A stretch of DNA of 64,000 bases, taken from assembly GCF_004214895.1 (NCBI RefSeq), contig NZ_CP035952.1, positions 1,932,501 through 1,996,500 on the forward strand, read 5' to 3'. A program made the translations under genes and the position numbers. The stretch is from Pseudomonas tructae (GTDB taxonomy: Bacteria; Pseudomonadota; Gammaproteobacteria; Pseudomonadales; Pseudomonadaceae). A model generated the notes under the pieces. It saw only the letters and a list, made by a program, of their open reading frames with translations. It did not search any database and was not told the origin of the DNA. Below, in pieces: positions 1 to 64,000 of the stretch. The first letter of the stretch is position 1. Each line of letters opens with the position of its first letter.

Positions 1-2490
<2,490 letters not shown>

Positions 2491-2578
2491 GGCGGGCATC
2501 GGCCCGTCGTCTAGTGGCGGGCCATGGCGCCGTTTGAATGTTTATTGGGTGCCCTTCATGGGCTGAGGCGGCTTTGAA

Positions 2579-3814
2579 ATGGCGTTGATCGTACAGAAAT
2601 TTGGCGGTACCTCGGTCGGCACAGTCGAGCGAATCGAGCAGGTTGCCGACAAGGTCAAGAAGTTCCGCGAAGCCGGCGATGACCTGGTGGTTGTGTTGTC
2701 GGCAATGAGCGGTGAAACCAATCGCCTGATCGAGCTGGCCAAGAAGATCACCGATCAGCCGGTTCCGCGTGAACTGGATGTGATCGTTTCCACCGGCGAG
2801 CAGGTGACTATTGCCTTGTTGGCCATGGCCTTGATCAAGCGCGGAATTCCGGCGGTGTCCTACACCGGTAACCAGGTGCGTATTCTCACCGACAGCGCGC
2901 ATAACAAGGCGCGCATCCTGCAAATCGATGACCAGAAGATTCGCGGCGACCTCAAGGCCGGTCGCGTGGTTGTGGTCGCAGGTTTCCAGGGTGTGGACGA
3001 GCACGGCAACATCACTACCCTCGGTCGTGGCGGTTCCGACACCACCGGCGTGGCCCTGGCGGCGGCGCTCAAGGCCGACGAATGCCAGATCTACACCGAT
3101 GTCGATGGTGTCTACACCACTGACCCGCGCGTGGTGGCCCAGGCTCAGCGCCTGGACAAGATCACCTTTGAAGAGATGCTGGAAATGGCCAGCCTCGGTT
3201 CCAAGGTGTTGCAGATCCGCGCCGTCGAGTTCGCCGGCAAGTACAACGTCCCGCTGCGCGTGCTGCACAGCTTCCAGGAGGGTCCGGGTACCCTCATTAC
3301 CATTGATGAAGAGGAATCCATGGAACAGCCGATCATTTCCGGCATCGCCTTCAATCGCGATGAAGCCAAGCTGACCATCCGTGGCGTACCGGATACTCCG
3401 GGCGTTGCATTCAAGATCCTCGGCCCTATCAGTGCCGCGAACATCGAAGTCGACATGATCGTGCAGAACGTTTCGCACGATAACACCACCGACTTCACCT
3501 TCACCGTGCACCGCAACGACTACGACAAGGCCCACAAGGTCCTGGAGACGACCGCCAAGGAGCTCACCGCTCGCGAAGTGGTGGGTGATACCAATATCGC
3601 CAAGGTCTCGATCGTCGGCGTCGGCATGCGCTCCCACGCTGGCGTTGCCAGCCGCATGTTCGAAGCGCTGGCCAAGGAGAACATCAATATCCAGATGATC
3701 TCCACCTCCGAGATCAAGGTCTCGGTGGTTATCGAAGAGAAGTACCTGGAACTGGCGGTGCGTGCCCTGCACACCGCGTTCGAGCTGGACGCCCCTGCCC
3801 GACAGGGTGAGTAA
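2579..3814 (+). CDS. lysC: Aspartate kinase
   Basis: Phosphorylates aspartate, the first step to lysine, threonine, methionine and diaminopimelate. The 411 residues match the Pseudomonas aspartokinase length. The N-terminus carries the kinase motif KFGGTSVG (residues 7-14), and the amino-acid kinase fold runs to about residue 245. Two ACT regulatory domains follow, with SGIAFNRDEAKLTI and KVSIVGVGMRSHAGVASRMF beginning the repeats. This is the single-function form with no homoserine dehydrogenase fused to it. Feedback inhibition by lysine and threonine is known for the family and not shown here. A strong hairpin terminator follows the stop. Confidence 0.98.
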   Translation: MALIVQKFGGTSVGTVERIEQVADKVKKFREAGDDLVVVLSAMSGETNRLIELAKKITDQPVPRELDVIVSTGEQVTIALLAMALIKRGIPAVSYTGNQVRILTDSAHNKARILQIDDQKIRGDLKAGRVVVVAGFQGVDEHGNITTLGRGGSDTTGVALAAALKADECQIYTDVDGVYTTDPRVVAQAQRLDKITFEEMLEMASLGSKVLQIRAVEFAGKYNVPLRVLHSFQEGPGTLITIDEEESMEQPIISGIAFNRDEAKLTIRGVPDTPGVAFKILGPISAANIEVDMIVQNVSHDNTTDFTFTVHRNDYDKAHKVLETTAKELTAREVVGDTNIAKVSIVGVGMRSHAGVASRMFEALAKENINIQMISTSEIKVSVVIEEKYLELAVRALHTAFELDAPARQGE

Positions 3815-3828
3815 GGCGGCTGCCTCAG

Positions 3829-3857
3829 GGGCGCGGCTTGGCCGCGCCCTTCGCTTT
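3829..3857 (+). terminator. Rho-independent terminator of lysC
   Basis: Stem GGGCGCGGC (3829-3837) pairs with GCCGCGCCC (3841-3849) around a 3-base loop, followed by the T-rich ttcgctttt. It separates lysC from rsmA. Confidence 0.75.
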
Positions 3858-3999
3858 TCTGGTTGGCGTGAGAAAACTGTGTTTTTGCTCACGCTAGTCA
3901 ATACTTAGGCGTAGGTCGGCAGCCGTCGCGGGTTGTAGGCTGAAGCCCTTTTTTTTGCAGACTGTTATCCCTGAACTGAATTTGCGTGAGGAGAAAGCT

Positions 4000-4188
4000 A
4001 TGTTGATTCTGACTCGTCGGTGCGCCGAGAGCCTGATCATTGGCGACGGCGAAATCACCGTGACCGTGCTCGGCGTCAAAGGAAACCAAGTGCGGATAGG
4101 GGTAAACGCCCCTAAAGAAGTGGCCGTCCACCGCGAGGAAATCTACCTGCGGATCAAGAAAGAGAAGGACGAAGAACCAACCCATTAA
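4000..4188 (+). CDS. rsmA: Carbon storage regulator RsmA/CsrA
   Basis: A 62-residue RNA-binding dimer that binds GGA motifs in mRNA leaders and represses translation. In pseudomonads it is antagonised by the RsmX/Y/Z small RNAs under Gac control. It begins MLILTRR and contains [16 protein letters not shown], the invariant RNA-contact segment with the key Arg. The ATG at 4000 is chosen over an in-frame ATG at 3955 because gaggaga (3988-3994) lies at the right distance and family members begin here. The position between lysC and tRNA-Ser is the standard Pseudomonas context. Confidence 0.97.
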
Positions 4189-4217
4189 TTTTTATCGAGT
4201 TTTTTTCAAAAAAGAGT

Positions 4218-4246
4218 TTGCAAACGGGGAAGGGTCTGGTTATTAT
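4218..4246 (+). promoter_or_regulatory. Sigma70 promoter of tRNA-Ser
   Basis: TTGCAA (4218-4223), a 17-base spacer, then TATTAT (4241-4246). The mature tRNA begins 15 bases after the -10, and a GC-rich discriminator typical of stable-RNA promoters follows the -10. Confidence 0.75.
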
Positions 4247-4260
4247 ACGCCCCGTGTTGC

Positions 4261-4351
4261 GGAGAGGTGGCCGAGTGGCCGAAGGCGCTCCCCTGCTAAG
4301 GGAGTATACCTCACAAGGGTATCGGGGGTTCGAATCCCCCCTTCTCCGCCA
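4261..4351 (+). tRNA. tRNA-Ser (anticodon GCT)
   Basis: A 91-base gene with the long variable arm of a class II tRNA. Acceptor GGAGAGG pairs with CTTCTCC, with one G-T pair. The anticodon loop CTGCTAA sits between CTCCC and GGGAG. The TPsiC loop is GTTCGAATC and the CCA end is encoded (4349-4351). It decodes AGC/AGU serine codons. Confidence 0.97.
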
Positions 4352-4417
4352 TTATTCATGTAGGACGCTGTAATCTGCCTGAATCACCTAAGTCGTTGAA
4401 ATTAAACGAAAAAGTGG

Positions 4418-4445
4418 TTGTCAAAATGATTTAGCGGCCTATAAT
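4418..4445 (+). promoter_or_regulatory. Sigma70 promoter of the tRNA-Arg array
   Basis: TTGTCA (4418-4423), a 16-base spacer, then a perfect TATAAT (4440-4445), followed by a GC-rich discriminator. The first tRNA-Arg starts at 4460. No comparable promoter is seen before the second and third copies, so all three are probably one transcript. Confidence 0.8.
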
Positions 4446-4459
4446 GCGCGGTAACAAAT

Positions 4460-4536
4460 GCACTCATAGCTCAGCTGGATAGAGTACTCGGCTACGAACC
4501 GAGCGGTCGGAGGTTCGAATCCTCCTGAGTGCACCA
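4460..4536 (+). tRNA. tRNA-Arg (anticodon ACG), copy 1
   Basis: A 77-base tRNA. Acceptor GCACTCA pairs with TGAGTGC, the anticodon loop is CTACGAA, the T-loop is GTTCGAATC and CCA is encoded. The A at the wobble position is expected to become inosine and read CGU, CGC and CGA. Confidence 0.97.
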
Positions 4537-4613
4537 TACATCGAAGCGGTTTTCATTTTGAAAGTTGCTTCTGCTGTAACCAGAGGTGATCTGGTCCATC
4601 AAGCGCCAACCCT

Positions 4614-4690
4614 GCACTCATAGCTCAGCTGGATAGAGTACTCGGCTACGAACCGAGCGGTCGGAGGTTCGAATCCTCCTGAGTGCACCA
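4614..4690 (+). tRNA. tRNA-Arg (anticodon ACG), copy 2
   Basis: Identical in sequence to the copy at 4460, including the encoded CCA. The preceding spacer is 77 bases and is part of the duplicated unit. Confidence 0.97.
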
Positions 4691-4766
4691 TACATCGAAG
4701 CAGTTTTCATTTTGAAAGTTGCTTCTGCTGTAACCAGAGGTGATCTGGTCGATCAAGCGCCAACCT

Positions 4767-4843
4767 GCACTCATAGCTCAGCTGGATAGAGTACTCGGCT
4801 ACGAACCGAGCGGTCGGAGGTTCGAATCCTCCTGAGTGCACCA
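4767..4843 (+). tRNA. tRNA-Arg (anticodon ACG), copy 3
   Basis: Third identical copy. It is followed after 8 bases by a strong terminator, which closes the tRNA operon. Confidence 0.97.
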
Positions 4844-4851
4844 TACAACAG

Positions 4852-4880
4852 AAAGCCCGCCTATCAAGGCGGGCTTTTTG
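4852..4880 (+). terminator. Terminator of the tRNA-Arg operon
   Basis: AAAGCCCGCC (4852-4861) pairs perfectly with GGCGGGCTTT (4868-4877) around a 6-base loop, and the T-run continues to 4879. Confidence 0.88.
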
Positions 4881-5231
4881 CTTTCCGGCTTTCATCTTCC
4901 GGTAAGGCGTGATGAATAAGCTGTCATCACTGCCGTGCTGGCCTCGCCTTATTTTCTGCCGATCCTGATGTGTTTTTTTTCGCGCCGCCGCCGTCGCACT
5001 GTTGCCTGCATACGTTGTCACAAGTATGTCGCGCAAACGATTGTTCTAGCCGCGATTTTTTCAGCACCCAGACAGTACAAGCGGTGTATGATTGCGCCCG
5101 TCAGCCCCGCCGGGGCTTGTGGAATACCACCATGGACTTACCCAGTAGTTACTCAATAGCAAGTTTTGCCAATCAAGAATTGACTGATTGATCCTCCCGG
5201 CGTGCTCCGCTGCTGGGAGTGGAGTTCGCCT
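4881..5231. other. Intergenic region before mgtE
   Basis: About 350 bases with no convincing gene. It holds a short inverted repeat, agcccc-gcc-ggggct (near 5103-5117), with no T-run. It also holds a 19-codon open frame at 5132-5191 (MDLPSSYSIASFANQELTD) that ends 40 bases before the mgtE start. The frame lacks a good ribosome binding site. It could be a leader peptide but is more likely chance. Confidence 0.4.
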
Positions 5232-6674
5232 ATGACTGAAATCGAAGTAAAAAAGACTCAAGATAGCCTGCAGGATCGCCTGGCCCAAGTGGTCGAACTG
5301 CTGCAGCGTCAACGCGTGGTCGAAGACCTGACCCACCGTCAGGAAGGTCATCACCATGACCTGGTAGAAAACCTCGTTCACCGCCAAAACCTCGTCGAGC
5401 TGCAGCGCAAGCTCGACGATCTGCACTCCGCCGACGTCGCCTATATCCTCGAAGCCTTGCCCCTGGACGATCGTCTGACCGTATGGCAACTGGTCAAGGC
5501 CGAGCGCGACGGTGACATCCTCCTGGAAGTGTCAGACTCGGTCCGTGAGACCCTGATCGCTGACATGGACGATCACGAGCTGCTCGCCGCCGCCAAGGAA
5601 ATGGACGCCGACGAACTGGCTGACCTGGCGCCTGAGCTGCCCCGTGACGTCGTCCACGAGTTGATGGAAAGCCTCGATGCCCAGCAGCGCGAGCGCGTGC
5701 GTTCGGCCCTGAGCTACGACGAGGACCAGGTCGGTGCGCTGATGGACTTCGAGATGGTCACCATCCGCGAGGACGTCAGCCTGGAAGTGGTCCTGCGCTA
5801 CCTGCGCCGGCTCAAGGAGCTGCCAGGCCACACCGACAAACTCTTCGTGGTCGACTACGACGGCATCCTCAAGGGCGTGCTGCCGATCAAGCGCTTGCTG
5901 GTCAACGACCCGGAGAAGAAAGTCGCCGAGGTCATGGCCAGCGATCCGGTGAGCTTCCATCCGGACGAAGACGCCTATGATGCCGCTCAGGCGTTCGAGC
6001 GGTATGACCTGATTTCCGCTCCGGTGGTAGACAAGAGTGATCGCCTGATCGGCCGTCTGACCATCGACGAAATGGTCGACCTGATCCGTGAAGAGAGCGA
6101 AAGCGAAGTGCTGAGCATGGCCGGTCTGCGCGAAGAAGAAGACATCTTCGCCTCGGTCTGGCGCTCGCTGCGCAACCGCTGGGCGTGGCTGGCGATCAAC
6201 CTGATCACCGCCTTCGTCGCCTCGCGGGTGATCGGCCTGTTCGAAGGCTCGATTGAAAAGCTGGTGGCCCTGGCGGCGCTGATGCCGATCGTTGCCGGAA
6301 TCGGCGGCAACTCCGGTAACCAGACCATCACCATGATCGTGCGCGCCATGGCCCTTGACCAGGTCAGCCCCGGCAACACCTCGCGGTTGATGCGCAAGGA
6401 GCTGGCAGTGTCGTTGATCAACGGCCTGATCTGGGGCGGGGTGATTGGTGTGGTCGCCTACCTGCTGTACGACAGCTGGTCGCTGGGCGTGGTAATGACC
6501 GGCGCCATGACCCTCAACCTGCTGCTGGCGGCATTGATGGGGGTGCTGATCCCGATGACCCTGGTACGCATGGGGCGCGATCCGGCAATGGGCTCCAGCG
6601 TGATGATCACGGCAGTGACCGACAGCGGCGGCTTCTTTATCTTCCTTGGCCTTGCCACCATCTTCCTGCTTTGA
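5232..6674 (+). CDS. mgtE: Magnesium transporter MgtE
   Basis: A 480-residue Mg2+ channel of the inner membrane. Order of parts: the cytoplasmic acidic alpha-helical N domain (rich in LEALPLDDR- and AAKEMDADELADL-type repeats), two CBS domains (around residues 170-300, with MASDPVSFHPDE and LIGRLTIDEMVDLI), then a five-helix membrane domain with the pore segment PIVAGIGGNSGNQ. Mg2+ binding to the N and CBS domains is known to close the channel. The ATG at 5232 is preceded by ggag. An in-frame start 30 bases upstream lacks a site. The gene stands alone and is followed by a REP element. Confidence 0.95.
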   Translation: MTEIEVKKTQDSLQDRLAQVVELLQRQRVVEDLTHRQEGHHHDLVENLVHRQNLVELQRKLDDLHSADVAYILEALPLDDRLTVWQLVKAERDGDILLEVSDSVRETLIADMDDHELLAAAKEMDADELADLAPELPRDVVHELMESLDAQQRERVRSALSYDEDQVGALMDFEMVTIREDVSLEVVLRYLRRLKELPGHTDKLFVVDYDGILKGVLPIKRLLVNDPEKKVAEVMASDPVSFHPDEDAYDAAQAFERYDLISAPVVDKSDRLIGRLTIDEMVDLIREESESEVLSMAGLREEEDIFASVWRSLRNRWAWLAINLITAFVASRVIGLFEGSIEKLVALAALMPIVAGIGGNSGNQTITMIVRAMALDQVSPGNTSRLMRKELAVSLINGLIWGGVIGVVAYLLYDSWSLGVVMTGAMTLNLLLAALMGVLIPMTLVRMGRDPAMGSSVMITAVTDSGGFFIFLGLATIFLL

Positions 6675-6679
6675 CCCCT

Positions 6680-6702
6680 TGTAGGAGCGGGCTTGCCCCG
6701 CG
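6680..6702 (+). repeat. REP element, single
   Basis: tgtaggagcgggcttgccccgcg is the Pseudomonas putida-type repetitive extragenic palindrome. Its stem gcggg..cccgc is internal. The same sequence recurs, in either orientation, at 15295, 21540 and 62098. Confidence 0.9.
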
Positions 6703-6760
6703 ATGGGGCCAGTGCAGCCATCAGGTTGGCATTGAGCGCAGGGCGGTTGCGTGACCAATA

Positions 6761-6792
6761 AAAAAGGCCAATGCGCAAGCATTGGCCTTTGG
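6761..6792. terminator. Bidirectional terminator between mgtE and amrZ
   Basis: AAAGGCCAATGC (6763-6774) pairs with GCATTGGCCTTT (6779-6790) around gcaa. It is A-rich on the left and T-rich on the right, so it can serve the convergent mgtE and amrZ transcripts. Confidence 0.82.
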
Positions 6793-6808
6793 TATTTATG
6801 CCCCGGAA

Positions 6809-7135
6809 TCAGGAAGCGTCAGCTGCCATCTCGGCGTCATGGGCAATCAACGACACCAGCGCATTCTGCTGGCGATGGGAAAGCTGGCGGAAACGTTGCA
6901 ACAGTTCGCGCTCGTGCAGGGACAGTTCCGGGCTGTCCAGGCGCATGCTCAGTTCTTCACCCAGCGCACCTTCCTGAATAAGGCTCTGTTCCAGGCGAGC
7001 GATGATCTCCGAGTTCATGCTGCGATGGTGGTTGCGCGCTACCTCGGCAATGCGCTCACGCATTCCGTCGGGGAGGCGAACGACGAATTTGTCAGCGGTG
7101 CGGCTTGAGTAAATAGCCTGTTTCATTGGGCGCAT
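6809..7135 (-). CDS. amrZ: Ribbon-helix-helix regulator AmrZ (AlgZ)
   Basis: A 108-residue Arc-type DNA-binding protein matching Pseudomonas AmrZ almost throughout. It has the MRPMKQ start, [13 protein letters not shown] (the DNA-contacting beta strand), [14 protein letters not shown] (helix) and the C-terminal tetramerisation tail [15 protein letters not shown]. In pseudomonads AmrZ controls exopolysaccharide, twitching, flagellar (fleQ) and c-di-GMP genes, and represses itself. A start two codons downstream at MKQ is possible; neither start has a clear ribosome binding site. Convergent with mgtE, as in P. putida. Confidence 0.95.
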
Positions 7136-7193
7136 ATAATTGACCGGTTTAGTTCAGGGGAAGCGGTTCTCGAAATTGGCCGCACGATGTCAC

Positions 7194-7220
7194 TACGACC
7201 ATCCCGGCGTCAAAATGTTC
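7194..7220 (-). promoter_or_regulatory. Candidate AlgU (sigma22) promoter of amrZ
   Basis: Read on the minus strand: GAACAT, a 16-base spacer, TCGTA, against the AlgU consensus GAACTT-N16-TCTGA. AlgU dependence of amrZ is known in P. aeruginosa. The match is partial and the leader to the ATG would be about 50 bases. Confidence 0.4.
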
Positions 7221-7476
7221 AACCTGAATTGTGAATGAGGTGTGAATCATGCCTCATTATCGCCGGTTCCTTGGCGTCAATTCTGTGACAAATATTGAAC
7301 CGGATAAAGGCGTTTTGCCAGTACCAATTATCAGAAATGAGCACTGGTTTGAAAAGTTTTCATTTTATCGATTTCCGGTTCAGCAGGCCTTCGTCGGCAA
7401 CCGCAAGCTTCAGGCAGAAAAGGCCCTGGAAAGCGTCTAGAATGCGCGTGCTTTCCTACCATTGAGCATAGTGGCT
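7221..7476. other. Intergenic region between amrZ and phnN
   Basis: This is part of a 341-base gap. A 63-codon open frame at 7249-7440 has a plausible ribosome site (gaggtgtg) but no recognisable protein, and its 3' end runs into the likely phnN promoter. TAGAAT at 7438-7443 resembles a -10, with no good -35. I treat the frame as non-coding, with doubt. Confidence 0.4.
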
Positions 7477-8073
7477 ATGCAGCATGACGCAAGCGCATCG
7501 CGGCGTACAGCGAACCCGGGTCGTCTGGTGTACCTGATGGGACCCTCAGGTGCCGGAAAAGATTCGCTGCTTGATGCGGCACGCTCAGCGCTGCAGTGCC
7601 AGCATGTCGAAATCGCTCGCCGGGTCATCACCCGTTCGGCTGAGGCCAAGGGTGAAGACGCACTGGCTGTTTCCCTTGAACAGTTCGAGCAGATGAGTGC
7701 CGAGGGCGCTTTCGCCTTGCAGTGGCGGGCCAATGGCCTGGCGTATGGTATTCCGGCGCAGATCGATGCCTGGCTGGCCGAGGGGCGCACCGTGCTGGTC
7801 AACGGCTCGCGTGCGCATTTGCCGCTGGCGCGCGAGCGTTATCCACAGTTGCTGCCGGTATTGCTCAGTGTTGCGCCACAGGTACTTCGCCAGCGTTTGC
7901 TGAGCCGTGGGCGGGAAAGCCAGGAGGACATCGAGCGGCGCATGGAGCGTGCGCAGCAGGTGCAAGTGGCCGACCGTGATGTGCAGGTGCTGGATAACTC
8001 CACATCGCTGAGCGCTGCTGTACAGGGTTTGCTGGTGTTGTTGCACCAGCAGGGCTTGCTCGGCTCTAGCTAG
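7477..8073 (+). CDS. phnN: Ribose 1,5-bisphosphokinase PhnN
   Basis: A 198-residue P-loop kinase of the guanylate-kinase fold. It has Walker A GPSGAGKDSLLDAAR near the N-terminus and the family's RVITRS and WRANGLAYGIP segments. PhnN makes PRPP from ribose 1,5-bisphosphate in the carbon-phosphorus lyase pathway. No other phn gene lies nearby, so here it is an orphan and may serve a side route to PRPP. The ATG at 7477 is preferred over a TTG at 7462 because a probable -10 lies at 7438-7443. The ribosome site is weak either way. Confidence 0.88.
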   Translation: MQHDASASRRTANPGRLVYLMGPSGAGKDSLLDAARSALQCQHVEIARRVITRSAEAKGEDALAVSLEQFEQMSAEGAFALQWRANGLAYGIPAQIDAWLAEGRTVLVNGSRAHLPLARERYPQLLPVLLSVAPQVLRQRLLSRGRESQEDIERRMERAQQVQVADRDVQVLDNSTSLSAAVQGLLVLLHQQGLLGSS

Positions 8074-8307
8074 AACACCAAGCGTTTGCCATCGGGCACC
8101 GTTGTGCTCTTGGACGTACTCCGCTTTCGACTGTTTGAGCGGGCAATCTGCAATGATGGCCGACTGTCTCATTGCGGATCGCACGATCAAGTAGCAGCGG
8201 TGCAGAAAGCCCACAGGCAAAAAGAGCCACGGATGACATGACAAACGTCAGCCTGCTGGTTAACATGCACGCCGTCCCTGCCATGCAACGCTCGTTGCCG
8301 GCTCTGC

Positions 8308-8384
8308 GTCTCAGTAGCTCAATTGGATAGAGCATCCCCCTCCTAAGGGGAAGGTTGGCAGTTCGAACCTGCCCTGGGACACCA
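8308..8384 (+). tRNA. tRNA-Arg (anticodon CCT)
   Basis: A 77-base tRNA. Acceptor GTCTCAG pairs with CTGGGAC, with one G-T pair. The anticodon loop CTCCTAA sits between TCCCC and GGGGA, the T-loop is GTTCGAACC and CCA is encoded. It decodes the rare codon AGG. The gene ends 14 bases from the 3' end of the next, convergent gene. No clear promoter was seen. Confidence 0.96.
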
Positions 8385-8397
8385 TGCTTTCCCCCAC

Positions 8398-9420
8398 CTA
8401 CCAATCCTGCCTCAACGGCAACGCCCCCTCGTGGGACGAAAACAGTGGCAGTATTTCTTCTGCCAGCTCCTGAATCACCTCGGCTGCTGGCCGTTGGCAA
8501 AACTGAATGCCCAGCGCCGCATGATTGACCCCGGCATCCTGCCATTCTCCCAGCAGGTCAATCAGGCCCTTTCGCCCGGTTTTCAGCACATACCCACCTT
8601 GCAGGGCCGTACGTGGAAAATCGGGGTCAGCATCCAGGTCGATCCACTCGTTGGTCACGTGCGGACGAAAGCCACCACCGGGAATGCAGTCGCGCCAGGC
8701 GCGGATTTTCTCGGCCAGGCGTCGTGGACCAAGAATGTTTTCGGTGGCATCAGGAAAGGTCAGCCATCCGTCAGCTTGTTCGCCCAGCCACTGCATGGAT
8801 TGGCGCGAGCTGCCGGTGACCAGCAGAGGGATGTTGCCTGTGGCGGGTTTGGGCAGCAGGTGTGCGCCGCTGAGCTGGCCGAGCGTGGATTCAATCGGCC
8901 GGTCACCAACCTGCAGCAGTTGGCGAAAATAGCGCACAGCCTCGGCAAAGCGTTCGCCACGCTCACTGTGCGCCAGGCCATAGGCCGGAAACTCTATGGG
9001 ACGGTCCCCTGAAGCGATGCCCATCACCAGGCGTCCGCCTGACAGTTGGTCGAGGGTGGTCGCGGCTTTGGCCAGGTCGATCGGGTGACGCAAGGTAAAG
9101 ATCGCGCTTCCCGTCGCCAGGGCGATGCGCTTGGTGTGCGCGGCCAGGTAGCTCAGGTAGGCAAAGGGGTCGAACAGCTGGCCAGCATCACCAAAGTGTG
9201 GATCGTAAAGCGGCACATCACGTACCCAGGCGCCGGCAAAGCCCAGGCGATCGATTTCGCTGACCAGCGCAGCCTGCCCGTTGAGCACCGCCATGTCGCC
9301 GCGATAGAAACGCAGGGGCAGGAAGACACCCAAGGTCAGTTTTTGCGGGGCGAACATGCGCTGATAGCCAGGGTGGTGGGCAAACGCATGGGCGCTGGCG
9401 CCGAGGAGGTTGGGGTTCAT
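8398..9420 (-). CDS. Luciferase-like (LLM class) flavin-dependent oxidoreductase
   Basis: A 340-residue single-domain TIM-barrel protein of the bacterial luciferase-like family. LTLGVFLPLRFYRGD opens the first strand, and AGAWVRDVPLYDPHFGDAGQ and TLDQLSGGRLVMGIASGDRP are diagnostic. The latter stretch matches the small subgroup of luciferase-type oxidoreductases I know as the BA3436 type. FMN-dependent monooxygenase chemistry is inferred; the substrate is unknown. The ATG at 9420 has aagga upstream; a longer frame to 9513 lacks one. It lies 22 bases downstream of the GST gene, so the two are probably one operon. Confidence 0.88.
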   Translation of the reverse strand: MNPNLLGASAHAFAHHPGYQRMFAPQKLTLGVFLPLRFYRGDMAVLNGQAALVSEIDRLGFAGAWVRDVPLYDPHFGDAGQLFDPFAYLSYLAAHTKRIALATGSAIFTLRHPIDLAKAATTLDQLSGGRLVMGIASGDRPIEFPAYGLAHSERGERFAEAVRYFRQLLQVGDRPIESTLGQLSGAHLLPKPATGNIPLLVTGSSRQSMQWLGEQADGWLTFPDATENILGPRRLAEKIRAWRDCIPGGGFRPHVTNEWIDLDADPDFPRTALQGGYVLKTGRKGLIDLLGEWQDAGVNHAALGIQFCQRPAAEVIQELAEEILPLFSSHEGALPLRQDW

Positions 9421-9442
9421 TGGCAAGTTCCTTTTGGACGGC

Positions 9443-10069
9443 TCAGGGGCCAGTGGCAGGGGCTGGTAGACGGATGCCACGTTGCACTGCGGGGCGCTGG
9501 CTGACCCGTTCATGCCAGGCAGTCAGGTGTGGGTGCTGGCTGAAGTCGAAGTCGATGATTTGCAGGATGTGGGTCCAGCCAAAGGTGGCGATGTCCGCGA
9601 TCGAGTAGCTGTTGCCCGCCAGCCAAGGATGATTGGCCAGGCGCTGGTCGAGGGTGCTGAACAGTTCTTCGCTCAAGCGCCGGTAGCGGGTGATGGCCTC
9701 GGGGCAAGGCTGCTCGGCGAACAGTTCGAAATACACGCGCTGGCCCAGAATCGGTCCCATGCTCGCGGCGTGAAACTGCAACCAGGTGATGGCCGCCCAG
9801 TGCTCGCTGGGGTGCTCCGGCAGCAGGCGTCCGCTCTTTTGCGCCAGGTACAGCAGGATCGCCGCCGACTCGAACAGTGTTATATCGCACTCGGTATCCA
9901 CCAGCACCGGGATGCGGCCATGGGGGTTGAGCTTGAGAAAATCAGCCTGACGATGCTCGCCGTGGTCGATCTGCACGTGCTTGAGGGTGTAGGGCAGCCC
10001 CAGTTCTTCCAGGGCGATGGTGATCTTGAAACCATTAGGTGAGCTATCGCTATAAAGAATCAACGGCAT
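9443..10069 (-). CDS. Glutathione S-transferase, Ure2p/nu-like
   Basis: 208 residues: an N-terminal thioredoxin-fold GST domain (to about residue 80) and a C-terminal helical domain. DSSPNGFKITIALEELGLPY resembles the TPNG motif of YfcG/YghU-type GSTs, with Ser for Thr. LNPHGRIPVLVD holds the cis-proline, and FESAAILLYLA the glutathione gamma-glutamyl contact. gagaagg precedes the ATG at 10069. It is first in a two-gene unit with the luciferase-like oxidoreductase, facing a LysR gene, which suggests an inducible detoxification or catabolic function. The substrate is unknown. Confidence 0.9.
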   Translation of the reverse strand: MPLILYSDSSPNGFKITIALEELGLPYTLKHVQIDHGEHRQADFLKLNPHGRIPVLVDTECDITLFESAAILLYLAQKSGRLLPEHPSEHWAAITWLQFHAASMGPILGQRVYFELFAEQPCPEAITRYRRLSEELFSTLDQRLANHPWLAGNSYSIADIATFGWTHILQIIDFDFSQHPHLTAWHERVSQRPAVQRGIRLPAPATGP

Positions 10070-10184
10070 GTGCCTTCTCTTCAAGAGTGTTCAGAGAGGG
10101 TTTATGCTAGGGCTGTCTTGACTGATTGAAAAACGATCAGTTCTACGCTTAGGCAATAGATTTTCTAAACCATGGAGGGGTGAG

Positions 10185-11075
10185 ATGGGCGCGGTTCTAC
10201 CGTTGCTGGCATTGCGGGCCTTCACAGAGGCCGCGCGTCTGGGCAGCCTGAAGGCGGCTGCCGCACACATGGGCGTCACACCGGGGGCGGTCAGCCAGCA
10301 GGTGCGCCTGCTCGAGGAGCGCATGGGCGTGGTGCTGTTCGTGCGTGGTCGCCATGGCGTGCACCTGAGCGAAGCCGGCGCGCGGGTGTACCCGGGGTTG
10401 CTCAAGGGGTTCGAGCAGATTGAGGCATCGTTGGCATTGCTGGAGCAACTGGCGCCGGGCAAGACCTTGACCATCAGCACCGTGCCGTCGTTCGCGGCGT
10501 CCTGGCTGGTGCCGCGCCTGGGCCGGTTCAATGCCTTGCACCCGCAGATAGAAGTGCGCGTTGAGGCCTCGGCCAAGCTGGTAGATTTTCAACGTGAGCG
10601 CATCGACGTCGCCTTGCGTCATGGGCTTGGGCAGTATCCGGGGCTGGAGTCTGTGCGCCTGATGGCCCCGGTATTGCTACCAGTCGCAAGCCCGCTGTTG
10701 CTGGCCCAAGGGCCGGCCTTGAAGCGTCCCCTCGATTGCCTGAGGTACCCGCTGTTGCACGATGCCGATCGCGCCGACTGGATGCTCTGGCTGCAGGCCC
10801 ACGGGGTTGCCGACGACCCACGCACAGCACGCGGGACGAGTTTCGAGGATGACCTGCTGTTACTGCGTGCAGCGGCTGCAGGCCAGGGCATAGCCCTGGT
10901 GCAGGACACTCATGCAACGGATGACCTGGCCAGCGGCAAGCTGAAACTGGCCCTCGACAAACCCTGGCCTGCGCGCTTTGCCTACTACCTGGTGTGCCGT
11001 CAGGAAGCCTTGCAGCGCCCCGAGGTTCAGGCCTTTGTCGACTGGGTCAGGGCCGAGGCGGACGCCAGCTCCTGA
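10185..11075 (+). CDS. LysR-family transcriptional regulator, GcvA-like
   Basis: 296 residues. The winged HTH is at the N-terminus (LGSLKAAAAHMGVTPGAVSQQVRLLEERMG), followed by a linker helix and a periplasmic-binding-protein-like effector domain. LPLLALRAFTEAARLGS and the DVALRHGLG segment are typical of the GcvA group. ggaggggtgag precedes the ATG. It is divergent from gst across 115 bases, which suggests it controls gst and the oxidoreductase and itself. Its 3' end overlaps the convergent hypothetical gene by 49 bases. Confidence 0.92.
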   Translation: MGAVLPLLALRAFTEAARLGSLKAAAAHMGVTPGAVSQQVRLLEERMGVVLFVRGRHGVHLSEAGARVYPGLLKGFEQIEASLALLEQLAPGKTLTISTVPSFAASWLVPRLGRFNALHPQIEVRVEASAKLVDFQRERIDVALRHGLGQYPGLESVRLMAPVLLPVASPLLLAQGPALKRPLDCLRYPLLHDADRADWMLWLQAHGVADDPRTARGTSFEDDLLLLRAAAAGQGIALVQDTHATDDLASGKLKLALDKPWPARFAYYLVCRQEALQRPEVQAFVDWVRAEADASS

Positions 11076-11620
11076 TCCTGACCGTCGTTGCGGCCACCCT
11101 GAGTTGCGGTCAGGTTGGCCACCAGCTTGGCTGATACTGCCGGGTCTTGCAGGTGGGCGTTGAGGCTGGCCAGCGACTCCAGCTCGGTTTGTTTCTTCAT
11201 CTGCTCGGCGATCTTGCGTTCGATCTTGTCCTTTTCCGCAGGTGGCAAGGCCTCGAACTCCTCCTGGCTGATGCCCAGCTCGTTCAACAGCTTGAGCTTG
11301 ATTTTCTCCGCCGGGCTCAGGGCCATGTAGTCGCGAAACTCCTGGACTGCGCTCTTGCCGGTTTCAGTGGTGCCGATGCTGGCCTGCTCGCGCATTTGTA
11401 CATCGGGGTTCTGCAACTGCACCTTGAACTTGGCGAAGGCTTCCTCGCGGGCGTCGTCGGCACTTTGCTGCGAGGTGTTGGCCTGATTGTGCTGTTGACG
11501 ATTGCTGCCGCTGACCGGGACCGGCGGGCGGAACTGCGCTTGCTCGGTGGCGGCTTCAGTCACGCTACGGGTCGGGTGGATGGCTGGCGTCTGGATGCCG
11601 ACCGCATTGATGCTACTCAC
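11027..11620 (-). CDS. Conserved hypothetical protein, charged helical
   Basis: 197 residues, not recognised as a named family. The N-terminal half is low-complexity and Gln/Thr-rich. The C-terminal half is strongly charged and helical (SPAEKIKLKLLNELGISQEEFEALPP, then PAEKDKIERKIAEQMKKQTELE), with no signal peptide or membrane segment. A GTG at 11620 is chosen because aaggag lies 8 bases upstream; no ATG is placed as well. Its 3' end overlaps the convergent LysR gene by 49 bases. It is divergent from the diguanylate cyclase gene and may share its regulation. Confidence 0.75.
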   Translation of the reverse strand: MSSINAVGIQTPAIHPTRSVTEAATEQAQFRPPVPVSGSNRQQHNQANTSQQSADDAREEAFAKFKVQLQNPDVQMREQASIGTTETGKSAVQEFRDYMALSPAEKIKLKLLNELGISQEEFEALPPAEKDKIERKIAEQMKKQTELESLASLNAHLQDPAVSAKLVANLTATQGGRNDGQDQELASASALTQSTKA

Positions 11621-11868
11621 TTGATCACTCTCCTTGATGGATGCAAGTTGACTTCTGATCTCTGTCTCACCAATGGCAAGTCTTGTGCCAGTTCGCCTGG
11701 CCGGGCCAGGCGCTAGTATATTCAGGGGGCGGCGCTGTACGACGAGTAAGGATTCGGCGCATGCTTTGCCCTGAAGAGGAAATCCCTTGCCGCCTGCGGC
11801 AAGTCCATTCAAGCCGGCAGCACCAACTTCCAGCTGGGGCGCAGTTGCCTGGACCAAGGAGAATGTCC

Positions 11869-12882
11869 ATGACTCAATCGTCAGATGCACCCCCTTTGAC
11901 GGCCCCGCTGGGCGACTTTGCCGAGCCACAGCTGCAAACCCTGCTGGAGCTGATCAGCGACGGGATCTGGGACTGGGACGCCAATACCGGTTATGTCTAC
12001 CGCAACCCGGGCTGGTACAGGATGCTGGGCTACCCCAGTCATTCGTTGGGCAACACGGTCCTGACCTGGGAAAGCGTGATCCACCCGCAGGACTATCCGC
12101 AGGTGATGGCGCATTTTGAAGATTACATTACCAGTCGCAGCGCCCAGTACCGTATCGAGTACCGCTGCCGTTGCCAGGATGGCAGCTACCTGTGGATCGA
12201 AGACAGCGGCCATATCATTGCGCGCAACGAGGACGGCTCGGTGGCGCGCATGCTCGGTGCGCACCGTAATATCGACGACAGCCGACGCCTGCTTGAACGG
12301 CTGGAGCAGCAGAACCTGTCCCTGGAGGCGCAGATCGCCGAGCGCACCCGCGAGCTGTCCTGGGTCAACCAGCAACTGCAGCGCCAGCTCGATGAGAACC
12401 GCGACCTGGCCGAGCGCGATGCGTTGACGCTGGTGGCCAACCGTTACCGCCTGGAAAAGGTCCTGGAGCAAGAATGCGAGCGAGCGCGGCGTTTTCGTCA
12501 GCCGTTGGCACTGATCATCATGGACATCGACGATTTCAAGCCGATCAATGATCAGTACGGCCACGCCCAGGGCGATCGCGTCCTGATCGATTCGGTGGAG
12601 CGGATCAAGCTGTGCCTGCGCGCGGGTGACCTGTTGGCGCGTTGGGGCGGCGATGAGTTCGTGGTGGTGTTGCCGGGCACCCAGCGCGATACAGCCTTGC
12701 AACTGGCGCGGCAGATTCGTCAGGCGCTGGAGTTGGCACCGCCGGTAGGCGAGCGCGTGCTGACCATGAGCTACGGCGTGGTCGAGTGGCTGGAAGGCGA
12801 AGGGCAGGCGCAGTTGCTGTGCCGGGCGGACCAGGCGCTGTACCGGGCCAAGGCGGCCGGCAAGGATGAGATCGGTGAGTAA
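11869..12882 (+). CDS. PAS-GGDEF diguanylate cyclase
   Basis: 337 residues. A PAS3-type sensor domain (about residues 20-130, with GIWDWDANTGYVYRNPGWYRMLGY and a PAC-like end) is followed by a short coiled coil and a GGDEF domain. The active-site GGDEF is intact at residues 260-264. An RxxD inhibitory I-site (RAGD) lies exactly five residues before it, so it should make c-di-GMP and be product-inhibited. No membrane segment is seen. The second of two close ATGs (11869) fits the aaggag spacing better than 11863. Convergent with the bkd operon. Confidence 0.92.
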   Translation: MTQSSDAPPLTAPLGDFAEPQLQTLLELISDGIWDWDANTGYVYRNPGWYRMLGYPSHSLGNTVLTWESVIHPQDYPQVMAHFEDYITSRSAQYRIEYRCRCQDGSYLWIEDSGHIIARNEDGSVARMLGAHRNIDDSRRLLERLEQQNLSLEAQIAERTRELSWVNQQLQRQLDENRDLAERDALTLVANRYRLEKVLEQECERARRFRQPLALIIMDIDDFKPINDQYGHAQGDRVLIDSVERIKLCLRAGDLLARWGGDEFVVVLPGTQRDTALQLARQIRQALELAPPVGERVLTMSYGVVEWLEGEGQAQLLCRADQALYRAKAAGKDEIGE

Positions 12883-12911
12883 AAAGGACCCGCTGCGCGG
12901 GGCAGCGGGTC
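12881..12911 (-). terminator. Terminator of the bkd operon
   Basis: GACCCGCTGC (12887-12896) pairs with GCAGCGGGTC (12902-12911). On the minus strand the stem is followed by C and five Ts (12881-12885), so it acts for lpdV. On the plus strand there is no T-run. Confidence 0.8.
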
Positions 12912-12936
12912 AAATCGGCCTCAGCCGCTTCAGTGT

Positions 12937-14322
12937 CTACAGGTGCAGGGCATGACCCAGGGCGCGTAGCGCCGCTTCCTGCACCGCTTCACCCAGGGTC
13001 GGGTGAGCGTGGATGGTGCCGGCGATATCTTCCAGGCAGGCGCCCATTTCCAGTGACTGGGCAAAGGCGCTGGACAGCTCCGAGACGCCAACGCCGACCG
13101 CTTGCCAACCGAGGATCAAGTGGTTGTCACGACGGGCCACCACGCGCACGAAACCGCTTTTCGATTCCAGGGTCATGGCCCGGCCATTGGCGGCGAAGGG
13201 GAACTGCGCAACGATGCAGTCCAGGCCCGCCTGCTCGACCTGTTCCGGGGTCTTGCCGACTACCACCAGCTCCGGGTCGGTGAAGCACACCGCGGCAATC
13301 GCTGCCGGCTCGAAGCGCCGTGACTTTCCGGCAATCAGTTCGGCGACCATTTCACCCTGAGCCATGGCCCGGTGGGCGAGCATCGGTTCACCGCTGATAT
13401 CGCCGATGGCCCAGACATTGAGCATGCTGGTCTTGCACTGCTCATCGATGGCCACCGCCGAGCCGTTCATCTTCAAGGCCAGGCTTTCGAGGTTGAAACC
13501 CTGGGTGCGTGGCTTGCGGCCGACCGCAACCAGCACCTGGTCAGTGGTCAGTTGCAAAAGCTCGCCTTCGCCGGTGCGTACCTGCAAGGCCTGATGGCCG
13601 GCATCGAAACCTTCGACGCTGTGCTTGAGGTAGAGCTTGATCCCCAGCTTCTTGATCGATTCGGCCACCGGCGCAGTCAGTTCGCTGTCGTAGGTCGGCA
13701 GGATGCGCTCGCGCGCTTCCACCACGCTGACCTCGACGCCCAGCTTGCGATAGGCGATGCCCAGCTCCAGGCCAATGTAGCCGCCGCCAACCACGCACAG
13801 GTGTTTGGGCAGGGCTTTGGGTGCCAGGGCTTGGGTGGAGGAGATGATCGGCCCGCCCAGCGGCAGCATCGGCAATTCTACGCTGCTGGAGCCGGTGGCC
13901 AGCAGCAGGTGTTCGCACTGGATACGCTGGCCGTCGACTTCGACAAGCTTGCCATCGAGAATCTTCGCCCAGCCATGGATCACCTTGACCCCGTGCTTTT
14001 TCAGCAAGGCGGCAACGCCGCTGGTCAGGCGATCGACGATGCCGTCTTTCCAGGCCACGCTCTGGGTGATGTCCAGGCTTGGCGGCGCGACCTTGATGCC
14101 CAGGTTCGAATACTGGCTGTGCAATTGGGTCTGGTGGAACTGCTCGGCGACATGGATCAGCGCCTTGGACGGAATGCAGCCGATGTTCAGGCAGGTGCCA
14201 CCCAGCGCCTGGCCTTCGACCAGCACGGTGGGGATGCCCAGCTGGCCGGCGCGAATGGCGGCGACATAACCGCCGGGGCCGCCGCCGATGATCAGCAGGG
14301 TAGTGTTGAGCGTCTGTTGCAT
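12937..14322 (-). CDS. lpdV: Dihydrolipoamide dehydrogenase of the branched-chain complex (E3-Val)
   Basis: 461 residues. It reoxidises the lipoyl groups of BkdB with FAD and NAD+. It has the FAD GGGPGG near the N-terminus, the redox disulfide in [13 protein letters not shown], the NAD motif [10 protein letters not shown] and the C-terminal HAHPTLGEA with the catalytic His-Glu pair. It is last in the operon and starts 2 bases after the bkdB stop. The ATG at 14322 follows ggag by 5 bases; a GTG two codons upstream overlaps the bkdB stop and is less likely. Confidence 0.96.
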
Positions 14323-14324
14323 GG

Positions 14325-15614
14325 TCACTCCACAAACAGGCTGGCAGGTTGTTCGAGCAGGCCGCGGATGGCCTGGATGAAGAGTGCCGCGTCCATGCCA
14401 TCGACCACCCGGTGATCGAACGAGCTGGAGAGGTTCATCATCTTGCGAATGACGATCTGGCCATTGATGACCATTGGCCGTTCAACCATGCGGTTGACGC
14501 CGATGATCGCCACTTCCGGGGTGTTGACCACCGGTGTCGAGACAATGCCGCCCAGGGCGCCGAGGCTGGTCAGGGTGATGGTCGAGCCCGACAGCTCTTC
14601 ACGGCTGGCCTTGTTTGCGCGCGCAGCGTTGGCCAGGCGCACGATCTCGCCGGCATTGGCCCACAGGCTGCCGGCTTCGGCGTGACGCAGTACCGGGACC
14701 ATCAGGCCGTTGTCACCCTGGGTGGCGATGCCTACATGCACCGCGCCGTGGCGGGTGATGACCTGGGCTTCGTCGTCGTAGGTAGCGTTGATCTGCGGGA
14801 ACTCGCGCAGGGCCACGACCATGGCGCGTACCAGCAGTGGCAGCAGGGTCAGCTTGCCGCGGCTGTCGCCCCACTTCTTGTTCAGGTGCTGGCGCAGTTC
14901 TTCAAGGGCCGTGACGTCGATCTCCTCGACGTAGCTGAAGTGGGCGACGCGGCGCTTGGCATCCTGCATGCGCTGAGCAATCTTGCGGCGCAGGCCGATG
15001 ACCGGGATTTGTTCGCTGTCGCTGCGCTTGGCATAGCCGCCCGGGCTTTGCGTGGCACGGGTCGGCTGGGTCAGGAAGGCATCCAGGTCTTCATGCAGGA
15101 TGCGTCCGGCCGGGCCGCTGCCGTGCACGTAGCGCAGTTCGATACCGGCATCCAGGGCACGCTTGCGCACCGCAGGCGAGGCCAGTGGGCGCTCGTTGGC
15201 TTCGCGCGGGACGATGGCGGCGGGTTGGTGGGGCGATGCTGTAACGGGTTTTGCGGCAGGCTCCGGGGCCTTGACGGTGATTGCCGGGGCCTCTTCGCGG
15301 GGCAAGCCCGCTCCCACAGGGGGAGGTGCGGGTGCAGGGGTGGGGCTGCTGCCTTGCTGGAGGTTACCGGCGCCTTCGACTTCGATGCGGATCAGTTCGC
15401 TGCCGACCGCCATGACTTCGCCAGGCTGACCGCCCAGGGCCAGGACCTTGCCGCTGACCGGCGAAGGAATCTCGACGGTGGCCTTGTCGGTCATGACATC
15501 GGCCACGACCTGGTCTTCGGTGACGGTGTCACCGACCTTGACGAACCATTCCACCAGTTCAACTTGTGCGATGCCTTCACCGATATCCGGCATCTTGATG
15601 ACGTGCGTGCCCAT
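14325..15614 (-). CDS. bkdB: Branched-chain 2-oxoacid dehydrogenase E2 (lipoamide acyltransferase)
   Basis: 429 residues, the core of the complex. The lipoyl domain is at residues 1-80, with lipoyl-lysine in DKATVEI (K44). A Pro/Ala linker follows, then the peripheral-subunit-binding domain ([28 protein letters not shown], about 145-180), and then the catalytic domain with the C-terminal HRVVDG active-site motif. It transfers acyl groups from the E1 thiamine intermediate to CoA. Residues about 99-107 of the linker are encoded by a REP sequence. The ATG follows the bkdA2 stop directly, and ggaggt overlaps that stop. Confidence 0.96.
15295..15320 (-). repeat. REP core inside the bkdB linker
   Basis: tcgcggggcaagcccgctcc followed by cacagg is the same sequence as the REP arms at 21540 and 62098, here within an open reading frame. 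It encodes about P-V-G-A-G-L-P-R-E in the flexible linker between the lipoyl and subunit-binding domains. Confidence 0.85.
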
Positions 15615-16673
15615 TCAGACCTCCATGACCCGTTTCAATGCCGCGCCCACTCGCGAAGGGCCGGGGAAATACGCCCACTCCTGCGCGTGCGGGTAGGGAG
15701 TGTCCCAACCGGTGACGCGTTCGATCGGGGCTTCGAGGTGATGGAAGCAGTGTTCCTGGACCAGCGCGATCAGCTCGGCGCCAAAACCGCAGGTGCGCGT
15801 GGCTTCATGGACCACCACGCAACGGCCGGTCTTCTTCACCGACTCGACGATGGTGTCCAGATCCAGCGGCCAGAGGCTGCGCAGGTCAATGACTTCGGCA
15901 TCGACACCGGTTTCTTCGGCCGCCACTTGCGAGACGTAGACGGTGGTGCCGTAGGTCAGCACGGTAACGTCCTTGCCCGGGCGGGTGATCGCCGCCTTGT
16001 CCAGCGGCACGGTGTAGTAACCCTCCGGCACAGCGGCGGCCGGGTGTTTCGACCACGGGGTTACCGGGCGGTCGTGGTGGCCATCGAACGGGCCGTTGTA
16101 CAGGCGCTTGGGCTCAAGGAAGATCACCGGGTCGTCGTTTTCGATCGAGGCGATCAGCAGGCCTTTGGCGTCGTAAGGGTTGGAGGGCATCACGGTACGC
16201 AGGCCGCAGACCTGGGTGAACATCGCTTCGGGGCTCTGGCTGTGGGTCTGGCCACCATAGATACCGCCGCCGCAGGGCATGCGCAGGGTCAACGGCGAGA
16301 CGAACTCGCCGGCCGAGCGATAGCGCAGGCGGGCCATTTCCGAGACGATCTGGTCGGAGGCCGGGTAGAAGTAGTCGGCGAACTGGATTTCTACCACCGG
16401 GCGCAGGCCGTAGGCACCCATGCCCACGGCGGTGCCGACGATGCCACTTTCGGAGATCGGCGCATCGAACACCCGCGACTTGCCGTACTTGGTCTGCAAA
16501 CCCTCGGTGCAACGGAATACACCACCGAAGTAGCCGACGTCCTGGCCGTACACCACGACGTTGTCATCGCGCTCTAGCATGATGTCCATGGCCGAGCGCA
16601 GGGCCTGGATCATGGTCATGGTGGTAGTGGCCATGGCGGTTTCCAACTGGATTGAAGTGTTGTGATCGTTCAT
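15615..16673 (-). CDS. bkdA2: Branched-chain 2-oxoacid dehydrogenase E1 beta subunit
   Basis: 352 residues. With BkdA1 it forms the thiamine-diphosphate E1 heterotetramer that decarboxylates the 2-oxoacids from valine, leucine and isoleucine. Typical transketolase-type segments are TMIQALRSAMD, FGGVFRCTEGLQTKYG, SESGIVGTAVGMGAYGLRPVVE and the C-terminal EATRTCGFGAEL. The ATG at 16673 lies one base after the bkdA1 stop, which indicates translational coupling. Confidence 0.96.
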   Translation of the reverse strand: MNDHNTSIQLETAMATTTMTMIQALRSAMDIMLERDDNVVVYGQDVGYFGGVFRCTEGLQTKYGKSRVFDAPISESGIVGTAVGMGAYGLRPVVEIQFADYFYPASDQIVSEMARLRYRSAGEFVSPLTLRMPCGGGIYGGQTHSQSPEAMFTQVCGLRTVMPSNPYDAKGLLIASIENDDPVIFLEPKRLYNGPFDGHHDRPVTPWSKHPAAAVPEGYYTVPLDKAAITRPGKDVTVLTYGTTVYVSQVAAEETGVDAEVIDLRSLWPLDLDTIVESVKKTGRCVVVHEATRTCGFGAELIALVQEHCFHHLEAPIERVTGWDTPYPHAQEWAYFPGPSRVGAALKRVMEV

Positions 16674-16674
16674 G

Positions 16675-17913
<1,239 letters not shown>

Positions 17914-18022
17914 TTACGCTCGCTCTGTCTTGTGTTTTTGTTGAGCTTTGAAGCGGTCGCTACTGACACCCCGGCTTGTGACTAGAGAGTCAGTCTTGTC
18001 CTACATGATATTCCGGCGCCTG

Positions 18023-18037
18023 GAGAATATTTTTCTC
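18023..18037. promoter_or_regulatory. Candidate BkdR (Lrp-type) operator
   Basis: GAGAATATTTTTCTC is an inverted repeat (GAGAA/TTCTC) that matches 13 of 15 positions of the E. coli Lrp box YAGHAWATTWTDCTR. It lies in the bkdR-bkdA1 gap, 116 bases from bkdA1 and 73 from bkdR. BkdR of P. putida is known to bind this region and activate bkdA1; the exact base assignment is my inference. Confidence 0.55.
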
Positions 18038-18081
18038 AAGTTCGTTGCCTTTGCCGCAGCTTGCGGATAATCATTCCTTAT

Positions 18082-18095
18082 AAAGACAAAAAACA
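18082..18095 (+). promoter_or_regulatory. Candidate Hfq/Crc site in the bkdR leader
   Basis: The A-rich stretch aaagacaaaaaaca is close to the catabolite-activity motif AANAANAA (7 of 8 at best) and ends 15 bases before the bkdR ATG. Catabolite repression of bkdR translation by Crc with Hfq is established in P. putida. This is the only A-run in the leader that could serve. Confidence 0.5.
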
Positions 18096-18109
18096 GGTGA
18101 TTTTCTCTG

Positions 18110-18595
18110 ATGCGCAAACTGGATCGTACCGATATCGGCATTCTCAACAGCCTGCAGGAAAATGCCCGCATCACCAACGCCGAGCTGGCGCGCTCGGTGA
18201 ACTTGTCGCCGACCCCCTGCTTCAATCGGGTCAAGGCCATGGAAGAGCTGGGAGTGATTCGCCAGCAGGTGACCTTGCTGGCGCCGGAGGTGCTGGGCCT
18301 GGATGTGAATGTGTTCATACATGTCAGTTTGGAGAAACAGGTCGAGCAATCCTTGCATCGTTTCGAAGAGGAAATTGCCGAGCGCCCGGAGGTCATGGAG
18401 TGCTACCTGATGACCGGCGACCCCGACTACCTGCTGCGGGTGCTGTTGCCGAGCATCCAGGCGCTGGAGCGTTTTCTCGACTACCTCACCCGTTTGCCGG
18501 GGGTGGCCAACATCCGCTCGAGTTTTGCCCTCAAGCAGGTGCGCTACAAGACCGCGCTGCCGCTGCCGGCCAATGGCCTGACCTTGCCAGGCTAA
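18110..18595 (+). CDS. bkdR: Lrp/AsnC-family activator of the bkd operon
   Basis: 161 residues. The N-terminal HTH is [42 protein letters not shown], and the C-terminal RAM/AsnC ligand domain contains GDPDYLLRV. In P. putida BkdR activates bkdA1 in response to branched-chain amino acids and represses itself. It is divergent from bkdA1, as in that species. Confidence 0.95.
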
Positions 18596-18633
18596 GCGCT
18601 GTAGAAAATTACGATCACATTCATGGCGGGCGC

Positions 18634-18663
18634 TTGAAATTTCGAACGCCGGGTGCCTATGTT
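18634..18663 (+). promoter_or_regulatory. Candidate sigma70 promoter of the GS-like gene
   Basis: TTGAAA (18634-18639), an 18-base spacer, then TATGTT (18658-18663), 46 bases before the ATG. The -10 is imperfect. Confidence 0.35.
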
Positions 18664-18709
18664 GTAACCGTCGCCGTTCCCGGCATGCGAAAACAACAAG
18701 GATAGCGTC

Positions 18710-20053
18710 ATGACGACCCATGGCCAAAGCTCTCTCGCCGAGCGATTGACGGGCATTGATGAGATCGAGTGCATTACCCCGGACCTCAATGGCGTGCCGC
18801 GCGGCAAGGTGATGACCGCCGAAGGTTTCGTGCAGGGCCGCCGCTTGCAGATGGCTCGCGGCGTGCTGCTGCAATGCATCATGGGCGGTTACCCGCCAGC
18901 GCGCTTTTATGGCAGCGATGACGGCGACCTGGCCCTGGTGGCCGATCCACAGCATATTTATCGCCTGCCGTGGAGCGACGAGCCTCGGGCCCTGGCCATT
19001 TGTGATGCGGTCGAACTCAGTGGCGAAAGTTCCGGGTTGTCGAGCCGTGGCCTGCTCAAGGCGGTGATCGAGCGTTACGCTGCCCGTGGCCTGGCGCCGG
19101 TGGTGGCGACCGAACTGGAGTTCTTTGTCTTTGCCCCCAACCCCGACCCCGACCAGCCGTTTCAGCCACCGCTGGGCAAGGACGGTCGCCGCGAAGACGG
19201 CCAGTCTGCGTTCAGTGTCAGCTCCAACAATGGCCTGCGAGCGTTCTTCAGCGAGGTCTATCGCTGCATGGCGGCCCTGGGTTTGCCGCGCGATACCTTC
19301 ATGCACGAGATGGGCGTCAGCCAGTTCGAGATCAATCTGCTGCATGGCGACCCGCTGCTGCTGGCCGACCAGACCTTACTGTTCAAGCACCTGCTCAAGG
19401 AAGTTGCGCTCAAGCATGGCCTGACCGTGGTGTGCATGGCCAAGCCGCTGGCGCACACCCCCGGCAGTTCCATGCATATCCACCAGAGCCTGGTCGAGAT
19501 CGACAGTGGGCGTAACGTCTTCAGCGATGCCGAGGGCGAACCAACGCCGACTTTCTACCAGTTCATTGGTGGCCAGCAGGCCTGCATGGCGGACTTCACT
19601 GCCTTGTTCGCGCCGAATGTGAATTCCTATCAGCGCCTGTGCCACCCTTACGCTTCGCCCAACAATGCCTGCTGGTCCGAAGACAATCGCGCCGCCGGCT
19701 TGCGCATCCCGGCCAGTGCGCCAGTGGCGCGGCGGGTCGAGAACCGTCTGCCGGGCGCCGACAGCAACCCGTACCTGGCGATTGCCGCAAGCCTGGCGGC
19801 GGGCCTGCACGGTATCGAGCAGCAGCTTGAGCCCGCGCCGGCAATCCAGGGCGAATTCGAGGTGCCGGAACATTTGAGCCTGCCCTGTACCTTGCATGCA
19901 GCCCTGGAGCGTCTGAAAGCAAGCGTCTTGGCGCGGGAACTGTTCGGCAAGGAGTTCATCGAAGGCTACATCGCCACCAAGACCCTGGAGCTGACCAGTT
20001 TCCTCGATGAGATCACCCCGTGGGAGCGTCGTGTGCTGGCTGCTCAGGCATAA
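18710..20053 (+). CDS. Glutamine synthetase family, probable gamma-glutamylpolyamine synthetase
   Basis: 447 residues of GS fold: a beta-grasp N domain (ITPDLNGVPRGKVM) and a catalytic domain with E-x-E metal ligands in VVATELEFFVF and FEINLLHG, the HIHQSL segment, and NRAAGLRIP-type ATP/Arg contacts. It lacks the adenylylation-loop character of GlnA. The group includes PuuA/SpuI enzymes that join glutamate to putrescine or other amines for catabolism. No other polyamine gene is adjacent, so the substrate is uncertain. It is monocistronic, ended by a strong terminator. Confidence 0.85.
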   Translation: MTTHGQSSLAERLTGIDEIECITPDLNGVPRGKVMTAEGFVQGRRLQMARGVLLQCIMGGYPPARFYGSDDGDLALVADPQHIYRLPWSDEPRALAICDAVELSGESSGLSSRGLLKAVIERYAARGLAPVVATELEFFVFAPNPDPDQPFQPPLGKDGRREDGQSAFSVSSNNGLRAFFSEVYRCMAALGLPRDTFMHEMGVSQFEINLLHGDPLLLADQTLLFKHLLKEVALKHGLTVVCMAKPLAHTPGSSMHIHQSLVEIDSGRNVFSDAEGEPTPTFYQFIGGQQACMADFTALFAPNVNSYQRLCHPYASPNNACWSEDNRAAGLRIPASAPVARRVENRLPGADSNPYLAIAASLAAGLHGIEQQLEPAPAIQGEFEVPEHLSLPCTLHAALERLKASVLARELFGKEFIEGYIATKTLELTSFLDEITPWERRVLAAQA

Positions 20054-20074
20054 CCGGCAGGCTCGGCTTCAAGG

Positions 20075-20118
20075 CAGGTGGCAGACATTTTCGACACGCG
20101 TCTGCCACCTGTTTTTTT
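20075..20118 (+). terminator. Terminator of the GS-like gene
   Basis: CAGGTGGCAGAC (20075-20086) pairs perfectly with GTCTGCCACCTG (20100-20111), followed by seven Ts (20112-20118). Confidence 0.92.
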
Positions 20119-20202
20119 ATCCCCGGCGCCTGCAAGGCCGCTATTTTCACTTATGCTTTCAAGCAGTTTTTCCACCAGCTCAAGGAGCCGTTCGGGACGC
20201 TG

Positions 20203-21534
20203 ATGCGACAGATCTGGAAGTCTTTTCGCGCGCTGTATTTTGCTGCGCTGATGATGTTGATCGGCTCCGGCTTGTTGAGCACCTACCTGGCCTTGCGCCT
20301 GGCGGCCGACCATGTCGACAGCCTGTGGGTGGGTGCGCTGATGGCCGCCAACTATTTTGGCCTGGCTTTGGGCGGCAAGATCGGCCACCGGCTGATTGCC
20401 CGGGTCGGGCATATCCGCGCCTATGCCACCTGCGCCGGGATCGTCGGCGCGGCGGTGCTTGGCCATGGCCTGGTCAGTTGGCTGCCGGCCTGGGTGGTGC
20501 TGCGGGTGATTGTCGGCCTGGGAATGATGTGCCAGTACATGGTCATCGAGAGCTGGCTGAACGAGCAGGCCGACGCCAAGCAGCGGGGGGCGGTGTTCAG
20601 TGGCTACATGATCGCTTCTTACCTGGGGCTGGTGCTGGGTCAGTTGATCCTGGTGGCGCATCCGCAACTGGGCCTGGAACTGCTGATGTTGGTGGCCATG
20701 TGCTTTGCCCTGTGCCTGGTGCCCGTGGCGCTGACCCGAAGGATTCACCCGGCGCCGCTCAGGCCCGCACCCATGGAACCGCGCTTCTTTATCAAGCGGG
20801 TGCCACAGTCGCTGAGTACCGTGCTCGGTGCCGGGCTCATTGTCGGTTCGTTCTATGGCTTGGCGCCGCTGTACGCAGCCAAGCAGGGGTTGAGTACCGA
20901 GCAGGTGGGGCTGTTCATGGGCTGCTGCATCTTCGCCGGCTTGCTGGTGCAGTGGCCGCTGGGCTGGTTGTCCGATCGCTACGACCGGGCGGTACTGATT
21001 CGCAGTGTTGCGGTGGGCCTGGCAATCGTTGCCTTGCCGTTGGCGATCCTGCCGACCGTGCCGCTGGAGGTGCTGTTTGCCGCCGGTTTTGCTGTATCGC
21101 TGCTGCAGTTCTGTCTGTATCCATTGGCGGTGGCGTTTTCCAACGACCACGTCGAGAGCGAGCGCCGGGTTTCACTCACGGCGATGCTGCTGGTGACCTA
21201 TGGCGTGGGCGCGAGTATCGGGCCATTGGTGGCCGGGGTGCTGATGAAGGTGCTGGGCAATCAGATGCTCTATGCCTTCTTCGTGTTTTTTGCCCTGGTG
21301 CTGGTCTGGCGGATCCGGCCGAAGGCGGTGACCGGCTTGCACCAGGTCGATGATGCCCCGCTGCATCACGTGGCTATGCCAGCGGCAGGCTCGCCACTGT
21401 CGGCAGCGCTGGACCCGCGGGTTGATGAGCAGGTGGTGCAGGATCAGATGCAGGCGCCGGTGGCAGCCGAGGATACCGAGGTGGAGGAGGGGGCTGACAC
21501 TGAGGCTGAAGCGGTCAAGCCGACTCAGGTGTGA
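20203..21534 (+). CDS. MFS transporter, YcaD-like
   Basis: 443 residues with about 12 hydrophobic segments, in two halves joined by a basic loop near RRIHPAPLRPAP. The motif GGKIGHRLIARVGHIRAY resembles the MFS loop 2-3 signature, and WLSDRYDRAVLIR is its second-half copy. A roughly 45-residue cytoplasmic tail is strongly acidic (VAAEDTEVEEGADTEAE) and unusual for the family. The substrate is unknown; YcaD-type proteins are uncharacterised drug/solute porters. The start at 20203 is the first Met before the first helix; aaggag lies rather far upstream. Confidence 0.85.
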   Translation: MRQIWKSFRALYFAALMMLIGSGLLSTYLALRLAADHVDSLWVGALMAANYFGLALGGKIGHRLIARVGHIRAYATCAGIVGAAVLGHGLVSWLPAWVVLRVIVGLGMMCQYMVIESWLNEQADAKQRGAVFSGYMIASYLGLVLGQLILVAHPQLGLELLMLVAMCFALCLVPVALTRRIHPAPLRPAPMEPRFFIKRVPQSLSTVLGAGLIVGSFYGLAPLYAAKQGLSTEQVGLFMGCCIFAGLLVQWPLGWLSDRYDRAVLIRSVAVGLAIVALPLAILPTVPLEVLFAAGFAVSLLQFCLYPLAVAFSNDHVESERRVSLTAMLLVTYGVGASIGPLVAGVLMKVLGNQMLYAFFVFFALVLVWRIRPKAVTGLHQVDDAPLHHVAMPAAGSPLSAALDPRVDEQVVQDQMQAPVAAEDTEVEEGADTEAEAVKPTQV

Positions 21535-21539
21535 TGCTG

Positions 21540-21602
21540 TCGCGGGGCAAGCCCGCTCCCACGGCGCCATGAAGTCCTGTGGGAGCGGGCTTGCCCCGCG
21601 AT
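21540..21602. repeat. REPIN (inverted REP pair)
   Basis: One REP arm (tcgcggggcaagcccgctcc) at 21540-21562 and its inverse (gtgggagcgggcttgccccg) at 21579-21602 flank a 16-base centre. It lies between two convergent genes, 5 bases after the MFS stop and 10 before the flgZ stop, and may help end both transcripts. Confidence 0.92.
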
Positions 21603-21612
21603 GGGCTACAAC

Positions 21613-22356
21613 TCAGTAATCGTCTTTATCGAAGCGCCGCGCTTCACGCTGCAACTGATAGACAAAGGTTTCGATCTTGCGCTGCATCTGCCCGTTGAGG
21701 TTGTGAAAGCGTACGCCGGCAAAGGTGGCGTTGATGCGTTCTTCGAAATGCAGGTGACGCAGTTCCACTTCGACCATGGACAGGCCCAGCGGATTACCGG
21801 CGCCGAATTTTTCATAGACCTGGCCCAGTTGCAGGCGCTCTTCAACGTTGCCTTCAAAGCGCAGCTTGCAGCCAGTGGCGGAAATATCCAGCAACTTGCC
21901 ACGCATTTCGCCATTGCCCTTGAGCTTGTCGCCGTCGAGCTTGACGTCTACCAACTGGGTCAGCTTCAGCGCTGCGCGGAAGGCATTACGGCGTTGATGG
22001 TAGGCAATTTCAGTGGGCAGGCTGCCATGGTAGCTGCGATGGCCATCGGCTTCGACAATCTTCAGTTGGGTGTTGCACTCCCAGGCGATACGTACACCAT
22101 CATGAAAACCTTCGACACGAAACGGCTCACCATTTTCCAGGTAACGCTCGCCGTCGCGGGGGATCATTTCATCAAGGGCCAGGCGGTTGCTTTCGCGGTC
22201 GACTTCGACCACATAGCTTTGAAAACGCTGGCTGCGTTCGTGGAAAGTGATGATCAGCGGGTCATGGCTCTCTTGCAGCGACCGCAAGTTGGCGGCAATT
22301 TCCAAAGGGGTGGTAAGCACCTTCGGAGGCTGCGGAGCTTCTGCTTCATTGAACAC
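21613..22356 (-). CDS. flgZ: c-di-GMP-binding flagellar brake protein FlgZ (YcgR family)
   Basis: 247 residues: an N-terminal YcgR (PilZN) domain (about 15-110) and a C-terminal PilZ domain (about 120-240). The c-di-GMP motif parts QRRNAFR (RxxxR) and [11 protein letters not shown] (D/NxSxxG) are both intact. It slows or biases the flagellar motor when c-di-GMP is high. The start is a GTG at 22356 with ggag 11 bases upstream; the nearby ATG is out of frame. First in the flagellar region and transcribed like flgNM. Confidence 0.94.
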
Positions 22357-22436
22357 GGTTAATCATTCTCCAGGCAAAAACGTCACACGCAAGTTACGGC
22401 ATTTTGCCAGTATGTTCCGTGCCTTGATACAGGGAA

Positions 22437-22904
22437 TCAAGCCTGGCTCAACGCCCGTGGCTTGGCGAGGGGAGAGGTAGCGCCGCGGCTGTCATAGAGC
22501 GAGGGTGCTTCGCCGCCCATGAGGATTCTGATCTGGTTGGCGGTGGTGCTCTGCTGGAGCTGGATCGAACGGCCATTGCGCTCGTTGACCGCCTGGCAGT
22601 CAGTCAGCAGTTGGCCCAGGACATCCAGTTGTTGCAGCAGCAGTTCGCCGAAAGATGAGTCGCTGGCCAGTTGGGCGACGCCTTCGCGGTCCTGGGACAG
22701 GCCCAGGCCGGCAAGCAGTTCACTGCGCTGGCGGCCATGCTGATCGAGAAGGATCACCAGCGACTGCTTGCGCGCCAGGATGTTCTCCAGCAGCGGCATA
22801 TCGCGACCGTGCAGGGCAACGTTCTCGTTCTGCAGCAAGTCGAGCAGTTCTTGCGCTGGAGCAATATCGTTTTCGATCAGTTGCAGCAGAGTAGTGTCGT
22901 GCAT
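22437..22904 (-). CDS. flgN: Flagellar chaperone FlgN
   Basis: 155 residues, almost wholly helical (LLQLIENDIAPAQELLDLLQNENVALHGRD; then LARKQSLVILLDQHGRQRSELL). It is the cytoplasmic export chaperone for the hook-filament junction proteins FlgK and FlgL. It lies 45 bases downstream of flgM and is probably co-transcribed from the FliA promoter before flgM. Confidence 0.92.
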   Translation of the reverse strand: MHDTTLLQLIENDIAPAQELLDLLQNENVALHGRDMPLLENILARKQSLVILLDQHGRQRSELLAGLGLSQDREGVAQLASDSSFGELLLQQLDVLGQLLTDCQAVNERNGRSIQLQQSTTANQIRILMGGEAPSLYDSRGATSPLAKPRALSQA

Positions 22905-22949
22905 GGCTGGCTCTTTGGTTCAAGCGTCCTGAAGTCAGCGCGCCAGGGG

Positions 22950-23267
22950 CTAGCGCTGGGCTTCGAAATTAAGCAGTTTGCTGGCGACGCGGTTGCTGTC
23001 GACCTGGTAGCTGCCGTCGGCGATAGCCTGTTTCAACTCGGCCACCCGGGCGCTGTTGACAATCGGCTGGTCGCGCAGCTTGTCGCTGACCTTTTGCAAC
23101 TGCTGTGCCTCGTGGCTCAGGTGTACGGTTTCCCCGCTGGCGCTGCTCTGAGCGACGCTACCGGCCGTGGCCGAAGCCGTGCTGGCAGTGCTTTCCTGGC
23201 TGTTGCCAGTGCGCACGCCGCCCGCAACGGACGGGGAATTATTCAAACGACTGAAGTCGATGACCAT
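22950..23267 (-). CDS. flgM: Anti-sigma28 factor FlgM
   Basis: 105 residues. It has the N-terminal [14 protein letters not shown], a Ser/Thr/Ala-rich unfolded middle, and the C-terminal FliA-binding helices ([35 protein letters not shown]). It holds FliA inactive until the hook is complete, then leaves through the export channel. The ATG at 23267 is preferred over an in-frame start 48 bases upstream because family members begin MVIDFSR. Confidence 0.94.
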
Positions 23268-23304
23268 GATCAGAAAACCTCTGGGTGTTTGGACGCTTGC
23301 CTTG

Positions 23305-23331
23305 TTTTCGGCCAACCCGAAAGAAACTTTA
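23305..23331 (-). promoter_or_regulatory. Sigma28 (FliA) promoter of flgMN
   Basis: Read on the minus strand: TAAAG (23331-23327), 14 bases, then GCCGAAAA (23312-23305), against TAAAG-N14-GCCGATAA. Seven of eight -10 bases match, and the -35 extends as TAAAGTTT. It lies 38 bases upstream of flgM. Confidence 0.85.
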
Positions 23332-23435
23332 GGCGCAAATGCTCAATGGCATGCACGGCCGGTTCGGGACGTCCAATGGGACACAGTTTAGGAAAAGCAG
23401 TTCCTGATCGCCAGCGTTGTTATCGATTCAGTTGC

Positions 23436-24188
23436 TCACATGGCCACTTCCACCTGGCCCGGCCCGGTCACCCTGGCCTTGACCACCCGTTTGGAGTTGA
23501 GGTTGCGCACCCGGATCTGTTCGCTCAGGCCGCCCTTGCTCAAGGCTTCGCCGGGCATGCGCACCGCCAGGCTACCGCTGCGTGCGGTGATCACCACCTG
23601 ATCGCCCTTGCGGATTACCTCGGCTTGCTCCAGGTGCTGGGGTGTCAGCACCTGATCCATGACCGTTGGTCGGATAACCTTGAGCCCCACTGCCTGATCG
23701 AGGCTGCCTAGAAAACCCTGTTTGAGCATGCCTACGTCGCGCTCTCGCAGGGTTACGTCCTGTTCGCCGACGACGCTATCGCGCTTGAGTGGGCGGGCCA
23801 CAGTCACGACATTGCGAAAAAGACGTACCTGGGCGGGCACGAACACCGTCCATGGTGAGCTGCCGTCGCAACGAACCCGCACGGTGACGCGGCCCATGGG
23901 CTGCGCCGGGCTCTCCAGTGAGGCGCCCAGTTGCTGGTCGCACAGGGGCATGCGCAGGCGCGGATCGAGGTTATTGACCTGGATCTCGTAACGGCCCTCG
24001 GTCTGGCTGGTGGCCAGATAGTCTTCTACGGTGAATTCAAGAAACCCCTGGGTGACACCGATAAGCTGTTCGGGCAAGGTGAAAGCGTCAGCCAGAGTTC
24101 GAGCGCCAGGGGCCAGCAGGCACAGCGCAGCAAGGAAGCCGGGCAGGTGGCAGGTCAGGCGTCGGGAAAATGTCGTTTTCATGTTCAT
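23436..24188 (-). CDS. flgA: Flagellar P-ring assembly chaperone FlgA
   Basis: 250 residues with a signal peptide (hydrophobic GFLAALCLLAPGARTLADA, cleavage near residue 35) and the C-terminal SAF domain (ARPLKRDSVVGEQDVTLRERDVGML and KGDQVVITARSGSLAVRM). It acts in the periplasm to help FlgI form the P ring. The ATG at 24188 lacks a clear ribosome site; a second ATG two codons on is possible. Divergent from cheV. Confidence 0.94.
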   Translation of the reverse strand: MNMKTTFSRRLTCHLPGFLAALCLLAPGARTLADAFTLPEQLIGVTQGFLEFTVEDYLATSQTEGRYEIQVNNLDPRLRMPLCDQQLGASLESPAQPMGRVTVRVRCDGSSPWTVFVPAQVRLFRNVVTVARPLKRDSVVGEQDVTLRERDVGMLKQGFLGSLDQAVGLKVIRPTVMDQVLTPQHLEQAEVIRKGDQVVITARSGSLAVRMPGEALSKGGLSEQIRVRNLNSKRVVKARVTGPGQVEVAM

Positions 24189-24257
24189 ACGATTAAAAAA
24201 AGCAAAGCGCGTGCCGACTGGGTACGAAGCTCGAAGCGTTTGGTGAAGGAGTCTGGC

Positions 24258-25187
24258 ATGGCTGGTGTAATGGATTCGGTGAACCAGCGCACGCAACTGG
24301 TAGGGCAGAACCGTCTGGAGCTGCTGCTGTTTCGCCTCAATGGCGAGCAGCTCTACGGGATCAACGTGTTCAAGGTGCGGGAAGTGTTGCAGTGCCCGAA
24401 CCTCACCGTGATGCCCAAATCCAGTCCCGTCGTGCGCGGTGTCGCGAATATTCGTGGGGCAACCATTCCGATCCTCGATCTGGCAATGGCGACCGGGATG
24501 CCCGGTCTGAGTGAAGAAACAAGCAAGAGCTTCGTCATCATCACCGAGTACAACACCAAGACCCAGGGGTTTCTGGTGCATTCGGTGGAGCGCATCGTCA
24601 ACATGAACTGGGAAGAGATCCATCCGCCACCCAAGGGGACCGGACGCGATCACTACCTGACGGCGGTGACCCGGGTCGACAACAAGATGGTCGAGATCAT
24701 CGATGTGGAGAAGATCCTTGCCGAAGTGGCACCAACTTCCGAGGCGATCTCCGCCGGTGTGGTCGATGCCGAGGTGCAGGACAAGGCCGTGATGCTGCGG
24801 GTGCTGACCGTCGATGACTCGTCGGTGGCGCGCAAGCAGGTCAGCCGTTGCCTGCAGACCGTCGGCGTCGAGGTGGTGGCGCTCAATGATGGCCGCCAGG
24901 CGCTCGATTACCTGCGCAAGCTGGTCGACGAGGGCAAGCGTCCGGAGGAAGAGTTCCTGATGATGATCTCCGATATCGAGATGCCGGAGATGGACGGTTA
25001 CACCCTGACCGCCGAGATTCGCAGCGACCCGCGCATGCAAAAGTTGCACATCATCCTGCATACTTCGCTGTCCGGGGTGTTCAACCAGGCGATGGTCAAG
25101 AAGGTCGGCGCGGATGACTTTCTGGCCAAATTCCGCCCGGACGACCTCGCCCAGCGCGTTGTTGATCGGATCAAGGCCACGCACTAA
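24258..25187 (+). CDS. cheV: Chemotaxis coupling protein CheV
   Basis: 309 residues. A CheW-like coupling domain (about 15-165, with LLFRLNGEQLYGINVFKVREVL and GVANIRGATIPILDL) is joined to a receiver domain (about 180-305) with phospho-acceptor Asp239 in SDIEMPEMDGYT and the conserved HTSLSG switch region. It links receptors to CheA and may adapt the signal by phosphorylation. gaaggag precedes the ATG. cheR follows after 52 bases. Confidence 0.95.
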   Translation: MAGVMDSVNQRTQLVGQNRLELLLFRLNGEQLYGINVFKVREVLQCPNLTVMPKSSPVVRGVANIRGATIPILDLAMATGMPGLSEETSKSFVIITEYNTKTQGFLVHSVERIVNMNWEEIHPPPKGTGRDHYLTAVTRVDNKMVEIIDVEKILAEVAPTSEAISAGVVDAEVQDKAVMLRVLTVDDSSVARKQVSRCLQTVGVEVVALNDGRQALDYLRKLVDEGKRPEEEFLMMISDIEMPEMDGYTLTAEIRSDPRMQKLHIILHTSLSGVFNQAMVKKVGADDFLAKFRPDDLAQRVVDRIKATH

Positions 25188-25239
25188 CGGCCAGGGGTAT
25201 CGGCCCCTGGCAGTACATACGATTTAAGAGGCGGCATCA

Positions 25240-26067
25240 GTGTCTACGGGTAATTTGGATTTCGAACAGTTCCGGGTATTCCTGGAAAAAGCCTGTGGCA
25301 TCCTGCTGGGCGAAAATAAGCAATACCTGGTCTCCAGCCGTCTCAACAAGCTGATGGAACAGCAGGGCATCAAGTCCCTGAGCGAGCTGGTACAGCGTAT
25401 TCAGAGCCAGCCGCGCAGTGGTTTGCGCGAGCAGGTAGTCGATGCCATGACCACCAACGAAACCCTCTGGTTTCGCGATACCTATCCGTTCGAGGTGCTC
25501 AAGAACAAGGTGCTGCCGGAGCAGATCAAGGCCAACCCCGGCCAGCGTCTGCGCATCTGGTCGGCAGCCTGTTCTTCGGGGCAGGAGCCGTACTCCATCT
25601 CCATGGCTATCGATGAGTTCGAGCGCAGCAACATCGGCCAGTTGAAGATGGGTGCGCAGATTGTTGCCACCGACCTGTCCGGCTCGATGCTGAACAACTG
25701 CAAGACCGGCGAGTACGACAGCCTGGCGATTGCCCGTGGCCTGTCCCAGGAGCGCCTGCAGCGTTACTTCGACGTCAAGGCGCCGGGGCGCTGGGCGGTC
25801 AAGGCGCCGATTCGCAGCCGCGTCGAGTTCCGTTCGTTCAACCTGCTCGACAGCTACGCGAGCCTGGGCAAGTTCGATATCGTGTTCTGCCGCAACGTGC
25901 TGATCTACTTCTCGGCCCAGGTCAAGAAGGACATCCTGATGCGCATCCACGGTACGCTCAAGCCGGGTGGCTATCTGTTCCTCGGTGCATCGGAAGCGCT
26001 CAATGGCTTGCCGGACCATTACCAGATGGTCCAGTGCAGTCCGGGGATTATCTATCAGGCAAAGTAA
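25240..26067 (+). CDS. cheR: Chemotaxis receptor methyltransferase CheR
   Basis: 275 residues. An N-terminal helical domain (FEQFRVFLEKACGILLGENKQYLV) precedes a SAM-dependent methyltransferase domain with RIWSAACSSGQEPYSISM and FDIVFCRNVLIYF. It methylates glutamates on chemoreceptors. A GTG at 25240 is the start, with aagagg upstream. It probably forms one operon with cheV and ends at a terminator just before the flgB promoter. Confidence 0.95.
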   Translation: MSTGNLDFEQFRVFLEKACGILLGENKQYLVSSRLNKLMEQQGIKSLSELVQRIQSQPRSGLREQVVDAMTTNETLWFRDTYPFEVLKNKVLPEQIKANPGQRLRIWSAACSSGQEPYSISMAIDEFERSNIGQLKMGAQIVATDLSGSMLNNCKTGEYDSLAIARGLSQERLQRYFDVKAPGRWAVKAPIRSRVEFRSFNLLDSYASLGKFDIVFCRNVLIYFSAQVKKDILMRIHGTLKPGGYLFLGASEALNGLPDHYQMVQCSPGIIYQAK

Positions 26068-26150
26068 GCCGGCTAAATTGCCGCTTTGCTGACGCCAGGC
26101 GGAAATCCTTTGCCGCTTTTCTGGCATTGCCGCTGCCGGCAACCCCCTCA

Positions 26151-26180
26151 AAGCCCCGTATTTACGGGGTTTTGTTTTTT
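26151..26180 (+). terminator. Terminator of cheVR
   Basis: CCCCGTA (26154-26160) pairs with TACGGGG (26163-26169), then ttttgtttttt. Its T-run merges into the -24 element of the flgB promoter. Confidence 0.85.
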
Positions 26181-26195
26181 GGCATGGCTCTTGCT
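26179..26195 (+). promoter_or_regulatory. Sigma54 promoter of flgBCDE
   Basis: TTGGCATGGCTCTTGCT: GG at 26181-26182 and GC at 26193-26194, with 10 bases between, against TTGGCACG-N4-TTGCW. The distance to the flgB ATG is about 40 bases. FleQ-dependent RpoN control of the hook-basal genes is known in Pseudomonas. Confidence 0.88.
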
Positions 26196-26235
26196 CTAGC
26201 TCAGTCAACGAAAAACCTTCGAAGGTTTCCCCGAC

Positions 26236-26643
26236 ATGAGCATCAGCTTCGACAAAGCGCTCGGCATCCACGAAAAGGCATTGGGCTTTCGCGCCCAGCG
26301 TGCCGAGGTGCTGGCCAACAACATCGCCAACGCCGACACGCCGAACTACAAGGCGCGCGACATGGACTTCGCTTCGGTGCTGGCGGCCCAGGCCGAGCAG
26401 ACCAGCAAGGGTCATTTTTCGCTCGACCGGACCAATAGCCGGCACATCGAGGCCGAAGGCCTGAGCATGGGTGACGAAGCCCTGCAGTACCGCACGCCCA
26501 TGCAGCCGTCGATCGACCAGAACACCGTCGATGCCCAGCTCGAGCAGTCGAGCTACGCGGAAAACGCCGTGGGTTTCCAGGCCAGCTTCACGCTGCTCAA
26601 CAGTAAATTCAAAGGGCTGGTATCGGCCCTGCGCGGAGAGTAA
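26236..26643 (+). CDS. flgB: Flagellar proximal rod protein FlgB
   Basis: 135 residues. It starts MSISFDKALGIHEKALGFRAQRAEVLANNIANADTPNYKARD in outline, the family signature with the ANNIANADTPNY rod motif. It is exported by the flagellar type III system and lies at the base of the rod. First of flgBCDE; flgC starts 3 bases after its stop. Confidence 0.96.
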   Translation: MSISFDKALGIHEKALGFRAQRAEVLANNIANADTPNYKARDMDFASVLAAQAEQTSKGHFSLDRTNSRHIEAEGLSMGDEALQYRTPMQPSIDQNTVDAQLEQSSYAENAVGFQASFTLLNSKFKGLVSALRGE

Positions 26644-26646
26644 TTC

Positions 26647-27090
26647 ATGTCCCTCGCCAGCGTCTTCAACATTGCCGGTAGCGGCATGAGTGCCCAGACC
26701 ACGCGTCTGAACACCGTCGCTTCGAACATTGCCAACGCCGAAACCGTCTCGTCGAGCATCGACCAGACCTATCGTGCCCGTCACCCGGTGTTCGCCACTA
26801 CCTTCCAGCAGGCCCAGGCCGGTGTCAGCCAGTCGCTGTTCCAGGATCAGGATGCTGCAGGGCAGGGTGTGCAGGTGCTCGGCGTGGTCGAGGATCAGAG
26901 CAACCTTGAGGCGCGCTATGAGCCGAATCATCCGGCGGCGAACAAGGACGGCTACGTCTATTACCCCAACGTCAATGTGGTGGAAGAGATGGCCGACATG
27001 ATTTCCGCCAGCCGCTCGTTCCAGACCAACGCCGAGCTGATGAACACGGCTAAAACCATGATGCAGAAGGTCCTGACCCTGGGTCAGTGA
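26647..27090 (+). CDS. flgC: Flagellar proximal rod protein FlgC
   Basis: 147 residues with the N-terminal rod motif (NTVASNIANAETV) and the C-terminal helix (YPNVNVVEEMADMISASRSFQTNAE) shared by rod and hook proteins. It forms the proximal rod with FlgB and FlgF. Confidence 0.96.
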   Translation: MSLASVFNIAGSGMSAQTTRLNTVASNIANAETVSSSIDQTYRARHPVFATTFQQAQAGVSQSLFQDQDAAGQGVQVLGVVEDQSNLEARYEPNHPAANKDGYVYYPNVNVVEEMADMISASRSFQTNAELMNTAKTMMQKVLTLGQ

Positions 27091-27105
27091 TAAAGGACGA
27101 AGCCA

Positions 27106-27849
27106 ATGGCAAGCGTTAACGACACCACTGCCGGCGTAAGCCTGAACGACGTCATCAAGGCGTCGGGCAAGAAGAACAGCGAAACCAGCGCCAACAACGC
27201 CGCCGGTATCGCTGCGGCCACCAACAGCAAGACCGGCACCAACAAGCAGGCGCTGGGCAAGGACGCGTTCCTGCAGTTGCTGGTGACCCAGATGAAGCAC
27301 CAGAACCCGCTCGATCCGCAGGACAACAGCGAGTTCGTGGCGCAGCTGGCGCAGTTCAGCAGCCTGGAAGGCATCACCTCGCTCAATGAGTCGGTGACAG
27401 CGATTTCCGGCAACTACAAATCGTCGCAGGCGCTGCAGGCCTCTTCGCTGGTCGGTCGCTCGGTGATTGCCCAGACCGACAAGGCTGTGGTCGATACCAC
27501 CAAGAGCTTCAATGGCACGGTAGTGGTTCCTCAGGCGCTGAGCAATGCTACCGTCACCATTACCGACAAGGACGGCAAGGTGGTCAAGACCATCGACATG
27601 GGCGCACAGAAGGCCGGTAACGCTGCGTTTGTCTGGGACGGTACCAATGACAAGGGCGACAAGGTCGATCCGGGTACCTACACCTTCGCCGCCAAGACCA
27701 CGATCGATGGCAAGAAGCTGGACATGTACACCATGCTGCCGGCCACCGTCAGCAGCGTCACCATCAGTCAGACTGGTGGCGAGATGATGCTCAATCTCGC
27801 AGGTCTGGGCAGCATTGCCCTGTCCAAAGTCCAAACCATCGGTATATAG
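27106..27849 (+). CDS. flgD: Flagellar hook cap protein FlgD
   Basis: 247 residues. The conserved N-terminal half carries KDAFLQLLVTQMKHQNPLDP and EFVAQLAQFSSLEGI. The C-terminal part has the Ig/Tudor-like hook-cap domains (FVWDGTNDKGDKVDPGTYTF). It caps the growing hook so that FlgE can assemble. It sits 15 bases after flgC. Confidence 0.96.
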   Translation: MASVNDTTAGVSLNDVIKASGKKNSETSANNAAGIAAATNSKTGTNKQALGKDAFLQLLVTQMKHQNPLDPQDNSEFVAQLAQFSSLEGITSLNESVTAISGNYKSSQALQASSLVGRSVIAQTDKAVVDTTKSFNGTVVVPQALSNATVTITDKDGKVVKTIDMGAQKAGNAAFVWDGTNDKGDKVDPGTYTFAAKTTIDGKKLDMYTMLPATVSSVTISQTGGEMMLNLAGLGSIALSKVQTIGI

Positions 27850-27879
27850 AGCCGGCTAACGCGGCACAAGGAGTGAAAG

Positions 27880-29205
27880 ATGTCATTCAATATCGGCCTT
27901 AGCGGTCTCTATGCAGCCAACAAGCAACTGGACGTGACCGGCAACAACATCGCCAACGTCGCTACCACCGGTTTCAAATCGTCGCGCGCAGAATTCGCTG
28001 ACGTCTACTCGGCCAACAAGCTGGGTGTTGGTTCCAGCAACATCGGTAACGGTGTGCGCCTGGCGGCGGTATCGCAGCAGTTCACCAACGGCGATATCAA
28101 CAACACCGGCAACGTTCTGGATATGGGTATCCAGGGGCAGGGCTTCTTCGTCCTCAGCGACAACGGCGCGCTCAGCTATACCCGTGCCGGTGCCTTCCAG
28201 ACCAACAAGGACAACTATGTCGTTACCGCTGATGGCCTGCGCCTGCGTGGCTATGGCGTGGACGAAAACGGCAAGGTCGTCAATGGCGTACTGACCGACC
28301 TGAAGATCGACACTTCGGCGCTGGCGCCCAAGAGCACCACGGCGATCGATCAGGGGTTGAACCTGAATTCGTCGGACAAGACCATTCCGGCAACTGTCAC
28401 CTTCAGCCCGACTGACGAAAACAGCTGGAACAAGACCTTTTCCACCAAGATCTATGACAGCCAGGGTAATGAGCACGTCATGGATCAGTACTACGTCAAG
28501 ACCGGGACCAATACCTGGAAGTCGTACACCCTGATCGAAGGCCGTAACCCGCTGAACCCGGCCCAGGAGCCGCCGCAACCGCTGGTGGGCAATATCGAGT
28601 TCAACTCTGACGGCAGCGTCAAGACCATGACCGCTGGTGCGGCAGGTTCGGGTTACGAAGTGGTGAACAAGGTCTTCAAGCTGACAGGCTGGGTCCCAGC
28701 GACCGTGACCAATCCGAACGCCACGCCGCCGGTCTGGGGTTCCAACGGTTCGGCCGCCAATGCGGGCGGCATTGCCATCGACATGACCAAGACCACTTCG
28801 TACAACACCCCGACCACGCGTCTGTCGCAGAGTCAGGATGGTTATGCCACGGGTATTCTGTCGAGCCTGAGCATTGACTCCAGCGGTGTGATGTTCGCAA
28901 GCTTCAGCAACCAGCAGTCGCGTGCCATCGGCCAGGTCGCCATCGCCAGCTTCGCCAACGAGCAAGGCCTGCAGCCAATGGGTGGTACCCGCTGGACTGA
29001 AACCTACTCCTCGGGCATTCCGGGTATCGATGCGCCGAAGACTGGCACTCTGGGTTCTATCCAGTCCAACTCGCTGGAGGCGTCCAACGTCAACCTGACC
29101 AACGAACTGGTCGAGTTGATCAAGGCGCAGAGCAACTACCAGGCCAACGCCAAGACCATCTCGACCCAGAGCACCATCATGCAGACCATCATTCAGATGA
29201 CCTGA
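27880..29205 (+). CDS. flgE: Flagellar hook protein FlgE
   Basis: 441 residues. The N-terminal D0 is SFNIGLSGLYAANKQLDVTGNNIANV, and the C-terminal D0 is SNVNLTNELVELIKAQSNYQ. The variable central D1/D2 region carries Asn/Thr-rich stretches. It polymerises into the hook. ggagtg precedes the ATG. A hairpin 28 bases after the stop probably ends the operon. Confidence 0.96.
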   Translation: MSFNIGLSGLYAANKQLDVTGNNIANVATTGFKSSRAEFADVYSANKLGVGSSNIGNGVRLAAVSQQFTNGDINNTGNVLDMGIQGQGFFVLSDNGALSYTRAGAFQTNKDNYVVTADGLRLRGYGVDENGKVVNGVLTDLKIDTSALAPKSTTAIDQGLNLNSSDKTIPATVTFSPTDENSWNKTFSTKIYDSQGNEHVMDQYYVKTGTNTWKSYTLIEGRNPLNPAQEPPQPLVGNIEFNSDGSVKTMTAGAAGSGYEVVNKVFKLTGWVPATVTNPNATPPVWGSNGSAANAGGIAIDMTKTTSYNTPTTRLSQSQDGYATGILSSLSIDSSGVMFASFSNQQSRAIGQVAIASFANEQGLQPMGGTRWTETYSSGIPGIDAPKTGTLGSIQSNSLEASNVNLTNELVELIKAQSNYQANAKTISTQSTIMQTIIQMT

Positions 29206-29232
29206 TGCGGGTTTGAAGTAGTCGGCGTGAAC

Positions 29233-29260
29233 AGACCCCTTTCTCGGAAGGGGTCTTGCA
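29233..29260 (+). terminator. Terminator or attenuator after flgE
   Basis: AGACCCCTT (29233-29241) pairs with AAGGGGTCT (29248-29256). The T-run is weak (tgcattt), so partial read-through into the next small gene is likely. Confidence 0.6.
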
Positions 29261-29277
29261 TTTCAGGGGTATCGATC

Positions 29278-29466
29278 ATGTTGCAACGATTGCTGATGGC
29301 GCTGTTCGCGGTTTTGCTGGTAGGGCAGGTCTGGGCTGATGCCGCGCCCTGGTATCGCTGGGAAAGTCAGGTGAGCGGTCGTCTGGTGTGCGCGCAATTC
29401 TCGCCGGGGGAGGGTTGGAAGCGTTTTGCCGGCCCTTTCAATAATGCCGCCTGCCGCGACTATTGA
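29278..29466 (+). CDS. Small secreted protein of the flgE-flgF gap
   Basis: A 62-residue protein of unknown function. It has a signal peptide (MLQRLLMALFAVLLVGQVWA, cut near ADA) and a mature part of about 40 residues with two cysteines (VCAQF and AACRDY) that could form one disulfide, and several Trp and Tyr. agggg lies upstream of the ATG. It sits between a leaky hairpin after flgE and its own terminator, with too little room for a separate promoter, so it is probably expressed by read-through from flgBCDE. That suggests a periplasmic or outer role during hook assembly, which is only inference. Confidence 0.65.
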   Translation: MLQRLLMALFAVLLVGQVWADAAPWYRWESQVSGRLVCAQFSPGEGWKRFAGPFNNAACRDY

Positions 29467-29487
29467 GCTTGCCGCTAGCGGCAAATC

Positions 29488-29515
29488 GGCGCCGTATTTT
29501 CGACGGCGTTTCTTT
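29488..29515 (+). terminator. Terminator before flgF
   Basis: CGCCGT (29490-29495) pairs with ACGGCG (29503-29508), followed by tttcttt. The 6-bp stem is short. Confidence 0.6.
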
Positions 29516-29579
29516 GGAAGGAGCGCTCTGGTGCGCCTAAAACCCTTATGGATTGGGGTTTTTCCGTCTTTTTTGAAAG

Positions 29580-29596
29580 TTGGTTTGAAACTTGCT
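29580..29596 (+). promoter_or_regulatory. Sigma54 promoter of flgFGHIJKL
   Basis: TTGGTTTGAAACTTGCT: GG at 29582-29583 and GC at 29594-29595, with the -12 TTGCT perfect and the -24 TTGG followed by TT instead of CA. It lies 60 bases before the flgF start. Confidence 0.7.
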
Positions 29597-29655
29597 ACAG
29601 GCACTGCAGAGCAGCGGCGAACGGCAAGTGTTCGCCAGCGCAGCGGAGGATGACT

Positions 29656-30396
29656 GTGGACAAGATGCTATACGTGGCCATGACCGGCGCCAGCCAGAAC
29701 GCGCTGGCGCAGAAGGCCCATGCCAACAACCTGGCGAACATTTCCACCAGCGGGTTTCAGCGCGACCTGGAGCAGGCACGTTCGATGCCGGTGTTCGGTG
29801 ACAGCTTTCCGGCGCGGGCCTATGCCATGACCGAGCGCCCGGCCACCGATTTCAGCCCGGGTTCGATGCAGGAAACCGGTCGTGACCTGGACATCGCCAT
29901 CGGTGGTGACGGCTTCATTGCCGTACAGACCCCAGATGGCGGCGAAGCCTATGTGCGTACCGCCAGCCTGAATATTGACGGCCTGGGTGTGCTGCGTGCC
30001 GGCAACGGCATGCCGGTGATGGGCAATGGTGGGCCGATTGCCGTGCCGCCAGAGCAGAAGGTCGAGATCGGCCAGGACGGCACCATCAGCATTCGCGCCA
30101 TGGGCGAGGGGCCGCGGGTGATGGCCGAAGTTGACCGCATCAAGCTGGTCAATCCGGACCTCAAGACCATGACCAAGGGCCTGGACGGCATGATCCACAC
30201 CAAGGACGGTCAGCCCGCCGTGGCTGATGCCAACGTCCAGGTGGTTTCCGGTTTCCTGGAGTCGAGCAACGTCAACGCGGTCGAGGAAATGACCTCGGTG
30301 CTGGCGCTGTCCCGTCAATTCGAATTGCACATCAAGATGATGACCACGGCCAAGGAAGGCGACGAAGCCATGGCTCGGGTTTTGCAAATCGGCTAA
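29656..30396 (+). CDS. flgF: Flagellar proximal rod protein FlgF
   Basis: 246 residues. It begins VDKMLYVAMTGASQNALAQKAHANNLANIST in outline and ends with the ESSNVNAVEEMTSVLALSRQFE helix. The GTG at 29656 is chosen: ggagg (29645-29649) lies 6 bases before it, while an in-frame ATG at 29650 would touch that site. It is a rod subunit exported by the type III system and the first gene of the seven-gene flgF-flgL run. Confidence 0.94.
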   Translation: MDKMLYVAMTGASQNALAQKAHANNLANISTSGFQRDLEQARSMPVFGDSFPARAYAMTERPATDFSPGSMQETGRDLDIAIGGDGFIAVQTPDGGEAYVRTASLNIDGLGVLRAGNGMPVMGNGGPIAVPPEQKVEIGQDGTISIRAMGEGPRVMAEVDRIKLVNPDLKTMTKGLDGMIHTKDGQPAVADANVQVVSGFLESSNVNAVEEMTSVLALSRQFELHIKMMTTAKEGDEAMARVLQIG

Positions 30397-30441
30397 TTAC
30401 ACAGACGTAGCGCCGTAAAACAGGCGCGCGAGGAGAACAGC

Positions 30442-31227
30442 ATGCTTCCGGCTCTTTGGGTCAGTAAAACCGGTTTGTCCGCCCAGGACACCAACCTGAC
30501 GACCATTTCCAACAACCTGGCCAACGTGTCGACCACCGGCTTCAAGCGTGATCGCGCCGAATTCCAGGACCTGCTCTACCAGATCAAGCGTCAGCCAGGC
30601 GCGCAGTCGACCCAGGACAGCGAACTGCCGTCGGGTCTGCAAGTGGGTACCGGTGTGCGTATCGTCGGCACCCAGAAAAACTTCAGCACCGGTAGCCTGC
30701 AGACCACCGATAACCCGCTGGACATGGCGGTCAACGGCCGTGGTTTCTTCCAGATCCTGCAGCCCGATGGCACTGTCTCCTACAGCCGCGACGGTACCTT
30801 CCACCTGAACTCCGATGGCCAGATCGTCACCGCCAATGGTTTTGCTCTGGAGCCTGCGATCGTCGTGCCGCCAGAGGCGAAGACCTTCACCGTTGGCCAG
30901 GACGGCACCGTGTCGATCACCACTGCCGGTAACCCGGCTGCGCAGGTCATCGGCAACATCCAGACCGCCGACTTCATCAACCCGGCTGGCCTGCAGGCCA
31001 TGGGCAGCAACCTGTTCCTGGAAACCGCCGCCAGCGGCGCGCCGCAAATCGGTACCCCGGGCCTCAACGGTTTTGGTGTGATGCAGCAGCAGACCCTGGA
31101 AAACTCCAACGTCAGCACCGTGGAAGAACTGGTCAACATGATCACTACCCAGCGTGCCTATGAAATGAATTCCAAGGTCATTTCCACTGCCGACCAGATG
31201 CTCTCGTTCGTTACCCAGAACCTGTAA
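30442..31227 (+). CDS. flgG: Flagellar distal rod protein FlgG
   Basis: 261 residues. N-terminal LPALWVSKTGLSAQDTNLTTISNNLANVSTTGFKRDRAEFQDLLYQ in outline, and C-terminal ENSNVSTVEELVNMITTQRAYEMNSK. The YQ-rich segment specific to FlgG (QDLLYQIKRQPGAQSTQ) is present. It forms the distal rod that crosses the peptidoglycan. Confidence 0.97.
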   Translation: MLPALWVSKTGLSAQDTNLTTISNNLANVSTTGFKRDRAEFQDLLYQIKRQPGAQSTQDSELPSGLQVGTGVRIVGTQKNFSTGSLQTTDNPLDMAVNGRGFFQILQPDGTVSYSRDGTFHLNSDGQIVTANGFALEPAIVVPPEAKTFTVGQDGTVSITTAGNPAAQVIGNIQTADFINPAGLQAMGSNLFLETAASGAPQIGTPGLNGFGVMQQQTLENSNVSTVEELVNMITTQRAYEMNSKVISTADQMLSFVTQNL

Positions 31228-31281
31228 GTAAAGTCTTCGAGGTCGCTTGAACGGCGCCTGTTTCACCGTGAGGTCAGAGTC

Positions 31282-31977
31282 ATGAGTCGTGTGTTATCCG
31301 TACTTGCCCTGAGTGGGATCGCCTTGTTGGCCGGTTGCGTCGCGCCGACGCCCAAGCCCAACGATCCCTACTACGCGCCGGTATTGCCGCGTACGCCCTT
31401 GCCGGCAGCGGCCAACAACGGCTCGATCTACCAGGCCGGTTTCGATCAGAACCTGTACAGCGACCGCAAGGCTTTCCGGGTCGGTGACATCATCACCATC
31501 ACCCTCAACGAGCGCACCCAGGCGAGCAAGAACGCCAACTCGCAGATCGCCAAGAACAGCAAGGCCGAACTCGGCCTGACCTCACTGTTCGGCAGCAGCG
31601 TGACCACCAACAACCCGTTTGGTGATGGCGACTTGAGCCTCAGTGCCGGCTACAACGGGGATCGTGCCACCAAAGGCGACAGCAAGGCAGCCCAGGGCAA
31701 CACCCTGACCGGTTCGATCACCGTGACGGTGGCCGACGTGTTGCCCAACGGCATCATTGCCGTGCGCGGCGAGAAGTGGCTGACCCTCAACACCGGCGAT
31801 GAGCTGGTGCGAATTGCCGGGATGATCCGTGCCGACGACATCGCCACCGACAACACGGTGCCTTCCACCCGTGTTGCCGATGCACGCATCACCTATTCGG
31901 GTACCGGCTCGTTCGCCGATGCCAGCCAGCCGGGTTGGCTTGACCGGTTCTTTATCAGCCCGCTTTGGCCTTTCTAG
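31282..31977 (+). CDS. flgH: Flagellar L-ring lipoprotein FlgH
   Basis: 231 residues with a lipoprotein signal peptide; lipobox LLAGC places the lipidated Cys at about residue 19. It forms the outer-membrane L ring. [25 protein letters not shown] and [17 protein letters not shown] are family segments. flgI starts 6 bases after its stop. Confidence 0.96.
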
Positions 31978-31983
31978 GTTCGG

Positions 31984-33099
31984 ATGACCATGTTCAACTT
32001 CAAGCAGCTGATTGCCGCTACGATTCTGCTGTCCACTGCGTTCGCCGTGCAGGCCGAGCGTCTGAAGGACATCGCCAGCATTTCCGGCGTGCGTGCCAAC
32101 CAGTTGATTGGCTACGGCCTGGTGGTGGGGCTCAACGGCACGGGTGACCAGACCACCCAAACACCGTTCACCCTGCAGACCTTCAACAACATGCTCTCGC
32201 AGTTCGGCATCAAGGTGCCGCCTGGGTCGGGCAACGTACAGCTCAAGAACGTTGCTGCGGTGTCGGTACACGCCGACCTGCCGGCGTTCGCCAAGCCGGG
32301 CCAGGTGGTGGATATCACCGTCTCGTCGATCGGTAACTCCAAGAGCCTGCGGGGCGGCAGCCTGCTGATGACTCCGCTCAAGGGTATCGACGGCAACGTT
32401 TATGCCATTGCCCAGGGCAATCTGGTGGTGGGCGGCTTCGATGCCGAGGGCCGCGATGGTTCGAAGATCACCGTCAACGTACCGTCGGCCGGTCGCATCC
32501 CTGGCGGTGCTTCGGTCGAGCGCTCTGTGCCCAGTGGTTTCAATCAGGGCAACAGCCTGACCTTGAACCTCAATCGCCCGGACTTCACCACCGCCAAGCG
32601 CGTCGTCGACAAAGTCAACGAACTGCTCGGTCCGGGTGTTGCCCAGGCCCTGGACGGTGGCTCGGTGCGAGTTACCGCGCCGCTCGATCCAAGCCAGCGG
32701 GTCGACTACCTGTCGATTCTCGAGAACCTCGAAATCGATCCGGGTCAGGCGGTGGCCAAGGTCATCATCAACTCGCGCACCGGTACCATTGTGATCGGCC
32801 AGAACGTCAAGGTGTCGCCGGCGGCGGTCACCCACGGCAGCCTGACCGTGACCATCACCGAAGACCCGATTGTCAGCCAGCCGGGGCCATTCTCCAATGG
32901 TGAGACCGCAGTAGTGCCGCGTTCGCGGGTCAATGCCGAGCAGGAAGCCAAGCCGATGTTCAAGTTCGGCCCGGGTACTACCCTGGATGAAATCGTTCGT
33001 GCCGTGAACCAGGTGGGCGCAGCGCCCGGTGACCTGATGGCAATCCTCGAAGCCCTGAAACAGGCCGGCGCCTTGCAAGCCGACCTGATCGTGATCTGA
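31984..33099 (+). CDS. flgI: Flagellar P-ring protein FlgI
   Basis: 371 residues with a signal peptide cleaved after AVQA, leaving [33 protein letters not shown], the highly conserved start of the mature protein. It forms the periplasmic P ring with FlgA's help. A second in-frame ATG two codons on is possible as the start. Confidence 0.96.
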
Positions 33100-33110
33100 G
33101 GGAGCCGGTC

Positions 33111-34310
33111 ATGGATATGCCGAAAAGTGCATTCAATGCCGCCGACACGGGCGCCTATACCGACCTCAATCGCCTGAACTCGCTGAAGGTCGGTGATCGC
33201 GACAGCGACGCCAACCTGCGCAAGGTGGCCCAGGAATTCGAGTCGCTGTTCCTCAATGAAATGCTCAAGTCGATGCGCTCGGCCACTGATGTATTGGCCA
33301 AGGACAATCCGCTCAACACCCAGACCACCAAGCAGTACCAGCAGATGTACGACCAGCAGCTGGCGGTGAGCATGTCCCGCGAAGGTGGCGGTATCGGTCT
33401 GCAGGAGGTGCTGATGCGTCAGTTGTCCAAGCAGAAGGCCAGCGCTGCGACGAACAACGGCCCGTTCCCGCGGGTGGATGTCGAGCAGCGTCCGTTGTGG
33501 GCGGCCAAGGTTGCCGAGCCTGTGCGCAGTGAAGAAACCGCCAGTACTCGCAATGACATGGCGGCGCTCAATTCACGTCGCCTGGCGCTGCCGGGCAAGC
33601 TCACTGATCGGCTTCTGGCAGGTATCGTACCGTCGGCGGGCGCCGCTGCGGCCACTACCAATACCGCGGCCATGCCACAGCGCACCACGGCCATGACCGA
33701 TGCTGTGGTCAAGGGCGACTGGCAGTCGGCGCAAAGCTTTGCCGCGCCAGGCTCGATGCGCATCTATGGCCGCGCCGTGGCGCAGCCGCCGCTGGCACCG
33801 GCCAAGCGGGCGTTCGGTAATTCCGATGAGTTCGTCGCCACCATGCTGCCAATGGCCGAGCAGGCCGCCAAGCGCATCGGTATCGATCCACGTTACCTGG
33901 TGGCCCAGGCTGCACTGGAAACCGGCTGGGGCAAATCGGTGATGCGTCAGGCCGATGGCAGCAGCAGCCACAACCTGTTCGGCATCAAGGCCACCGGCAA
34001 CTGGCAGGGTGGCCAGGCGCGGGCGATCACCAGCGAGTTCCGTGACGGCCAGTTCGTCAAGGAGACGGCGGCGTTCCGCTCCTACGACTCCTACCAGGAC
34101 AGTTTCCACGACCTGGTCAGCCTGCTGCAGAACAACGCCCGCTATAAAGAAGCGGTCAAGGCTGCCGATAAACCGGAACAGTTTGTACGCGAGTTGCAGA
34201 AAGCCGGTTACGCAACCGACCCGGACTACGCGAGCAAGATTTCGCAGATCGCCAAGCAGATGAAATCGTACGAAAGCTACGCAGCGATTGGCACTACAAC
34301 GAAACTATAA
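33111..34310 (+). CDS. flgJ: Peptidoglycan hydrolase and rod-cap protein FlgJ
   Basis: 399 residues. The rod-cap domain (about 30-110, with QEFESLFLNEMLKSMRSATD) is joined by a roughly 130-residue Ala/Thr-rich linker to a C-terminal glucosaminidase domain (about 240-390; ALETGWGKSVM with the catalytic Glu, NLFGIKATGNW). It opens the cell wall for the rod. This is the fused gamma-proteobacterial form. Confidence 0.95.
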   Translation: MDMPKSAFNAADTGAYTDLNRLNSLKVGDRDSDANLRKVAQEFESLFLNEMLKSMRSATDVLAKDNPLNTQTTKQYQQMYDQQLAVSMSREGGGIGLQEVLMRQLSKQKASAATNNGPFPRVDVEQRPLWAAKVAEPVRSEETASTRNDMAALNSRRLALPGKLTDRLLAGIVPSAGAAAATTNTAAMPQRTTAMTDAVVKGDWQSAQSFAAPGSMRIYGRAVAQPPLAPAKRAFGNSDEFVATMLPMAEQAAKRIGIDPRYLVAQAALETGWGKSVMRQADGSSSHNLFGIKATGNWQGGQARAITSEFRDGQFVKETAAFRSYDSYQDSFHDLVSLLQNNARYKEAVKAADKPEQFVRELQKAGYATDPDYASKISQIAKQMKSYESYAAIGTTTKL

Positions 34311-34320
34311 GGTTTGAACC

Positions 34321-36369
34321 ATGGCGAGTTTGATCAACATCGGGATGTCGGGCATCAACGCCAACCAGGCGGGCCTGCACACCACGGGTAACAACATTGC
34401 CAATGCCGATGTTGCCGGTTATTCGCGCCAGCAGAACGTGCAGCGGTCCAACGGTGCCCAGCAGGTGGGCAACGTCTTCATTGGTACCGGCACGACCCTG
34501 TCCGATGTACGTCGGGTGTACAACAGCTACCTTGAAAACCAGCTGCGCACCACCACCTCGCTGAGCAGCGATGCTGCCTCGTACCTGAAGCAGGTCGGGC
34601 CGGTCGACGAGCTGCTGTCGGGCGCCGACACGGGTATCACTGGCGCGCTGAAGAGTTTCTTCAGTGCCCTGCAGAGCTCTGCGGCCAAGCCCAACGAGGA
34701 TGCTTCGCGCCAGTTGCTGCTGACCAGCGCGCAATCGCTGAGCAAGCGTTTCAATACCATCGCCAACCAGCTCAACGAGCAGAACCGCAACATCAATGGC
34801 AACCTCGCTTCCATGGCCGATCAGGTCAACAAGCTGACGGCGACCATTGCCCAGTACAACGATCAGATCTCCAAGGTGGCGGTGGTGCAGGGCACCCCGA
34901 ACGACCTGCTCGATCAACGCAACGAAGCCGTGCGTCAGCTTTCCGAACTGGTCGGTACCCAGGCGGTCGAGCGCGAAGGCAACATCGACATCTATCTGGA
35001 AAACGGCCAGCCGCTGGTGTTGGGCAAGACCACCAACAACCTCGAGACCGCACCGAGCAAGACCGACCCGACCCGCTTCGTCGTCCAGCTCAACCGTGGC
35101 AGCACCACCATGGACGTCACCTCCAGCCTCAAGGGCGGCGAGATCGGCGGCCTGTTGCGTTATCGCAGTGAAGTACTGGACCCGTCGCTGAACGAGTTGG
35201 GGCGTGTGGCCCTGGTCATGGCTGACCGTATCAACAGCCAGCTGGCCCAGGGTATCGACAAGAACGGCGAGTTCGGCGCGGCCTTGTTCAACAACATCAA
35301 CAGCCCCGAGCTGATCAGCCAGCGCAGCATTGCCCAGGCGGGCAACAGCGCAGGTTCCGGCAACCTCGATGTGACCATCAAGGACACCGGCAAGCTGAGC
35401 ATCAGTGACTACCAGGTTACCTTCACCAGTGCTACCGGCTACAGCGTCAAGAAGCTGCCGGAAGGTAACACCATCGGTTCGTACAATCTCAACGACGATC
35501 CGGCACCGGTCATCGACGGCTTCAGCCTCAACCTCAAAGGCGGTGCTGTGCAGGCGGGTGACACCTTCAAGATCACCCCGACCCGCAACGCTGCGACCAA
35601 CCTGGACACCGTCCTCACCGACCCCAAGCGTCTGGCGATGGCCTCGCCGTTGACCTCTACCAGCGGTGCAGGCAACAAAGGTACCGGCATCATCGGTCAA
35701 CCCAATCTGACCTCGACCCTGGATATCTACGATCCGGTCCAGCGTCTGGACCTGCAGAACGGCCTGAAGTACTCGACCCCTGTCAAACTGGTATTCGGTG
35801 ACGAAACGGTCACCCCGCAAACCTACCGGTTGCTCGACGCCAAGGGCGATCCGCTGGGTAGCGGAACCATCATCCCGGGCCAGGAAAACAAGTTGAAGTT
35901 CTCGGTGCCGATGGTCAATGCCGCCGGCGGGCCGATCAACGACGCCAACGGCAATCAGAAGTCCTTCACCTTCGAGATGAGTGTCTCCGGTGCGCCGAAG
36001 AAAGGTGACAACTACGTCATCGGCATGACTGGCTCGGGCTCGGACAACAATCGCAATGGCCAGGCGGTGATCGACCTGCAGACCAAGGGTACCGTCGAAG
36101 TCGGTGCCAATGGCAAGGGCATCAGCCTCACCGATGCATACGGCAAACTGGTGGAAAACGTCGGCGGCAAGACCGCGCAGGCGCAAATGGACGTCGACTC
36201 CACGGGTGCGCTGCATTCCGCGGCCAAGACCTCGCGCGATTCGTTGTCGGGCGTCCTGCTCGATGAAGAAGCCAGCAACCTGATCAAATACCAGCAGTAC
36301 TACACGGCCTCGTCGCAGATCATCAAGGCGGCACAGGAAATCTTCTCCACGCTGATCAATGCCCTTTAA
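34321..36369 (+). CDS. flgK: Hook-filament junction protein FlgK (HAP1)
   Basis: 682 residues. N-terminal LINIGMSGINANQAGLHTTGNNIANADVAGYSRQ in outline, and C-terminal SGVLLDEEASNLIKYQQYYTASSQIIKAAQEIF. It joins hook to filament; FlgN is its chaperone. The large middle part is variable between species. Confidence 0.96.
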   Translation: MASLINIGMSGINANQAGLHTTGNNIANADVAGYSRQQNVQRSNGAQQVGNVFIGTGTTLSDVRRVYNSYLENQLRTTTSLSSDAASYLKQVGPVDELLSGADTGITGALKSFFSALQSSAAKPNEDASRQLLLTSAQSLSKRFNTIANQLNEQNRNINGNLASMADQVNKLTATIAQYNDQISKVAVVQGTPNDLLDQRNEAVRQLSELVGTQAVEREGNIDIYLENGQPLVLGKTTNNLETAPSKTDPTRFVVQLNRGSTTMDVTSSLKGGEIGGLLRYRSEVLDPSLNELGRVALVMADRINSQLAQGIDKNGEFGAALFNNINSPELISQRSIAQAGNSAGSGNLDVTIKDTGKLSISDYQVTFTSATGYSVKKLPEGNTIGSYNLNDDPAPVIDGFSLNLKGGAVQAGDTFKITPTRNAATNLDTVLTDPKRLAMASPLTSTSGAGNKGTGIIGQPNLTSTLDIYDPVQRLDLQNGLKYSTPVKLVFGDETVTPQTYRLLDAKGDPLGSGTIIPGQENKLKFSVPMVNAAGGPINDANGNQKSFTFEMSVSGAPKKGDNYVIGMTGSGSDNNRNGQAVIDLQTKGTVEVGANGKGISLTDAYGKLVENVGGKTAQAQMDVDSTGALHSAAKTSRDSLSGVLLDEEASNLIKYQQYYTASSQIIKAAQEIFSTLINAL

Positions 36370-36382
36370 GGAGTGGTAGACC

Positions 36383-37957
36383 GTGCGTATTTCTACTTCC
36401 CAGTTTTACGAAACCAGTTCCTCGAGTTATCAGCGCAACTTTTCCAATGTGGTCAAGACCGGGCAACAGGCCACCGATAACCTTCGCGTGCGTACCGCTG
36501 CCGATGATCCTGTGGGCGCCGCGCGCCTGCTGCAACTGCAACAGCAGAGCAACCTGCTCGAGCAGTACAACGGCAACATCACCAATGTGCGCAACAGCCT
36601 GGGAACCTCCGAGTCGACCCTGAACGGCATCACCAACGTGTTGGCACGGGCCAAGGAACTGGCTATCAGTGCCGGCAGCGGTGGCTATACCGACGCCGAT
36701 CGCAAGGCTGCCGCCCAGGAGCTGACCCAGCTCGAAGAGCAACTGTACAGCCTGATGAACAGCCGGGACGAGAACGGCAAGTACCTGTTCGCGGGTTCGC
36801 GTGGCGACACCCCGCCGTACGTGCGTAACGCCGATGGTACCTACAGCTACGAGGGCGACCAGAGCACCTTGAGCCTGCAGGTCGGCGACATGCTCAGCAT
36901 GGCTACCAATGAAAGCGGCCACAGCGTGTTCGAGCAAGCCCTCAATACCAGCCGCAGCCAGACCAAGCTGACAGCGCCGCCTGTGGATGATGGCCGAGTA
37001 CATCTGTCCAATGGCCAGGTTTCCGGCAGTACCCAGTACAATGATCGTTTCCGGGGCGGCGAGCCGTACACCGTCACGTTTACCAGCAGCACGCAGTTCA
37101 AGATCACCGATGCGGCCAACAACGATGTGACACTGGAGGCCAGCGGAAACGGTGCCTACGACCCGAACAAGCCGGGCAGCATCACCTTCCGTGGTGTCGA
37201 GATGGCGCTCAATATCAATCTCTCGGATGCCGATAAGCTCAACCCTGACGCGGTGATCGCAGGTCATGCCTTCACTCTGGCCTCAAAGCCCGACGAGGTC
37301 AGCGGCTCGCGTAGCCCGGGCAACACCTCGATGGCACAGCTCAACAGCGCCAAGATCAGCAACCAGACCGACTACGAGAATGCCTTCCCGGGTGGTGGTG
37401 CGATCATCAAGTTCACCAGCCCCAGCGCCTATGAAGTTTATGCCCAGCCCATGAGCGCTGATGCGCGTCCGGTTGCCAGCGGCAACCTGACCGGTACGCC
37501 GGCCACCAAGGCGACCATTGCCGGCGTGGATTTCGACTTCTCGGCGGTGCCGGCTTCAGGTGATCAGTTCTCGGTCAAGGTCGATACCCACCAGACCCAG
37601 AATATCCTCGACACCATCTCGGGGTTCCGCAAGGCGCTGGAGTTGCCGGTCGATAAAGACCTGGCGTCGCGGCAGAAGTACCAGGCCGCCCTGCAGTCGG
37701 TGCTTGGCAACCTGGACAGTGGTGCCAACAAGGTCGCCGAGGCCATCAGCTCGATTGGTGCCCGTGGTGCGGCTCTGGATGTTCAGGCCGAAACCAACGA
37801 AAGCCTGAAGATGGCCAACACCAAGACCCAAAGCTCGATTCGTGACGCCGATCCGGCTGACGTGCTGATTCGCCTCAACCTGCAGCAGACCATGTTGCAG
37901 GCCTCGCAACTGGCCTTTACCAAGATCTCCTCGCTGAGCCTGTTCAACCGCCTCTGA
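36383..37957 (+). CDS. flgL: Hook-filament junction protein FlgL (HAP3)
   Basis: 524 residues starting at a GTG preceded by aaggag. MRISTSQFYETSSSSYQRNF and VRTAADDPVGAARLLQLQQQ open the flagellin-like N-terminus, and DADPADVLIRLNLQQTMLQASQLAFTKISSLSLF closes it. It is longer than enteric FlgL (about 317) because of an inserted middle domain, as is common in Pseudomonas. No terminator follows, so the glycosyltransferase downstream may be co-transcribed. Confidence 0.95.
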   Translation: MRISTSQFYETSSSSYQRNFSNVVKTGQQATDNLRVRTAADDPVGAARLLQLQQQSNLLEQYNGNITNVRNSLGTSESTLNGITNVLARAKELAISAGSGGYTDADRKAAAQELTQLEEQLYSLMNSRDENGKYLFAGSRGDTPPYVRNADGTYSYEGDQSTLSLQVGDMLSMATNESGHSVFEQALNTSRSQTKLTAPPVDDGRVHLSNGQVSGSTQYNDRFRGGEPYTVTFTSSTQFKITDAANNDVTLEASGNGAYDPNKPGSITFRGVEMALNINLSDADKLNPDAVIAGHAFTLASKPDEVSGSRSPGNTSMAQLNSAKISNQTDYENAFPGGGAIIKFTSPSAYEVYAQPMSADARPVASGNLTGTPATKATIAGVDFDFSAVPASGDQFSVKVDTHQTQNILDTISGFRKALELPVDKDLASRQKYQAALQSVLGNLDSGANKVAEAISSIGARGAALDVQAETNESLKMANTKTQSSIRDADPADVLIRLNLQQTMLQASQLAFTKISSLSLFNRL

Positions 37958-38036
37958 CAGGTTCTCACCGCAGTACTGACCGTTGCGGCGCCTCCGTCTG
38001 GTGGCGTTGCAACAGGTCCTCTCCAGGTTTTCCATC

Positions 38037-41000
38037 GTGATCGAACAACCTCTAGTCAGCGTCGCCATTCCCGCCTTCAATGCCCAGTTCCTGGCCCGGA
38101 CCCTGCAAAGTGTCATGCTGCAGCAGTACGACAATCTCGAGATTGTGGTGTGCGATGACAGCCCTGGCGATGAGGTCAAGGTCATTGTCGAGCAACTGGC
38201 AGCGCAGTCGCCGCACACGCTGCGCTATGTGCGCAATCGGGGTACGCTCGGTTTTGCGCGCAACTTGCTGGCGTGTCTGGATAACGCCCGTGGCAGCCTG
38301 ATCAAGTTTCTTTGCGACGACGACTGGTTGCTCGATGGCTGTATCGCCGTACAGGCCTCGACGCTGGTCAAGTGCCCGGATGTGAGTATGGTGATGAGCC
38401 ATCGCCTGTTGTGCGCCAGCGATGACACCTTGCTGCCGTCGCGAACGGCCAACTGCGTCATCTCCAAGGAGAGTGCGGTACTCAATGGCGGCGATCTGTT
38501 GGAGATTGTTTCGGTCGGGGCTATCAATCTGATCGGTGGCATCAGCCATGCGCTGATGCGGCGGGTGCAGGTCGAAGAGTTCCTCGCCCAACTGGTACAG
38601 GATGGTCAAGGTTTCAACGCCCGCCTGGACCTTGCCCTGTATATCTGTTTGTTGCGTCGCGGACACCTGGCCAGCCTCAAAGACATACTCAGCGTCGAGC
38701 GCATACACGCCGGGCAACTCAGCCACCATGCCGGGATGCAACTGGCATTCCCGCTGGAAACCGAGTGGTTGCTGCAGATGTTGGCGTCGCGCGCCAGTGC
38801 AGCGGCGCCGGCGACCGGCTGGGTGCGTTATGTACCGATCGAGCGCTACAGCGAAGGCGCGGACAAAGCCTGGGAGGAGTTCGAGCTGAACCGCCTGTAT
38901 TCCGCCCAGCTTGCCCGTTTTCAGGAGCAGGTCGGCAGTGACAGCCTGAGTTTTTCCGAGCTGTATGCACAGTGGTTGGAGTGCCGGAGCCTGTCGGACG
39001 CGCAGACTCGCTTGCTGCCCAAACGCATCGAGCAATGGCCGCGACGGCCGCATATCGTGGTGGCGATTTTCGATCCCCAGGGTGATGCCCTGGCGTTGGC
39101 GATGACGTTGCAGAGCGTTCAGGCGCAATCCTACCCTGCCAGCCAGGTCTGGGCACTGAGTACCCAGGAGGCAGCAGCGCTTGGCGCTGCGAATGTTCAG
39201 CACCTGCTCTTGCGTGATGAGGGCTTTGGCCAGCTCAACGAACGCCTGGCGGCTGCCGTTCAGGCCGATTGGGTCTACCTGCTGCAGGCCGGTGACCGTC
39301 TGCATCCACATGCCTTGGTGATCATGGCTGAACGCATGGCCTTGCGGCCTGGGGCACGCTGTCTATACACCGATGAGGGCAGCAATGACAACCTGGAGGC
39401 CAGCCAGCCGATCTTCAAGCCGGATTTCAACCTCGACCTGATGCGCAGCTTGCCCTACGTGGGACGCACACTGGCATTCGATTGCGCCAAGACCCTGGCG
39501 CTGGGCGGGTTCTCCCAGGACTTTGGCGTGCTGGCGCCTCAGGATATGCTCTGGCGAATGGTCGAAGCCGAAGGCTTGCACGTGGTCGAGCACGTTGCCG
39601 AGCTGCTGGTGGAGTGCCAGGCCGATCATGGCCAATGGTTGATTGACCCGGCCTGCAGGGTCCAGGCCCCGCGGATTCTGAAGGCGCACCTGCAGCGCCT
39701 GGGCGTGGCTGCAGAGGTAGCCAGCGCCGAAGGTACCTCGTTGTCGCGGGTGCTGTATCAGCATGGGCAGTTGCCGGCGGTGTCGATCATTATCGACGCG
39801 GGTGACGATCTGTCCGTACTCAGACGCTGCGTTGAGTCGATTTTCGAGCACACAGCCTACGCCAACTACGAGGTACTGGTAGTTGCCTCTGGCAACGAAC
39901 CGGCGCCGATGCTGGACTGGTTCAACGCCATGCGTGGCTTGGGCAGCGAACAGTTGCGCATCCTCGATGTCGCGGTGCCGGGCGTGCACCCGCGGATCAA
40001 CCAGGCCAGCACCCAGGCGCGTGGCGCTTATCTGTTGCTGCTCAATGCCGCTTGCATGATCTTTGACGGGCAGTGGTTGGGCGAGCTGATGAGTCAGGCG
40101 CAGCGTCCGGAAGTTGGCGTGGTAGGGCCCAAGCTGTGCACCAGCAACGGTTCGGTGGTGGGCGCCGGCCTGGTACTGGGCCTGCACGGCCCGGCCGATA
40201 GCCCGTTTGTGGGGCTTGCGGCGGATGCCGGCGGCTACATGCACCGCCTCAATAGCGTGCAGAACTGGAGTGCGGTCAGTGGTGACTGCCTGCTGGTGCG
40301 CGGCGACATCTTTGCCGAACTTGAAGGTCTGGCCGCAGACCTGTACTTGAATGACTGGCTTGACGCCGACTTTTGCTTGCGGGTTCGCGACCTTGGTTAT
40401 CTGGTGGTGTGGACCCCCTATGCGCTGGTCGCCCGGTTGGCATCGGCAGGGCGTACGCCAGCTGTATCAGGTCAGGTGCAGGATCGCGATGCGTTCTACC
40501 AGCGCTGGCTATCCCGGGTTGCCTATGATCCGGCCTACAACCGCAACCTGCACCTGACACTGTCCAGTTTCACCCTCGACCCGGGGCTGCGCAGTGGCTG
40601 GGATCCGTTCATCAGTCGCACCTTGCCCTATGTGCTGGGCTTGCCGATCAATACGACGGCGATCGGTCACTACCGGGTAGCGCAGCCATTGTCGGAGCTG
40701 GAGCGTGCCGGCTGGATCCAGGGCCGGGTCAGCTACGCGACCCCGGGCGTCATCGAGCTTGAGCGAGACAAGCCGGACGTGATCATTCTCCAGTGCCGCT
40801 ACATGAGCAGTTCGCTCGACGAATTTGCGCGTATCAAGCGCTTTTCCAATGCCCGGCGGATCTACGAGATCGATGACTACATCCTCGGCTTGCCGGAGAA
40901 AAACGACCACGGCCGCAATATGCCGGGCAACATGCGCGAAATGGTTTCCCGTGGCGTTGCCATGTGCGACCGTCTGGTGGTATCGACCCAGCCACTGGCG

Positions 41001-41609
41001 GATGCCCTGTCGAGCATGCACCAGGACATCCGTGTGGTGCCGAACATGCTGGCGTCGCAATTGTGGCTGGGCCTGACCAGTCGCCGCCAGACCTCGTCCA
41101 GGCCGCGTGTCGGCTGGGCTGGTGGCACCAGTCATCGGGGCGATCTGGAGTTGATCGCCGATGTGGTCAAGGAACTGGCCAACGAGGTTGACTGGGTGTT
41201 CTTTGGCATGTGCCCGGACGTCCTGCGTCCGTACATCAAGGAGTTTCACAGCGGTGTCGGCCTGCATGCTTATCCGCAAAAGCTGGCCAGCCTGGACCTG
41301 GACCTGGCGCTGGCGCCTCTTGAGGTCAACCTGTTCAACGATTGCAAGAGCAACCTGCGCCTGCTTGAGTATGGGGCCTGCGGGTTCCCGGTGATTTGTA
41401 CTGACACCAAGGCTTATCAGGGCTACTTGCCCTGCACGCGCGTGCGAAGCAATACCGCACAGGAGTGGCTGGAGGCAATCCGCATGCACCTGGCTGACCC
41501 GCAGGCCAGCTACCGGCAGGGCGATGCGCTGCGCGAGGCGGTGCTGCGAGACTACGTACTGACCGAGAACAATTTGCAGCAATGGGCCAACGGTTGGTTG
41601 GCCCATTGA
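38037..41609 (+). CDS. Giant multidomain glycosyltransferase 1 of the flagellin island
   Basis: 1190 residues from a GTG at 38037, the last start before the first GT2 strand; the start is uncertain. Order: an N-terminal GT2 domain with an intact acidic motif (CDDDW, residues 93-97); a second GT2-like module (about 335-560) whose motif is QAGD (about 417); a third (about 579-860) reading LLNAAC (about 667) where active GT2 enzymes have NPDT; and a C-terminal GT-B-like half (about 910-1185) with EYGACGFPVICTD. The place between flgL and fliC matches the fgt genes that glycosylate flagellin in P. syringae. Cytoplasmic transfer of sugars to FliC is inferred. Confidence 0.85.
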   Translation: MIEQPLVSVAIPAFNAQFLARTLQSVMLQQYDNLEIVVCDDSPGDEVKVIVEQLAAQSPHTLRYVRNRGTLGFARNLLACLDNARGSLIKFLCDDDWLLDGCIAVQASTLVKCPDVSMVMSHRLLCASDDTLLPSRTANCVISKESAVLNGGDLLEIVSVGAINLIGGISHALMRRVQVEEFLAQLVQDGQGFNARLDLALYICLLRRGHLASLKDILSVERIHAGQLSHHAGMQLAFPLETEWLLQMLASRASAAAPATGWVRYVPIERYSEGADKAWEEFELNRLYSAQLARFQEQVGSDSLSFSELYAQWLECRSLSDAQTRLLPKRIEQWPRRPHIVVAIFDPQGDALALAMTLQSVQAQSYPASQVWALSTQEAAALGAANVQHLLLRDEGFGQLNERLAAAVQADWVYLLQAGDRLHPHALVIMAERMALRPGARCLYTDEGSNDNLEASQPIFKPDFNLDLMRSLPYVGRTLAFDCAKTLALGGFSQDFGVLAPQDMLWRMVEAEGLHVVEHVAELLVECQADHGQWLIDPACRVQAPRILKAHLQRLGVAAEVASAEGTSLSRVLYQHGQLPAVSIIIDAGDDLSVLRRCVESIFEHTAYANYEVLVVASGNEPAPMLDWFNAMRGLGSEQLRILDVAVPGVHPRINQASTQARGAYLLLLNAACMIFDGQWLGELMSQAQRPEVGVVGPKLCTSNGSVVGAGLVLGLHGPADSPFVGLAADAGGYMHRLNSVQNWSAVSGDCLLVRGDIFAELEGLAADLYLNDWLDADFCLRVRDLGYLVVWTPYALVARLASAGRTPAVSGQVQDRDAFYQRWLSRVAYDPAYNRNLHLTLSSFTLDPGLRSGWDPFISRTLPYVLGLPINTTAIGHYRVAQPLSELERAGWIQGRVSYATPGVIELERDKPDVIILQCRYMSSSLDEFARIKRFSNARRIYEIDDYILGLPEKNDHGRNMPGNMREMVSRGVAMCDRLVVSTQPLADALSSMHQDIRVVPNMLASQLWLGLTSRRQTSSRPRVGWAGGTSHRGDLELIADVVKELANEVDWVFFGMCPDVLRPYIKEFHSGVGLHAYPQKLASLDLDLALAPLEVNLFNDCKSNLRLLEYGACGFPVICTDTKAYQGYLPCTRVRSNTAQEWLEAIRMHLADPQASYRQGDALREAVLRDYVLTENNLQQWANGWLAH

Positions 41610-41669
41610 TCGAGCGGGCCGGCTTGCTGGCCTTGTTTGCAACAGAACTACGAGAGCATCAGGTGCGCT

Positions 41670-44474
41670 ATGGGTGAAAAAGCATTGGAGTCGGCAGCAT
41701 TTCTGGACGATGTAACCGTCGTTTTGCTGGGACAGAACGATCCTGGTTACAGCGGTCGCGCCGCCCACTACTATCGGGCACGTTTCCATCATCAGGTGAC
41801 GGTGACCGTACCTTGCCAGCAAGCATCGAGCGCGCTCTGGAAGGCGCAGCTACTTGCCGCGCTGGACCAGGTCGAAACGCCCTTTGTGGTGCTTGCACTG
41901 GACAGCGATTTCCTCCTGGCCGATGCCTTGAGTGCTCAAGCCCAGGCCCTGCGGGCGGAGCCCGAATACCTGATGGCCCAGGGTTATTCGCTGGGCTATT
42001 GCCCTGGCAACAGCGAGGTGGCCTATTACAAGTTTGGGGCAGCCCTGGGCGCCAACGCCATCGCCGAAACCGCTCGTGAGCGTATTGCGCTGCATGGCGA
42101 ACACGCATTGCAGGCCTGGCGGGCGCTGGTGCGGGTCGAGGGCTTGAAGGCGGTGCTGGCTGATGCGCCGTTGGGCCTGGCGTTCGAGGGCTGGTGCGTG
42201 GCGCTGTCCTATGGGCTGCTGGCACAAGGTGCGGTCAAGGTATTGGCGCAAGCCAGTCTCATCAGCGAGTACCGCCCGTCATTGTCGGTGCAGGGGGCTG
42301 CGCAAGAGCAACTCAATCAGGCCGTTCGCCTGATTCGCCAATGGGATGAGCAGCGTGGCCGGGTATGTGCCGACGCCCAGGGTTTCGAGGTGCTCAACGC
42401 GTTCGTGCGCAATAGCCATGAAGGGCGTGAGGCGCCGTTGCTCTTCACCTCGCGCTGGAGCAGCGTGGTGATCGAGCCTGAGCGCAGTTTCGAGCCACGC
42501 CAGTTTGTCGAAATGCCGTACTACAACGCGGTGTTGTTCGGGCAATTACGGGCGTTGGAGTTTCTGCTGCATGCCTGGCCAGCCGGGCAGGTGCACAAGA
42601 ATGCGCTGGAAGGTAGCTGGGTGCGCCAGCAGGCGTTGCTGGTGGTCCAGCCCAACGATACTCAGGAAAGCCTCAAGGCGCGCTACTTGCAGGCGTTCGG
42701 CCTGGGGTTGTTCAATCCGCAGGTTTGCCAGCGCTTGCTCACTACCCTGGACAGCAAGGACGATCAGACCCTGATCCAGGTGCTCAGCCTGTGGCTCAAG
42801 CAGCTCGAAGAGTTGCCGGGTTCGAATGTGCAGCCGTTGCTGGCCGCTACGCCGTCGGGCAAGGTGCTGGCGGCCATTGCTGCCGCGACGCCAGACAGCG
42901 CTGGGCGCAAACGGATCCTGACTCACCTGGGCAAAAACCGGTCGCCGCAACTGGCTTTCCTGGTGATCGACCTGGATGACAGCGACATTGCCTTGCAGGA
43001 TACCTTCGACAGCTTGCTGGCCAGCGGCCTGCGCGACTTCAAGATCGTGGTGTTCAAGGCTGGCCAGTTGCCGGCGGTGACCACGGCCAAAGACACCCTG
43101 CATTTCATCAAGGTGAACCCCGGTAACCTGGTCGCGCATATCAATCAGGTGGTGCGGCAGTTGGCCTGCGACTGGTTGATGCTGCTGCAGGCTGGCGATG
43201 TGCTTGCTGAAGGTGGGTTGTTGCGCCTGCAAGTCGAGTTGGCCGGTGCCGATGCCTGCCATGCTATCTGCGCCAATGAAGTACAGCGTGACCAGGACGG
43301 GCGCCTGCTCAGTATTGTCCGCCCTGGTTGCAACCTGGATTTGTTGCGTAGCCGCCCGGACCTGATGTCGCGGCACTGGCTGGTGCGCCGCGACCGAGTA
43401 GTCGCGTTGGGTGGCTACAGCGAACATTGCGCGCAGGCGCTGGAGTTCGATCTGTTGCTCAGGTTGGTGGAAGAGCAGGGTGTTGCAGGCCTGGCCCATC
43501 TGGATGAGTACCTGGTGATCGGCCAGTACGACCGCGAGACGATGGCCGATGCTGCGCTGGTGACCCTCAAGCGCCATCTTGGTGTGCTCGGCTACAACAG
43601 TCAGGTGAGCGAAAGCGCTGACGGTGCTTTCCAGATCGACTACCGTCATTCGCAGTCGCCGCTGGTCAGCATCCTGTTGCCGAGCGGTGATGACCTTGCT
43701 CAGCTCCAGGCTTGCCTGGCGAGTATTGTTCAGCGCACCCGCTACCCGCGCTATGAAGTGATAGTGGTCAGCTCTGGCGCTGCGGCCGAATCGACTGCCG
43801 CTGGCCTGGGCAATCTGCAGTTGGGTGGCCGGGTGAAACTCCTCACCAGTGCGCAACCGCTTGAGCATGTGCAAATGTTCAACGAGGCGGCGGCCCAGGC
43901 CCAGGGTGAATACCTGGTGCTGCTCTCCAGCCGCAGCCAGGTGTTTTCTCCGTCCTGGATCGAAGCCTTGCTCAACCAGGCCCTGCGTCCGGAAGTCGGT
44001 GTGGTGGGCGGTCAGATGCACGATGAGGCGGGGTTGATTACCCATGCCGGTTACGAGTTGCTCGATACCCAACAGGTGCGCAGTGCGTGGCTGGGTGCCT
44101 CGCGCGACGCCGTCGGGTCGATGCTGGGGTTGGCCCAAGTACGTAGCGTTGCCGCGGTCAGCGAAGACTGCCTGATGGTGCGCAAGGAATTGCTTGAGCA
44201 CTGTGCCGGACTGCAAGTGATTGCCGGCACCGATATCGACCTTTGCCTGAAGGCGGCCGAAGCGGGCCTGATGGTAATCTGCACGCCTTTGGCGCAATTG
44301 CTCAACGCGGGTGTGCCATTGCTTGATCAGGCGCAGCAGCAGGCCCTGGCCGCACGCTGGCCATTGGCATTCAACGTTCGGGCGCGGGTGGATGAGCGCC
44401 ATGGCGTGGATGTTTCCCGAGTGGTTGCGCCAGGCGAGGCGGTCGAGCTGCAGTGGTTGGCCGACTTGCAGTAA
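41670..44474 (+). CDS. Giant glycosyltransferase-like protein 2 of the flagellin island
   Basis: 934 residues from the ATG at 41670 (aggtg upstream). The N-terminal domain (about 8-400) begins VTVVLLGQNDPGYSG and resembles a GT-A start, with LALDSDFLL as a possible metal site. A tandem of two GT2-like modules follows, paralogous to those in the neighbours: about 424-650 with LLQAGD, and about 663-925 with LLSSRS in place of the NPDT motif. Both appear to lack catalytic acids. There is no C-terminal GT-B domain. It lies 60 bases after glycosyltransferase 1 and ends at a terminator shared with the convergent paralogue. Confidence 0.82.
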   Translation: MGEKALESAAFLDDVTVVLLGQNDPGYSGRAAHYYRARFHHQVTVTVPCQQASSALWKAQLLAALDQVETPFVVLALDSDFLLADALSAQAQALRAEPEYLMAQGYSLGYCPGNSEVAYYKFGAALGANAIAETARERIALHGEHALQAWRALVRVEGLKAVLADAPLGLAFEGWCVALSYGLLAQGAVKVLAQASLISEYRPSLSVQGAAQEQLNQAVRLIRQWDEQRGRVCADAQGFEVLNAFVRNSHEGREAPLLFTSRWSSVVIEPERSFEPRQFVEMPYYNAVLFGQLRALEFLLHAWPAGQVHKNALEGSWVRQQALLVVQPNDTQESLKARYLQAFGLGLFNPQVCQRLLTTLDSKDDQTLIQVLSLWLKQLEELPGSNVQPLLAATPSGKVLAAIAAATPDSAGRKRILTHLGKNRSPQLAFLVIDLDDSDIALQDTFDSLLASGLRDFKIVVFKAGQLPAVTTAKDTLHFIKVNPGNLVAHINQVVRQLACDWLMLLQAGDVLAEGGLLRLQVELAGADACHAICANEVQRDQDGRLLSIVRPGCNLDLLRSRPDLMSRHWLVRRDRVVALGGYSEHCAQALEFDLLLRLVEEQGVAGLAHLDEYLVIGQYDRETMADAALVTLKRHLGVLGYNSQVSESADGAFQIDYRHSQSPLVSILLPSGDDLAQLQACLASIVQRTRYPRYEVIVVSSGAAAESTAAGLGNLQLGGRVKLLTSAQPLEHVQMFNEAAAQAQGEYLVLLSSRSQVFSPSWIEALLNQALRPEVGVVGGQMHDEAGLITHAGYELLDTQQVRSAWLGASRDAVGSMLGLAQVRSVAAVSEDCLMVRKELLEHCAGLQVIAGTDIDLCLKAAEAGLMVICTPLAQLLNAGVPLLDQAQQQALAARWPLAFNVRARVDERHGVDVSRVVAPGEAVELQWLADLQ

Positions 44475-44486
44475 TACCTCAAGCAC

Positions 44487-44520
44487 ATGAAAAAGCCGGG
44501 TTCTCACCCGGCTTTTTCAT
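44487..44520. terminator. Bidirectional terminator between the glycosyltransferase genes
   Basis: ATGAAAAAGCCGGG (44487-44500) pairs perfectly with CCCGGCTTTTTCAT (44507-44520) around ttctca, with A-run and T-run on either side for both strands. Confidence 0.92.
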
Positions 44521-44535
44521 GGCTGCTGCATCGGC

Positions 44536-47500
44536 TTAGTCAGGCATCCAGGCCGCTCGCCAGGTTTGCAGGTGTGCGTCGTCGAGCAGGCCTTGCTCGA
44601 TCACCTGTTGACGCAGTTCGGCGCCTTTCTGGCGGGTTGCCTGTAGCTGCTCCAGGTGCTCGGTGAGTGCCTGCGACCAGGCTTGCAGGTCGTTGCTGAC
44701 CCGCGTGACCCGATAGGGGCCATGCAAGGCCTGGACATCACTGCAGATGACTGCGTAGCCGCAGGCTCCCACCTGCAGCAGCGGCAAGGCGCTGCTGCAG
44801 CGATCGAAGGTACTGTCTCCCAGCACCACCAGGGCGATGTCCAGGTTCAGGCTCGCCAGGACTGCCGGCTTGTCTTGCAGTGGGCCGTCGTGGACCTCCT
44901 TGGCCAGAGGGCGCAAATGCATAGGCACCTCGCCCCACAGCACCCAGTCGACCTGGTCGGCCAGTTGCCGGACCAAACCGTCGAGGAGTAATCCGCTGCT
45001 GTGTTGACGGCTGTCGAAGGCGCAGCCGACGCGCGGCTTGCCAGGCAGGCGTTGCGGCTGGGGCAGGTTCAGCCATTGCTCGCCAAGGCGGCTCTCGACT
45101 ACGCGAATATCCGCGTGCACGCCCTCCAGGGCTTCGGCCAGGGCCTGGGTCGGGACGATGATCCGGTCGACATGCCGGGCAGCCTGGTGCAGTGCATCCC
45201 AACCACGTTGCTGATCGCAAGCCAGTGGCCCCTCGAGGGCTGGCAGGAAACAGTCCACCTCAAGGATCTTGAAGGCTTTGCTCAACTGCTCGACGCGGTG
45301 CATTTGCTCCAGGCGCTGCAGATCGGTGTGGCGCTGGAACACAATGACGTCCGGTTTCAGGCGCTCAAGGGCAACCGGGTTCAAGACACTGCCGCTCAGG
45401 CAACCATCGACGAAGCCGCAGTTGCGCAGTTGTTCAAACGGTTGTACCAGACGCTCCGGCGCCGGATTTGCCCCTTGCGCCGGGTGGCCCAGCACGACTG
45501 GAAGCGGACGCCAGGACAGGGGCTTCCAGCTCAGGCCATGATTGCCTTCAAGTTCGAAGCCATTGCCACGCAGCGACAGGTTCTTGTTATAGGCCGGGTC
45601 GTTGGCCAGCACCGTCAGCCATTTGTCATAGGCGTTCTGTTGATCGAGGTAGTAGCGCTGTTTGTTGTGTGGTTGCTTCCTGGCTTGCGTCCAGCTCGCT
45701 CCACCTTCATGCAACAGCACTGCATGCGCCGTCCAGACGTTCAGATAGCCCAGGTTGGCTACCTTCAAGCACAGATCCAGATCATTGCAGGTGATCTGGA
45801 AGGCGGTCTCGTCCATGCCACCGGCTTCGATGTAAAGCGCCGTGCGAATCATCATGCAGGCCGAACTGACCGCGCTGAGGTTCTGGTCGACCAGCAAGCG
45901 CTGCAGGTAACCACCGGTATTGGCGGGCTGATCGAGGAAGGGGCTGCCGGCTGGACCGCGCAGGCCGCTGATCAGGCCTGCGTGCTGGAGTTTGCCATCG
46001 GCGCCGAGCAATTTGCCACCCACTACGCCGACTTCGGGGCGCAAGGCATGGTTGAGCAACTGCTCCAGCCAGTCTTCGCGAATGGCCACGGTGTCAGGGT
46101 TGAGTAGCAGCAGATATTCGCCGCGCGCCTGGCTGGCCGCCAGGTTGTTGATGGCACTGGGGTTGTAGGCGTGGGGGTAGCGCAACACGCGCAGCTTGTC
46201 GCCGCCCACCGAGGCCATTTCGTCGAGCCAGGCCAGGGTTTCGGGTTGCTGGCTGTCGTTGTCGACCAGAATCACTTCGAAGTGCGGATAGCGCGTGCAC
46301 GACAGCAGGCTTTCAACGCAGCGTTGCAGCAGCGGCAGTTGGTCGTGGGTGGCAATCAGGATCGACACCAGCGGTTGCTGTGAGTGGCCATACTGGAGGT
46401 GGTAATGGCGAGGGGGCTCCTCAACAACCCGGGCATCGGCATAGCCACGATTGAACAGGTGGCGCAGCAGCGCCTGGCGCTCGTCAGGGTTGTCGTCCAG
46501 GGTCGGGCTGTTGCTGATCACCAGGGGTTCGTCGAGGTGGGCAATGCCATTCATGCCGCCGTTTTCGATCAGCCGCAGGATCAGGTCCAGCTCAAGTGCC
46601 CGGGGCAACTGGGGGGTGTAACCGCCGACCTGCAGGGCCAGTTCGCGGCGTATCAGCCAATGACTGGCCATGGCCAATGGCAGGCTCAACAGGTAATCGA
46701 GGTTGGCGCAGGGGCGCAGCACCGCACCGGCTCCGTCCGCCGAGCGGAACATGCCGTCGCAGTACAGCATCCGGCAGCCCTCGGCGCCGGGCAGTTCGAG
46801 GTCGAGCATCACGGTGCCGGCCGGCAGCATTTCATCGCCGGCGCTGAGCAGCATGAACCAGTCGCTGTCGCTGGCCTTGAGGGCCTCGTTCAGCGCCATG
46901 GTGTCTGGTTCGGCACAGTACAGCCATTGCAGGTTGCCTGGCAGTTGAGCCGGGCCGGGGCGTGTGCTGAGGACCACGGTATCGATGGCGATCGAAGAGC
47001 TCGACTGCCAGAGCTCCAGGCTTTCCAGGGTGTCGGCAAGCGCTCGGAGGTCGCCCAGGGGATCGCGTACCAGCACGGTCAGGCTGGTATGACCGCGCAA
47101 TTGCTGGCGACGCTGATCCACCAGGTGCTGCTGGATCGGGGTCAGCATGCGGTTGAGCAGCCATTCCCTGATGCTCGGTACGTGGCTGTCGGTCAGATGT
47201 TGGCACGCCGCCTGCTGGGTCAGCTCGACAAAGTGCTGCAGTTGTGGCCAGAAGTGCGTCTCGACATCCAGCAGGCGCTGGCGTGCCAGCATCACCGAGG
47301 CGCGTGCGCGTTCCAGGCCGCCGGGCTCTTCGTACATGGCGGCACCGGCATTGCCGATGTGCTCGGTAAATGGCAATTCATGCACACGCCCGCCACGCAG
47401 GTAGATCACCGGGCAGCCGCACAGCAGGGCCTCGCTGCAAGTCGCCGAGATCTCATAGCTGTACAGGGTTTCGGCGGTCTGGAAGATTTCCGCCAGTTGC

Positions 47501-48072
47501 GTCAGGGTTTTCGGGTTGCGCAGGCTCAGGATTTCGATGTCATCGGGCAACAGCGAGTAATCCACCTGACTGGCATCGAAGCGGTGCAGGTACAAATAGT
47601 TGCCCTTGCGCTGCACCGGGGTTGGCAGGGGGGCAAACAGGTTGGTATCGATGACCGGCAGGGTCAGCATGTTGGCCAATGACTTGCCGTCGCGAAAATC
47701 ATGGGCGAAGTAAAAGAACAGGTCGCCCGGTTCGCTGTCCAGGTACTTGCCGGAAATGTACGCATCGCTGTTGAGCATGTAGCGGGCTACCACCGGGCAG
47801 TCCAGCGGGTTGCCACTGAGAATCTCAGGGTAAACGGCGACAGGGGCCACGCCGATTGCCTGGTGATGGCGGCGGATCTCTTCCGTCAGTTCCGGGGTGC
47901 GCAGCCGCGGATTTCGCACCTTGCAACCAAACACGTAGGCTTCCTGGCCTGACAGGTTCAGGGCGTGGCAGAGGTAGTGCAGCGTACAGATGCCGGAAGA
48001 GGTTTCGCGGTAGTCGGGTGCATAGATGTAGTACGGGTTGCTGGGTTTTCCATGCAGGGATGGAGCGCTCAT
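44536..48072 (-). CDS. Giant multidomain glycosyltransferase 3 of the flagellin island
   Basis: 1178 residues from the ATG at 48072 (aaggga upstream); a longer frame to 48201 would overlap the preceding gene and is rejected. Order: a GT-B-like N-terminal domain (about 10-310) with CSEALLCGCPVIYLRGG; a GT2-like module (about 330-550) with LLSAGD; a second GT2 module (about 565-840) with an intact LLNPDT motif and the D-x-C NDLDLCLK segment; and a degenerate GT-B-like C-terminus (about 900-1170) with QVGACGYAVICSD. It follows the aminotransferase by 64 bases on the same strand and opposes the other two transferases. Confidence 0.85.
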   Translation of the reverse strand: MSAPSLHGKPSNPYYIYAPDYRETSSGICTLHYLCHALNLSGQEAYVFGCKVRNPRLRTPELTEEIRRHHQAIGVAPVAVYPEILSGNPLDCPVVARYMLNSDAYISGKYLDSEPGDLFFYFAHDFRDGKSLANMLTLPVIDTNLFAPLPTPVQRKGNYLYLHRFDASQVDYSLLPDDIEILSLRNPKTLTQLAEIFQTAETLYSYEISATCSEALLCGCPVIYLRGGRVHELPFTEHIGNAGAAMYEEPGGLERARASVMLARQRLLDVETHFWPQLQHFVELTQQAACQHLTDSHVPSIREWLLNRMLTPIQQHLVDQRRQQLRGHTSLTVLVRDPLGDLRALADTLESLELWQSSSSIAIDTVVLSTRPGPAQLPGNLQWLYCAEPDTMALNEALKASDSDWFMLLSAGDEMLPAGTVMLDLELPGAEGCRMLYCDGMFRSADGAGAVLRPCANLDYLLSLPLAMASHWLIRRELALQVGGYTPQLPRALELDLILRLIENGGMNGIAHLDEPLVISNSPTLDDNPDERQALLRHLFNRGYADARVVEEPPRHYHLQYGHSQQPLVSILIATHDQLPLLQRCVESLLSCTRYPHFEVILVDNDSQQPETLAWLDEMASVGGDKLRVLRYPHAYNPSAINNLAASQARGEYLLLLNPDTVAIREDWLEQLLNHALRPEVGVVGGKLLGADGKLQHAGLISGLRGPAGSPFLDQPANTGGYLQRLLVDQNLSAVSSACMMIRTALYIEAGGMDETAFQITCNDLDLCLKVANLGYLNVWTAHAVLLHEGGASWTQARKQPHNKQRYYLDQQNAYDKWLTVLANDPAYNKNLSLRGNGFELEGNHGLSWKPLSWRPLPVVLGHPAQGANPAPERLVQPFEQLRNCGFVDGCLSGSVLNPVALERLKPDVIVFQRHTDLQRLEQMHRVEQLSKAFKILEVDCFLPALEGPLACDQQRGWDALHQAARHVDRIIVPTQALAEALEGVHADIRVVESRLGEQWLNLPQPQRLPGKPRVGCAFDSRQHSSGLLLDGLVRQLADQVDWVLWGEVPMHLRPLAKEVHDGPLQDKPAVLASLNLDIALVVLGDSTFDRCSSALPLLQVGACGYAVICSDVQALHGPYRVTRVSNDLQAWSQALTEHLEQLQATRQKGAELRQQVIEQGLLDDAHLQTWRAAWMPD

Positions 48073-48136
48073 ACGGTTCCCTTGGGCAACGAGGTTATGG
48101 CCGATGGTGAGTGCGCGATACGGGCTCGCGCATCCT

Positions 48137-49264
48137 TTATTGGTTCGGTGTCGCCCGGGCTGACAGCAGCACATCGATGATGCGCGTCTGGGTCTGGTCA
48201 TCCAGCTCCGGGTGGATAGGCAGGCACAGCACCTGGCGGGAAATCTTCAGGGCTTGCTCCAGCTTGCCGGTGTCGGCGCTGGGCAGGTTGCGGTACATGG
48301 GGAACTCGCAGATCAACGGGTAGAAGTACCGGCGTACGAGGATGTCTTCGGCGCGGTAACGCTCGTAGAGGGCATCGCGACTGGTGCCGAATCGCTCGCC
48401 ATCAACCAGGATCGGGCAATAGGCGTAGTTCCATTGCAGGCCATCGGGTGCCTGCAACAGGCTGATGCCATCCACGCCCTCAAGTGCGCTGCGGTAGCGT
48501 TGGTAAACCTGGCGGCGACGCTCAATGGCATCGTCGATATGGCGCAGTTGCAACACCCCGAAGGCCGCTTGCAGCTCGTTCATCTTGCCATTGATGCCGG
48601 GCGCCATGACCGTGACTTCATCTGCAAAGCCGAAGTTCTTCAAGTAGTCGATGCGGCGCTTGAGCTTCTCGTCCTGACAGATGATCGCCCCGCCTTCGAT
48701 GGTGTTGAACACCTTGGTGGCGTGGAAGCTGAGGATCGAAAGGTCGCCATGGTTGAGGATGCTGGCGCCGTTCTGGCGTACGCCGAAGGCATGGGCGGCA
48801 TCGTAGATGACCTTCAGGCCATACGTGTCGGCAACCTGCTGGATGCCTTCGACATCGCAGGGTATGCCGTAGCAGTGCACCGGCAGGATCGCGGTGGTCG
48901 CGGGCGTGATGGCCTCGATGATGCGTTGCGGGTCGAGGTTGTTGGTGCGCGGGTCGATGTCGACGAACACTGGCTTGAGGTTGTTCCACAGCAGCGAGTG
49001 GGCGGTGGCCACGAATGAATAGGGTGTGGTGATGACTTCACCGGTAATGCGCAGGGCTTGCAGCGCGGTCACCAGCGCCAGGGTGCCGTTGCTGAACAGC
49101 GAAATGTGCTTGACCCCCAGGTATTCGGCCAGTTCCTTTTCCAACTGCTGGTGGTATGGGCCACAGTTGGTCAGGAATTTACTGTCCCAGATGTTCTCCA
49201 GGTAGGGGATGAATTCTTCCAGAGGCGGTAGCAGCGGGCTGGTTACAGTAATGGGTTTGGCCAT
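48137..49264 (-). CDS. DegT/DnrJ/EryC1-family sugar aminotransferase, VioA-like
   Basis: 375 residues, PLP-dependent. The PLP lysine is K184 in SFHATKVFNTIEGGA, and D155 in IYDAAHAFG binds the PLP nitrogen. SNGTLALVTALQALRI is the phosphate-binding start. Such enzymes aminate NDP-keto-deoxysugars; VioA makes dTDP-4-amino-4,6-dideoxyglucose (viosamine), a sugar known on P. syringae flagellin. The assignment to VioA rather than another 4-aminotransferase rests on resemblance and place only. No dTDP-sugar synthesis or acyltransferase gene is visible nearby. First of a two-gene unit with glycosyltransferase 3. Confidence 0.88.
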   Translation of the reverse strand: MAKPITVTSPLLPPLEEFIPYLENIWDSKFLTNCGPYHQQLEKELAEYLGVKHISLFSNGTLALVTALQALRITGEVITTPYSFVATAHSLLWNNLKPVFVDIDPRTNNLDPQRIIEAITPATTAILPVHCYGIPCDVEGIQQVADTYGLKVIYDAAHAFGVRQNGASILNHGDLSILSFHATKVFNTIEGGAIICQDEKLKRRIDYLKNFGFADEVTVMAPGINGKMNELQAAFGVLQLRHIDDAIERRRQVYQRYRSALEGVDGISLLQAPDGLQWNYAYCPILVDGERFGTSRDALYERYRAEDILVRRYFYPLICEFPMYRNLPSADTGKLEQALKISRQVLCLPIHPELDDQTQTRIIDVLLSARATPNQ

Positions 49265-49624
49265 GACAGCGTTGCTCGGGGGTAATTAAAAAATGGCAAC
49301 CAGCCGTTGTAGCGGTCTGCCGTGCTTTTTAAAGGGGGCGCGCCATGAAACCGACAGTTGCCCTGTGCATGAGAGGGCTCCAGCAAAAAACTGGCCAATT
49401 GCGTGGCGATGGCTCTGTGATGGCTATTTACAGGCGGAAAAGCCGCCGCTTTGTTGCAGGTTTTGCGCAATGAGTGCACAACAGTGACTTGGCAGTCGAA
49501 ACGAGCATCTTTAATCTATTGAGTCGTCGGGCGGTACTGGCGGGCGGGGTGTGCGCAGGCTCGCAGCCCTTGGTTACCAGGTTCCAGTGCCCGTGAAAAT
49601 CCGCATTTCTATCGGGAAGCCACA
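49265..49624. other. Divergent control region of the glycosylation island
   Basis: A 360-base gap between the aminotransferase (minus) and the KAS III-like gene (plus), so it must hold both promoters. No clear -35/-10, sigma54 or sigma28 site was found. A 42-codon frame at 49345-49473 (MKPTVALCMRGLQQ...) has a good-looking site (aaaggggg) but no recognisable protein. Confidence 0.45.
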
Positions 49625-50554
49625 ATGATTGGCATCAAAAGCATTGCGAGTTACGTACCAGTCGAGGGGGTGGACAACTACGCCCAGGGTGCGAAGTTCG
49701 CCAAGGACCAAGATTTCATTCTCGGCAAGATCGGCTCGACCTTCCTGCCGCGCAAGGAAGCAGGCCAGGAAACCTCCGACCTGTGCGTGGAGGCGGTCAA
49801 GTCCCTGTTCGCTGCCAATCCGAGCTTGTTGCCTGAATCCATCGATGCCCTGATCGTCGTCACCCAGAACGGCGACGAAGAAGGTTTGCCGCATACCGCT
49901 GCCATCGTTCAGGACAAGCTGGGTTTGCCGACCCATGTTGCGGCATTCGATATTTCCCTGGGGTGCTCGGGTTACGTTTATGGCCTGTATGCCATGAAGG
50001 GCTTCATGGAGGCGGCGGGCTTGAAGAACGGCCTGCTGATCACTGCTGACCCGTACTCGAAGATCGTCGATCCGCAAGACCGCAACACCACCATGCTCTT
50101 CGGCGATGCGGCGACCGTGACCTGGATGGGTGAGGGCGCTCAATGGCAGTTGGGCAAGGCCAAGTTCGGCACCGACGGTGGTGGTGCCGCGCACTTGAAG
50201 GTCAGTGATGGCGTGTTCTTCATGAATGGCCGCCAGGTGTTCAACTTCGCCTTGCTCAAGGTGCCGGCGCATTTGCATGAGTTGCTGGGCGAAAGCCAGT
50301 TGACGCCGTCGGACATTGACCTGTTCTGCATTCACCAGGGCAGTGCGGCCATTGTCGATGCGGTGGCCCGGCGCTTCGAGGATGACCCGGACAAGTTCGT
50401 CAAGGACATGGTCGAGACCGGTAATACGGTGTCGTCGAGCATTCCGCTGCTGCTGGAGAAGCACGTGCTGGGTTCGCAACACCAGCGCATTGCCCTGAGC
50501 GGTTTCGGTGTGGGCCTGTCGTGGGGCTCGGCGATTATCGAGCGCAAGGATTGA
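49625..50554 (+). CDS. KAS III-like (FabH-type) enzyme of the flagellin island
   Basis: 309 residues of thiolase fold with a complete Cys-His-Asn triad: C114 (SLGCSGYVYG), H237 (CIHQGS) and N267 (TGNTVSSSIP). IHQGS replaces the usual PHQAN of housekeeping FabH, so this is a specialised member. A KAS III homologue (orf3) lies between the fgt genes and fliC in P. syringae too, where the flagellin sugar carries a short acyl group. Making that acyl chain is the likely role here, by inference. gggaag precedes the ATG. Confidence 0.88.
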   Translation: MIGIKSIASYVPVEGVDNYAQGAKFAKDQDFILGKIGSTFLPRKEAGQETSDLCVEAVKSLFAANPSLLPESIDALIVVTQNGDEEGLPHTAAIVQDKLGLPTHVAAFDISLGCSGYVYGLYAMKGFMEAAGLKNGLLITADPYSKIVDPQDRNTTMLFGDAATVTWMGEGAQWQLGKAKFGTDGGGAAHLKVSDGVFFMNGRQVFNFALLKVPAHLHELLGESQLTPSDIDLFCIHQGSAAIVDAVARRFEDDPDKFVKDMVETGNTVSSSIPLLLEKHVLGSQHQRIALSGFGVGLSWGSAIIERKD

Positions 50555-50573
50555 TATAGACGCTTGTTAAAAG

Positions 50574-50607
50574 AAGCGCTGTCGGTTGCCCCGGTGGCGC
50601 TTTTTTA
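50574..50607 (+). terminator. Candidate terminator before fliC
   Basis: aagcgc (near 50574-50580) pairs with gcgctt across a 17-base loop that can pair further (cgg/ccg), followed by a T-run (gctttttta). The stem is modest. Confidence 0.5.
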
Positions 50608-50700
50608 TGCCTGCTGTTTGTATGTGAGTGGTTTTTCTGGCGTCAAACCCTTGATTTCATTGGGGTGGCAGGGTGCCATTAAAAAATTTGCAAAAAGCCC

Positions 50701-50727
50701 TAAAGCAACCGAGCCAGACGACGATAA
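50701..50727 (+). promoter_or_regulatory. Sigma28 (FliA) promoter of fliC
   Basis: TAAAG (50701-50705), 14 bases, then GACGATAA (50720-50727), against TAAAG-N14-GCCGATAA: the -35 is perfect, seven of eight -10 bases match and the spacing is exact. It leaves a leader of about 75 bases with gagga before the ATG. Confidence 0.9.
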
Positions 50728-50807
50728 CTATTACGAAGGTTCTCTAGGCCACACCCGGCGGATGCCAGGGCCGGAAGCCGCAGTATCCCAAACACGAGGA
50801 ATTCGTC

Positions 50808-51656
50808 ATGGCATTAACCGTTAACACCAACACTACCTCCCTGGGCGTTCAGAAGAACCTGAACCGCGCTTCCGACGCTCTGAGCACTTCGATGAGCCGT
50901 CTGTCCTCCGGCCTGAAAATCAACAGCGCCAAAGACGACGCCGCCGGCCTGCAGATCGCTACCCGTATGACCTCGCAAATCCGCGGTCAGACCATGGCAA
51001 TCAAAAACGCCAACGACGGTGTTTCGATCGCTCAGACCGCTGAAGGCGCGATGCAAGAGCAGACCAACATTCTGCAGCGTATGCGCGAACTGGCCCTGCA
51101 GTCGCGAAACGACTCCAACGACTCTACCAACCGTACCTCGCTGGATAAAGAGTTCAAGCAGATGGCTGCTGAACTGACCCGTATCGCTCAGTCCACCCAG
51201 CTGAACGGCAAGAACCTGCTGGACGGTTCGGCTAGCGTCATGACCTTCCAGGTCGGTTCCGAAACCGGTAAGCAAAACCAGATCGACATGGACCTGAGCG
51301 CCAAGTTCCTGGCCAGCGACCTGGGTATCACCGCAGCAATCACCATTGCCGGTAGCGACAGCGCCACTGCTGAAACCAACTTTGCCTCCGCAATGGCTGC
51401 AATCGCTTCTGCACTGGACACCATCGGCACCAAGCGCGCCGACCTGGGTGCTGTGCAAAACCGTATGACCAGCACCATCAACAACCTGCAAAACATCAAC
51501 GAAAACGCCGAAGCTGCTCGTGGTCGCGTACAAGATACCGACTTCGCTGCTGAAACCGCTCAGATGACCAAGCAACAGACTCTGCAGCAAGCTTCGACTT
51601 CGGTACTGGCCCAGGCTAACCAACTGCCTTCCGCCGTACTGAAACTGCTGGGCTAA
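50808..51656 (+). CDS. fliC: Flagellin FliC, short type
   Basis: 282 residues, the filament subunit. The conserved D0/D1 ends are present (MALTVNTNTTSLGVQKNLN; C-terminal STSVLAQANQLPSAVLKLLG). The middle D2/D3 part is reduced to about 60 residues, as in P. syringae-type flagellin and unlike the long P. putida KT2440 form. The flg22 region reads SRLSSGLKINSAKDDAAGLQ. A flgII-28-like stretch (TNILQRMRELALQSRNDSN) follows. The Ser/Thr-rich centre offers O-glycosylation sites for the adjacent island. Confidence 0.97.
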   Translation: MALTVNTNTTSLGVQKNLNRASDALSTSMSRLSSGLKINSAKDDAAGLQIATRMTSQIRGQTMAIKNANDGVSIAQTAEGAMQEQTNILQRMRELALQSRNDSNDSTNRTSLDKEFKQMAAELTRIAQSTQLNGKNLLDGSASVMTFQVGSETGKQNQIDMDLSAKFLASDLGITAAITIAGSDSATAETNFASAMAAIASALDTIGTKRADLGAVQNRMTSTINNLQNINENAEAARGRVQDTDFAAETAQMTKQQTLQQASTSVLAQANQLPSAVLKLLG

Positions 51657-51672
51657 TCGCTAGACAGCTGTT

Positions 51673-51710
51673 GGCGGGGGAGTGCACGTGCTGCGCTCCT
51701 CCGCCTTTTT
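51673..51710 (+). terminator. Terminator of fliC
   Basis: GGCGGGGGAG (51673-51682) pairs with CTCCTCCGCC (51696-51705), with one G-T pair, then five Ts (51706-51710). Confidence 0.88.
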
Positions 51711-51728
51711 CATTGAGAGGTGGTAGAC

Positions 51729-52094
51729 ATGGATATGAGCGTTAAGCTGAACCTGTCCTATCCGACGGTGAAGCCGGTCGAACAGACCGCCGAGCGTCCT
51801 GCGATCAAACCCGTAGAGGGCGTCAAGCCGGCGAAGGAAGCCACCGAGCGTGCCGAAGGTGGTGTGTCCGAAGCTGAGAAGGTGAAGAGCGCGGTCAAGG
51901 AAATCGAGAAGTTTCTCGCTTCCTCCCGGCGTAACCTTGAATTTTCCACGGATGAAGAATCCGGCAGAATTGTCGTCAAAGTCATCGCCAGCGAGACCGG
52001 TGAATTGATCCGCCAGCTTCCTTCGGAAGAGGCGTTGAAGATTGCCCACAGCCTGAGCGATGTAAACAGCCTGCTGTTCAACGCCAAAGCCTGA
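51729..52094 (+). CDS. flaG: FlaG family protein
   Basis: 121 residues. The disordered Pro/Glu/Lys-rich N-terminus is followed by the conserved FlaG domain (LEFSTDEESGRIVVKVIASETGELIRQLPSEEALK). FlaG influences filament length in pseudomonads. The ATG at 51729 follows agagg; the fliC-flaG-fliD order is standard. Confidence 0.93.
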   Translation: MDMSVKLNLSYPTVKPVEQTAERPAIKPVEGVKPAKEATERAEGGVSEAEKVKSAVKEIEKFLASSRRNLEFSTDEESGRIVVKVIASETGELIRQLPSEEALKIAHSLSDVNSLLFNAKA

Positions 52095-52096
52095 GG

Positions 52097-52112
52097 CTGG
52101 CGATGGAGCAGC
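52097..52112 (+). promoter_or_regulatory. Weak sigma54-like site before fliD
   Basis: CTGGCGATGGAGCAGC has GG and GC at the right 12-base distance, but the -12 element is CAGC instead of TTGC. It lies in the flaG-fliD gap, 54 bases before the ATG. Confidence 0.25.
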
Positions 52113-52165
52113 AAGTTCGCTAGTCTGGCCAGGTCAGGGCGGCGCGTAACCAAGAGGGAGTAGCA

Positions 52166-53560
52166 ATGGCGAGTACTATTTTACCGAGTGTCGGTCTGGG
52201 TTCCGGTGTAGACATCAACAAGATCGTCGATGTACTCGTCAAGGCCGATACCGACCCCAAGGCGAACCAGATCAAGCGCCAGACCGCCAACAACACGGCC
52301 ATGCTTTCCGGGGTTGCCTCGATCAAGAGTGCGCTGGCTGAATACCAGGCGGCGATGAAGAAGCTCAATGATCCAAAGGCGCCGGCTTTCAATGCCTTCA
52401 GCGCCACATCGAGCAGCGATACCTCGATCAAGGCCACCTCGAACAACACTGCTGTGCCGGGTAGTTACCAGATCAAGGTCACCAATCTTGCCACCTCGTC
52501 CAAGGTGGCTAGCCAGGCGTTCGCAACCGGCGCCGACACCCCGATCCCTGAGGGTGACCTGACGATTACCCAGGACGGCAAGGTGTATACCGTCAAGGTC
52601 GGTCCAGGCTCCACGCTGCAGACCGTGCGCGATTCGATCAACACCTCGCTGGCTGAAAATGGCATCACTGCCAACATCGTCAACGGCAAGGATGGTTCGC
52701 GCCTGGTGTTTGGTTCGACCACGACCGGCAAGGGCACCGATATTTCGGTGGACGGCATTGCCGAGCTGAAGATCAACGGTACCGACAAATTGGTCGGCAC
52801 TGGCGCAGGCTACATCGATGACGTGGCCAAGGACGCGTTGTTGACTGTCGATGGCCTGACGGTCACCAGCAAAACCAATACCGTTGATAAGGCGATCAGT
52901 GGTTTGAGCCTGGATCTGCTCAAGGCCTCGGGCGATACCGTTACCGTCACTGTGGGTGAGAACAAGGAAGGCCTGAAGACCTCTGTCCAGTCCTTTGTCG
53001 ATGCCTATAACACCCTGGTCAAGACCGCGGCCAAGCTCACTGCGGTCTCCAAGGACGAGAAGGGTAATCCAGTGCTGGGCCCGCTGACGGGCGATTCGAC
53101 CACCCGTTCGTTACTCAGTGATCTGCGTACCCAGCTGGCCACCCTGGGTTCGGGTGATCGCCTGACCACGCTGGGTCAGCTGGGTATCAACACTACCAAA
53201 GACGGTACCCTTGAGTTCAGCTCGACCAAGTTCGACAGCGCCTTGAAGGACAAGAAGCTCGGCCCTGAAGTGCAGGAGCTGTTCACCGGTACCAATGGTG
53301 TGTTCGAGCGCATGAACAAGGCCATCAATCCGTACCTGGAAACCGGTGGTATTCTTGATTCGCGCAAGAAGGGTCTGGACAAGCTGCAAAGCGACCTGGG
53401 CAACCAGCAGTTGGCTCTGGATCGGCGTATCAAATCGTTGACCGAGTCGCTGACCAAGCGCTACGTGGCCATGGACACCCTGGTCGGCAAGCTCGAGGCG
53501 CAGCGCAAGAACATTGCCTCGATGTTCGCCTCGATCGAGGCTCAGCAGAAAAACTCCTGA
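52166..53560 (+). CDS. fliD: Flagellar filament cap protein FliD (HAP2)
   Basis: 464 residues. N-terminal STILPSVGLGSGVDINKIVDVLVKAD in outline and a C-terminal coiled coil (SLTKRYVAMDTLVGKLEAQRKNIASMFASIEAQQ). The cap pentamer folds flagellin into the growing filament tip, and in P. aeruginosa it also binds mucin. gaggga precedes the ATG. Confidence 0.96.
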   Translation: MASTILPSVGLGSGVDINKIVDVLVKADTDPKANQIKRQTANNTAMLSGVASIKSALAEYQAAMKKLNDPKAPAFNAFSATSSSDTSIKATSNNTAVPGSYQIKVTNLATSSKVASQAFATGADTPIPEGDLTITQDGKVYTVKVGPGSTLQTVRDSINTSLAENGITANIVNGKDGSRLVFGSTTTGKGTDISVDGIAELKINGTDKLVGTGAGYIDDVAKDALLTVDGLTVTSKTNTVDKAISGLSLDLLKASGDTVTVTVGENKEGLKTSVQSFVDAYNTLVKTAAKLTAVSKDEKGNPVLGPLTGDSTTRSLLSDLRTQLATLGSGDRLTTLGQLGINTTKDGTLEFSSTKFDSALKDKKLGPEVQELFTGTNGVFERMNKAINPYLETGGILDSRKKGLDKLQSDLGNQQLALDRRIKSLTESLTKRYVAMDTLVGKLEAQRKNIASMFASIEAQQKNS

Positions 53561-53576
53561 TCGCCCGATAGGCCAG

Positions 53577-53614
53577 AAGCCCGGCAGTACCCTTAGCGGT
53601 TCTCCGGGCTTTTC
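53577..53614 (+). terminator. Terminator of fliD
   Basis: AAGCCCGG (53577-53584) pairs with CCGGGCTT (53604-53611), then tttc. The 19-base loop is large. Confidence 0.65.
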
Positions 53615-53625
53615 GCTGTGTGCGC

Positions 53626-53652
53626 TAAAGTTTTTTGACGTGCAGGCGATAC
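53626..53652 (+). promoter_or_regulatory. Candidate sigma28 promoter of fliST
   Basis: TAAAG (extended TAAAGTTT, 53626-53633), 14 bases from TAAAG, then GGCGATAC (53645-53652): six of eight -10 bases match GCCGATAA. It lies 42 bases before the fliS ATG and just after the fliD terminator. Confidence 0.5.
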
Positions 53653-53693
53653 AAGCTGTATATGAAACCTTTTTTGCGGTGACGAGGTAGAGC

Positions 53694-54089
53694 ATGAATC
53701 CGATGTTGGCCCTTCGGCAGTACCAGAAAGTCAATGGTGTGGCTCAGACCTCCGAAGCCAGCCCGCACCGTCTGGTGCAAATGCTGATGCAGGGTGGCCT
53801 TGATCGAATTGCCCAGGCCAAAGGCGCCATGGCGCGCAACGATGTGCCTCAGCGCGGCGTTCTGATCGGCAAAGCGATCGGTATCGTCGGCGGTCTGCGT
53901 GAAGGTCTGGATCTGGAAAACCATGCGGATTCGCTGGCCGATCTGGACAATCTGTACGCCTACATGAGCAAGCGCCTGGTCGAGGCAAATGTGCAGAATG
54001 ATCCGGAAATCCTCAATGAGGTGGCGCGGCTTCTGATTACCGTCAAGGAAGGCTGGGACGCTATCGGCGATCAATCCGCCGAGCTCTAG
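53694..54089 (+). CDS. fliS: Flagellin export chaperone FliS
   Basis: 131 residues, helical. ALRQYQKVNGVAQTSEASPHRLVQMLMQGGLDRIAQAKGAM in outline is the family start. It binds the C-terminus of FliC and prevents early polymerisation. fliT starts about 10 bases after its stop. Confidence 0.95.
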   Translation: MNPMLALRQYQKVNGVAQTSEASPHRLVQMLMQGGLDRIAQAKGAMARNDVPQRGVLIGKAIGIVGGLREGLDLENHADSLADLDNLYAYMSKRLVEANVQNDPEILNEVARLLITVKEGWDAIGDQSAEL

Positions 54090-54098
54090 GAGGTTGTG

Positions 54099-54395
54099 AT
54101 GAGTGTCGTGCTCGAGCGTATCGAACAAACCCGCGAGGCATTGCTGGGTGCCCTGGCCAGTCGCGACTGGGAGGCGATCAGCGAGCTCGACGTCAGTTGC
54201 CGCTTGTGTGTTGATGATGTGCTGGCCGAGGCGTCGGTCGATGAACTGACGCTGCGCAGCAAGCTTGAAGAGTTGCTGGGCGTTTACAAGGAATTAATCG
54301 AAGTTGCAAGTGGCGAGCGTCAATCAATAGTCGATGAGATGTCGCAGATCCGACAAGCCAAAAACGCGGCAAAGGTATACCATTTGTTCAGCTGA
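54099..54395 (+). CDS. fliT: Flagellar chaperone FliT-like
   Basis: 98 residues, wholly helical and acidic (LERIEQTREALLGALASRDWEAISELD), in the place of fliT after fliS. FliT-type proteins are FliD chaperones. The primary sequence is only loosely conserved, so the name rests on context and shape. The ATG at 54099 follows aggagg; the GTG just before it is less well placed. Confidence 0.85.
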   Translation: MSVVLERIEQTREALLGALASRDWEAISELDVSCRLCVDDVLAEASVDELTLRSKLEELLGVYKELIEVASGERQSIVDEMSQIRQAKNAAKVYHLFS

Positions 54396-54566
54396 AACTG
54401 GGCAAAACCAAAAAGCAGTGCGCCATAAATTTGACTATGTACGGTTTTTTGACTTAACTAGTGGCTGTTTTCTAATTTCAGACGTCCGAACACTGACCGT
54501 TCAGTCGGAATGATGTCGAGCTTGCCCTCACGGGGGCGCCGAGATGACTAGGGAAGTTGTTATTGC

Positions 54567-56042
54567 ATGTGGCGTGAAACCAAAATTCTCCTGATCGATG
54601 ACGATAGCGCTCGCCGCCGTGATCTGGCGGTAGTGTTGAATTTTCTTGGCGAAGAAAATCTGCCCTGCGCAAGCCATGACTGGCAGCAGGTTGTCGAATC
54701 GTTGTCATCCAGTCGTGAAGTACTCTGTGTCCTGATCGGGACCGTGAATGCTCCGGCAAGTCTGTTGGGCTTGCTTAAGACAGTGGCTGGGTGGGATGAG
54801 TTCCTTCCGGTTCTGCTTTTGGGCGAAATTTCTTCTGCCGAGCTGCCTGACGACCTGCGCCGACGGGTGCTCTCCAACCTCGAGATGCCGCCGAGCTACA
54901 GCAAGTTGCTCGATTCGCTGCACCGTGCCCAGGTCTATCGCGAGATGTACGACCAGGCCCGCGAGCGCGGCCGCCAGCGCGAGCCCAACCTGTTCCGCAG
55001 CCTGGTTGGCACCAGCCGGGCCATCCAGCATGTTCGGCAGATGATGCAGCAGGTGGCTGATACCGACGCCAGCGTATTGATTCTTGGTGAGTCGGGTACC
55101 GGTAAGGAAGTGGTTGCGCGCAATCTGCATTACCATTCCAAACGTCGTGAAGCCCCGTTCGTGCCGGTCAACTGCGGCGCGATCCCGGCCGAGTTGCTCG
55201 AGAGCGAGCTGTTCGGTCACGAGAAGGGCGCTTTCACCGGCGCCATCACTAGCCGTGCCGGGCGTTTCGAACTGGCCAACGGCGGTACCCTGTTCCTCGA
55301 CGAGATCGGCGACATGCCGTTGCCGATGCAAGTCAAGTTGCTGCGTGTGCTGCAGGAGCGCACCTTCGAGCGGGTTGGCAGCAACAAGACCCAAAGCATC
55401 GATGTGCGCATCATCGCTGCGACCCACAAAAACCTCGAAAGCATGATCGAGGTGGGTACCTTCCGCGAAGACCTGTACTACCGCCTCAACGTATTCCCGA
55501 TCGAGATGGCCCCGCTGCGCGAGCGCGTCGAGGACATCCCGTTGTTGATGAACGAGCTGATCTCGCGCATGGAGCACGAGAAGCGTGGCTCGATCCGCTT
55601 CAATTCAGCGGCGATCATGTCGCTGTGCCGCCATGGCTGGCCAGGTAACGTTCGCGAGTTGGCCAACCTGGTCGAGCGCATGGCGATCATGCATCCTTAC
55701 GGGGTGATTGGCGTATCGGAACTGCCGAAGAAGTTTCGCTATGTCGACGACGAAGACGAGCAGTTGGTCGACAGCCTGCGATCTGATCTGGAGGAGCGTG
55801 TGGCAATCAATGGTCATGCGCCGAACTTCGCCAGTCACGCGATGTTGCCGCCCGAAGGCCTGGACCTCAAGGACTACCTCGGTGGCCTGGAGCAGGGTCT
55901 GATTCAGCAGGCGCTGGACGACGCCAACGGCATCGTTGCTCGTGCTGCCGAACGCCTGCGTATCCGTCGTACCACCCTGGTCGAGAAAATGCGCAAGTAC
56001 GGCATGAGCCGTCGCGAAGGGGATGAGCAGGCGGAGGATTGA
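54567..56042 (+). CDS. fleQ: Master flagellar regulator FleQ
   Basis: 491 residues. Order: an N-terminal receiver-like FleQ domain (1-120) in which the phospho-acceptor Asp is absent (CVLIGTV around residue 54-60); an AAA+ domain with Walker [15 protein letters not shown] and Walker B LFLDEIGD; and a C-terminal Fis-type HTH ([25 protein letters not shown]). It activates RpoN flagellar promoters and, as a c-di-GMP-binding protein working with FleN, controls exopolysaccharide genes. The 171 bases upstream hold AT-rich possible promoter elements but no clear match. Confidence 0.96.
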
Positions 56043-56177
56043 CGCCTGTCTGGCCATGATGAGTGGCGCAATGCGCTCGTCATGGCTAATAACCCTATCT
56101 TTGAAGGGGCTGTAATGCCCGCCCCGCAGGCGTTTGCCCGGCCCTCGCAGCGTCAGGTCCCCACCTTGTGAGGCTAT

Positions 56178-56194
56178 CCGGCACGGCTATTGCT
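56178..56194 (+). promoter_or_regulatory. Sigma54 promoter of fleSR
   Basis: CCGGCACGGCTATTGCT: GG at 56180-56181 and GC at 56192-56193. GGCACG and TTGCT match the consensus perfectly; only the first bases differ. It lies 53 bases before fleS. FleQ-RpoN control of fleSR is known in P. aeruginosa. Confidence 0.85.
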
Positions 56195-56246
56195 ATATCG
56201 CTGGCACCATACCGTTTTATGACGGTCAGTCACGCGAGAGAGCACG

Positions 56247-57458
56247 ATGCCCCAGGCTGCCACCATCTCCTGTGTCCCTGAGCCGAAGGGGCCTAACGCC
56301 GCCGAGCAGGAAAGCCGCCTTGGCCTCGAACAGGCTTTTGCCATGTTCGATCAGGTGTCCAACCAACTCAGTGAGTCCTATAGCTTGCTCGAAGCCCGGG
56401 TCACCGAACTCAAGGGCGAGTTGGCGGTGGTCAGTGCCCAGCGTATGGCTGAGCTTGCCGAAAAGGAGCGCCTGGCCAATCGCTTGCAGAATTTGCTGGA
56501 CCTGTTGCCGGGTGGGGTCATTGTCATTGACGGGCTGGGCCGTGTACGTGAAGCCAATCCTGCTGCCAGTGACCTGCTTGGCGAGCCGTTGATGGGGCAG
56601 TTGTGGCGTGAGGTGATCGCTCGCAGCTTTGCCCCGCGCGAAGATGATGGTCACGAAGTGTCGTTGCGTGATGGCCGGCGCCTGTCGATTGCCACCCGCT
56701 CGCTGGATGCCGAACCCGGGCAGCTGGTGCTGCTCAATGACCTGACCGAAACGCGTCACCTGCAGGATCAACTGGCGCGCCATGAGCGCCTGTCGTCGCT
56801 GGGGCGCATGGTCGCTTCGCTGGCTCACCAGATCCGTACGCCGTTGTCGGCGGCTATGTTGTACGCCAGTCATCTGGCCGAACAGAGCTTGCCGGTAGAA
56901 ACCCAGCAGCGCTTCGCAGGCCGTCTCAAAGAGCGCCTGCATGAACTCGAGCATCAGGTGCGCGACATGCTGGTGTTCGCCCGTGGCGAGTTGCCGCTGA
57001 CTGATCGGTTGACCCCAAAGGCGCTGTTTCAGGCGCTGCAGCAGGCCGCGCACACCCATGTGCAGGGGCATTCTGTGCGCTGGCAATGTGACAGTCACCT
57101 GGGTGAATTGCTGTGCAATCGCGACACCCTGGTCGGCGCCCTGCTCAACCTGATTGAAAACGCCGTGCAAGCCAGTGGCGAGCCTGCGCGCTTGAAGGTT
57201 CATTTGTACCGGCGCGAGCAGGTCCTGCACCTGTGTGTCAGTGATGCCGGTGGTGGTATCGACAGCGCCTTGCTGGCGCGCCTGGGTGAGCCTTTCCTGA
57301 CCACCAAGGCCACCGGCACCGGGCTGGGCCTGGCGGTGGTCAAGGCAGTGGTGCGGGCCCACCAGGGCAGTTTGCATTTACGTTCGCGACCTGGTCGCGG
57401 CACCTGTGCGCGGATCAGCCTGCCGCTGATCGGAGCGCAGTCGGCGGAGACAGAGTAA
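56247..57458 (+). CDS. fleS: Flagellar sensor kinase FleS
   Basis: 403 residues, with no membrane segment. A coiled coil (about 25-85) precedes a PAS domain (LLDLLPGGVIVIDGLGRVREANPAAS), a HisKA domain with H194 in SLAHQIRTPLSA, and the HATPase domain (LLNLIENAVQAS, DAGGGI, GTGLGLAVVKAVV). It phosphorylates FleR. fleR begins on the last base of the fleS stop. Confidence 0.95.
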   Translation: MPQAATISCVPEPKGPNAAEQESRLGLEQAFAMFDQVSNQLSESYSLLEARVTELKGELAVVSAQRMAELAEKERLANRLQNLLDLLPGGVIVIDGLGRVREANPAASDLLGEPLMGQLWREVIARSFAPREDDGHEVSLRDGRRLSIATRSLDAEPGQLVLLNDLTETRHLQDQLARHERLSSLGRMVASLAHQIRTPLSAAMLYASHLAEQSLPVETQQRFAGRLKERLHELEHQVRDMLVFARGELPLTDRLTPKALFQALQQAAHTHVQGHSVRWQCDSHLGELLCNRDTLVGALLNLIENAVQASGEPARLKVHLYRREQVLHLCVSDAGGGIDSALLARLGEPFLTTKATGTGLGLAVVKAVVRAHQGSLHLRSRPGRGTCARISLPLIGAQSAETE

Positions 57459-58834
57459 TGAAAGCAATCAAGGTGCTGCTGGTCGAGGATGACCGCGCGC
57501 TGAGGCAGGCCCTGGCCGATACCCTGGAGCTGGGTGGTTTTGCTCATCAGGCTGTGGGCTCGGCCGAAGAAGCATTGGATGTGGTCGCCCGCGAGGCGTT
57601 CGGCCTGGTGGTCAGTGATGTGAACATGCCGGGTATGGATGGGCACCAGTTGCTCGCTCTGTTGCGCGAGCGACAGCCGCAGTTGCCGGTGTTGTTGATG
57701 ACCGCCCATGCGGCGGTTGAGCGTGCCGTCGAGGCGATGCGTCAAGGTGCGGCCGATTATCTGGTCAAACCGTTCGAGCCCAAGGCTCTGCTTGAGCTGG
57801 TGGCGCGGCATGCCACGGGTGTGGTGAGCGCCGCCGAAGGTGAGGGGCCGGTAGCCAGGGAGCCTGCCAGTGCGCAACTGCTGGAGTTGGCGGCGCGGGT
57901 TGCGCGCAGCGAATCGACGGTGTTGATCTCCGGCGAGTCGGGCACCGGCAAGGAGGTGCTTGCGCGTTACATCCATCAGCAGTCACCGCGAGCTGGCCAG
58001 CCATTCGTGGCGATCAACTGTGCGGCGATTCCTGACAACATGCTCGAAGCGACCTTGTTTGGTCACGAGAAGGGCTCGTTCACGGGCGCCATCGCTGCTC
58101 AGGCGGGCAAGTTCGAGCAGGCTGATGGCGGAACGCTGCTGCTCGACGAGATTTCCGAAATGCCTCTGGGCTTGCAAGCCAAGTTACTGCGGGTGCTGCA
58201 GGAGCGTGAGGTGGAGCGGGTCGGTGGGCGCAAGCCGATTGCCCTGGATATCCGTGTCGTTGCCACCACCAACCGTGACCTGGCTGGCGAGGTGGCGGCC
58301 GGGCGATTTCGCGAAGACCTGTTCTATCGTCTGTCGGTGTTTCCGCTGGCGTGGAAACCGCTGCGCGAACGCAGCGCCGATATTCTGCCGCTGGCTGAGC
58401 GCTTGTTGGCGCGCCACGTCAATAAAATGAAACATGCCCCCGTGCGCCTCTCTGCTCAGGCGCAGGCCTGCCTACAAGGGTATGCCTGGCCGGGCAACGT
58501 GCGCGAGCTGGATAACGCCATACAGCGTGCGTTGATCTTGCAGCAGGGTGGGGTGATCGAGGCGGCGGATTTCTGTCTTGCTGGCGTATTGCCATGTTCT
58601 GCGCCCGGGTCGGTTGCGCCTATCGCACCGGTCGAGGCCGAGGTCGCGGGTGGCTTGGGTGACGACATGCGTCGCCATGAGTTCCAGATGATTATCGACA
58701 CCCTGCGCGCCGAGCGTGGCCGCCGCAAGGAGGCGGCCGAACGCCTGGGCATCAGCCCGCGTACCCTGCGCTACAAGCTGGCGCAGATGCGTGATGCTGG
58801 CATGGACGTCGAGGCCAGCCTTTACGCCAACTGA
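57458..58834 (+). CDS. fleR: Flagellar response regulator FleR
   Basis: 458 residues. Receiver domain with D54 ([12 protein letters not shown]), AAA+ domain with GESGTGKE, a GSFTGA form of the GAFTGA sigma54-contact loop, [10 protein letters not shown], and a C-terminal HTH ([26 protein letters not shown]). It activates the class III flagellar genes together with RpoN. It overlaps fleS by one base (taATG), which indicates translational coupling. Confidence 0.96.
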
Positions 58835-58876
58835 TCAGTTGAACAATTAGAGTTTTTGTTCGGGCTGCGGGCAGAG

Positions 58877-58893
58877 CTGGCACTCTTGTTGCT
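58877..58893 (+). promoter_or_regulatory. Sigma54 promoter of fliEFGHI
   Basis: CTGGCACTCTTGTTGCT: GG at 58879-58880 and GC at 58891-58892, with TGGCAC and TTGCT perfect. It lies 62 bases before fliE. Confidence 0.88.
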
Positions 58894-58954
58894 ATGTCCT
58901 GCCTATCCGCTGCGTGAGTGTCAAAAAAATGCGGGCCGTCGGAGAGAGAAGTCC

Positions 58955-59281
58955 ATGAGCCAAGGTGTTGAATTTAATCGATTGATGTTGGACATGCGGG
59001 CCATGCAAATGGACGCCATGTCGATGCCCAAGGCTGCGGCTGCGCCTGAGCTCGGCTCGAGCAATTTTGCCGATATGCTGGGTCAGGCCATCAATAAGGT
59101 CAGCGACACCCAGCAGGCCTCCACGCAGTTGGCCAACGCTTTCGAAATTGGTAAAAGCGGTGTGGATCTCACCGACGTAATGATCGCTTCGCAAAAAGCC
59201 AGCGTATCGTTTCAGGCCTTGACCCAGGTGCGCAACAAGCTGGTTCAGGCCTATCAAGACATCATGCAGATGCCGGTATAA
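58955..59281 (+). CDS. fliE: Flagellar hook-basal body complex protein FliE
   Basis: 108 residues. It joins the MS ring to the rod. The C-terminal half is diagnostic ([39 protein letters not shown]). The ATG at 58955 follows ggagagagaag; a longer frame from 58856 would start inside the sigma54 promoter and is rejected. Confidence 0.95.
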
Positions 59282-59296
59282 GGGCGAGATTGAGTC

Positions 59297-61078
59297 ATGG
59301 CCGAAGCAGTCGTCGATAACGTGCCCGCTAAAAGCAGCGCAGCAGCGCCCAAGCCGCCGTTGTTCGGCATGTCGTTCCTGGAAAACATTTCGCAGATGCC
59401 CATGCTGCGTCAGGTCGGCCTGCTGGTCGGGCTGGCGGCGAGCGTGGCGATCGGCTTTGCCGTGGTGCTGTGGTCGCAACAACCGGACTACCGTCCGTTG
59501 TACGGCAGCCTGGCAGGCATGGATACCAAGCAGGTCATGGATACCCTGGCCGCTGCCGACATCCCTTACAACGTCGAACCCAACTCCGGCGCTTTGCTGG
59601 TCAAGGCCGATGACCTTTCCCGCGCCCGCCTGAAGCTGGCCGCCGCTGGCGTTGCACCAAGCGATGGTAATGTCGGTTTCGAGATCCTCGACAAGGAACA
59701 GGGCCTGGGTACCAGTCAGTTCATGGAGGCCACCCGCTACCGTCGTGGCCTGGAAGGTGAGCTGGCGCGGACTATTTCCAGTCTCAACAACGTCAAGGGT
59801 GCCCGTGTGCACCTGGCGATCCCGAAGAGTTCGGTGTTCGTGCGCGACGAGCGCAAGCCAAGTGCCTCGGTGCTGGTCGAGCTGTACTCGGGCCGTTCCC
59901 TGGAAGCCGGTCAGGTGACGGCCATCGTCAACCTGGTGGCGACCAGCGTGCCGGAGCTGAACAAGTCCCAGGTCACCGTGGTCGACCAAAAGGGCAACCT
60001 GCTGTCCGACCAGGCCGAGAATTCCGCGCTGACCATGGCCGGCAAGCAGTTCGACTACAGTCGGCGCATGGAAGGCCTGCTCACCCAGCGGGTGCACAAC
60101 ATTCTGCAGCCGGTGCTGGGCAACGACCGCTACAAGGCAGAAGTGTCGGCCGACGTTGATTTCAGTGCCGTCGAATCGACCTCCGAGCAATTCAACCCGG
60201 ACCAGCCGGCGCTGCGCAGCGAGCAGTCGGTCAACGAGCAGCGCTCCAGCAGCATGGGCCCGCAAGGCGTGCCGGGTGCCCTGAGTAACCAGCCGCCTGG
60301 TCCGGCCTCTGCACCGCAGACCACCGGTGGCACGCAAACCGCCGCCAGTGCCATCCAGCCTGGCCAGCCACTGCTCGATGCCAACGGCCAACAGATCATG
60401 GACCCGGCCACCGGCCAGCCGATGCTCGCCCCGTATCCGGCCGACAAACGTCAGCAATCGACCAAGAACTTCGAGCTGGACCGTTCGATCAGCCACACCC
60501 GTCAGCAGCAAGGTCGCCTGACCCGCCTGTCGGTCGCGGTAGTGGTCGATGACCAACTCAAGCTCGACCCGGCCACCGGCGAGGCTGCGCGCACCCCGTG
60601 GGCTGCCGAAGACCTGGCGCGCTTCACTCGCCTGGTGCAGGACGCGGTGGGCTTCGACGCCAGCCGTGGCGACAGCGTCAGCGTGATCAACGTGCCGTTC
60701 GCCGCCGACCGTGGCGAAGTGATCAGCGAGATTCCGTTCTACTCGCAGCCGTGGTTCTGGGACATCATCAAGCAGGTCATGGGCGTACTGTTCATCCTGG
60801 TTCTGGTGTTCGGTGTGCTGCGTCCGGTCCTCAACAACATCACCGGCAATGGCAAGCAAGGCGCCGGTGCCGATGGCGACATGGAACTGGGTGGCATGCT
60901 TGGTCTGGATGGCGATCTGGCCAACGACCGCGTCAGCCTGGGTGGTCCGCAAAGCATTCTGCTGCCAAGCCCGAGCGAGGGTTATGACGCACAGCTCAAT
61001 GCAATCAAGAGCCTGGTGGCCGAAGACCCGGGTCGCGTGGCCCAGGTCGTGAAAGAGTGGATCAACGCCGATGAGTGA
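59297..61078 (+). CDS. fliF: Flagellar MS-ring protein FliF
   Basis: 593 residues with two transmembrane helices (about residues 40-62 and 490-510) around the periplasmic ring-building motifs (YNVEPNSGALLVKADDLSRARLKLA; LEGELARTISSLNNVKGARVHLAIP). The C-terminal cytoplasmic tail binds FliG. A Gln/Pro/Ala-rich loop at about 320-385 is species-variable. It overlaps fliG by 8 bases. Confidence 0.97.
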   Translation: MAEAVVDNVPAKSSAAAPKPPLFGMSFLENISQMPMLRQVGLLVGLAASVAIGFAVVLWSQQPDYRPLYGSLAGMDTKQVMDTLAAADIPYNVEPNSGALLVKADDLSRARLKLAAAGVAPSDGNVGFEILDKEQGLGTSQFMEATRYRRGLEGELARTISSLNNVKGARVHLAIPKSSVFVRDERKPSASVLVELYSGRSLEAGQVTAIVNLVATSVPELNKSQVTVVDQKGNLLSDQAENSALTMAGKQFDYSRRMEGLLTQRVHNILQPVLGNDRYKAEVSADVDFSAVESTSEQFNPDQPALRSEQSVNEQRSSSMGPQGVPGALSNQPPGPASAPQTTGGTQTAASAIQPGQPLLDANGQQIMDPATGQPMLAPYPADKRQQSTKNFELDRSISHTRQQQGRLTRLSVAVVVDDQLKLDPATGEAARTPWAAEDLARFTRLVQDAVGFDASRGDSVSVINVPFAADRGEVISEIPFYSQPWFWDIIKQVMGVLFILVLVFGVLRPVLNNITGNGKQGAGADGDMELGGMLGLDGDLANDRVSLGGPQSILLPSPSEGYDAQLNAIKSLVAEDPGRVAQVVKEWINADE

Positions 61079-62090
61079 TAACCGAGCCCTTACCGCCAAA
61101 CTGACCCGTGTCGACAAGGCTGCGATCCTGCTGCTGTCGCTGGGTGAAACCGATGCTGCGCAGGTGCTGCGGCACATGGGCCCCAAGGAAGTGCAGCGGG
61201 TTGGCGTGGCCATGGCGCAGATGGGCAACGTCCATCGCGAGCAGGTCGAGCAGGTAATGAGTGAGTTCGTCGAGATCGTCGGCGACCAGACCAGCCTGGG
61301 CGTCGGCTCCGATGGCTACATCCGCAAGATGCTCACCCAGGCCCTGGGTGAGGACAAAGCCAACGGCCTGATCGACCGCATCCTGCTCGGTGGCAACACC
61401 AGCGGCCTGGACAGCCTCAAGTGGATGGAGCCGCGTGCGGTAGCTGACGTCATCCGTTACGAACACCCGCAGATCCAGGCCATTGTAGTGGCCTACCTGG
61501 ACCCGGACCAGGCCGGCGAAGTGCTGGGCAATTTTGACCATAAGGTGCGCCTGGACATCATCCTGCGCGTCTCGTCGCTCAATACCGTCCAGCCGGCAGC
61601 GCTCAAGGAGCTGAACCAGATCCTCGAGAAGCAGTTCTCCGGCAACTCCAACGCCGCGCGGACTACCCTGGGTGGTATCAAGCGCGCTGCGGATATCATG
61701 AACTTCCTCGACAGCTCCGTGGAAGGTCAACTGATGGATGCGATCCGCGACATCGATGGCGAACTCTCCGAGCAGATCGAAGACCTGATGTTTGTCTTCA
61801 ACAACCTGGCCGACGTCGACGATCGTGGTATCCAGGCGCTGTTGCGCGAAGTTTCCTCCGATGTACTGGTGGTGTCGCTCAAGGGGGCCGACGAGAAGGT
61901 CAAGGAGAAGATCTTCAAGAACATGTCCAAACGTGCCTCGGAGCTGCTGCGCGACGACCTCGAGGCCAAGGGCCCGGTACGCGTCAGCGACGTCGAGACA
62001 GCGCAGAAGGAAATCCTCACCATCGCCCGCCGTATGGCCGAAGCCGGAGAAATCGTTCTCGGCGGCAAGGGCGGCGAAGAGATGATCTAA
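61071..62090 (+). CDS. fliG: Flagellar motor switch protein FliG
   Basis: 339 residues. N, middle and C armadillo domains are all present: AAILLLSLGETDAAQVLRHMGPKEVQ, EHPQIQAIVVAYLDPDQAGEVL, and the charged torque helix near MSKRASELLRDDLEAKGPVRVSDVE. It transmits torque from the stator to the rotor. It is translationally coupled to fliF. Confidence 0.97.
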   Translation: MSDNRALTAKLTRVDKAAILLLSLGETDAAQVLRHMGPKEVQRVGVAMAQMGNVHREQVEQVMSEFVEIVGDQTSLGVGSDGYIRKMLTQALGEDKANGLIDRILLGGNTSGLDSLKWMEPRAVADVIRYEHPQIQAIVVAYLDPDQAGEVLGNFDHKVRLDIILRVSSLNTVQPAALKELNQILEKQFSGNSNAARTTLGGIKRAADIMNFLDSSVEGQLMDAIRDIDGELSEQIEDLMFVFNNLADVDDRGIQALLREVSSDVLVVSLKGADEKVKEKIFKNMSKRASELLRDDLEAKGPVRVSDVETAQKEILTIARRMAEAGEIVLGGKGGEEMI

Positions 62091-62097
62091 GACCTTA

Positions 62098-62152
62098 TCG
62101 CGGGGCAAGCCCGCTCCCACAGAGGTTCTGTAGGAGCGGGCTTGCCCCGCGA
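62098..62152. repeat. REPIN between fliG and fliH
   Basis: Arms tcgcggggcaagcccgctcc (62098-62120) and tgtaggagcgggcttgcccc (62129-62152) form a perfect-looking inverted pair around an 8-base centre. It fills most of the 84-base fliG-fliH gap, in an operon where the other gaps are small or overlapping. Confidence 0.93.
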
Positions 62153-62174
62153 TGTTTTACGAGTGCGTGCAATC

Positions 62175-62936
62175 ATGTCAACCAACGAGCACCTCAGTGA
62201 ACTGATTCGCGCCAACCAGGTCGATGACTTCGATCGCTGGGCGTTGCCCAGTTTCGATCCGGAGCCCGAGCCTGAGCCTGAGCCCGAGCCTGAAGCGATT
62301 CAGGAAGAAATCGAAGAAGTGCCGCTGGAAGAAGTCCAGCCGCTGACCCTCGAAGAGCTCGAAAGTATTCGCCAGGAAGCCTACAACGAAGGTTTCGCCA
62401 CCGGTGAGCGCGAGGGCTTTCACAGCACTCAGCTCAAGGTTCGCCAGGAAGCCGAACAAGCCCTGGGCGCCAAGCTTGCCAGCCTCGAGCAGGTCATGGC
62501 GCACCTGCTCGAGCCGATCGCCGAACAAGACAGCCAGATTGAAAAGGCAGTGGTGCATCTGGTCGCTCATATCGCCCGGGAGGTGATTGGCCGTGAGTTG
62601 CGCAGCGACTCCAGCCAGATCGGCCAGGTGCTGCGTGAAGCCCTTAAACTGCTGCCCATGGGCGCCGAAAACATCCGTATCCATATCAATCCGCAGGATT
62701 TCGAGCTGGTCAAAGCCCTGCGCGAGCGGCACGAGGAGCGCTGGAAGCTGCTCGAGGACGAAGAGTTGCTGGCGGGCGGCTGTCGTATTGAAACCGACCA
62801 CAGCCGCATCGACGCAACCATGGAAACCCGTATGGAAAAGGCCGTGGCGCAGTTGTTCGATCAGCTCCACGATCAAGGCCTGCACCCGGCCGCACCGGAC
62901 CTGCAGGTCGAACTGGACAGCTTAGATGCGCCTTGA
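62175..62936 (+). CDS. fliH: Flagellar export apparatus regulator FliH
   Basis: 253 residues. It binds and regulates the ATPase FliI. The N-terminal half is disordered and acidic with a Pro-Glu repeat (about 29-41), then comes a GxxxG-like helix ([14 protein letters not shown]) and the C-terminal domain ([41 protein letters not shown]). The ATG at 62175 has no clear ribosome site; an in-frame TTG at 62142 lies inside the REP arm and is rejected. fliI overlaps its 3' end by 11 bases. Confidence 0.93.
62260..62298 (+). repeat. Pro-Glu hexamer repeat in fliH
   Basis: About six near-copies of gagcct/gagccc in tandem encode a (Pro-Glu)n stretch. The copies are direct hexamers, so slippage could change the length in frame. 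Confidence 0.8.
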
Positions 62937-64000
62937 GCGAACCAGCTTCGGCAAGCGCCTGGGCGGCTACGCCGATGCCGTCAATTTACCGGCTCAACCG
63001 GTGGTCGAGGGCCGCCTGCTGCGCATGGTCGGCCTGACACTGGAGGCTGAAGGCCTGCGCGCTGCGGTGGGCAGCCGTTGCGTGGTGATCAACGATGACA
63101 GCTACCACCCGGTTCGGGTCGAAGCCGAAGTCATGGGGTTTGCCGGCGGCAAGGTGTTCCTTATGCCGGTTGGCAGTGTCGCTGGCATTGCCCCGGGCGC
63201 CCGCGTGGTACCGCTGGCCGACAGCGGCCGCCTGCCCATGGGCATGAGCATGCTCGGGCGGGTGCTTGATGGTGCGGGTCGCGCCCTGGATGGCAAGGGC
63301 GGGATGAAAGCCGAAGACTGGGTGCCGATGGATGGTCCGACGATCAACCCGCTCAATCGCGACCCTATCAGCCAGCCGCTGGATGTTGGTATTCGCAGTA
63401 TCAACGGTTTGTTGACGGTCGGCCGTGGCCAGCGCCTGGGTCTGTTCGCCGGTACCGGCGTCGGTAAGAGTGTGCTGCTGGGCATGATGACCCGCTTCAC
63501 CGAGGCGGACATCATCGTCGTCGGCCTGATCGGTGAGCGCGGTCGTGAGGTCAAGGAGTTCATCGAGCATATCCTCGGCGAAGAAGGCCTCAAGCGCTCG
63601 GTGGTGGTCGCCTCTCCGGCTGACGATGCGCCGTTGATGCGTCTGCGCGCGGCGATGTACTGCACGCGTATCGCTGAATATTTTCGCGACAAGGGCAAGA
63701 ACGTCCTGTTGCTGATGGACTCGCTGACCCGCTTCGCCCAGGCCCAGCGGGAAATCGCTCTGGCCATCGGTGAGCCGCCGGCGACCAAGGGCTATCCGCC
63801 GTCGGTGTTCGCCAAGCTGCCCAAGCTTGTGGAGCGCGCCGGTAATGGCGAGGCCGGTGGTGGCTCGATCACTGCGTTCTATACCGTGCTCTCCGAGGGC
63901 GATGATCAGCAGGACCCTATCGCCGACTCGGCGCGGGGTGTGCTCGACGGGCATATCGTGCTGTCCCGGCGCCTGGCCGAGGAGGGGCATTACCCGGCGA
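62926..64000 (+). CDS. fliI: Flagellar export ATPase FliI, 3' end missing
   Basis: The frame runs from the ATG at 62926 off the end of the window, giving 358 residues out of about 450. Beta-barrel N-domain, then the ATPase core: Walker [16 protein letters not shown] (about residues 176-190), [10 protein letters not shown], Walker [22 protein letters not shown] and [25 protein letters not shown]. It powers the early steps of flagellar export and forms a complex with FliH. It overlaps fliH by 11 bases. Confidence 0.96.

What the first reader, a model, noticed from the sequence alone, without database searches (positions are those of the whole stretch)
37983..48201. Three paralogous giant glycosyltransferases with shuffled end domains
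The proteins at 38037, 41670 and 44536 share a tandem pair of GT2-like modules: all have an AGD motif in the first module and RPEVGVVG in the second, and 1 and 3 also share DPAYN(R/K)NL after the second. Their ends differ. Protein 1 has a GT2 N-terminus and a GT-B-like C-terminus; protein 2 has a different N-terminus and stops after the tandem; protein 3 has GT-B-like domains at both ends. This looks like duplication followed by domain exchange, giving a set of polymodular enzymes at the flagellin locus. The paralogy is seen in the sequence; the joint role in building one glycan is inference.
Basis: partly seen in the sequence, partly recalled or inferred. Interest (0 to 1): 0.8.

Follow-up and report, generated by a model that had tools for sequence, protein, structure and literature searches.

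The report
Modular flagellin glycosyltransferases with swapped ends
Beside a Pseudomonas flagellin gene sit three related giant sugar-attaching enzymes built on one shared two-module core with different enzyme modules at their ends; relatives of all three are common in the genus and two belong to a known family, but the way their ends have been exchanged and their active sites lost one by one is worth testing.

Summary
Confirmed: the three proteins are paralogues sharing a tandem pair of GT-A modules (cross-module profile scores 64-271 bits; at most 30 bits against eight other GT2 loci of the genome). Proteins 1 and 3 share a C-terminal GT-B; protein 2 stops after the tandem; the three N-terminal caps are unrelated in sequence. 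Protein 1 is Fgt1-type and protein 2 Fgt2-type, known from P. syringae; protein 3 resembles VioT in size and neighbours, unproven. These are old families, not a recent local duplication. Among 568 relatives, Fgt1 (199/199) and Fgt2 (181/181) types have fixed architectures while the protein-3 family carries several caps; cap and core trees conflict (AU p 3e-6), so ends were exchanged. New here: active-site motifs are lost module by module. Fgt1 keeps its N-terminal GT2 and C-terminal GT-B motifs but lost those of core module 2; protein 3 keeps module 2 and lost the C-terminal one. Most likely the core is mainly a scaffold and the caps, plus module 2 of protein 3, build a short rhamnose-based glycan on FliC. 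Catalysis is inferred, not shown.

The parts
38037..41609 (+). protein 1, Fgt1-type, 1190 aa: GT2 cap, core module 1, core module 2, C-terminal GT-B
38043..38972 (+). protein 1 N-terminal GT2 cap; the Asp residues of CDDS and CDDD are kept in 147-148 of 148 rows
39042..39758 (+). protein 1 core module 1 (GT-A by homology; AGD; not matched by Pfam)
39768..40478 (+). protein 1 core module 2 (GT2; DxD and nucleotide-binding Asp lost; RPEVGVVG kept)
40695..41606 (+). protein 1 C-terminal GT-B (GT4-like by homology to protein 3); Glu of NLRLLEYG in 148/148 rows
41670..44474 (+). protein 2, Fgt2-type, 934 aa: GT-A-like cap, helical segment, core modules 1 and 2, no C-terminal GT-B
41694..42401 (+). 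protein 2 N-terminal cap, GT-A-like; second Asp of DSD kept in 145/147 rows although the domain is the least conserved of the protein
42942..43640 (+). protein 2 core module 1
43650..44351 (+). protein 2 core module 2 (DxD lost in this protein)
44536..48072 (-). protein 3, 1178 aa: GT-B-like cap, core modules 1 and 2, C-terminal GT-B
47167..48054 (-). protein 3 N-terminal GT-B-like cap (no Pfam or NCBIfam match)
46387..47094 (-). protein 3 core module 1
45664..46380 (-). protein 3 core module 2 (GT2; VDND and LNPDT kept)
44539..45459 (-). protein 3 C-terminal GT-B; Glu replaced by Gln (ALPLLQVG)
48137..49264 (-). DegT/DnrJ sugar aminotransferase, same strand as and directly before protein 3; best NCBIfam match DesI (dTDP-4-dehydro-6-deoxyglucose aminotransferase), below its cut-off
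49625..50554 (+). 3-oxoacyl-ACP synthase III-like gene between the glycosyltransferases and fliC
50808..51656 (+). fliC flagellin, 282 aa, the presumed acceptor
36383..37957 (+). flgL, syntenic anchor upstream of fgt1

Best explanation
The locus is a Pseudomonas flagellin glycosylation island with Fgt1-type (protein 1), Fgt2-type (protein 2) and a third, VioT-like (protein 3) enzyme. All three share a tandem GT-A core that probably acts mainly as a folding or acceptor-docking scaffold, with catalytic modules placed at the ends: an N-terminal GT2 and C-terminal GT-B in protein 1, an N-terminal GT-A in protein 2, and an N-terminal GT-B plus a still intact second core module in protein 3. Working model: in the cytoplasm protein 1 puts the first rhamnose on FliC serines (inverting GT2 cap), protein 2 extends it, and protein 3 adds an amino-sugar made through the neighbouring DegT aminotransferase, before export. 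Shown here: paralogy, architectures, end exchange, motif loss. Published for P. syringae: Fgt1 and Fgt2 are needed for full flagellin glycosylation. Inferred: which module does which step, the scaffold role, protein 3's sugar, and the order before export.
For: Paralogy. Architecture across 568 relatives: Fgt1-type GT2 cap + C domain 199/199, Fgt2-type cap without C 181/181, protein-3 family GT-B cap 153, GT2 cap 16, long N 14, other 5. End exchange: the GT-B cap label needs 11 changes on the core tree, at least 7 forced by starred branches; five proteins whose caps form one clade (100/99) are rejected as one clade on the core (AU p 3.06e-6). Motifs: Fgt1 cap D58, D113, D114 148/148 and C-domain Glu 148/148, module-2 DxD not kept; on the best core tree the module-2 DxD state needs at least 14 changes, the C-domain Glu 4 or 5. 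Constraint follows motifs: within the 22 proteins of protein 3's motif class mean identity is N 0.738, m2 0.715, m1 0.676, C 0.520, whereas in Fgt1 the C domain is the most conserved module (0.739) and m2 the least (0.520). Fgt1 next to flgL in 80/80 named loci. Literature passages: Fgt1 transfers rhamnose to serine (PMC3927599); fgt1 mutant non-glycosylated, fgt2 mutant partially (PMC12915359). FliC has Ser at 4 of the 6 positions glycosylated in P. syringae (143, 164, 183, 201; Ala at 176 and 193), taking the same numbering. The genome has rmlD over its cut-off (the other three rml genes were not searched). The linkages of the reported P. syringae glycan (table passage) need inversion of the usual donors, which fits GT2 enzymes (family mechanism recalled).
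Against: No activity is tested. Loss of DxD does not prove loss of function; some GT-A enzymes work without it (recalled). Module 1 of Fgt1 has invariant residues (G437, D438, D464, E465, D521 in 148/148) and module 1 is the most conserved module of Fgt2 (0.610), which a pure scaffold does not require. 4 of 20 Fgt2-type representatives show an Asp at the third DxD position of module 2. In the protein-3 set the Glu taken as the N-cap catalytic residue is kept in only 45 of 150 rows (12 of the 150 do not carry this cap at my threshold), and 47 of 150 rows lack all three scored motifs, 6 of them with a gap at the C-domain column, so either the marker is wrong or the cap works without it. Of the viosamine genes only a DegT and a KASIII gene were identified near protein 3.
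Confidence: 0.7

Rival explanations
1. All modules are active and each giant protein is a multi-step enzyme adding several sugars, like the tandem chondroitin or heparosan synthases; motif changes only tune donor use.
For: The best Foldseek matches of the models are the two-site polymerases K4CP and heparosan synthase 2; several module-1 residues of Fgt1 are invariant.
Against: Module 2 of Fgt1 and of most Fgt2 rows lacks DxD and the nucleotide-binding Asp, with free variation at those columns; module 1 is not matched by Pfam in any of the three; the module-2 DxD state needs at least 14 changes on the core tree.
Confidence: 0.15
2. Protein 3 does not act on flagellin but on another surface glycan, and sits here by chance insertion with its aminotransferase.
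For: Protein 3 and DegT are on the opposite strand, convergent with fgt1-fgt2 and parted from them by a terminator-like hairpin; protein-3-family genes also lie far from fgt1 in other genomes, e.g. over 180 kb away in G036, beside a recombinase gene; within the 10-kb flanks it was found in 26 of 80 named fgt1 loci.
Against: Where present it lies between fgt2 and the KASIII and fliC genes in several species, e.g. L100-L103, L109, L113; VioT, of the same size class, acts on flagellin, and its homologue OrfN belongs to the PAK flagellin glycosylation island (PMC3927599 passages).
Confidence: 0.2
3. The shared core is only the general resemblance of GT2 superfamily members and not true paralogy.
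For: GT2 modules are common; the genome has 14 PF00535 places.
Against: Cross-family module scores (64-271 bits) exceed those of the other GT2s examined (up to 30), module order and linker are shared, and P1/P3 align in one stretch of 896 columns.
Confidence: 0.01

Closest known systems
Fgt1 of Pseudomonas syringae pv. tabaci 6605 (flagellin glycosyltransferase)
   Same: Gene in the flagellar cluster upstream of fliC; an orthologue of about 1,200 aa directly after flgL in a named P. syringae strain (L132, 53% identity over residues 5-1190).
   Different: The Pta 6605 sequence itself was not held; no module-level assignment appeared in the passages read.
Fgt2 of P. syringae
   Same: Upstream of fliC; an orthologue lies in L132 (1009-aa ORF) and the type has the same architecture (cap, tandem core, no C-terminal GT-B).
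   Different: In L132 5.4 kb separate the two genes; here protein 2 follows fgt1 directly.
VioT of P. syringae (mVio transferase, 1,173 aa) and OrfN of P. aeruginosa PAK
   Same: Length class; a neighbouring DegT aminotransferase (VioA in P. syringae) and a KASIII gene.
   Different: VioT lies in a separate viosamine island with vioB, vioR, vioM and acp (PMC3927599 passages); here protein 3 is at the flagellin locus and those genes were not identified beside it. Direct sequence comparison was not possible.
PA1091 (FgtA) of P. aeruginosa PAO1
   Same: Large multifunctional flagellin glycosyltransferase with a GT2 part.
   Different: Described as GT2 plus phosphotransferase activity in one protein (PMC11833859 passages); Pfam showed no phosphotransferase domain here.
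K4 chondroitin polymerase / heparosan synthase 2
   Same: Two GT-A domains in tandem; best Foldseek matches.
   Different: Those have two working sites (recalled); here one or both core sites lack the motifs.

Membership tests
Fgt1-type flagellin glycosyltransferase | position directly downstream of flgL in the flagellar cluster | tested here: met
Fgt1-type flagellin glycosyltransferase | core clade with fixed architecture GT2 cap + tandem + GT-B | tested here: met
   one clade at 99* with P0001 inside; 199/199 architecture
Fgt1-type flagellin glycosyltransferase | deletion gives non-glycosylated flagellin | not testable with these tools
   reported for P. syringae (PMC3402453, PMC12915359 passages)
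Fgt2-type flagellin glycosyltransferase | core clade, own N-cap, no C-terminal GT-B | tested here: met
   one clade at 100* with P0002 inside; 181/181
Fgt2-type flagellin glycosyltransferase | deletion gives partially glycosylated flagellin | not testable with these tools
   reported for P. syringae
VioT (modified viosamine transferase) | sequence orthology to VioT | not tested
   VioT sequence not held; size 1,178 against 1,173 aa only
VioT (modified viosamine transferase) | linked viosamine pathway (vioA, vioS, vioB, vioR, vioM, acp) | tested here: inconclusive
   DegT (DesI-like, 303.5 bits, cut-off 650) and KASIII identified; the other four not among the 13 ORFs of 29.5-51.7 kb that were scanned; ORFs under 230 aa there were not scanned, which would miss an ACP; the rest of the genome was not searched for them
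tandem two-site GT-A polymerase (K4CP type) | DxD in both tandem modules | tested here: not met
   module 1 is xAGD in all three; module 2 DxD absent in proteins 1 and 2, present in protein 3
GT4-like GT-B (C-terminal domain) | GT-B fold with the conserved nucleotide-sugar-binding Glu | tested here: inconclusive

The most novel reading that the evidence does not exclude
A plug-in design for protein glycosylation: one flagellin-dedicated, largely non-catalytic tandem GT-A core onto which catalytic caps of unrelated origin have been swapped repeatedly, with active sites lost module by module, so that each strain's flagellin glycan is set by which caps are live. In Fgt1 the most conserved module is the C-terminal GT4-like domain (Glu 199/199), a family expected to be retaining (recalled), although the linkages of the reported P. 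syringae trisaccharide need inversion: this predicts a step or a role not yet described. One candidate, alpha-D-rhamnose from GDP-D-rhamnose (D- and L-rhamnose are named in a 2007 title seen only in reference lists), is disfavoured in this genome, where the best Gmd match is 75.4 bits against a cut-off of 415.
Probability: 0.35. Interest if true: 0.65.

Novelty: new member of a known kind. Interest (0 to 1): 0.42.

Why it matters
Flagellin glycans affect swarming, surface behaviour and virulence of plant-associated Pseudomonas, yet the modules of the giant transferases were not assigned to steps in the passages read. The motif and constraint map names a few residues whose mutation would tell which modules work, and the cap/core conflict shows a protein-glycosylation system that diversifies by exchanging enzyme ends on a constant core.

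Tried and rejected
GT-B caps and loss of the C-terminal Glu: by count the Glu is lost in 21 of 45 GT-B-capped representatives and 0 of 56 others (Fisher p 1.5e-9), but this rests on 4-5 changes on the tree and the four independent pairs do not differ in cap, so no link is claimed; one GT2-capped protein of the full set also has Gln. Domain claims for the N-caps by sequence library: Pfam and NCBIfam gave nothing for the protein 3 cap, the PDB profile search only non-significant hits, the first a GT4 enzyme (E 0.3). L179 was looked at as a possible viosamine island and its four neighbouring ORFs do not support that. GDP-D-rhamnose supply: Gmd not over its cut-off. Literature: searches listed no title or abstract start assigning modules of Fgt1/Fgt2/VioT or describing their end exchange; this covers only the open-licence library, and I read passages of five papers, none in full. 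Rows dropped: L066 (Fgt1 set), L082 and L093 (Fgt2 set), where the longest ORF was taken to be an antisense shadow; P0050, P0074 and P0119 were left out of the core tree for the AU test as long branches. The five-row group for the AU test was picked from cap motifs and the cap tree after I had also seen the core tree. Limits of the sets: the protein searches listed the best 120 of 209, 139 and 591 hits for proteins 3, 2 and 1, and take only candidates of 0.55-1.75 times the query length, so fixed architectures are partly a matter of sampling; the large core tree was a quick one with SH-aLRT support only.
Full report
Observation. The three ORFs are large and conserved. Protein 1 (38037-41609, 1190 aa) and protein 2 (41670-44474, 934 aa) follow flgL on the + strand; protein 3 (44536-48072, 1178 aa) lies convergent on the - strand after a DegT aminotransferase gene (48137-49264), and a KASIII-like gene and fliC follow. 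The lengths match database forms P0244 and P0124 and the close relative P0004. BLASTP confirms paralogy: P1/P3 36% in one alignment of 896 columns, P1/P2 32% over 487, P2/P3 37% over 424.

More than chance. Profiles of core modules 1 and 2 built from relatives score 64-271 bits against the matching modules of the other two proteins and at most 30 bits against the other GT2 loci examined (8 of the 10 non-window places of PF00535). The Fgt1 N-cap, an ordinary GT2 domain, scores up to 66 bits there, so that cap is not special to the family. hhalign gives 99.9-100% for module 1 against module 1, 100% for module 2 against module 2 and 100% for the two C-terminal domains; the three N-caps give 0.0-0.1% against each other. 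The two core modules are distant relatives of one another (5.6-98.1% depending on the pair).

Identity. In a sample of 119 Pseudomonas genomes (this one included) 87, 87 and 88 have a match at E 1e-20 to proteins 1, 2 and 3 (cross-hits between paralogues counted); by my reading of the lists 65 hold a full-length Fgt1 type and 17 a protein-3 type with the same cap. In 80 named loci (the best 80 of 589 Fgt1 matches), flgL stands directly before Fgt1 in 80, Fgt2 lies in the held flank in 71 (within 400 bases of Fgt1 in 33), and the protein-3 family in 26, of which 11 have a DegT hit within 1.5 kb; flanks of 10 kb make these numbers lower bounds. Named loci include P. syringae GR12-2 (L132). Passages read in PMC3927599, PMC3402453 and PMC12915359 report that fgt1 and fgt2 lie upstream of fliC, that Fgt1 transfers rhamnose to serine, and that their loss gives bare or partially glycosylated flagellin. 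Protein 3 resembles VioT (1,173 aa) in size and company only.

End exchange. Among 568 proteins with both core modules (copies of one protein from different sources not removed; drawn by similarity to the three), the Fgt1 type has a GT2 cap and C-domain in 199/199, the Fgt2 type its own cap and no C-domain in 181/181, while the protein-3 family has GT-B (153), GT2 (16), long (14) or other (5) N-termini (caps called at 100 bits or more). On a core tree of 123 representatives Fgt1 and Fgt2 are single clades; the GT-B cap label needs 11 changes, at least 7 forced by starred branches. Five proteins whose GT-B caps form one clade (100/99) lie apart on the core tree, and holding them together is rejected (AU p 3.06e-6, 5 against 53 rows). 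So caps have moved between cores.

Active sites. In 148 Fgt1 rows the Asp residues of the cap's CDDS and CDDD and the C-domain's VGWAGGTSHRGD and NLRLLEYG are nearly invariant, while in module 2 the DxD and nucleotide-binding Asp columns vary freely. In 147 Fgt2 rows the second Asp of the cap's DSD is kept in 145 and module 2 is again degenerate, though 4 of 20 Fgt2 representatives show an Asp at the third DxD position. In 150 protein-3-set rows (12 of them with another N-terminus) the states are mixed: N-cap Glu kept in 45, module-2 DxD in 65, C-domain Glu in 64; protein 3 itself has N-cap Glu and module-2 DxD and lacks the C-domain Glu; 47 of 150 have none of the three, 6 of these with a gap at the C column. 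On the best core tree module-2 DxD needs at least 14 changes and the C-domain Glu 4-5. Conservation follows: in Fgt1 the C-domain is the most conserved module (0.739) and module 2 the least (0.520); in the 22 proteins of protein 3's motif class the C-domain is least conserved (0.520) and the N-cap and module 2 most (0.738, 0.715). Results that do not fit a simple scaffold: module 1 is the most conserved module of Fgt2 (0.610) and has invariant acidic residues in Fgt1.

How it most likely works. The acceptor FliC has Ser at four of the six positions glycosylated in P. syringae (assuming the same numbering), the genome carries rmlD over its cut-off for the last step to dTDP-L-rhamnose, and the DegT gene's best model is a dTDP-4-dehydro-6-deoxyglucose aminotransferase, below cut-off. 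I infer: Fgt1's GT2 cap adds the first rhamnose, Fgt2's cap extends, protein 3 adds an amino-sugar by its module 2 or N-cap; the core holds caps and acceptor together. The published P. syringae glycan (table passage) has linkages that need inversion, which suits GT2 enzymes and leaves the very conserved GT4-like domain of Fgt1 without an evident job; supply of GDP-D-rhamnose, one candidate donor, is not supported in this genome.

Verdict. The module-by-module loss of active-site motifs and the unexplained conserved GT-B are the parts worth experimental work.

Noticed in passing
44490-44517: A perfect hairpin flanked by A and T runs lies between the stops of the convergent proteins 2 and 3; it looks like a bidirectional intrinsic terminator (read directly from the sequence; no terminator scan run).
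   Followed up: no
L190:4804-10986, L188:5545-11199, L189:6084-11738, L196:5440-10608, L195:3762-8666: Other Pseudomonas genomes have 1,635-2,061-aa open frames in which the same tandem core and C-terminal GT-B follow long extra N-terminal parts.
   Followed up: partly
47167-48054: The protein 3 cap (APDYRETSSG...LHYLCHALN...CGCPVI) is a conserved domain of about 300 aa without a Pfam or NCBIfam match; a profile of it finds only this one place in the genome at E 0.01.
   Followed up: partly
G034:C1:2638197-2641384 and G080:C1:2671620-2674842: In two other genomes the Fgt1-type match falls into separate pieces (residues 21-744 and 741-1076 in G034; 19-400 and 679-1100 in G080, the latter with a stop inside), so the gene may be broken there.
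   Followed up: no
49625-50554: A KASIII-like gene stands directly before fliC; a homologue was found in 13 of the 80 named loci within the held flank. Its role in the glycan is unclear, as no N-acyltransferase was identified beside it.
   Followed up: no
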